Below are positions 1 to 26,087 of a DNA stretch of 26,087 nucleotides, one piece after another. Position 1 is the first letter of the stretch. The number at the start of each line of letters is the position of its first letter. Where the stretch lies: the IMG/VR virus record IMGVR_UViG_3300046001_009725, positions 1-26,087 of that record, one strand, 5' to 3'. The DNA is from a virus. A program made the position numbers and the translations under genes. Under the pieces are notes generated by a model that searched no databases, was not told the DNA's origin, and worked only from the letters and a program-made list of their open reading frames with translations.

Positions 1-1
1 G

Positions 2-145
2 GTGGAGGGTGAGGCTGCGCTGTCCGCGCGAGAAGTGCCCGCCGTCTCTGCTGAACTCTCCGCGTGGTGGGCTGCTCGCCCGCCCGCCCCTGACCCCTTG
101 ACCCTGTGGTGGACCGGCGCCGCGGGCGACACCTCCCACCGGTAG
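2..145 (+). CDS. C-terminal fragment of an upstream phage gene (partial)
   Basis: An open frame enters from the left edge and ends at a TAG at 143-145, giving 47 visible residues. The fragment is Ala- and Trp-rich and ends in a short polar tail. It stops 9 bases before the capsid start, and the AGGAG at 144-148 that serves the capsid gene overlaps its stop codon. In siphovirus gene order the gene just before the capsid is usually a prohead protease, portal or scaffold. I cannot tell which from this fragment, so no function is assigned. Confidence 0.6.
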   Translation: MEGEAALSAREVPAVSAELSAWWAARPPAPDPLTLWWTGAAGDTSHR

Positions 146-154
146 GAGCATCCC

Positions 155-1810
155 ATGACCGTGCCCCAGAACCCCGCGGAGGTCGTCGCCGAGCTGGCGG
201 CCCTCCGGACGCAGACCGACACCCTCACCCTGCGCCTCGATGAGACGCAGGCGCTCATCGCCAAGGCCGGCGGCGCCGCGAGCGCGGCCGACCCGAGCCA
301 CGTCCCCGGCACCCTCTCCGCGTGGCGCACCGAGGCCGGCGCCTTCGCGTTCGACGACTGCCAGCGGCACGTGGAGGTGGAGGTCGATGGCGTCAAGCAG
401 TCCGGCCTCGCCATCCGGCCCGGCTACCTGAGCCACGCCGCTGACGCGCACGTGCCGGCGGAGCACCGCGAGCAGCGCAGCGCGTGGCGGAAGGCCCTTG
501 GTGGGCTCGCCGCGCTTGACCTCGTCTTCTGGCGTGGCTCGACCCGGTCGGCCGGCTTCGCAGACGTGGCCGACGCCGCCCTCGCCGCCGCCGAGCGCAT
601 GCCCGCCGAGGTCCGCGCGCAGGCGCTGGGCTACACCAAGCAGCACGTCGACCGCATCGTCAAGCAGGCGGGCGCCTTCGCCCGGCGTGACGGGGCCTTC
701 ATCGCGAACACCAGCGGCGCGTCGACCGTGGGTGCCGACTTCGTGAACCCGGAGTTCATCGACAACAACGTGCTCGATGTCACCTCCGTTGCCGCGAACA
801 CCGGGCTCGCCCGCGCGATCCGCACCGCGACCGGCCTCCACGAAGACGAGTACCTCAAGGTTCGTGTGCTGACCTCCGTCGGAGGCTTCGCCGGCTGGAA
901 CAGCCCGACCAGCAACCTCCCCGGCACCTTCCCTATCACGGACGCCTCGACCACCACCACGCAGGTGCGCGGCGGCTCGGTCGTGTGGTCGCACCTCATC
1001 GCCGAGAAGGACCTCCAGGGCGACCCGCGGGTGACCATCGACATGTCGGCCACCCTGCTGCGCGCCGCCGAGCTCGCCGACATGTCCGAGGATGACGGCG
1101 TGCTGCTGCACGGGCATCAGGTCAGCCTCGCCGCGTCGCACGGCTACGGCGCCGCTGGCCTCGCCGCCCTGGCCTGGGACGGCCGCGACGCCGCCCGCAG
1201 CGGGTCCGACATCGACCCCTTTCTCCGCGGCAACGGCTTGGTGCGCGAGGCCATCGCCCGCAGCGCGACGGTCAACGGCGTCTCGGGCGCCGGGCTCTCG
1301 GCGGCCACCGATTGGCTCGGAAGCGTTGCCAACTTCGTCAAGGCGCACACCAAGGCGATGGCGGCCCTCGATGAGCAGTACGCCGGTTCCGGCGTGGTGC
1401 TCACCATCAGCCGTGCCGCCGCCCGCAAGCTGGGCGCGCTCGTGGTGACCACCACCGCGACCTCGCAACCGTTCTTCGTGGCGGCGACGAAGGCTGAGAA
1501 GGCCGCGAACCCGCTCTATGTCGGCATGCTGTGGGACGGCACCATCGTGATGGAGCACGTCTACATGGCCTCGGGCAAGTGGAGCACCGGCGGCCTCATC
1601 ACCGGCTCCGGCTCCATCGACGCCGCCGTCTACAGCCGCCTCGAGGCGATGACCTTCGTCACCGGCCCCGAGAACGGGCGCATCATGCGCGAGGTCATCC
1701 CGCGGACGGCCGCCGTCAGCCTGAGCCGGATGCGGCACAAGATCCCGTTCTGCCCCGTCCCGAGCAGCAAAAAGCCGTTCGTGCTCCTCTTCAACGTCTC
1801 GGCTCAGTGA
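155..1810 (+). CDS. Major capsid protein (HK97-fold type) with long N-terminal extension
   Basis: Putative major capsid protein of 551 residues, forming the phage head shell. Start ATG has AGGAG at 144-148 with a 6-base spacer. Residues about 5-40 form a heptad-like Leu/Ala segment (VVAELAALRTQTDTL) and residues to about 190 are helical and charged. From about residue 195 the sequence changes to a Gly/Thr/Ser-rich capsid-like domain (FVNPEFIDNNVLDVTSVAANTG). The C-terminal part (NPLYVGMLWDGTIVMEH, then FVTGPENGRIMREVIPRTA) looks like the closing strands of an HK97-type shell protein. At 551 residues it is longer than the usual 300-400, so the N-terminal region may be a fused scaffolding (delta-like) domain. 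The call rests on composition and on its position ahead of connector and tail genes. Confidence 0.72.
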   Translation: MTVPQNPAEVVAELAALRTQTDTLTLRLDETQALIAKAGGAASAADPSHVPGTLSAWRTEAGAFAFDDCQRHVEVEVDGVKQSGLAIRPGYLSHAADAHVPAEHREQRSAWRKALGGLAALDLVFWRGSTRSAGFADVADAALAAAERMPAEVRAQALGYTKQHVDRIVKQAGAFARRDGAFIANTSGASTVGADFVNPEFIDNNVLDVTSVAANTGLARAIRTATGLHEDEYLKVRVLTSVGGFAGWNSPTSNLPGTFPITDASTTTTQVRGGSVVWSHLIAEKDLQGDPRVTIDMSATLLRAAELADMSEDDGVLLHGHQVSLAASHGYGAAGLAALAWDGRDAARSGSDIDPFLRGNGLVREAIARSATVNGVSGAGLSAATDWLGSVANFVKAHTKAMAALDEQYAGSGVVLTISRAAARKLGALVVTTTATSQPFFVAATKAEKAANPLYVGMLWDGTIVMEHVYMASGKWSTGGLITGSGSIDAAVYSRLEAMTFVTGPENGRIMREVIPRTAAVSLSRMRHKIPFCPVPSSKKPFVLLFNVSAQ

Positions 1811-1817
1811 GGTCATC

Positions 1818-2177
1818 ATGTCCGACTTCTTCCCTCTCGCGATCTCCGGCATCACCGGCAACGCGGCCTCGACCGGCGAGTGGACCATCCCGCTCCCGAT
1901 GGCCTGCGAGGTCATCGGGTGCTCCATCGTCGACAGCGACGGCGTAGCCGCCGACAATACCGACTACATCACGGCGACCATCACGGGCACGACCGGCTAC
2001 GACAGCCGGGCGGCGAACCAAGGCGCGCTCACTGCCGACAGCCCCTTGGACTTGACGTTGAGCCCAACCGCCGTCGTGCTCGCCAAGGGCGCGGTGCTCA
2101 AGGTTGTCATCGCCAAGGGCGGCAGCGGCAAGGCCAACGAAATGGGCGTCTGCTGGGTGCTGCGGCCGGCGAACTAA
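1818..2177 (+). CDS. Small capsid-associated (decoration-like) protein
   Basis: A 119-residue protein starting 7 bases after the capsid stop with GAGG just upstream. It is rich in Thr, Ser, Ala and Gly and predicted to be mostly beta (WTIPLPMACEVIGCSIVDSDG, TDYITATITGTTGYDSRAA, AVLKVVIAKGG), with no signal peptide or membrane segment. A small beta-rich protein encoded directly after the capsid gene is commonly a head decoration or cement protein bound to the outside of the capsid. That role is inferred from position and composition; no specific family is recognised. Confidence 0.6.
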   Translation: MSDFFPLAISGITGNAASTGEWTIPLPMACEVIGCSIVDSDGVAADNTDYITATITGTTGYDSRAANQGALTADSPLDLTLSPTAVVLAKGAVLKVVIAKGGSGKANEMGVCWVLRPAN

Positions 2178-2199
2178 GCCGCGGCCATCGTGCTAAGCT

Positions 2200-2227
2200 G
2201 AGGGCGGCGGGGCGACCTGCCGCCCTC
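2200..2227 (+). other. Intergenic hairpin between capsid accessory genes
   Basis: A 9-bp perfect stem (GAGGGCGGC at 2200-2208 with GCCGCCCTC at 2219-2227) encloses a 10-base loop. It fills the only sizeable gap (69 bases) among the head genes and is not followed by a T run. It could be an mRNA processing or stability element that separates expression of the abundant head proteins from the genes after it, or a weak attenuator. Confidence 0.45.
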
Positions 2228-2246
2228 TCTCGCGTCCGGAGGCCCC

Positions 2247-2543
2247 GTGGCTGCACAGACCCTCGACCTTTCCACCGCCGCCCGCCAGCGCACCGAGGCT
2301 GTCACCGGCGTCGACAGCACGGACGGCCTCGACATCACCCTCGCCCTCGGGACCGCCGTGGTCATGCTGCGCGTGACGCACGACTGCTCTTGGCGCTGGA
2401 TCGGGAGCGATGAGCTCGTGCCGGTCGATGCCGGGACGTGGCTCAGCATCCCCGGCCCGAGCGCCGCCGGGCTGCCGGCCTCGACCTCGCTCCACGTCCG
2501 CGCCGACAGCAGCAGCGCCACCGTCTACGTGGCGGTGTCGTGA
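2247..2543 (+). CDS. Small hypothetical virion protein
   Basis: A 98-residue protein starting at GTG 2247 with GGAGG at 2238-2242. Its composition is beta-type: Thr/Ser/Val-rich strands, a WRWIGSDELVPVDAGTWLSIPGPSAAG turn region around residues 49-75, and a final VRADSSSATVYVAVS strand. It shares one base with the next gene (TGATG), which indicates translational coupling. Proteins of this size and composition after the capsid gene are often capsid-surface or head fibre components. I do not recognise the family. Confidence 0.6.
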   Translation: MAAQTLDLSTAARQRTEAVTGVDSTDGLDITLALGTAVVMLRVTHDCSWRWIGSDELVPVDAGTWLSIPGPSAAGLPASTSLHVRADSSSATVYVAVS

Positions 2544-3385
2544 TGGGGGGCTGTGTGGTCTGGCCGCTCTACCCGGCCGGCGACTCGGGCGGTGGCGGTG
2601 GCGGTGGGGGCGGCGACATCCCCGGCGCGTGGACCCGTATCGGCGGCCTGACCTTCATCGGCGCCACGCCGCAAACTTTCGCCACGGTCGGCGACAAGAC
2701 CGTCACCCTCTCGGGCGGCGGGACCGTCGCAGTCAACGCCGCAGTCACCACCGGCAGCATCGCCTCCACGAACACTGGCGCCGATGCGACGCGCGGCCTC
2801 GTTCTTGATGTCCCGTCCGGCATCGGCTCCACCGCCGTCCGCCTGCGGGTCGCCGTCCCCGTCTCGCCCTCCGTCGCAACGTCCGACGATCTGCTCGTGT
2901 CGTTCCGCTGGCGTTGCGACATGGGTACGACCACCGCGCAGCGTGCCGTGATCGGCGTGGTGCCGTCCGGCGGCACCGAGACGACCGCGTCGTTCAGCGG
3001 GTCGCAGCGTCTCGGTTCCACCAGCAACACCGTGAAGCTCCAGACGCGCAAGGCCGCCGTTTTCGCTGACGTGGCCGCATCCATCGACACCGATTGGCGC
3101 GACGGAACAGTGCTCATCCAAGATGACGTCCGAGTGGTCGGCTCGTCTCGGATGCTGCTCGTTGCCGAAGCGCCGCGCGACATCGACAGTGAGGCCCCAA
3201 CCTATGTCGCCAACATCGGTGGCGACGCCAGCGGTCCTGACAGCGGCTTAGAGGCCGTCCTGTTCAGCGGCGCCACCGTTTACGTCATCCTGTACGGCTG
3301 GAACGGCGGGGCTTCTGGCGGCTCGGTGGAGCTTGGGTTGGAGCAGATCGATATTTACACCCGCGACCCGGTGACCGTCCCATGA
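2543..3385 (+). CDS. Hypothetical beta-rich head/fibre-like protein with polyglycine linker
   Basis: A 280-residue protein. The start is placed at ATG 2543, which overlaps the preceding TGA by one base, rather than at the in-frame ATG 2438 inside the upstream gene. An N-terminal hydrophobic tag (MGGCVVWPLYPAGDS) is followed by nine consecutive glycines (residues 16-24), then a long Thr/Val/Gly beta-domain. That domain includes SGGGTVAVNAAVTTGSI, a DIDSEAPTYVANIGGD segment and a closing VELGLEQIDIYTRDPV strand. The layout of short anchor, flexible linker and beta-sandwich-like body fits a capsid fibre or decoration protein, or a lectin-like adhesin. The domain after the linker is not matched to a named family. 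Confidence 0.6.
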   Translation: MGGCVVWPLYPAGDSGGGGGGGGGDIPGAWTRIGGLTFIGATPQTFATVGDKTVTLSGGGTVAVNAAVTTGSIASTNTGADATRGLVLDVPSGIGSTAVRLRVAVPVSPSVATSDDLLVSFRWRCDMGTTTAQRAVIGVVPSGGTETTASFSGSQRLGSTSNTVKLQTRKAAVFADVAASIDTDWRDGTVLIQDDVRVVGSSRMLLVAEAPRDIDSEAPTYVANIGGDASGPDSGLEAVLFSGATVYVILYGWNGGASGGSVELGLEQIDIYTRDPVTVP

Positions 3386-3591
3386 TCCAAGCGTACAACC
3401 CCCGACCCGTCCTCGTCAGCGACGAAAGCGGCGAGCAATCCGGCGCGACAGCCGAGCTTACCGTGGTCGGCGATGCCTTCGACCTGCTGCGGGCCGAGCG
3501 CCCGAGCGACGACATCGAGGCCGCGTTTTACGATGAGGCCGTGGCCGACCTGCTCGGCGTCCTGCGTGCCGCCCTCGCTGGTGTCGCGTGA
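3382..3591 (+). CDS. Small hypothetical protein (69 aa)
   Basis: A 69-residue protein whose ATG overlaps the preceding TGA in an ATGA arrangement. The N-terminal half is polar and beta-like (YNPRPVLVSDESGEQSGATAELTVVGD). The C-terminal half is a likely amphipathic helix pair (AFDLLRAERPSDDIEAAFYDEAVADLLGVLRAALAGV). It has no Cys pairs or membrane segment. It is translationally coupled on both sides, so it is part of the late operon. Function unknown. Confidence 0.6.
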   Translation: MIQAYNPRPVLVSDESGEQSGATAELTVVGDAFDLLRAERPSDDIEAAFYDEAVADLLGVLRAALAGVA

Positions 3592-4019
3592 CCGCCGACC
3601 ACGCTGCGATCTTTGGCGACGTCATCGACCGCGCGACCCGTCGCTGCGGGCCGTGCGTCTCCGGCGGCGCGCCCGTCCGCGACCACCTGCCCGAGCGGCT
3701 GACCCCGGCCGCTCGCGCCGCCATCCTCGCACGGCTGGACAGGGGCGAGGCCGAGTACGGCACCAAGCTCCGGATTGGGCATGAGCACGCCGAGACTGAG
3801 GTGGGGCAGGAGATTTTCGACGGCGCCGCCTATGCCATCGCGGCCGGCATGAGCGGCCCGGACCTCGATTGGCTTTGCGATGCAGCCAACCGCTGCGCGG
3901 CCGGCACCTTCGGCCGACCCGCACGGTTCGCGCCCCGCGTCCGCCTGCTCGCGGTGGGCCGCTGGCCCGCCATCCTCGCCACGCTCCGGGCCGCCATGCT
4001 GCGCCCGCTGGAGGGCTGA
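3588..4019 (+). CDS. Hypothetical helical protein, possibly MazG/nucleotide-hydrolase related
   Basis: A 143-residue protein starting at GTG 3588 in a GTGA overlap with the upstream stop. The central stretch (ARLDRGEAEYGTKLRI followed by EVGQEIFDGAAYAIAAG, residues about 49-87) resembles a common phage protein pattern in which an EYGTxL motif is followed by an acidic helix, as in MazG-like proteins. The rest (DLDWLCDAANRCAAGTF and an Arg/Leu-rich C-terminus) is unremarkable. The nucleotide-hydrolase link is a weak pattern inference, and the position among virion genes argues for caution. It precedes the endolysin gene with a one-base overlap. Confidence 0.55.
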   Translation: MTADHAAIFGDVIDRATRRCGPCVSGGAPVRDHLPERLTPAARAAILARLDRGEAEYGTKLRIGHEHAETEVGQEIFDGAAYAIAAGMSGPDLDWLCDAANRCAAGTFGRPARFAPRVRLLAVGRWPAILATLRAAMLRPLEG

Positions 4020-4681
4020 TGCCTCGCCCATTCGTCGCCCTCATCCTCGGCCACGGCGCTCGCTGCGACAGGGCGGGCCGCCCGACCCATGACCCTGGCG
4101 CCAAGGCCACGGCGCTCGACACGCAGTTGCAGCCCATCACGCTCATCGAGGAGGACCGGGTGCGGACGCTCGCCCCGCGCCTGCTCGCCCGTCTGGCCGC
4201 TGAGGGCATCGCCTGCGGGAGCTACGACGCCGCCATCCCGAGCCCCGACAACGACCCGCTCCGCAGCTACACCAAGCGGTGTGCGGCGGCCGGGCGCGAG
4301 GCGCTGCGCCGAGGGCATCACAGCGCCCTGCTGCTGCACCTGCACTTCAACTCCGGGGGCGGTCGCTACGTCGCCGCCATCCACCACCCCGGCGAGGCGA
4401 AGACGCCGGGATGGGCCGCGGCCCTGGAGGCCAGCATCGCCACGCTGCCGGGCGTGGAGCGGCGCCGCGGGCCGAGCACGGTCGATGACTTCCCGCGCGC
4501 CTCGGGGCTGATTCAGGCTTCGTGGCTGGCGGGGTCTGCTCAGCTCGCGGTTCACACCATCGTGATAGAGCCGCTTTTCATCGACCAGCCCGCACACTGG
4601 CGGCACCTCACGGACGGCGGGCTCGACCTGCTCGCCGACGCCATCACCGCCGGCCTCGTGGCTGGCCTGGGGACGCCATGA
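4019..4681 (+). CDS. N-acetylmuramoyl-L-alanine amidase (Amidase_3 endolysin)
   Basis: A 220-residue zinc amidase that would cleave the amide bond between N-acetylmuramic acid and L-alanine in peptidoglycan. The start is ATG 4019, overlapping the upstream TGA. Amidase_3 landmarks are present: LGHGA with His12, an IEEDRV segment with Glu45, LLLHLHFNS with His109 (the family's S-[IL]-H-x-N motif), and TIVIEPLFIDQP with Glu184 in the usual place of the catalytic Glu. These match the family's zinc ligands and catalytic residue. There is no signal peptide, so export would need a holin. It lies among head genes rather than in a terminal lysis cassette, so it could act in host lysis or as a virion-associated wall-degrading enzyme. 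Confidence 0.82.
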   Translation: MPRPFVALILGHGARCDRAGRPTHDPGAKATALDTQLQPITLIEEDRVRTLAPRLLARLAAEGIACGSYDAAIPSPDNDPLRSYTKRCAAAGREALRRGHHSALLLHLHFNSGGGRYVAAIHHPGEAKTPGWAAALEASIATLPGVERRRGPSTVDDFPRASGLIQASWLAGSAQLAVHTIVIEPLFIDQPAHWRHLTDGGLDLLADAITAGLVAGLGTP

Positions 4682-4935
4682 CCCGCACCCGCACCCCTGA
4701 CGGCGCGTGGACCGCTCCCGAGCCTGAGCGCGTGATGCCGCTGGCCGGCGCCGCCTACGCCACGATGCGCCAGGTGGTGTCCGCCCTGTCGCCGCTGGGC
4801 GAGCTCGGGCGGCACGTCAGCCGCGCCGAGGCGCGCGCCCTGCTGCGGGAGGCCCGGCAACTCGTGACCGCCCTCGAGGGGATGCTGGCCGAGCCCGGCA
4901 CCGCTGGGGCGCAGAGCCCCGACCGGAGCACCTGA
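4678..4935 (+). CDS. Small hypothetical protein (85 aa)
   Basis: An 85-residue protein starting at ATG 4678 in an ATGA overlap with the amidase stop; the in-frame ATG 4522 lies inside the amidase and is not favoured. The core is helical (residues about 25-70, GAAYATMRQVVSALSPLGELG, then ALLREARQLVTALEGMLA), with polar ends and no transmembrane stretch. Coupled to the amidase in front and the connector behind. Function unknown. Confidence 0.6.
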   Translation: MTRTRTPDGAWTAPEPERVMPLAGAAYATMRQVVSALSPLGELGRHVSRAEARALLREARQLVTALEGMLAEPGTAGAQSPDRST

Positions 4936-5588
4936 TGGCTACGACCCCCATCATAAGCCGGTCCAACTACCTCACGAACTACGACCCCGGCACCTCCCCC
5001 GACGCCGAGACGACGGCCCGCATCGACGCGCGCTTGCTCGACTTGAGCGCCGCCGTGATGAAGCTCATCGGATGGCGCGAGAATGACGCCGGGAACCTCA
5101 CCCTCGCCTCGACCGCGCACACCATGCTCCTCGGCGACGACTACGCGCTGCGGGATGACCGCCGGATGACCCTCCCGCTGTGCCCCGTCTCGGCGGTGAG
5201 CGACGTGCGGAGCGGGTCGGATGTGGGCGGCACCTCGGGCGTCGACTACGACGTGCTCGTAGCTGGGACCGACTACCGCCTCGACACCTCGGAGCCGGCC
5301 CGGCCTGCGCTGCGGTGGCTGCAGGGCGAGCCGACCGGCGAAGAGCTGCGCGTCACGATGACCGCCGGGTGGGCCACGGTGCCCGAGGACCTGCAAGGCG
5401 CCGTCGCTCAGCTCGTGCGGTGGTCGCTGCAGCTCGACACCCGCCGCGGGCAGGCCTCCGTCAGCGCGCAGGGCATGGCCTCGACCAGCTACCGGCCCGA
5501 GGAGTGGCCGCCCGACGTGCTCGCCACGCTCGACCGCTACACCGTGCCGCCCTCGCGTGCGGTTCGCCGCCCTGCGGGGTCCGCTTGA
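4935..5588 (+). CDS. Head-tail connector protein (HK97 gp6-like)
   Basis: A 217-residue putative head-tail adaptor, which forms a ring under the portal to seal the head and attach the tail. It has the organisation of the phage connector family: an N-terminal helical part (TTARIDARLLDLSAAVMKLIGW), a central beta insertion with a GTDYRLD signature, and a C-terminal helical part beginning VPEDLQGAVAQLVRW with LDTRRGQ and a closing VLATLDRYTVP. The ATG overlaps the upstream stop by one base. It is followed by a gp10-like and a tail-terminator-like gene, the usual order, which strengthens the call. Confidence 0.75.
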   Translation: MATTPIISRSNYLTNYDPGTSPDAETTARIDARLLDLSAAVMKLIGWRENDAGNLTLASTAHTMLLGDDYALRDDRRMTLPLCPVSAVSDVRSGSDVGGTSGVDYDVLVAGTDYRLDTSEPARPALRWLQGEPTGEELRVTMTAGWATVPEDLQGAVAQLVRWSLQLDTRRGQASVSAQGMASTSYRPEEWPPDVLATLDRYTVPPSRAVRRPAGSA

Positions 5589-6145
5589 CCTTCGCCGAGC
5601 TCGCCGCCGAACTCGCCGCCGCGCCGGCCCGGATGCTGGCGGCGCTTGGCGTGGCCGGCGAAGAGCTGGCCGAGGAGGGCCGCGGCCTCGCGGTCGCCAA
5701 TGCCGCGGCGCGGGTCTACGGCCCGAGGAGTGGTCGCGGCACCCTGGGCGCGAGCGTGCGGGCGCGCTCCACCGCGGGCCCCGAGGCCGTGGCGGTGGTG
5801 TGGACGGCCGGCGAGCCGGGCACGCCAGCGGCGGCCTACGCGCGGGCCCAAGAGCTCGGCGCGACCATCCGGCCGGTGCGGGCGCGGTTCCTCGCCATCC
5901 CCACCGATGCGGCCATCCGGGGCGGGCTCACCTCGATCCGGCAGCTACAGCGGCCTCGCTTCGTCCCGCGCCGCGGTGGCGGGTGGCTCGTTTTCGGCGC
6001 CGATGGTCAAGGGCTGCTCTTCATCTTGCACCCCGGCCCCGTCACCCTCCCCGCCAAGCGCTACCTTGGCGACGCCGTCGATGACGTGGTGCGCGTGGTG
6101 CCGCAGCGGCTTCCGATGGATAGGTGGTTTGGGGGGACGCCATGA
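5585..6145 (+). CDS. Tail completion / HK97 gp10-like protein
   Basis: A 186-residue protein. The most likely start is TTG 5585 (TTGA overlap with the connector stop), with GGGG upstream; there is no nearby in-frame ATG. It begins with helical TFAELAAELAAAPARMLAALG. It ends with GPVTLPAKRYLGDAVDDVVRVV, which resembles the C-terminal pattern of gp10-like tail-completion proteins (Gly-Pro, Pro-Ala-Arg, helix). The middle contains basic strands (TIRPVRARFLAIPTDAA). Such proteins join the tail tube to the head. Position between connector and tail-terminator genes supports this. Confidence 0.65.
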   Translation: MTFAELAAELAAAPARMLAALGVAGEELAEEGRGLAVANAAARVYGPRSGRGTLGASVRARSTAGPEAVAVVWTAGEPGTPAAAYARAQELGATIRPVRARFLAIPTDAAIRGGLTSIRQLQRPRFVPRRGGGWLVFGADGQGLLFILHPGPVTLPAKRYLGDAVDDVVRVVPQRLPMDRWFGGTP

Positions 6146-6570
6146 GCCGCGCGCAGATCACCGCTCTCAAGACCTATCTGGAGAGCCGGACCTTCACGGA
6201 CGTTGCGCTCCCCGGCGGCTCCGTGGCTCTCGCTGGACGGGTCACCCTGCTCGGCCCGACCGACCAGCAGCCCGAGGGCGGGGCCCCGATGGCCTACGTG
6301 CTGCCGACCAGCGTGGACGCAGGCGCCGAGGGCATCATGGTGACGGTGCGCTCGACCTACCAGGTCGCCATCGTGCTGCCGGTGGCGACGCCCGCGGACG
6401 CCCTGCTCGTGGGCGCCGAGGTGCTGAGCACGCTGGCCGCCTCGGCCTACCGGGAGCTCCTCGGGGCCTCCACGAACGAGGCTGTGCTGAGCGGCGGTGG
6501 CGTCCACCACAACCGCGCGGCGCGCACCGTGACGTGCATGTGCACCCTCACCCTCTCCCTTCTGGTGTGA
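6142..6570 (+). CDS. Tail terminator-like protein
   Basis: A 142-residue protein starting at ATG 6142 in an ATGA overlap, with a purine-rich GGGGGGA upstream. The alternative ATG 6124 would add six residues and lacks a good ribosome site. The sequence alternates helix and strands (RAQITALKTYLESRTF, then VTVRSTYQVAIVLPVATPADALL, then AEVLSTLAASAYRELLG, then a closing CTLTLSLLV), compatible with the small alpha/beta fold of tail terminator proteins. These cap the growing tail tube and set the joining surface for the head. The assignment rests mainly on gene order. Confidence 0.5.
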   Translation: MSRAQITALKTYLESRTFTDVALPGGSVALAGRVTLLGPTDQQPEGGAPMAYVLPTSVDAGAEGIMVTVRSTYQVAIVLPVATPADALLVGAEVLSTLAASAYRELLGASTNEAVLSGGGVHHNRAARTVTCMCTLTLSLLV

Positions 6571-6571
6571 C

Positions 6572-7363
6572 ATGCCTTGGCCCGCTGCCGCTCCCCGTCG
6601 TGCCCGCTTGGCGGTCTGCTACATCCACGAAGCTGACAAGCCGATCCGCGTGAAGCTCGGCCCGGAGGCGGTGGACTTCTGGGCTGCCTCGCAGCAGGAC
6701 GGATACGACCTGCTCGTCTGCACAGCGGCCGGCGCTACGCTCGCCCACCAACGGGTCGAGTGGACGAAGGGCACCAAGGCCGAGATCCGCATCACGAACC
6801 CCGGCTCCGGGAGCGGCACCGTCCGGGTGGTCTACCTCTACGTGGGGGCCTCCGCGACGGTGACCTCGGACCCGAGCGTGACCGTCACCGGCGCATCCGT
6901 CATCGAGGCGCAGGCGGGCATCGACTCCGCGCTGCCGGTGGTCGTGCTCGGCGGGGCGCCGCCGGTGAAGACCTCGACCGGCGCCGAGCCGGGCGACCGC
7001 GTGGTGGCCGTCGTCGGCGAGCGCCTCGCCGTGCTGCTGCCGGTGCTGCTCACCCTCTCCGCGCAGCCGGTGCAAGGCGGCCGGGAGCTCGAAGACATCG
7101 CCGGTGTCTCCGTGGCCGTCGCCGCCGGGACTGGCGAGAGCGCGCCGACCACACCAGCGGGGTGGACCTCCACCGCCGACGTGCGCGTGGTAGCCTCGCC
7201 CACGCGCGGAGCGGGCATCCTCGCGGTACTCTCGCCGGATGAGGCCGCCTCGGCGGTGCTCCGCGTCACCGTCTACCTGAGCGGGCCCGCGTCGGGCTCG
7301 CTGCCCTCTCGCGCGGTGGTCGCTGCCGCACTCGTCTCGGCGCTTGCGCCGCTGGAGGTCTGA
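6572..7363 (+). CDS. Hypothetical tail protein upstream of the tail tube
   Basis: A 263-residue protein starting one base after the previous stop. The N-terminal domain (residues about 8-95) is beta-rich: CYIHEADKPIRVKLGPEAVDFW, VEWTKGTKAEIRITNPGSGSGTVRVVYLYVGASA. It resembles the concanavalin-like sandwich domains found in phage proteins. The rest alternates hydrophobic strands and Ala-rich helices (GDRVVAVVGERLAVLLPVLL). No signal peptide or Cys motif. It lies between the tail-terminator-like gene and the tail tube gene, so a tail or head-tail joining role is inferred. The family is not recognised. Confidence 0.55.
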   Translation: MPWPAAAPRRARLAVCYIHEADKPIRVKLGPEAVDFWAASQQDGYDLLVCTAAGATLAHQRVEWTKGTKAEIRITNPGSGSGTVRVVYLYVGASATVTSDPSVTVTGASVIEAQAGIDSALPVVVLGGAPPVKTSTGAEPGDRVVAVVGERLAVLLPVLLTLSAQPVQGGRELEDIAGVSVAVAAGTGESAPTTPAGWTSTADVRVVASPTRGAGILAVLSPDEAASAVLRVTVYLSGPASGSLPSRAVVAAALVSALAPLEV

Positions 7364-7364
7364 C

Positions 7365-8399
7365 ATGTCTCGCGTCCTTTCCCGCAGCATCTACGCCGGT
7401 TCGCTCGGCATCGTCACCGATGGCGACTCCGTCGCGAACTACGCTGACCAGCCCTCGTCGGGCGACGCGATCCAATGGGTCCGCGCCGCCGAGATCAGCA
7501 TCACCGAGGCCGCAAACAGCCTGCTGGTCGATGATCTCGCCGGGTCGGGCTCCGGCGTGGAGGGGGCTCGCTTCGTCGCCTCCAACAGCGCCACGGGCGG
7601 CATCCGGCTCGCCGCGACCTTCGTGGAGATGGGTGCGGTGCTGGCCTGGGCCCTGGGCGGCACCCCGGCGACCACGGGCGCCGGCCCCTACACGCACACC
7701 TACCCGGTCGGCCTGAATGCGCCGTGGCGGTCGGTGTTCTCGCGCTACACCGCTGCCGACGGCACCGGCCTCCAAGACGAATGGCGCTGCCTCCAAGTGG
7801 ACAGCCTGACCATCGACCTGAACGCGGACGCCATCGCTTACGCCACCCTCAACGTGACCGGCGCTGCCGCCCTCCGCTCGTCCGTCTACCAGCTTGGCGT
7901 TGCCTCCACCGAAACGCCCGCCGCCGCCACGATGGTGGCCGCGGCCCCGATCCTCGGCAGCCTGAGCGGTGTGCTGAGCTGGGGCGGGAACAGCGTCGCC
8001 GCGCGGAAGGCCTCGCTCACCATCACCCGCCCGCTCGACCGCGCTACCGACTTCGGCAACGCGATCCCCGGAGAGGGCGTGCTGAGCGGCCCTGTCTCGG
8101 TGGCTCTCACCGTGACCCGCGCCGCCGACGAAGCCGACTCGGCGACGCTCCGGGCGGCACTGATGGCTGGCACCGCTGCTGACCTGTCGCTGGCCTTCAC
8201 CTCCGGGACCAAGACGTTCACGGTGTACCTCGAAAACGCCGTCGTCATCAGCCGTTCGGCGCCCTTCACCGCTGGCGGCGCCCTCCCGGAGACGCTGGAG
8301 TTCCGGGCGCAGGCCTTGGAGACGGCCGACTACGGCGCCAAGATCGTGGTGGTCAACGCCGCCTCGGCCGCCGTCACCACCAACGGGACGATGGCCTGA
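7365..8399 (+). CDS. Major tail tube protein
   Basis: A 344-residue putative tail tube subunit. The start is ATG 7365, with GGAGG at 7354-7358; an in-frame ATG 7344 lies inside the upstream gene. The sequence is a long series of beta strands typical of tail tube proteins (RSIYAGSLGIVTDGD, WVRAAEISITEAAN, FVEMGAVLAWALGG, DSLTIDLNADAIAYATLNVTG, KASLTITRPLDRATD, VSVALTVTRAADEADS, LPETLEFRAQALETADYGAKI). Its size and location, two genes before the tape measure, match the canonical order. It would polymerise into the DNA-conducting tube. Assignment is by composition and context. Confidence 0.65.
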   Translation: MSRVLSRSIYAGSLGIVTDGDSVANYADQPSSGDAIQWVRAAEISITEAANSLLVDDLAGSGSGVEGARFVASNSATGGIRLAATFVEMGAVLAWALGGTPATTGAGPYTHTYPVGLNAPWRSVFSRYTAADGTGLQDEWRCLQVDSLTIDLNADAIAYATLNVTGAAALRSSVYQLGVASTETPAAATMVAAAPILGSLSGVLSWGGNSVAARKASLTITRPLDRATDFGNAIPGEGVLSGPVSVALTVTRAADEADSATLRAALMAGTAADLSLAFTSGTKTFTVYLENAVVISRSAPFTAGGALPETLEFRAQALETADYGAKIVVVNAASAAVTTNGTMA

Positions 8400-9373
8400 T
8401 GGCCCCTGGCGCCGCCGTCATCGCCCGCGCCCTGTCGCAGCCTCCGCTCACCGGGGGCCTGCTGCCGGGCGTCACCGCGCTGTGGTGGCGGGCGCCCACC
8501 GCCGAGGAGGAGGACGCGCACCGGGGGCTCATCGAGGCCCTCGGGAAGCCGCTCGATGAGGATGGGGCCGCGGTCCTGCTCGACTTCTGCCTGAGCCTCG
8601 TGGTCGGGTGGTGGGGCAGGGTCGAAGGCGAGGATGACCTGACACCCATTGGCGACCCCATCCCCTGCCGCATGCGCCGCGGGGTGTCCTCGCCCGACCA
8701 GCCGCTGCCGTGGCTGCCGGTGGAGCTCGCCGAGGGGCACCACGACGTCCTCATCTACGCCGTGACGCGCGCCATTCAGACCCGCGCCCTCGCCTCGCGG
8801 CTCATCGCCATCGCCGGGCACGTCGCGCCGCCCGAGGGGTGCATCCCGGTCCCGACCTGCCTCGGCTTCGTCGGCGTCCGGCTCGCTCACTGGCCTCGGC
8901 TCGCGAGGCACCCCGAGGTGCGCCTGCGGTGCCTGGGCGCGGCGCTCGCCCCGTGGCGCGACGGCGAGGACGGCGAGGAGCGGCGTCCCGATTGGCTGCT
9001 GCTCATGGGCGATGTGGCTGCCTTCGTGGGCTGGCGCGTGGTCGATGCCACGTGGGTTCCCTGCAAGGCGACCCCGCTGGCCGGTGGCGACGGCGACCTG
9101 TGGGCGGGCTCGCTCACCGCCGCCGATGTGGCCGCCCTGTGGCGCGCGGCGCTGGCCCCGGCGCTCGATGCCGCCGCCGTCGTTCGGGATTGGCTGCCGG
9201 TGCGCGGGGAGGGCGACGCGCTGCCGCCGCTTCCGAGCGCAAGCACGGAGCCGTGGCTGGAGGATGAAGGGTACCAGGCCCTCGGCCCCGAGGCCCGGAG
9301 CTGGGCGCGGGCCGCCTGGGCCCATGCCCTGACGCAGCAGGCCGCCGCCCTCGGCCGACCCGTGGTAGGGTAG
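8399..9373 (+). CDS. Protein in tail assembly chaperone position (unrecognised)
   Basis: A 324-residue protein starting at ATG 8399 in a one-base overlap with the tail tube stop. It sits where siphoviruses place their tail assembly chaperones, between tube and tape measure. It is unusually rich in Trp and Cys for the window (LLDFCLSLVVGWWG, IPCRMRRG, PTCLGFVG, LHWP-type segments), with a helical C-terminus (ARSWARAAWAHALTQQAAALG). Most siphovirus chaperones are two overlapping frames joined by a -1 frameshift; here one open frame spans the interval and I see no classical slippery heptamer near its end. It is either a single-frame chaperone or another tail protein. Confidence 0.5.
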   Translation: MAPGAAVIARALSQPPLTGGLLPGVTALWWRAPTAEEEDAHRGLIEALGKPLDEDGAAVLLDFCLSLVVGWWGRVEGEDDLTPIGDPIPCRMRRGVSSPDQPLPWLPVELAEGHHDVLIYAVTRAIQTRALASRLIAIAGHVAPPEGCIPVPTCLGFVGVRLAHWPRLARHPEVRLRCLGAALAPWRDGEDGEERRPDWLLLMGDVAAFVGWRVVDATWVPCKATPLAGGDGDLWAGSLTAADVAALWRAALAPALDAAAVVRDWLPVRGEGDALPPLPSASTEPWLEDEGYQALGPEARSWARAAWAHALTQQAAALGRPVVG

Positions 9374-9376
9374 CGC

Positions 9377-12034
9377 ATGGCCGACCGCCGCGTCACGTAC
9401 CAGCTGTCGATCCTCGCGGGCAAAAGCCCCGAGGTTCTGCGGAGCGTTGCGAAGGAGGCGCAGGCCGCCGCCGCAGCCATCACCGCGCTGAGCGAGGCGC
9501 AGGCCAAGGCCGCGGGGTCGCTGGCCGGCACCGGGCGCGCGACTGTGCAGGGCGCTATCAGCGGCACGTCGGCGTCTGCGGTCATCGGCGCGGGCAGCGC
9601 GGCGCGCGACCCGGCGCAGGTAGCGGCGCGGGCCGCCGAGAAGGCCGCCGCCGACGAGGCGAAGGCCGAGGCCAAGGCCGTCGCCAAGGCCAAGAGCGAC
9701 GCCGCGCGGGCCGCCGCCAAGGTTCAGCGGGACGAAGACGCCCGCACCGCCCGCGCCGAGCGCGAGTATGAGCGCCAGCGGCAGGCCTTCGTGCGGCAGT
9801 CCGAGGGCGCCATCCGGGGCAAGGCCGCGCTGGAGATCGAGCGGGCGCGCGCCGTCCGGGATGAGCTCGAGAAGCTGGGCAAGCTCGATGCAGACCGGGC
9901 CATCGTCATCGAGGAGCGCATCACCGCGATCCAGCAGGACGCAGAGACGCGCAGCGCGCAGCTTTTGGCTCGTGGGGTGGACCCCAACAAGGCCTTTGGG
10001 GCTGGCGGCACGCGGGAGACGGCCATCGGTGGCGGTGTCCTGTCGAGCTTCTTTGACCTGATTCTCGGCAAGGTCGGCGGGTCGGGTGGCGGCACCGGGG
10101 CCGAGGCCGGGGTGCGGAACTTTAGCGCCATCACCGAGAAGGCCGCCGATGTCGCTGGGAAGGCCGACACCGCGCTCAAGACCCTCGCCGGCGCCCTCGG
10201 CGTCATCAGCCCCGAGGCTGAGGCTGCGGCTACCGCAGCGGGCGACCTTGTTGGCTCGCTGGAGGTGCTGCTGACCCCGGCCGGCGCCGTCGTCGGGGCT
10301 GGGGCCGGCGTTGCCGCAAGCTTCGCAGCGGTCGGCGCTGCCTCCGTGGCCGCGGTCTTCCACATCGCTGGGATGGCCGATGAGCTGCGGCAACTGAGCA
10401 AGCTCAGCGGCGTGGAGCTTGTGCCCGAGGCCAGCATCGCCGGGGCCGAGCGCGCCGCCGACGCCCTCGGCGACGTGTCGCTGGCCGGGACGGCGATGGC
10501 GGGCGTGCTCGCTGGAGCGGCGGCCCCGGCGCTGGAGGAACTCGCGCGCGATCTGCTCGCGGTCGGGCTTCTCGCGGCTAAGAGCTTCGACGGCATGCTG
10601 AACGGCGCTGGGGCGTTCGCGGATTACGTTACGGATAGCTTTGGGCAGGCCGTTGGGTTGGGCTTGACGTGGCCGTTTGAGCTTGCAACGCTCGCGGTCG
10701 AGAAGTACCTGACGGCGCTCAACTCCATCATGGAGGCCACCGGCGTCCCGCAGGCCGTGCGCGCCCCCTTCATCGCAGCGCAAAACGCTGTGATGGACTT
10801 GGCCGACGACATCGCCAACCTGCGCGGGCAGGCCGGGAACGCCGTCGCTGGCGCGGTTCGCAGCGTCGCCGCCGACGTGGGCACCGGCTACCGGCTGCTG
10901 GCGGGCGAGGTAGACGGGCTGGCCGAGGCCTACGCGGACGCAGACAAGCTGCTCGCCGGCCGCAAGGCACAGCGCGCCGCCGAGGCCGCCGACGCTGCGG
11001 GCTCGCCAGCCGCCGACGCCGCCGACGCCATCAAGGCCGAGGCCGACGCCACCGCGCAGGCCATCGCCGCCCTCGTGGCGCAGGTGGCGGACCTCCGCGA
11101 CAGCACGGCCGCGCCCCTCGCTGAGATCGCCACCCGCTACCAGCGGCTCCGCATGGAGCTCTATGGCGTGGCGCAGGCCGCGGGCGAGGCCGGGGCCGCC
11201 ATCGCAGCGCAGGCGGCGGTGGAGCTTGACGCCGCCGAGGAGCGCGACCGGGCCGCCGCGGTCGCCGAGTCCGTGGCGCTCACGAACGCCGACATCGCCG
11301 CCTCCGACAGCCGCCGCCGCGCCGAGTACGAAGCGCAGGCCGCGCGGCCGGGGCAGATCGTTGGCATGGCCGGCGCCGCCTCGCAGCAGCTACAGCAGGG
11401 GAACATCGTCGGGGCGGTGGGCGCCGCGACCGGCATCCCGCAGATCGCCATCGCGGGCGAGGCCCTCGGCATCTTGGCGACGTTGGGTGAGCTCGGCGAG
11501 GAGGAGCTGCGGACCCGCGGGGAGACCTTCGCGCGGGCGGTGGGCGAGGGGCTCCGCATCCTGCCGGGTCTCATCCTCGACATCCTCCCCGACCTTGCCC
11601 TCGCGCTGGCCGAGGGGGTCGCCGACGCGCTGCTCGACCTCCCCGCCGCCATCGGCCAGGCCATTCGAGATGCCTTCCGCGGCAACAACGACGACCCCAA
11701 CCAAATGGTCGGCGGCGCCCTGGGCGGTGCGGCAGCAGGCGCGGCAACCGGGGCCATCTTCGGCGGGCCCGTCGGCGCCCTCATCGGGGCAGGCATCGGC
11801 GCGGTAGCTGGCGGCCTCGCTGGCCGGGCAGCCGACCGTAACGAAGAGGCGAACCGCTCCCGCAGCGCCGCCGAGTCGGACCTCGCCGCAGGCATCGGCG
11901 CCCAGCCCCGGACGCGCCGACCGGATAGCCGGGCGGTGTCCGTCGCCCTCACGGTGCGCGGCTCGGGAGTGGGGATGCAGCGCGCCATCGACCTCGACAC
12001 CGGCCCCTATGGGCGCCTCGTGGGGGCCCGGTGA
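9377..12034 (+). CDS. Tape measure protein
   Basis: An 885-residue tape measure protein, which sets tail length and occupies the tail lumen. The N-terminal 170 residues are Ala/Lys/Arg/Glu-rich heptad-like helix (AAEKAAADEAKAEAKAVAKAK). They are followed by hydrophobic segments between about 240 and 500 and a second long coiled-coil zone around 530-680. Residues about 775-825 form a glycine-zipper-like membrane segment (GALGGAAAGAATGAIFGG, then ALIGAGIGAVAGGLAG), commonly seen in tape measures and possibly involved in DNA passage through the host membrane. It is the largest gene in the window and follows the tube gene. The start is ATG 9377, with GGTAGGG upstream. Confidence 0.9.
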   Translation: MADRRVTYQLSILAGKSPEVLRSVAKEAQAAAAAITALSEAQAKAAGSLAGTGRATVQGAISGTSASAVIGAGSAARDPAQVAARAAEKAAADEAKAEAKAVAKAKSDAARAAAKVQRDEDARTARAEREYERQRQAFVRQSEGAIRGKAALEIERARAVRDELEKLGKLDADRAIVIEERITAIQQDAETRSAQLLARGVDPNKAFGAGGTRETAIGGGVLSSFFDLILGKVGGSGGGTGAEAGVRNFSAITEKAADVAGKADTALKTLAGALGVISPEAEAAATAAGDLVGSLEVLLTPAGAVVGAGAGVAASFAAVGAASVAAVFHIAGMADELRQLSKLSGVELVPEASIAGAERAADALGDVSLAGTAMAGVLAGAAAPALEELARDLLAVGLLAAKSFDGMLNGAGAFADYVTDSFGQAVGLGLTWPFELATLAVEKYLTALNSIMEATGVPQAVRAPFIAAQNAVMDLADDIANLRGQAGNAVAGAVRSVAADVGTGYRLLAGEVDGLAEAYADADKLLAGRKAQRAAEAADAAGSPAADAADAIKAEADATAQAIAALVAQVADLRDSTAAPLAEIATRYQRLRMELYGVAQAAGEAGAAIAAQAAVELDAAEERDRAAAVAESVALTNADIAASDSRRRAEYEAQAARPGQIVGMAGAASQQLQQGNIVGAVGAATGIPQIAIAGEALGILATLGELGEEELRTRGETFARAVGEGLRILPGLILDILPDLALALAEGVADALLDLPAAIGQAIRDAFRGNNDDPNQMVGGALGGAAAGAATGAIFGGPVGALIGAGIGAVAGGLAGRAADRNEEANRSRSAAESDLAAGIGAQPRTRRPDSRAVSVALTVRGSGVGMQRAIDLDTGPYGRLVGAR

Positions 12035-12804
12035 GCGCCGGGCTTCTGTGGTGGACGCCCGCCGTGGGCGCGCCCCTGGTGTCCGTGGCGGTGCGGGTCG
12101 CGAGCTTCCAGCCCAGACCGGAGCGCCAAGGCACGGCCTCGCAGTCCATTGGCGGCACTGTGCGGCACAGCACGCTCGGGCAGGCCGACCGCCTCACCAT
12201 CACGCTCGGCGCCGCGCTCGACCCGACCGGAGACGCCACCGAGCGCACGGTGCGCGACCGGCTGCACTCTCTGGCCGACCACCTGCTGCGCGGGGAGTCC
12301 ATCGGCGTCGCCGCCTTCGCCGCCGAAGCCTGGGCCGGGCAGGCCACGGGCTACCTCGGGGCGGCCGGCGACATCGGCTTTGCAGCCTTCCAGACGCTTC
12401 CGGCCGGCGTCGCCGGGACGATGGTGGCCGGCGGCCGGGTCGTGCTGCGCGACCTCGGGGGCGTGCTGCGCCGCGAGGAGGGGCGGCTGGCGTCGTCTTC
12501 GTCGCCCACCTACACCCTGGCGTCTGGTGTGCTCGGCCCGTTCAGCGGCCCGGTGCTCATCCGAGAGCGGCACACCTACCCGGCGCTCCGGCTCGCGCCC
12601 GATGCCCGCGACGCCTTGCAGGTGGCTGACGCCGACGGCCTCGTCTACCGGGTGGCCCTCGACCTCATCCAAGACGTCGCCGCCGAGCAGGCCTTGGCAG
12701 AAGCCGGGGCCGAGCAGGGCGCCCAGCGCGCCGCGCTCAGCGGGCCCTCGCGCCCGACCGGGTGGCGGCCGTCGCGCACCTCGATCCCGTGGGGCCCGGC
12801 GTGA
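12031..12804 (+). CDS. Distal tail protein (hypothetical)
   Basis: A 257-residue protein starting at GTG 12031 in a GTGA overlap with the tape measure stop. The body is beta-rich with alternating strands (VSVAVRVASFQPRP, GGTVRHSTLGQADRLTITLGAAL, GPVLIRERHTYPALRLA). It ends in an Ala/Glu helix (VAAEQALAEAGAEQGAQRAA) and a basic tail. The first gene after a tape measure is usually a distal tail (Dit-like) or tail-tip protein connecting the tube to the baseplate. That role is inferred by position; I do not see a diagnostic motif. Confidence 0.55.
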   Translation: MSAGLLWWTPAVGAPLVSVAVRVASFQPRPERQGTASQSIGGTVRHSTLGQADRLTITLGAALDPTGDATERTVRDRLHSLADHLLRGESIGVAAFAAEAWAGQATGYLGAAGDIGFAAFQTLPAGVAGTMVAGGRVVLRDLGGVLRREEGRLASSSSPTYTLASGVLGPFSGPVLIRERHTYPALRLAPDARDALQVADADGLVYRVALDLIQDVAAEQALAEAGAEQGAQRAALSGPSRPTGWRPSRTSIPWGPA

Positions 12805-14330
12805 CGTGGGCGGGCGGCTGGGCCGCCTCGCTGGCGCAGGGGCGGGCCTCGCTGAAGGTGCTGCTCGGGCCGCTCGGCGCGCCGGCCGTGACCATCGGCG
12901 ACGACGAACTGGAGGCGCCCGTGGTGGTGAGCGGCGGCGGGCTGCGCCTGCGCGACTGGCAGACCTCGGCGCCGCAGCTCCGGGTCGCGCTGCGCGGCAC
13001 GCCGCTCCGGCTCGCTGCGGTGCGCGGGGTCGCTCCGGGCGCGACTGTGCAGCTACAACTCGAGACGGTGGCCGGGTCGGAGCGCGTCTTTGCGGGCCGG
13101 TTGCGCGAGTCCGTGACGACGGAGCCGGGCCGGCTGGAGCTCGTGGTGGACGGCGCCGAGACGTGGGCGCAGAGCAGGTATGCGGCGACCGGGTGGCGGC
13201 CGGGGTTGTGGGATGGGCTCACCGGGTCGAGCACCATCACGGCGACCTTCACGCCCGGCGACACCACGCTGAACACCGCGATCCCGTCGACGCCCTTCTG
13301 CCCTGGGCCGGCGGGCACCTCGTGGGTGCTCATCCACGTGGACATCGGGAGCGGCTACTACCTCGCCGCGAATACGCACGCGGTCGGCCTTCTCAGCGGG
13401 GTGACGGTGCTCCAGTGGGACGCCGCGGGCTCCGCTCCGACCGCCGCGCCGCCAGGGACCGCCATCACCTACGGCCCGCTCGTAGCGGGCTCGCCCCTCG
13501 ATGTCCTGCTGCGGACGCTCATCAGCTCCGGGGCCGGCACGGGCGGCTACGACGTGCTCCCCGATGGGCTCGCCATCCCGGCCGGGCTCGTGGACACCGT
13601 CGATGCGGCGGCGCTTGCGTCCTGCGTCGGAGCGGTCGGGGTGACCGACTACTTCACCTTTGGCGCCACGGAGCCGCAACGCACCCCGGAAGGCGGGGAG
13701 CTCCTCGCCTGGGCTGCCTACCTCGGGCTGTGGCTGTGCCAGCGCCAGGGCATGCTCACCGTGCGGGCCGCGGTCGACCCCCACGAATCGACCGCGTGGG
13801 CCGCGCTCTACGTGGGCGACGTGACCGACGCGCTTCTGCTCGGGGTCGGGCCTCATTCGACGCGCGCGCCCGACTCCATCCCCGAGTATCTCGGGGTTCG
13901 CCTCTACATGGTGGGCTCGGGCACCTCCGGCGGCGCCACACACATCATCTTCTACGACCCCTCGCGCGGCAGCACCACGCCCTACACGCATCCCGTCGGC
14001 GAGAGCGGCCTTGACGTGGCATATCCGGCCGAAGTCATCGCCCTTGCGCGCCTCGCCGAGACGGCCGGATGGACCGCGCACTACGACGACCTCGCGCGGC
14101 GCTTGCTCCCGTGGTGGGGCCGCCAGTGTGAAGCGGTCGAGGTGGTCTTGGGTGGCGAGGCAATGGGCTGGGCTTGCGGCGACCTCGTCAGCGTCACCAG
14201 CATCGCCATCCCCGGCCCCGCCGCTGATGGTGGCGTGGCCGTCGGCCGGCGCGCGCTGTGGGTGCCGACGGCGTGGGACTGGACGGCTCGCCAGGTCGCG
14301 GGCACCCTCTACCTCCTCGCCGCGGGATAA
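12801..14330 (+). CDS. Tail tip / baseplate hub-like protein
   Basis: A 509-residue protein starting at GTG 12801 in a GTGA overlap; GTG 12762 is an alternative inside the previous gene. The N-terminal third is beta-rich (LELVVDGAETW). Around residues 225-270 a PLDVLLRTLISSG helix followed by GGYDVLPDGLAIP resembles a recurring pattern in phage tail-tip proteins. The C-terminal part mixes strands with Trp-rich segments (ATAWAALYVGDV-like, GWTAHYDDLARRLLPWWG) and ends YLLAAG. It is the last large virion gene in the block. A hub or receptor-binding role is inferred from gene order. Confidence 0.55.
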   Translation: MTWAGGWAASLAQGRASLKVLLGPLGAPAVTIGDDELEAPVVVSGGGLRLRDWQTSAPQLRVALRGTPLRLAAVRGVAPGATVQLQLETVAGSERVFAGRLRESVTTEPGRLELVVDGAETWAQSRYAATGWRPGLWDGLTGSSTITATFTPGDTTLNTAIPSTPFCPGPAGTSWVLIHVDIGSGYYLAANTHAVGLLSGVTVLQWDAAGSAPTAAPPGTAITYGPLVAGSPLDVLLRTLISSGAGTGGYDVLPDGLAIPAGLVDTVDAAALASCVGAVGVTDYFTFGATEPQRTPEGGELLAWAAYLGLWLCQRQGMLTVRAAVDPHESTAWAALYVGDVTDALLLGVGPHSTRAPDSIPEYLGVRLYMVGSGTSGGATHIIFYDPSRGSTTPYTHPVGESGLDVAYPAEVIALARLAETAGWTAHYDDLARRLLPWWGRQCEAVEVVLGGEAMGWACGDLVSVTSIAIPGPAADGGVAVGRRALWVPTAWDWTARQVAGTLYLLAAG

Positions 14331-14338
14331 GCTGCGCC

Positions 14339-14653
14339 ATGCCCTTCGCCCTCTACCTCGCCCAGGCCGCTGTCCCCATCGCCGCCGACGTCCCGCCCGA
14401 CCTGCTCGCCGCAGGCGCCGGCATCGCTGGCGCAGTCGGCGCGGGCAGCGTCGGCGGCCTTGTCTGGCGCGTCGTCGGGACCATCGTCACCGAAGTCCGC
14501 GCATCGATGGCCAAAACCGAGGCCCGCGTGGACGCAGTCGAGGCCGCCCTCGGCGAGCTTCGCGCGGACCTGCGGGTAGCGGCGGCGCACGCGCAGGGCC
14601 GAGACGCGCTGATCGAGAGCGCAATCAAGCGCATCCATGAGGCCACCCGATGA
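14339..14653 (+). CDS. Small membrane protein with coiled-coil (lysis-accessory candidate)
   Basis: A 104-residue protein starting at ATG 14339, 8 bases after the previous stop; the earlier in-frame ATG 14258 lies inside that gene. Residues about 24-52 form a Gly/Ala/Val-rich hydrophobic stretch (LLAAGAGIAGAVGAGSVGG) compatible with one membrane helix. Residues about 55-104 form a heptad-like helix (ARVDAVEAALGELRADLRVAA). An N-terminal anchor followed by a coiled coil is the plan of inner-membrane spanins and of some holin-associated proteins. Position after the tail genes and before another single-TM protein supports a lysis accessory role, without a family match. Confidence 0.5.
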   Translation: MPFALYLAQAAVPIAADVPPDLLAAGAGIAGAVGAGSVGGLVWRVVGTIVTEVRASMAKTEARVDAVEAALGELRADLRVAAAHAQGRDALIESAIKRIHEATR

Positions 14654-14865
14654 GTCTTGCCATCGCCGTCTCCGAGCCCGCGCCCCCGACCCCCGACCGG
14701 CACCGCCGCCCCCTTGAGCAGCCCCGCCGGGAGTTGCTGCTGTCCGCCGCGGTCCTTCTCGCGGCCAGCCTACTTCTCGGCCCGGACCTGCCCCCCTGCC
14801 CACCCGCGCCCGCGGAGCCGCCCGACGCCCGGCCGTCGCTCCCCGGCCGCCTGACCGGAGCCTGA
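14650..14865 (+). CDS. Small single-TM protein (holin/spanin candidate)
   Basis: A 71-residue protein in an ATGA overlap with the preceding gene. An Arg-rich, Pro-rich N-terminus (DRHRRPLEQPRRE) leads to one hydrophobic segment (LLLSAAVLLAASLLLG, residues about 29-44) and then a Pro-rich tail (PDLPPCPPAPAEPP). The positive charges before the segment predict an N-in, C-out topology. There is no proper lipobox before the Cys, so it is probably not a lipoprotein. A single-TM holin or spanin partner of the preceding protein is possible. Assignment is by topology and neighbours only. Confidence 0.45.
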   Translation: MSLAIAVSEPAPPTPDRHRRPLEQPRRELLLSAAVLLAASLLLGPDLPPCPPAPAEPPDARPSLPGRLTGA

Positions 14866-14867
14866 CC

Positions 14868-15140
14868 ATGCACGCCCCCATCCTCGACAGCGACCACGCC
14901 CCCGACAACCTCACCCCCGACGACCCGTCTTGGGCCGCGGCCTGCGCGGAGTTCGGCGCCGAAGCCCGGACCCACGCCGCGGACATCGACCCCGACCGCC
15001 TCCGCGCGGCGGCCTTCATCTTCATCGACGTCGGCGGCCTCGTTGACCACGACTTCATCGCCCACGGCGACCGCGCCCCGCTGATCTCCGCACTCCGGGC
15101 CATGCTCGCCGCTCTGGAGGCGTCCGATGTGCAGGCCTGA
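14868..15140 (+). CDS. Hypothetical protein (90 aa)
   Basis: A 90-residue acidic protein starting two bases after the previous stop. The N-terminus is Asp/Pro-rich (LDSDHAPDNLTPDDPSWAAACAEFG); the middle has a hydrophobic strand (AAAFIFIDVGGLVDHDFIAHGD) and the end is a helix (ALRAMLAALEASD). No membrane segment or zinc motif. It overlaps the next start by 14 bases. Function unknown. Confidence 0.55.
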   Translation: MHAPILDSDHAPDNLTPDDPSWAAACAEFGAEARTHAADIDPDRLRAAAFIFIDVGGLVDHDFIAHGDRAPLISALRAMLAALEASDVQA

Positions 15141-15486
15141 TTCGTGTTGGTCCCCGCCCGTCTGCATCAACCCCCTCGCGCTCCCCGCCGCGCGCCGCTT
15201 CGACCTCGTCTGGAGCCGCTCCATCCCCGGCCACCCGACCGGCTGGGGCGAGAGCACCGGCACCGGAGAGCACGTCAGCAGCGCCGAGTGGGCCAGCATC
15301 ACCGGAGCCGCCCTGACCAGCGAAGCCGCCATGCTGGCCGCTCTCAACGCCAGCGCGGCAGCCCCGGCGTGGGCGCGTGCCGAGGCGAAGGCCCTCGCTC
15401 ACGGCGGGCAGCCCGCGGTGGACGCGCTCGTGACGCTGATGCGCGCCCGGTGCGTCAGGTGGAACGGCAAGCCGCTGGACTGGTAG
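15127..15486 (+). CDS. Hypothetical protein, last gene of the plus-strand late block
   Basis: A 119-residue protein starting at ATG 15127 with GGAGG at 15116-15120. The N-terminus has three Cys within the first 13 residues (MCRPDSCWSPPVC), followed by a polar region (RFDLVWSRSIPGHPTGWGE) and an Ala-rich helix (AAMLAALNASAAAPAWARAEAKAL). It ends one base before the stop of the convergent minus-strand gene, so no intergenic terminator separates the two transcripts. Function unknown. Confidence 0.55.
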   Translation: MCRPDSCWSPPVCINPLALPAARRFDLVWSRSIPGHPTGWGESTGTGEHVSSAEWASITGAALTSEAAMLAALNASAAAPAWARAEAKALAHGGQPAVDALVTLMRARCVRWNGKPLDW

Positions 15487-15487
15487 C

Positions 15488-15718
15488 TCAGCGCGAGGCT
15501 CTGCCCCAGAGCACCCCGCCGCGCCACGCCAGCCACACGGCAGCCCCCGCGACGCCCCGGCCGGTCACCAACATCGCGAGCAGAAGCGCCGAGACGGCAG
15601 CGTGAAGGCGCCAGTCTGCGGCGCTTTCGGCTGTCTCGGCGGTGTCGGCCCGAAGCGACGACGCCCTCACGTCGAGCCCGAGGATCGTGGTCAGCCGCTC
15701 GCGCTCCGCATCGTGCAT
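15488..15718 (-). CDS. Small membrane protein, last gene of the leftward accessory block
   Basis: A 76-residue protein on the minus strand. The start is placed at ATG 15718 with GGGGG about 7 bases upstream; ATG 15781, giving 97 residues with an Arg-rich extension, is an alternative. A charged N-terminal helix (HDAERERLTTILGLDVRASSL, residues 2-22) precedes a hydrophobic segment (AAVSALLLAMLVTGRGVAGA, about residues 40-59) and an Arg/Trp-rich end (WLAWRGGVLWGRASR). It is probably membrane-associated. It is the last gene of the leftward block and meets the late block tail to tail. Confidence 0.5.
   Translation of the reverse strand: MHDAERERLTTILGLDVRASSLRADTAETAESAADWRLHAAVSALLLAMLVTGRGVAGAAVWLAWRGGVLWGRASR
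15498..15512. other. Short hairpin at the convergent gene junction
   Basis: A perfect 6-bp stem (GCTCTG at 15498-15503 with CAGAGC at 15507-15512) with a 3-base loop lies 11 bases past the late block stop, within the end of the minus-strand gene. It has no T run on either strand. It could weakly aid termination or mRNA 3'-end protection where the two operons collide, but may be chance. Confidence 0.25.
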
Positions 15719-15819
15719 CAGGGCACCCCCACGGCGCCGCCGGCTCCGGTGGAGCGCGTAGAGCGGAGCCTGTGCGGGCATCCTACCCCGGAGAGGTCCG
15801 GGGCGGGTTTCGGGCGGTG

Positions 15820-16146
15820 TCAGTCGGCGTCGTACCACATTTCAAAGTCGGCCAACATGCTGCGCACCGAGCGCATCCGTGGCGTAGGGTCGGGCCATTG
15901 CCAGACCTTCAGCGTGACCCGCAACTCGCACATGTAGCAGCGCAGGAAGTGGGCTTGGGACCATCCAACGCCGTCTGCCGGGTAGGCTTCGTCCTGGCTC
16001 CACCTCATACTGCCAGCCCCGGCGCAATGAGGGCAGGGCCCCTCGCGACCACCCCGAACCATGATCAACCGCAGCGACCGCTGCCGGCGAAGATTCACCG
16101 CGACGGTCTTCTCGGCCGACAGCTTCAACCGTCGATGCTCACCCAT
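15820..16146 (-). CDS. Zinc-ribbon protein (108 aa)
   Basis: A 108-residue protein on the minus strand. ATG 16146 is chosen over the more upstream ATG 16179 because of its strong GGGAGGG ribosome site. The N-terminal 30 residues are basic (EHRRLKLSAEKTVAVNLRRQR). A CPHC pair (Cys38, Cys41) and a CYMC pair (Cys70, Cys73) can bind one zinc ion, as in zinc-ribbon folds. The C-terminus is aromatic and acidic (VWQWPDP, FEMWYDAD). A nucleic-acid or protein-binding role is plausible from the zinc ribbon and basic start, but the family is not recognised. Confidence 0.6.
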   Translation of the reverse strand: MGEHRRLKLSAEKTVAVNLRRQRSLRLIMVRGGREGPCPHCAGAGSMRWSQDEAYPADGVGWSQAHFLRCYMCELRVTLKVWQWPDPTPRMRSVRSMLADFEMWYDAD

Positions 16147-16216
16147 CACACCCTCCCTCGCGCCCCTCGGCGCCACCACACCCCGCGCCCAGCCACCACG
16201 GCCGGGCGCTCAACCC

Positions 16217-16447
16217 TCACGCCCACCGCCGCGCCGCCGCGGCCCAGCCGATGTCCGCCGCGTCGCGCCGCACCAGCCGGCTACGGCACCGCGCGGCCTC
16301 GCCGGGGCTCATCGCGGCGGTCGGCTGCCACCGCTCACCCCAGCCCCAGGCCGCCTGCCACGCCCCGAGCGCGAGCAGGTGCGCGCGCAGCCGGGCCGCC
16401 GACGACGTGCGCCGCTCCGTGCGGGCGAACCGCAGGCGGCGGGTCAT
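16217..16447 (-). CDS. Small basic hypothetical protein (76 aa)
   Basis: A 76-residue minus-strand protein whose ATG overlaps the upstream stop in an ATGA arrangement. It is rich in Arg, Ala and Trp (RLRFARTERRTSSAARLRAHLL, then WQAAWGWGERWQ, then RCRSRLVRRD) and probably helical and nucleic-acid-compatible, without Cys pairs or a membrane segment. High Arg/Ala content in GC-rich DNA lowers confidence, but the tight overlap with its neighbour supports a real gene. Function unknown. Confidence 0.5.
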   Translation of the reverse strand: MTRRLRFARTERRTSSAARLRAHLLALGAWQAAWGWGERWQPTAAMSPGEAARCRSRLVRRDAADIGWAAAARRWA

Positions 16448-16806
16448 CGGTCGCCACCAAGCGCCGCGAGCAGGTGCGCCCGCTCAAGGCCCTCCACCAG
16501 CGCATGAGCCTCATCCCAGACGTCGGCGCAGGGGGCGACCGACAGCCCTGCATCACGGGCCAGCCCGCGCAGAAAGTCCATCGTGGCGTGGTCGGCGTGG
16601 TGCGGGCGCAGGATGTCCAGGCTCAGATACACCTCGCCCGCCACCGGATTGCCGTCCGGCCAAGTGGCGCGGCAGAGGGCAAGCCGTTTCGTCGGGAGCA
16701 CCGAGAGGATCACCACCGAGCCATAGCGAATGACGGATGGAGCCATGCCGGGCACCCACCGCCACCCCGGAAGGCGCAAGGTCCGCAGCCACAGGGGCGC
16801 GCTCAT
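16444..16806 (-). CDS. Hypothetical protein (120 aa)
   Basis: A 120-residue minus-strand protein coupled to both neighbours by ATGA overlaps. The N-terminal half has Trp-rich strands (LRTLRLPGWRWVPGMAPSVIRY, VVILSVLPTKRLALCRATWPDG). The second half is helical (YLSLDILRPHHADHATMDFLRG, DVWDEAHALVEGLERAHLLAAL). A His/Asp cluster (RPHHADHATMD) is notable, but no metal-binding family is recognised. It follows the Lar-like gene in the same operon. Function unknown. Confidence 0.55.
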   Translation of the reverse strand: MSAPLWLRTLRLPGWRWVPGMAPSVIRYGSVVILSVLPTKRLALCRATWPDGNPVAGEVYLSLDILRPHHADHATMDFLRGLARDAGLSVAPCADVWDEAHALVEGLERAHLLAALGGDR

Positions 16807-17141
16807 GCCTCACCCCGCAGCGCCGCGAGCAGCGCCACCCGCACGGCCTCCGCGTCCTCCTCGGGCTGCGTCAGGTGCGCGCCCTCGGGGTGGAGGGGCA
16901 GGTCGGCGGCGGCCTCGGCGATGAGGGCGCGCAGGCGGGCGCGCTCGGCCAGGGCGGCGTCGCGCTCGGCGCGCAGGGCGTCCTCGGTGGGGCGCGCGTT
17001 CCACTCTGCGGCCAAGACCTCAATCCCGCCGAGCGGGCAGCCGTGGCTGCTACACGCTGCGGTGGCCGTGCCCCACAACGATGTGCCGGGCCAGGGGGCG
17101 GACTTGCAAAGCGGGCAGGCCTTCAAGGCTGGGTCGGTCAT
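16803..17141 (-). CDS. Lar-like zinc-ribbon protein (restriction alleviation family)
   Basis: A 112-residue protein. The N-terminal 50 residues match the Lar restriction-alleviation zinc-ribbon pattern: CPLC (Cys9, Cys12), CSSHGC (Cys30, Cys35), then EVLAAEWNAR with the characteristic Trp-Asn-x-Arg (Trp47, Asn48, Arg50). The C-terminal half is a heptad-like helix (DAALAERARLRALIAEAA). Lar of the Rac prophage relieves EcoK restriction, but many phage relatives with this ribbon have no tested activity, so an anti-restriction role here is only inferred. It overlaps neighbours by 4 bases on both sides. Confidence 0.65.
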   Translation of the reverse strand: MTDPALKACPLCKSAPWPGTSLWGTATAACSSHGCPLGGIEVLAAEWNARPTEDALRAERDAALAERARLRALIAEAAADLPLHPEGAHLTQPEEDAEAVRVALLAALRGEA

Positions 17142-17284
17142 CGGGTCGCTCCATGCCGCAGGTCAGCGCGGCAGCTCAGGTATCGGTTCTCAGCCGCGCC
17201 CCACGCCACCACGGCGATGGCGAGGGCGGTGAGGGCGGCGCAGGCGGCGATCGGCCAGGGGCCGAGGGGTCGGGGCGGGGTCAT
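17138..17284 (-). CDS. 48-residue single-TM membrane protein
   Basis: A 48-residue minus-strand ORF from ATG 17284 to TGA 17138-17140. Its ATG overlaps the stop of the upstream gene and its TGA overlaps the start of the Lar-like gene, both in ATGA fashion. The product begins MTPPRPLGPWPIAACAALT and carries one hydrophobic helix (IAACAALTALAIAVVAWGAA, residues about 12-31) followed by a basic tail (ENRYLSCRADLRHGATR). The exact fit between two genes strongly supports translation. It could be a small inner-membrane protein; function unknown. Confidence 0.65.
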   Translation of the reverse strand: MTPPRPLGPWPIAACAALTALAIAVVAWGAAENRYLSCRADLRHGATR

Positions 17285-17679
17285 TCGGGCACCGGGTAGC
17301 CAACGACAGCGGCGACATCGCGAAGCTGCGCGGCGCTGGCCCGCTGCACAGCGTCCACGATGCGGGCGCGGTGGTCATGCACGAAGACGTCGTCTTCGAC
17401 GGCTTGGCGGTGGACGGTCGCGCCATCGCGGACGCCCTCGGCGCCCTTGGGTACGCGGTGGACCCTCCACGTGGGCAGCCCCTCCCATCGCGGGGCGAGA
17501 TGGGCGAGTACCACGATCCAACTACGTCGGTTCTCGGCGACGATGACGGCATCGCACCACATCGCGGAGCGGAGCGGGCCGCCGGAGCGGGTGCCGTCGG
17601 GGCGCTCGTAGCTGCGGCGTTGCGGGTCGAGGATCCACGCGGGGCTCCCGACAGCGATGGGGGCGGTCTGGTCTGGCAT
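17281..17679 (-). CDS. Hypothetical phage protein (132 aa)
   Basis: A 132-residue minus-strand protein starting at ATG 17679 with GGAG 7 bases upstream. The middle (IVAENRRSWIVV) resembles a recurrent small-phage-protein pattern around an RRSW core. It is followed by Trp-rich segments (WEGLPTWRVHRVP) and an acidic-His region (VEDDVFVHDHRARIVDAV), ending in a helix (QLRDVAAVVGYPV). No catalytic or metal motif is evident. It is the second gene of the small leftward block. Confidence 0.55.
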   Translation of the reverse strand: MPDQTAPIAVGSPAWILDPQRRSYERPDGTRSGGPLRSAMWCDAVIVAENRRSWIVVLAHLAPRWEGLPTWRVHRVPKGAEGVRDGATVHRQAVEDDVFVHDHRARIVDAVQRASAAQLRDVAAVVGYPVPE

Positions 17680-17709
17680 GGTGGGCTCCAGTGCGGTTGC
17701 GGGCGGTGC

Positions 17710-17730
17710 CGGGGCCTTGCGGCGGCCCCG
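17710..17730 (-). other. Intergenic hairpin in the small-gene operon
   Basis: A 7-bp perfect stem (CGGGGCC at 17710-17716 with GGCCCCG at 17724-17730) with a 7-base loop lies in the 63-base gap between two minus-strand genes. It has no T run. It is one of several GC-rich hairpins that fill the rare gaps in the leftward operons and may influence mRNA stability or processing. Confidence 0.35.
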
Positions 17731-17742
17731 TGGCCGGTGGTG

Positions 17743-17916
17743 TCAGCGGCCGGTGTGACGGATGACGCGGGCGCGCTGGGGCTCGCTGATGCTGGCGAGC
17801 AGCGCGTCGCTGGGGCGGCCGGTGCGGCGCCACGTCTGCGTGTAGACGTCCCACACGGTCACGGTGGAATCGCGGTGGAAGGTGATGCGGTCGGCGGCGG
17901 CGAGGGTGGCGGTCAT
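17743..17916 (-). CDS. Small hypothetical protein, first gene of the leftward accessory block
   Basis: A 57-residue minus-strand protein. ATG 17916 has GGAG 7 bases upstream and lies about 52 bases after the predicted transcription start of the promoter at 17975-18003; ATG 18003 falls in that promoter and is rejected. The sequence has a beta start (DRITFHRDSTVTVWDVYTQTW) and a helical end (SDALLASISEPQRARVIRH). As the first gene under its own promoter it is probably expressed early. Function unknown. Confidence 0.6.
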   Translation of the reverse strand: MTATLAAADRITFHRDSTVTVWDVYTQTWRRTGRPSDALLASISEPQRARVIRHTGR

Positions 17917-17974
17917 GGTGGCTCCGGTGGGCTGGGCCCGGTGGCGGTCGGCTGGTGTGCCGCCCCGCCCCACC

Positions 17975-18003
17975 GTCATACCATCGGCGCGTCGGTACGT
18001 CAA
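17975..18003 (-). promoter_or_regulatory. Sigma70-like promoter for the leftward accessory block
   Basis: Reading the minus strand, TTGACG (plus coordinates 17998-18003) and TATGAC (17975-17980) are separated by exactly 17 bases. The region is AT-rich compared with its surroundings and follows the 3' end of the Rad50-like gene. It would drive the genes from 17916 down to 15488. The operator-like repeat at 18004-18026 lies directly upstream of the -35. Confidence 0.65.
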
Positions 18004-18026
18004 CGCTTCAACGACGGTTTATCGGC
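18004..18026 (-). repeat. Operator-like 23-base repeat, copy C
   Basis: On the minus strand this reads GCCGATAAACCGTC, then four variable bases plus a T, then AAGCG, directly abutting the -35 TTGACG. It matches copy A (22735-22757) at 19 of 23 positions and copy B (22757-22779) at 18 of 23. Copy B also directly abuts a TTGACG -35. The shared position just upstream of two promoters suggests a common activator or repressor site. Confidence 0.6.
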
Positions 18027-18036
18027 ACTTTGTTTG

Positions 18037-20085
18037 TCACCCGTTGAAGACGGCGACCTCGACGGCGCTTTCGCCTGCCGTCTCCAGCACCCACACGGGC
18101 CCACGCGCGCTCAGGCGGCCGCTCCAGCCCTGGGCGCCGTCAACGACCACGGGGACGTCGGCGTAGCTCAGCAGGCCGCCGGGGTAGCGGGCGGCGGCGA
18201 GGTCGCGGATGGCGAGCCGGATGTCGCAGTCGGCGGCGATCTGGCGGCCGGTCGAGGCCAGCCACCACGGGCGGCCGTCGATGACGATCGAGGCCTCGGG
18301 CGCGCCGTCGGCAAGGGTTCCGAAGACCACGCGGACGCCCGTCCGGGCGGGGAGGGCGGACTGGAGGGCGGCAGCGGCTTGGGCAGCGGCCTCCGTCGGG
18401 GCCCGCCGGACGACGTCGAGGACGAGCTCGGCGCGCTCCACCTCGGCGCAGGCGGCAGCGTGGGCGGCAGCGGCAGCCCCATGAGCGGCCTCGGCCTCCG
18501 CGACCTGGGCCTGCCACCGGCCCACGGCGGCGGCGTGCCCAGCGGCAGCCCCAGCGACCTGGGCGTCGGCGGCGTCGTAGCTGCGGATCATCGCCTCGGC
18601 GCGAGCTCGGGCGTCTGCCGCGGTGCCCTGGAAGGCCGGAGCCACCACCTCGGAGGGCGCGGTCGGCACGGCGTCGGGCGTGGGTGGGGGCTGCCCCAGG
18701 GCGGCGAGGGCGCGGCTGTGGGCGGCGAGAGCGACCATCGCGGCCTGGTGAGCGGCGACGGCCTGGCGCCCGGCCTCGAGGGCCTGCTCGGCGCGGGTGA
18801 GGGCGGCCTGGGCTTCGTCGCTGGCCGCCTTGGCGGTCGCGATCTGGCGCTCCCGGTGCGCGGTGTCAGCACGCTCGGCCTCGAACAGCGCGGCCTCTGC
18901 GGCGTGCGCCTCGCCCTCGGCGGCCGTGCGGTTCTTGACCGCGTGCTCGGCTGTCACCACCTGGCCGCACGTCTCGCACGTCCCCTCGCCGACCATGAGG
19001 GCTTGATCGACGGTGTGCTCGGCGGCGGCAGCGCGGGCACGGGCCGACAGCACGGCCGCCGACGGCTGCGCGGCGCGGGCCTGCATCACGGCGCGCGCGG
19101 CATCGAGGGCAGCGGCGCGGACGGCGGCCTCCTCCTCGAGCAGGGCCCCGAGCCCGGGGCAGTCCCCCGGGTGGGCCGGGGCAGCCCCCAGGGCGGCGCG
19201 CCTGGACTCGTAGCTGAGGACGGCCGCGTGCTGCGCGTCGATGGCCTCCAGGGCCCGGCGGTGCGCGGCGAGGGCGCGCTCGTAGGCCTCCCAGGCGTCC
19301 AGCCGGGTCAGAAAGTTCTTGGCGCGCCCGGCGTCGGCCAGCATGACGCCAAGCTCATACCCGCTCTTCGTCGCGGGCTTGGCGGGCTCCGAGGCCCTGA
19401 GGTTGGTCAAGGTCGCCTCCCGCGCCTGGAGCGCCCCGAGGGCGCGCTCGCGGGCGCTGCGGGCCTCCGTCGCGCGGTCGGCGGCGCCGACCTGGCGCGT
19501 CTTGCCGCGGCCGCTGCTCGCCTCGACCACGGGCTCGTCGTCGCGCAGGTCGGGGACGTAGCGGCGGACGATGGCGCGGTGGTCTGCCTCGGGCAAGACC
19601 GACAGCAGAAGGTCGCGCAGGGGGCGGCCCCTCGACTGCTCGCCTAGCTGGGCCACGCGACCGGGCGCGAGGATGGCGAGGGCGATGGTCGGGTCGAGGC
19701 CGAGCAGGGTCTGCCACGCGGCCTGAGACGCCACCGACTCCACGGGCCGGCTGTCCGGCTGTCCGGCGACCTGGGGCTGCCCCAGGACGTCCCAGGTGCG
19801 GCTCCGGGCCTCCGTGATGCTGGTCCGGAGCGCGGTGCCGTCGGCGAGCCCGAGCGCGACCGCGGCCTTGGTCTCGCCGTCGCGGATGAGCTCAACGGGC
19901 CACGCGCCGCCGGTCGAGGCCGTGCCGCAGAGCAGGAGCGCGAGGGCGTGCAAAGTCGTCGTCTTGCCCGACTGCGACGGGCCGCTGATGATCAGGTGCG
20001 AGCCCTCGGGCACGGGCGGAATGCGGATGGTGGTCGAGGCGATCGGCCCGATGGCGCGGATGGAAAGGGTCTTGAAGGTCGGCAT
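18037..20085 (-). CDS. Rad50/SbcC-like SMC-family ATPase with CxxC zinc hook
   Basis: A 682-residue SMC-like ATPase, probably acting on DNA ends in recombination or repair. The Walker A motif is GPSQSGKTT at residues 35-43. Two long Ala/Glu/Arg coiled-coil arms (about 205-365 and 378-600) flank a CETC pair (Cys370, Cys373) near the middle, the position of the Rad50 zinc hook. The C-terminal domain has a signature-like STGRQIAADCDIRLAIRDL. Its Walker B reads VPVVVDGAQGW (Asp649 to Gln652), without the usual following Glu. No Mre11/SbcD partner is in the window. The start is ATG 20085 with AGGAG upstream. Confidence 0.8.
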   Translation of the reverse strand: MPTFKTLSIRAIGPIASTTIRIPPVPEGSHLIISGPSQSGKTTTLHALALLLCGTASTGGAWPVELIRDGETKAAVALGLADGTALRTSITEARSRTWDVLGQPQVAGQPDSRPVESVASQAAWQTLLGLDPTIALAILAPGRVAQLGEQSRGRPLRDLLLSVLPEADHRAIVRRYVPDLRDDEPVVEASSGRGKTRQVGAADRATEARSARERALGALQAREATLTNLRASEPAKPATKSGYELGVMLADAGRAKNFLTRLDAWEAYERALAAHRRALEAIDAQHAAVLSYESRRAALGAAPAHPGDCPGLGALLEEEAAVRAAALDAARAVMQARAAQPSAAVLSARARAAAAEHTVDQALMVGEGTCETCGQVVTAEHAVKNRTAAEGEAHAAEAALFEAERADTAHRERQIATAKAASDEAQAALTRAEQALEAGRQAVAAHQAAMVALAAHSRALAALGQPPPTPDAVPTAPSEVVAPAFQGTAADARARAEAMIRSYDAADAQVAGAAAGHAAAVGRWQAQVAEAEAAHGAAAAAHAAACAEVERAELVLDVVRRAPTEAAAQAAAALQSALPARTGVRVVFGTLADGAPEASIVIDGRPWWLASTGRQIAADCDIRLAIRDLAAARYPGGLLSYADVPVVVDGAQGWSGRLSARGPVWVLETAGESAVEVAVFNG

Positions 20086-20115
20086 GGTCGGCTCCTGAGG
20101 TCTTGAGCGGGTGGT

Positions 20116-20141
20116 GCGCGCCGGAGGCCCGGTCGGCGCGC
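20116..20141 (-). other. GC-rich hairpin upstream of the Rad50-like gene
   Basis: An 8-bp perfect stem (GCGCGCCG at 20116-20123 with CGGCGCGC at 20134-20141) with a 10-base loop sits between the 41-residue gene and the Rad50-like gene. No T run follows. It may tune downstream expression or protect mRNA ends after processing; it is not a classical terminator. Confidence 0.35.
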
Positions 20142-20169
20142 TGGGGGAGGGCTACGGGCGCCCGGCGGG

Positions 20170-20295
20170 TCAGTACCAGCCGCCGTTGCACTCCTCATCG
20201 TCGGCGGGGTCGGCGGTGGCGCCGAACGGGGAGGTGCTGATCCCGCACTCGGCGAGGGCGAGCAGGGCGGCGAGGGCGGCAGCGATGGTGGACAT
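20170..20295 (-). CDS. 41-residue hypothetical protein
   Basis: A 41-residue minus-strand ORF from ATG 20295 to TGA at 20170-20172. AGGAG lies 5 bases before the start. The N-terminal half is hydrophobic and helical (MSTIAAALAALLALAECG) and the tail is acidic with a second Cys (DPADDEECNGGWY). The Cys16 context, LAEC, is a poor lipobox. The good ribosome site and position inside the recombination operon support translation. Function unknown. Confidence 0.5.
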   Translation of the reverse strand: MSTIAAALAALLALAECGISTSPFGATADPADDEECNGGWY

Positions 20296-20312
20296 GGGGA
20301 CTCCTGGGGGCG

Positions 20313-20330
20313 CGCCGATCCCGGTCGGCG
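20313..20330 (-). other. Small hairpin upstream of the 41-residue gene
   Basis: A 6-bp perfect stem (CGCCGA at 20313-20318 with TCGGCG at 20325-20330) and a 6-base loop lie in the 72-base gap between the acidic-tailed gene and the 41-residue gene, just upstream of the latter's AGGAG. It could be a local mRNA structure; no terminator features are present. Confidence 0.3.
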
Positions 20331-20367
20331 GGCGTGGTGAATGAGGCGCCGGGACGCCAGGGGTCAG

Positions 20368-20829
20368 CTACTGCAAGCCGCCGAAGAAGTCCTCGCCCTC
20401 TTCCTCAGGAGCGGGCTCCGCGGCGGCGGGGGTCGGCTCGGCGAAAAGGTCCTCGCCCTCGGGCTGGGCCTCGGGCGCGGCCTCGACGACGGGCGCGGGC
20501 TCCGTCTGGGGCGCGTCGGTGCCGCGGTTCTTGCGCGGGCGGCCGCGGGTGGCGCGCGGGGCGGACGCGAGCAGGTCGTCGGGCTCGGCGGCGGGGCTCG
20601 GGGCGGGAGCGGGCGCCGGGGCGGGCTCAGCGGCCGGGCTGGGCTCCGGGGCCGGCTCGGCCTCGGGCGTCGGCTCGGCTTCGGTCCGGGTCCGCATGTC
20701 GTCCATGAGGCTGCGCGCGCTGGCGAGCAGGTCGTCGAGGATGGTCGCCTTTGCGTCGCGAAGCTCGCGGTCCGCGCCGATGACGAGTCCGAGCAGGTTG
20801 AGGGTGAAGTCAGCTTTGGGGGTCGGCAT
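20368..20829 (-). CDS. Low-complexity protein with AT-hook-like motif and acidic-aromatic tails
   Basis: A 153-residue minus-strand protein with GGAGGAG upstream of ATG 20829, embedded in the end of the preceding gene. Residues 1-48 are helical (LNLLGLVIGADRELRDAKATI, split by a basic turn). Residues 49-84 are a Pro/Ala/Glu linker (EPSPAAEPAPAPAPAPSP). Residues 93-102 carry a basic AT-hook-like RGRPRKN. Two repeats, EGEDLFAEP (about 124-132) and EGEDFFGGL (about 144-152), make an acidic-aromatic tail. The plan of domain, linker and acidic tip recalls ssDNA-binding protein tails that recruit partners. Direct function is unknown; it sits between the ssDNA-binding-type and Rad50-like genes. Confidence 0.6.
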   Translation of the reverse strand: MPTPKADFTLNLLGLVIGADRELRDAKATILDDLLASARSLMDDMRTRTEAEPTPEAEPAPEPSPAAEPAPAPAPAPSPAAEPDDLLASAPRATRGRPRKNRGTDAPQTEPAPVVEAAPEAQPEGEDLFAEPTPAAAEPAPEEEGEDFFGGLQ

Positions 20830-20832
20830 GGT

Positions 20833-21477
20833 CTACTCCTCCCCGCCTTCTGCGGGGGCTTCGTGGTGGTCGTTGGCGGCGGGGGCAGTCCCCCGGATGA
20901 CATCGGAGACGCCGGGCCAGCCGCTGAGCAGCTTCTGGGCAAGGCGGGCGCGGCGGTCGGGTTCGGTCGGGATCGTGGTGGGCTTGGGCAGCGCCGAGAG
21001 GGCCCCTGCGAGGGCGGCTTCGCTGGCCTGGAGGGCCGCGAGCGCGAGGGGCAGCGGGTCGCCGGTCGGGACCAACCGACACTGGGCCGGGGGCTTGCGG
21101 GCGCCGAGGTTCACCGCCACCGTGACCGCCTCCGTCAAGTGAGGCGCGCCCATGACCCGGATTCCGCCGACGACCTTGGAGCCGACGCGAACGGTGGGGT
21201 CTTGGCGCAGGGTCACCAGTTTGCCGACCCATCCGCCGGTCCGCTCGCCCCAGAGGTGCGCGAGGCAGCCGGCGGTGGTGCGGCAGGGAAGCCACGGCTT
21301 CAAGCGGCTGTCGAGGTGCACCACAAGCCGGTCGCGGTTCTGCTTCGTCTTCGGGTCCTCGACGGCCTCGACGCCGACGGCGACGATCCGCACGGTCTGG
21401 CCCGTCGTCGGCATGTCGGGCGCGCTCAGGAAGCGGCCGCCGAAAAGGGCGCGGTAATCGAGATCCTCGTCACTCAT
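20833..21477 (-). CDS. Probable ssDNA-binding / recombination-associated phage protein
   Basis: A 214-residue minus-strand protein that overlaps the RecE-like gene by 8 bases. The N-terminal 125 residues follow a common phage recombination-associated pattern: ALFGGRFLSAPDM start, a VRIVAVGVEAVED strand, DRLVVHLDSRLKPWLPC, AHLWGERTGGWVGKLVTLRQDP, then VGGIRVMGAP. Relatives with this layout (alternating strands, a GD/GxWxGKxVTL turn, then a dipeptide-IRV close) are encoded next to phage exonucleases and are thought to bind single-stranded DNA. The C-terminus is a helical, charged tail. The precise biochemical role is inferred from neighbours. Confidence 0.6.
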   Translation of the reverse strand: MSDEDLDYRALFGGRFLSAPDMPTTGQTVRIVAVGVEAVEDPKTKQNRDRLVVHLDSRLKPWLPCRTTAGCLAHLWGERTGGWVGKLVTLRQDPTVRVGSKVVGGIRVMGAPHLTEAVTVAVNLGARKPPAQCRLVPTGDPLPLALAALQASEAALAGALSALPKPTTIPTEPDRRARLAQKLLSGWPGVSDVIRGTAPAANDHHEAPAEGGEE

Positions 21478-22330
21478 GGGTCACCTCGTTGGGGTCGTCG
21501 TCGCCATAGGCCCAGGCTGGCAGGTGCAGCTCGGAGAGGTCGGGGGACTGCCCCCACATCGGGCCCGTGGACTCGTCGAGGTGCGCGACGTGCCGCAAGG
21601 CCTCGGCCCGCACCGCGGCACCGCAGAAGATCGCCTCACCCTGACCGAAGACGCCGAGGCTGACGACACTCACGTCGAGCATCGGCCTCGTCTCGTAGGC
21701 GATGATCATGGCCTCGATGGGCCGGGGGCTGATCCCGAGGGTGCGGCAGACGGCGCCGAGGCCGGCGCAGTAGTGCGCGAGCTGGGCATGGTACAGGCGG
21801 CGGGCGACCTCGGAGGCCAGCTTCCGCGGGGCGATGCTGGGCACCGCCTTGAGGTCCGCGACGATCCAGCGGTCGTCCTGCATGATGAGCAGGTCGATCC
21901 GGCCTTTCATCCGGCGCCCACCCTCAGCCCAGGTCAAGGTCACCTCGCCCTTGCCGCCGTCGTGCCGCACGAGCGGCCCCGCTACCGGGTGCGCGTGGAT
22001 GGCCGAGCGGACGGCCTCGACCTGGGCCGCCTCCGTGACGCTCAGCAGGTGCCGGTGAGGGGCAGCCGCGCGCGCCGCTTCGTAGGCTGAGCCCTGGCGC
22101 CGACCGGCCCAGGTGCCGAAATCGCGGCCAAAGGCCTTGGGCTCGAGCACGGCCGCGTGGCAGGCCCTGAGCATCCCGCGGTCGGCGGTGTCGTCGCCCG
22201 CAAGCTCCCCGCGGACAGCCGCGGCAAAATGCGCGGGGCTGGTTACGGCGTGTTTCAGCGTGCTCCAGTTCAGGCCCGGCAGCGCCTGATAGGCCGCGAA
22301 CGACAGGCCGGTCTTCATCGTCACGCTCAT
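21470..22330 (-). CDS. RecE-like PD-(D/E)XK exonuclease
   Basis: A 286-residue nuclease of the RecE C-terminal / exonuclease VIII type, which would resect double-stranded DNA ends for phage recombination. The start is ATG 22330 in an ATGA overlap; ATG 22408 lies in the upstream gene. Landmarks are LNWSTLKHAVTSPAHF near residues 20-35 (the family's SSTLKxxxxSPAHF element), a His at 58, Glu129, Asp146 in GRIDLLI, Asp159-Leu-Lys161 in VADLKAV, and YHAQLAHY with Gln183 and Tyr187. Together these give the E-D-DxK active site and its helical support. It is followed by the ssDNA-binding-type gene, the expected partner. Confidence 0.8.
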   Translation of the reverse strand: MSVTMKTGLSFAAYQALPGLNWSTLKHAVTSPAHFAAAVRGELAGDDTADRGMLRACHAAVLEPKAFGRDFGTWAGRRQGSAYEAARAAAPHRHLLSVTEAAQVEAVRSAIHAHPVAGPLVRHDGGKGEVTLTWAEGGRRMKGRIDLLIMQDDRWIVADLKAVPSIAPRKLASEVARRLYHAQLAHYCAGLGAVCRTLGISPRPIEAMIIAYETRPMLDVSVVSLGVFGQGEAIFCGAAVRAEALRHVAHLDESTGPMWGQSPDLSELHLPAWAYGDDDPNEVTHE

Positions 22331-22704
22331 AGGAGCACGTCGGCGGTGTTGGCCTCGCTCAGCGCCGCGAAGAGGATCTGGGCCGCGCGACGGTCGCGGA
22401 CGGCCCACATGTTTCGGAGCTCCACCGCGAGCTCATGGGTGGGGCTGTTCGTGGGCTGGCCCCGAACGAGGCCAGCAATCAGGCGGGCCGCCGTGTGTCT
22501 GGCGTCCATGCGCGTGGTCACGACCGGGCCCTGCGCTGCGGCGAGGGGGCCGAGCGCGATCTGGACTGGCGAGCCGGGGCGGGCGGCCTCGGAAAGCAGG
22601 CGGGCGATGACGCCGTGCTGCGGAATGGCGGGGTTGGCTTGCATGATCGAGATCACCGCCGAGCGGGCGGCCTCTCTGCTGTAGCGGGTTTCAGGGTCGT
22701 GCAT
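22327..22704 (-). CDS. Hypothetical protein, first gene of the leftward recombination block
   Basis: A 125-residue minus-strand protein. ATG 22704 has GGAGG with a 6-base spacer; ATG 22743 lies in the promoter and is rejected. It is helical and charged (YSREAARSAVISIMQ, then VIARLLSEAARPG, then DARHTAARLIAGLVRG, then HELAVELRNMWAVRDRRAAQIL). No Cys pairs, membrane segment or catalytic motif. Being first in the operon and overlapped by the RecE-like gene, it may be a recombination accessory protein. Function unknown. Confidence 0.6.
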   Translation of the reverse strand: MHDPETRYSREAARSAVISIMQANPAIPQHGVIARLLSEAARPGSPVQIALGPLAAAQGPVVTTRMDARHTAARLIAGLVRGQPTNSPTHELAVELRNMWAVRDRRAAQILFAALSEANTADVLL

Positions 22705-22721
22705 CGTGCACCTCCGCAGCC

Positions 22722-22750
22722 GTTGTATCTGGGCGCCGATCAACCGTCAA
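22722..22750 (-). promoter_or_regulatory. Leftward sigma70-like promoter of the recombination block
   Basis: On the minus strand TTGACG (plus coordinates 22745-22750) and TACAAC (22722-22727) are 17 bases apart. The predicted start lies at about 22715, the first base of the GGAGG that serves ATG 22704, so the leader is extremely short. The -35 overlaps repeat copy A, so a protein bound there could block this promoter. Confidence 0.6.
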
Positions 22751-22779
22751 TCAAGCGGCGATAAAAAGTTGTGGAAGCG
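22735..22779 (+). repeat. Tandem pair of operator-like 23-base repeats, copies A and B
   Basis: Copy A (22735-22757) and copy B (22757-22779) start 22 bases apart, about two helical turns. A reads GCCGATCAACCGTC with an AAGCG end; B reads GGCGATAAAAAGTT with the same AAGCG end. A and B match each other at 14 of 23 positions, and each matches copy C (18004-18026) better. B directly abuts the -35 of the rightward promoter, as C does at its own promoter. Confidence 0.55.
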
Positions 22780-22808
22780 TTGACGGATGGGTGCCGCCGC
22801 TGTAGACT
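22780..22808 (+). promoter_or_regulatory. Rightward sigma70-like promoter of the resolvase/helicase block
   Basis: TTGACG (22780-22785) and TAGACT (22803-22808) are separated by exactly 17 bases. The predicted start is at about 22815, where the GGAGG (22815-22819) for ATG 22826 begins. It mirrors the leftward promoter, with repeat copy B immediately upstream, so both halves of the early region may answer to one regulator. Confidence 0.65.
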
Positions 22809-22825
22809 GGGGGCGGAGGTGCTCC

Positions 22826-23026
22826 ATGTCCAGAGAGATCGGACCGGCCGAGAGCCGGATGGTGAGGGCGCAGCAGGACTTGATCGCGGATCTGCGCCGC
22901 GACCTGCGGGCGAGCGAGGCACGGGTCGCGAGCCTTCAGCGCGAGGTGAGCGAGCTCAAGAACGTCGTCGCCGGGCTGCGGCGCTTGGCTCGGGTGGCCC
23001 GGTCGGGCCTGTCGGTGTTCGCATGA
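22826..23026 (+). CDS. Small coiled-coil protein (66 aa)
   Basis: A 66-residue protein starting at ATG 22826 with GGAGG 6 bases upstream. It is highly charged with a heptad pattern (DLIADLRRDLRASEARVASLQ, then EVSELKNVVAGLRRLARVA) covering most of its length, ending in a basic hydrophobic tail. It is probably a short helical coiled-coil dimer. It is the first gene of the rightward block and overlaps the resolvase start by 4 bases. It could be a small regulator or a structural partner; no family is recognised. Confidence 0.6.
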   Translation: MSREIGPAESRMVRAQQDLIADLRRDLRASEARVASLQREVSELKNVVAGLRRLARVARSGLSVFA

Positions 23027-23562
23027 GCGCCGCCTTTGTCTACATCGGGATCGATCCTGGGCAGCACGGGGCCGTCGCCGCCCTCCGGCTGGCCCCCCAG
23101 AGCGCCGCGGTCGCCCTGCGCTTCGGCCACGGGCGCGACGGCTACCACGGGGCCTATCTGTCGGCGAAGACGGTCCGGCGCGTGCTCGCGGAGGTCATCG
23201 CGGAGGTCGGCGGCGCCGCGCACGAGGTCATCATCGGGCTCGAAGGGCTCGGCAAGCGGCCGGGCGAGGGCACGGTCTCGACCTCGACCGCGGCCGAGAA
23301 CTATGCCGCGTGGCAGGCCGTCCTCGACCTCGACTGGGAGGATCAGCACCGGGTCATCCAGACGCAGACGGTGGACCGGGCGATGGGTCTGCCTCGCGGG
23401 ATGGGGCGCGTCCGCAAAGGCCTCGTCATCGTCGAGGCCCGCGCGGCCGCGCTTCGGCTCGGGGTGCCGTCGGTGTCGCTGATTCCGCCGGGTGGGCGCG
23501 CGCCGAGCGATGGGGCCGCGGACGCGCTGTTGATCGCCCTGGCGCTCCAGAGGGGGCTGTGA
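23023..23562 (+). CDS. RuvC-like Holliday junction resolvase
   Basis: A 179-residue RNase H-fold nuclease of the RuvC type, which would resolve four-way DNA junctions formed during phage recombination or clear branched DNA before packaging. The start is ATG 23023 in an ATGA overlap. Catalytic landmarks are FVYIGIDPGQHGAVA with Asp11, VIIGLEGLG with Glu74, and a C-terminal PSDGAADALLIALAL with Asp163 and Asp167, matching the family's D-E-D-D set. The size fits RuvC (about 170 residues). It lies beside the other recombination genes. Confidence 0.8.
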   Translation: MSAAFVYIGIDPGQHGAVAALRLAPQSAAVALRFGHGRDGYHGAYLSAKTVRRVLAEVIAEVGGAAHEVIIGLEGLGKRPGEGTVSTSTAAENYAAWQAVLDLDWEDQHRVIQTQTVDRAMGLPRGMGRVRKGLVIVEARAAALRLGVPSVSLIPPGGRAPSDGAADALLIALALQRGL

Positions 23563-24053
23563 TGTCTAAGTGTTGGACCGTGCGAACCTTGCAGACCGGC
23601 ACCGATCCTCAGTCGGGCGCGGTGCCCTACCATGCCTCCTGGGTCTTCCTGGGCGAGCACGCGGAGACGGCGGCCCGGCGCCGCTTTGACGTTGAGCGGC
23701 GCGGCCTCCAGGTCCGCATCGCGACGCGGACGGCCCACGCCGACGACGTCGTGAAGCTGGAGCGCGACTTCGTGGTCATAGACGCGCATTGGGCGCCCGG
23801 CGACATCAAGGTGCGCGACCTCGCCCCGCCACCTATCTTCGACCTCGCCCCGCCACCTATCTTCGACCTCGACCCGCCACCTATCTTCGACCTCGACCCG
23901 CCGCGGCGCCGGGCCATCAACGAGCCGCCGACCGATCCCGAGGTCGTGGCGCTGCTCCAGACCTTCAGCCAGATGAGCGCGGACGATCGATACGAGGTGC
24001 TCCGGCGGCTGGCCCAGCAGGCCCCGGTGAGCTTCACGCGAGGCGACCGATGA
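23562..24053 (+). CDS. Hypothetical protein with 8-residue tandem repeats
   Basis: A 163-residue protein starting at ATG 23562, sharing one base with the resolvase stop. The N-terminal 80 residues form an alpha/beta region (VFLGEHAETAARRRFDVERRG, VVKLERDFVVIDAHWAPGD). Residues 86-113 hold the repeat units DLAPPPIF, DLAPPPIF, DLDPPPIF and a partial DLDPP. The C-terminus is helical (PEVVALLQTFSQMSADDRYEVLRRLAQQ). The repeats form a proline-rich extended linker and may bind a partner through the PPIF core. No enzyme motif is seen; function unknown. Confidence 0.6.
   Translation: MSKCWTVRTLQTGTDPQSGAVPYHASWVFLGEHAETAARRRFDVERRGLQVRIATRTAHADDVVKLERDFVVIDAHWAPGDIKVRDLAPPPIFDLAPPPIFDLDPPPIFDLDPPRRRAINEPPTDPEVVALLQTFSQMSADDRYEVLRRLAQQAPVSFTRGDR
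23817..23902 (+). repeat. 24-base coding tandem repeat, 3.6 units
   Basis: Three full 24-base units (23817-23840, 23841-23864, 23865-23888) and a 14-base partial fourth (23889-23902) lie inside the coding sequence. Units 1 and 2 are identical; unit 3 differs by one base that changes Ala to Asp. Because the unit is a multiple of three, copy number can change without breaking the frame. Confidence 0.9.
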
Positions 24054-24232
24054 CCGGCCGCCTCGACTTCGACTTGACCGCCCGCACCGCCCCCGGTACG
24101 ATGCCACGTCGCCGCGTTTTCGCGGGCACGGCGACGGCTGAAGGACCGGTCGGGGGTGGCACCCTGCTCGGCCAGATGACCGCCGGGCGATTTTGTCCGG
24201 CGGCTGTCTGCGTTTTGGGCGGTGGCTCATGA
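24050..24232 (+). CDS. Possible 60-aa protein or structured leader (doubtful CDS)
   Basis: An ORF of 60 residues with an ATGA overlap at its start and another at its end where the next gene begins, which supports translation. However, after about codon 15 the third positions lose the strong G/C bias seen in neighbouring genes (CGT, GTT, GAA, GGA, CGA, TTT, TGT, GTT, TTG). The product (LDFDLTARTAPGTMPRRRVFAGTA) has no recognisable domain. It also contains a promoter-like pair at 24074-24102 and hairpins at 24112-24125 and 24180-24203. It may therefore be a non-coding leader or an overlapping small gene. Confidence 0.35.
   Translation: MTGRLDFDLTARTAPGTMPRRRVFAGTATAEGPVGGGTLLGQMTAGRFCPAAVCVLGGGS
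24074..24102 (+). promoter_or_regulatory. Possible internal promoter upstream of the YozE/helicase genes
   Basis: TTGACC (24074-24079) and TACGAT (24097-24102) are separated by 17 bases. A start near 24109 would give a leader of about 120 bases to ATG 24229, containing two hairpins. The operator-like repeat is absent here. It lies inside a doubtful ORF with relaxed codon bias, which makes a real promoter more plausible. Confidence 0.45.
24180..24203 (+). other. Leader hairpin ahead of the YozE/zinc-ribbon gene
   Basis: A 7-bp perfect stem (CCGCCGG at 24180-24186 with CCGGCGG at 24197-24203) can be lengthened by a G-U and a C-G pair and encloses a loop containing TTTT. A T run (TTTT at 24212-24215) follows about 8 bases later, too far for a normal terminator. 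A smaller stem (CCGCG/CGCGG with TTTT loop) lies at 24112-24125. Together they suggest a structured leader. Confidence 0.35.
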
Positions 24233-24789
24233 AGATGAAGATCGCCCCGCCGCCGGGCAAGGCCAACCGGCGGTCGTTCAGGATGTGGCTCAACGCGCAG
24301 GTCGGCCGAGAGGACCCGGTGGGCGACCTTGCCAACGACGCGCTCCGGCAGAGCTCCGGGACGTGGATCTCTCACTCCGACCTGCGCGCCAAGATGCGGA
24401 CCGCCGGGGCCTGCGCGGAGGCGATGCAAGCCCTGGAGGACGCGCGGAAGGAGTTTGCGGCCGGAGAGGTGGCGCACTTTGCCGCCAAGCGCAAGCCAGC
24501 GCCGGTCGCCGTGGTGCGGGCGGCGTCAGATCCCGTGCTCCAACGGTGCGCCGAGATGCTCTTCGAGCCGCCGTGCCCCTTCTGCGGCGACTTCTTCGCC
24601 GGGCTCTTCGAGGCGCGCTGGGAGGGGCTGGACTTCGGCACCGGCGAGTATTCGGCCCCGGTGGCGTCGGTCCGATGCCCGAAGTGCAGCGCGGCAGGCC
24701 CAGAGGCCCGCGGCGCGACGATGGACGAAGCCAAGGCGGCGGCCCTCGCCGCATGGGGGCGCCGTGTCGCCCCGCGGTGGACCTCATGA
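24229..24789 (+). CDS. YozE-like SAM-domain and zinc-ribbon fusion protein
   Basis: A 186-residue protein starting at ATG 24229. The N-terminal domain (residues about 16-75) has SFRMWLNAQVGREDPVGDLAND, the core of the YozE-like sterile-alpha-motif-like domain found in phage proteins. A basic linker precedes a zinc ribbon with CPFC (Cys116, Cys119) and CPKC (Cys150, Cys153), followed by DEAKAAALAAWGRR, which resembles the end of Lar-type ribbons (WN or WG then Arg). A fusion of the two is inferred. It may bind protein or nucleic acid; no activity is known. It overlaps the helicase start by 4 bases. Confidence 0.6.
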   Translation: MKMKIAPPPGKANRRSFRMWLNAQVGREDPVGDLANDALRQSSGTWISHSDLRAKMRTAGACAEAMQALEDARKEFAAGEVAHFAAKRKPAPVAVVRAASDPVLQRCAEMLFEPPCPFCGDFFAGLFEARWEGLDFGTGEYSAPVASVRCPKCSAAGPEARGATMDEAKAAALAAWGRRVAPRWTS

Positions 24790-26087
24790 GCGCGCTTCCC
24801 CTCCCCCCAGGCCAGACCGCCCGCGCCTGGCAGGTGGCCGCGCTCGCGGCGATCCAGTCGGCGGCGCAGTCGGGCCTCCGGCGGGTCGTGGTCAGCGCCG
24901 CGACGGGCACCGGCAAGGGCACGCTCTTGGCGGGGCTGGCCCGTGCTGCGGAGCGCGGTCGGGTGCTGATTCTCGTCCACCGCGACGAGCTGATCCGCGA
25001 CCTGGCCGCGCGGGTGCGGCTGATCCCCGGTGGGCTTGTCGGCATCGTCCGGGGCGCCGAGAACGGCCTCGGGGCGCCGATCGTGGTCGCGAGCGTGCAG
25101 ACGCTCCGGGGCGAGCGGCTGCGGCAGGTCGGCCGCTTTGGGCTCGTCATCACCGATGAGTGCCACCATGCCGTCGCGGCGACCTATCAGGCCATCTACG
25201 AGCGGGTCGCAGCGGTGCGGAAGGCCGCGGGGCTGCCCGAGGTCTTGCACGTCGGCATGACCGCGACCCCGTGGCGGACCGCGGCCGGGGGCGGTGTCTC
25301 GGGCCTGGGGGCTGCCTACGAGGCGATCGTGTACGAGCACGGCATCGTCGAGGCGATCGCGGCGGGCGACCTCGTGCGGCCGATCGGGGTGCGGATCGAC
25401 ACGCAGGTCGAGCTCGACCGGGTCGGGATGCGGGGGCGCGACTATGACCAGGAGGAACTCGCGGCGGTCATCGACTGCGGCGCCCGGAACGAAGCGGTCG
25501 CGCACTGGTACGCTGAGAACGGGGAGGGGCGGCCCTTCCTCGGGTTCGGGGTGTCGATCGCCCACGCCGAGCGGCTCGCCGAGGCGCTCCAGGGCGTCGG
25601 GGTGGCCTGCGCTGCGGTGCATGGGTCGATGCCGATGGCTGAGCGGCGGCGGTTGGTCGGGGCATATCAAAATGGCGAGTTGACGGGCCTGTTTAGCCGC
25701 GACCTGCTGCTTGAAGGCTTCGACGCCCCGCGCACCGAGGCGCTCTTGGTGGTGCGGCCGACGAAGAGCGAGATCATCAGGTGGCAGATGCTGGGCCGCG
25801 GGCTGCGGCTGGCCCCCGGCAAAAGCTCTTGCGTCGTTGCCGACTTCGTGGGCTTCCTCAGCGGGCTCGACCTGTCGATGCGGGTCGGGATCGAGGCCGG
25901 CGCCGAGGGCAAGACTGGGCCGGTGGAGCTCCGGCCGCTCATGGTCGGGGACGTGGTCGCGCACCGCTACGATGAGGGCCTCGGGCTGGGGCAGCTCCTG
26001 AGCACCGATGGGGTCATCGGCACGGTGGCGTGGGGCCTCGACAGCGACGCGCCGCGGGTGCGGCAGGTCCACGGGATCGCGGAGCTC
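24786..26087 (+). CDS. SF2 DEAD/DEAH-like helicase (partial, runs off the window)
   Basis: At least 434 residues, open to the window's right end. A superfamily 2 helicase, probably remodelling or unwinding DNA in replication or recombination. Motifs: AWQ at 14-16 (Q-motif region), ATGTGKG at 39-45 (motif I), DECHH at 124-128 (motif II), MTATPWR at 158-164 (motif III), LFSRDLLLEGFDAPR near 302-316 (motif V) and QMLGRGLR at 334-341 (motif VI). Motif I has Gly45 after Lys44 instead of the usual Thr or Ser. The start is ATG 24786 in an ATGA overlap with the YozE-like gene. Confidence 0.85.
   Translation, partial: MSALPLPPGQTARAWQVAALAAIQSAAQSGLRRVVVSAATGTGKGTLLAGLARAAERGRVLILVHRDELIRDLAARVRLIPGGLVGIVRGAENGLGAPIVVASVQTLRGERLRQVGRFGLVITDECHHAVAATYQAIYERVAAVRKAAGLPEVLHVGMTATPWRTAAGGGVSGLGAAYEAIVYEHGIVEAIAAGDLVRPIGVRIDTQVELDRVGMRGRDYDQEELAAVIDCGARNEAVAHWYAENGEGRPFLGFGVSIAHAERLAEALQGVGVACAAVHGSMPMAERRRLVGAYQNGELTGLFSRDLLLEGFDAPRTEALLVVRPTKSEIIRWQMLGRGLRLAPGKSSCVVADFVGFLSGLDLSMRVGIEAGAEGKTGPVELRPLMVGDVVAHRYDEGLGLGQLLSTDGVIGTVAWGLDSDAPRVRQVHGIAEL

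Follow-up and report, generated by a model that had tools for sequence, protein, structure and literature searches.

Two arrays of an 11-base direct repeat link three promoters in an uncultivated phage

The DNA analysed here (the window) is a 26,087-base virus fragment from IMG/VR (IMGVR_UViG_3300046001_009725) with a GC content of 73%, and it was compared with five relatives: G001 (L003), G002 (L005), G003 (L006), G004 (L022) and G005 (L023). Two divergent operons and a block of accessory genes are relevant to what follows. The leftward operon, on the minus strand, begins with a 125-aa protein (22327-22704) that is predicted to be all-helical and is fast-diverging. It continues with a RecE/exonuclease VIII-like nuclease (21470-22330; phrog_412, E 9.7e-32; DUF3799, E 1.3e-11) and a conserved early protein placed in phrog_11517 by family match (20833-21477), for which 'ssb' served as a working label only. 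The last gene of this operon encodes a Rad50/SbcC-like ATPase (18037-20085; phrog_77, E 2.7e-6) whose orthologue in G004 is 41% identical. The rightward operon, on the plus strand, starts with a 66-aa coiled-coil protein (22826-23026), followed by a RuvC-like Holliday junction resolvase (23023-23562; phrog_1770, E 2.9e-6; orthologues 44-45% identical) and by a helicase that is incomplete at the right end of the record (24753-26087; G001 and G004 orthologues 56-61% identical). The first gene of the accessory block, again on the minus strand, encodes a 57-aa product with no Pfam family (17743-17916; gene map by GC3), and its 5' leader and start codon (17905-17970) were recognised by blastn in G002 and G003. 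A search aimed at the host found no relatives of the RecE or phrog_11517 proteins in bacterial genomes, and the matches of the terminase and RecE among named phages are too distant for naming a host.

Each of these blocks has its own promoter. The rightward promoter (22780-22808, plus strand) reads TTGACG-17-TAGACT, with the -35 at 22780-22785 and the -10 at 22803-22808; the leftward promoter (22723-22750, minus strand) reads TTGACG-17-TACAAC (-35 at 22750-22745, -10 at 22728-22723); and the accessory-block promoter, C (17975-18003, minus strand), reads TTGACG-17-TATGAC (-35 at 18003-17998, -10 at 17980-17975). An earlier, sequence-only reading of this DNA had proposed that the three are linked by a 23-base repeat, present as copies A (22735-22757, plus strand), B (22757-22779, plus strand; base 22757 is common to A and B) and C (18026-18004, minus strand). 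The coordinates and match counts on which it was based were correct on recount: C is identical to A at 19 of 23 positions and to B at 18 of 23, and 22760-22785 agrees with the complement of 17998-18023 at 22 of 26. Copies A and B agree with each other at only 14 of 23. The 14-base core GCCGAT(a/c)AACCGTC, which had been ascribed to all three copies, is present in A and C and absent from B (GGCGATAAAAAGTT); with up to one mismatch it occurs at the A and C sites only in the 26-kb record. A background check of the same record revealed no matches outside the arrays, the best 23-mer outside copies A-C reaching at most 15 of 23.

The unit of 23 bases did not survive, because the lag-11 test and a cross-matrix comparison both give 11-base direct repeats, and the true repeat unit is 11 bases, repeated directly and in register. 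Five units lie between the divergent promoters (GCCGATCAACC GTCAATCAAGC GGCGATAAAAA GTTGTGGAAGC GTTGACGGATG; 22735-22789, plus strand), as identified by the lag-11 test and the matrix, and three lie at the accessory promoter (GCCGATAAACC GTCGTTGAAGC GTTGACGTACC; 17994-18026, minus strand), as identified by an A/B-trained matrix and shuffles. Of lags 5-23, lag 11 gives the best self-match of the A/B region (0.55, a value that a fraction of 0.0005 of shuffles reach at any lag); it is also the best lag in array C (0.59, reached by 0.0005 of shuffles at lag 11 and by 0.051 at any lag), and lag 22 comes second in both arrays. The offset from A to B is 22 bases, with units repeating at 11 as well, and since the divergent region is in 11-base register, with lag 11 followed by lag 22, A and B are two double units 22 bases apart. 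All three -35 elements fall inside these two arrays, and arrays of the unit occur nowhere else in the record. The rightward -35 lies within unit 5 and that of promoter C within unit 3, while the leftward -35 spans units 1 and 2 and its spacer is filled by unit 1. The overlap of copy A with the left -35 (22745-22750), noted previously, was confirmed, as was the orientation of the repeats along the rightward and C transcripts and opposite to the leftward one. The stop codon of the Rad50-like gene lies 10 bases before array C.

Lag-11 similarity alone is unconvincing because GC-rich coding DNA of this record gives comparable scores, and we rejected autocorrelation as stand-alone proof. The decisive evidence is instead a cross-test in which the matrix of one array finds the other. 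Across the 26-kb record, array C scores 32.8 under a matrix built on the five A/B units, and the next unrelated site 9.3; the reciprocal matrix from array C gives A/B 28.0 and the next unrelated site 9.6. When the C region was shuffled with its TTGACG fixed, none of 20,000 shuffles reached 32.8 (maximum 26.6). The units do not contribute equally: under leave-one-out scoring unit 5 is weak (0.5 bits) and unit 3, which is mostly A-tract, scores 3.5. On the strength of the cross-matrix and of the shuffles that kept the -35, the claim that a cis element beyond the core promoter links the three promoters stands. We regard the arrays as a real, well-supported regulatory feature whose role would be that of operators, and a protein bound along them would contact all three -35 elements.

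The expectation that the repeat would be conserved upstream of orthologous genes failed at the level of sequence, although the design recurs in two relatives. Array matrices found the window repeat in none of the five relatives, and the exact window operator has no match among other viral contigs. G001 and G004 nevertheless carry arrays of their own. Both have the same divergent layout as the window, with divergent -35 elements 33-34 bases apart (35 in the window) and an A-tract between them. Their C-equivalent promoter, which reads TGCAGCACACTTGCAGCATTCGTGCAGCG in G001 and TGCAGCGGGGTTGCAGCGTTTGTGCAGCG in G004, contains three copies of TGCAGC at spacings of 11 and 11, of which the middle unit holds the -35 and the third falls in the spacer. 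In a search of each record TGCAGC was found at lag 11 only in this triplet, and among 2.9 million viral contigs the triplet pattern matches the G001 and G004 contigs only. With a matrix of these six units, three per phage, the next-best place in G004 is the rightward promoter (17.1 versus 12.1) and in G001 the leftward promoter region, where three units score 17.3 versus 9.7 and a two-unit version is weak (14.9 versus 14.4). In both phages the divergent promoters thus carry an echo of the C operator, weaker than in the window. G005 is the exception among the relatives: an XRE-type gene occupies its divergent region, which has its own repeats, and no motif common to its C-equivalent and divergent promoters was found.

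A different operator is used by two relatives whose structural DNA is near-identical or similar to that of the window, G002 (96-100% identity) and G003 (about 81-84%). By blastn the leader at 17905-17970 is 100% identical over 66 bases in G003 and 86% identical, with gaps, in G002, but neither its promoter nor the ORF that follows it is the one found in the window, and homology ends directly past the -10 of promoter C. In G002 and G003 the leader is preceded by TTGCGG-17-TATGCT with the palindrome AGCATAGCGCGCTATGCT. Exact copies of the operator core CATAGCGCGC(TATG) are confined to four sites, all at promoters or between genes and shared by both phages: promoter C, the divergent region, another rightward promoter and a position within the leftward operon. 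In this lineage an unrelated palindromic operator would thus do the same promoter-linking job. The position of the homology break, just past the -10 of C, argues for a joint exchange of operator and early module. Given that the layout persists while promoter and operator are swapped with that module, we read the lack of sequence conservation as an exchange of specificity and not as a refutation.

Based upon these observations, we consider it likely that one regulator, probably encoded by the phage and swapped along with the early module, occupies one unit of 11 bases in each turn of the helix and controls all three promoters. The arrays would then be operators for a single asymmetric DNA-binding protein arranged head to tail on the same face of the DNA. 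When bound, it would cover the -35 elements of the rightward, leftward and accessory promoters and place the coiled-coil, resolvase and helicase genes, the RecE and Rad50-like genes, and the accessory block under joint control. The fact that operator identity differs between near-identical virions, together with the array-bearing module, points to a phage-encoded regulator, whose gene would be expected within 17971-24091. Exchange of regulator, module and operators together would give each lineage its own operator specificity, as in immunity regions, and the arrays resemble the operator sets of phage immunity or early repressors in that several early promoters share one operator with few or no copies elsewhere. 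Simple repression, for example as an early-to-late shut-off or a lysogeny-type block, seems somewhat likelier than a scheme in which the two co-oriented promoters are activated and the leftward one repressed: the arrays lie over -35 elements of promoters close to consensus and, in G001 and G004, the third unit extends this cover into the spacer. Such a scheme, with polar activation at the right and C promoters, matches the earlier suggestion that two blocks are co-activated while the third is repressed; it is possible but unproven. In substance the idea of a shared operator was right, although it was wrong in unit length, and the sign of regulation is unproven. Array C might in addition serve as a roadblock for transcription arriving from the Rad50-like gene.

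Attempts to recognise the regulator from its protein sequence were negative. There is no match to HTH_3, RHH_1, CII, Trans_reg_C or KfrA_N in the window, G001 and G004 records, and Pfam, PHROG and whole-record family searches found no DNA-binding family in these three. Trans_reg_C (PF00486) has no match in six records, with positive controls, and Phage_CII (PF05269) has none in the records scanned. Removal of the enzyme-assigned proteins from the small or unassigned products of 17971-24091 leaves five candidates (22327-22704, 22826-23026, 20368-20829, 23562-24053 and 20170-20295). The 125-aa (22327-22704) and 66-aa (22826-23026) products are candidate regulators by position only. Both head their operons and are the fastest-diverging proteins of the module, at 21-33% identity compared with 48-61% for RecE, the phrog_11517 protein and the helicase. 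The 125-aa protein is 27% and 24% identical to its G001 and G004 counterparts, and gave a poor helical model (pLDDT 66) whose fold matches are not significant. In G004, a 68-aa ORF (16279-16485) abuts the C array, and its model has a beta-alpha-alpha topology like that of ribbon-helix-helix proteins (pLDDT 59; nothing found in the PDB); given the poor model and the lack of a recognised window counterpart, we do not claim it. It is conceivable, if rather doubtful, that the regulator represents an unrecognised DNA-binding family that polymerises on 11-base repeats, and that operator, regulator and module form one exchanged specificity cassette whose codes differ even between near-identical virions.

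The main rival to a phage-encoded regulator is a host response regulator of the OmpR/PhoB class that binds the 11-base repeats and through which the phage senses the state of its host. The arrays do contain at least two direct repeats with approximately 11-base spacing at a promoter, as is typical of this class, whose hallmark geometry is three to five direct repeats with 11-base spacing at the -35 (PMC3798270), and CtrA in alphaproteobacterial phages provides a precedent for a host regulator that controls phage genes, through TTAA-N7-TTAA sites; between its divergent blocks one Sphingomonas phage has four direct repeats of 12 bases (PMC9437464). We nevertheless think this unlikely, given that G002 and G003, whose virions are near-identical or similar to that of the window and whose hosts are presumably similar too, have at the same leader a palindromic operator unrelated to the arrays. 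Moreover, the arrays of the window, G001 and G004 contain none of seven known host motifs with 11-base spacing, nor the lambda CII motif; CtrA, alphaproteobacterial LexA, PhoB, GlnR/MtrA, PhoP and ArcA were each rejected on the absence of their motifs at the arrays. The CII motif TTGC-N6-TTGC does not occur in the window or G001, and its two occurrences in G004 are away from these promoters. As neither the host-regulator motifs nor the CII motif were matched, we do not claim membership in those families.

An explanation that dispenses with a regulator altogether, in which these are merely strong sigma-70 promoters whose UP elements are rich in A/T, or a promoter that was duplicated and has decayed, appears improbable. 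It would account for the contact of every copy with a -35, for the A-tracts between the two -35s in the window, G001 and G004, and for a lag-11 self-similarity that is not by itself unusual in the record. However, the core GCCGATMAACCGTC stands at unequal distances from the -35s, in the left spacer in A and far upstream in C, and the similarity ends at the -35 without continuing to the -10. Directly upstream of the -35, B and C are identical at 16 of 20 positions, which one of 20,000 shuffles achieves, and across the spacer and -10 only 8 of 23 positions were counted as identical; agreement close to the -35 and hardly beyond it argues for a binding site and not a recent promoter duplication. 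A two-unit model lacking the -35 unit still finds C (27.4, ranked among the A/B units; best unrelated site 14.2), and in two diverged relatives TGCAGC again stands at intervals of exactly 11 and 11 bases. We consider it very improbable that the arrays are iterons of a replication origin or a partition system which overlap promoters and bind an autoregulating replication or segregation initiator. Units of about one helical turn do adjoin recombination and helicase genes here, and partition proteins of the ParR type bind short direct repeats on either side of a promoter, but among the proteins scanned no ParM/ParA or iteron-binding initiator was recognised beside the arrays, the second array is 4.7 kb away at the accessory promoter, and the operator of G002 and G003 is palindromic.

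Early regulators of uncultivated phages are mostly unrecognisable by protein sequence, whereas here the DNA side can be read: operator code, spacing and exchange among relatives cut the list of possible regulator genes down to a few small ones and offer ready-made probes for pull-down. If our preferred reading of one phage-encoded regulator is true, it would mean that immunity-like operator switching can proceed via direct-repeat arrays instead of palindromes.

Several known systems bear comparison with these arrays. In lambda, a single phage protein, CII, acts on direct repeats at the -35 elements of pRE, pI and paQ, three promoters that serve different operons; its site is TTGC-N6-TTGC, with a 10-base step around weak -35s. 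The arrays resemble this in that their direct repeats likewise lie at three -35s of separate operons, but their step is 11 and their -35s are near consensus. Binding to direct repeats by phage regulators is documented for P2 C, with 22-base spacing, and for lambda CII (PMC4752584). The P2 C operators, like A to B, are direct repeats 22 bases or two helical turns apart (PMC4752584), although the units here repeat at 11 as well; they comprise two repeats of 8 bases on either side of a single promoter's -10, whereas here three to five units extend over three -35s; no P2-C-like protein was recognised in the records scanned. Sites of the OmpR/PhoB type (ArcA, PhoB and phage CtrA sites) share with the arrays their three to five promoter direct repeats at 11 bases centre-to-centre (PMC3798270; PMC9437464), and for ArcA, whose sites are arrays of three to five direct repeats with 11-base spacing, this is a known binding mode (PMC3798270). 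Unlike in those systems, no tested motif matched, the records contain no Trans_reg_C protein, and specificity varies between close phage relatives. The stoperators of cluster A mycobacteriophages are similar in being asymmetric, oriented sites that occur at several places and are lineage-specific, but they are single 13-base sites numbering more than 20 genome-wide (PMC9283540), compared with only two arrays here. The kind of operator is already known; what is unusual is that it is built of direct repeats and exchanged between relatives.

The 5′ leader and start codon of the first accessory gene (window 17905-17970, minus strand), which lie downstream of the accessory-block promoter C, are common to three phages: the leader together with ATGACCGCCACC is found in the window and in the related records G002 and G003. 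The promoter that precedes this shared stretch and the ORF that follows it are unrelated. The stretch at 17905-17970 is a mosaic joint, apparently permitting the exchange of operators and small first genes. At the 5′ ends of the C transcripts in the window, G004, G001 and G005, the leader opens each time with a GC-rich hairpin, whose sequence differs from one record to the next. Since these hairpins fold only slightly better than their own shuffles (z -0.7 to -1.8), they may be an effect of composition.

Further to the right, the window ORF at 23562-24053, one of the early module's small or unassigned products, contains a 24-base tandem repeat (23816-23902) encoding repeated APPPIFDL/DPPPIFDL motifs. 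Window 24074-24220 holds a promoter-like TTGACC-17-TACGAT, followed by an intergenic element of approximately 110 bases. This element is also kept in G002 and G003 (L017, L018); folding predictions give it strong hairpins, and a few compensatory changes occur among the only three sequences compared. It is without a match in Rfam, and is possibly a small RNA or a leader preceding the next genes.

In G001, one gene is predicted twice with a few differences, near either end of the record (343-783 and 34913-35353), which possibly reflects an imperfect terminal repeat or two variants assembled together.

Four promoter or intergenic sites in each of G002 and G003 carry one shared palindromic operator, CATAGCGCGC(TATG) (L018:1762, 4043, 8129 and 11708, with matching places in L016, L017 and L005). 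In the same module of G002, L017:1914-2369 weakly matches a LexA-type winged helix (E 0.0067). In G004, the end of a 68-aa minus-strand ORF (L022:1501-1707, equivalent to G004 16279-16485) adjoins the C array of three TGCAGC repeats; its beta-alpha-alpha topology, as predicted in a low-confidence model, recalls ribbon-helix-helix proteins.
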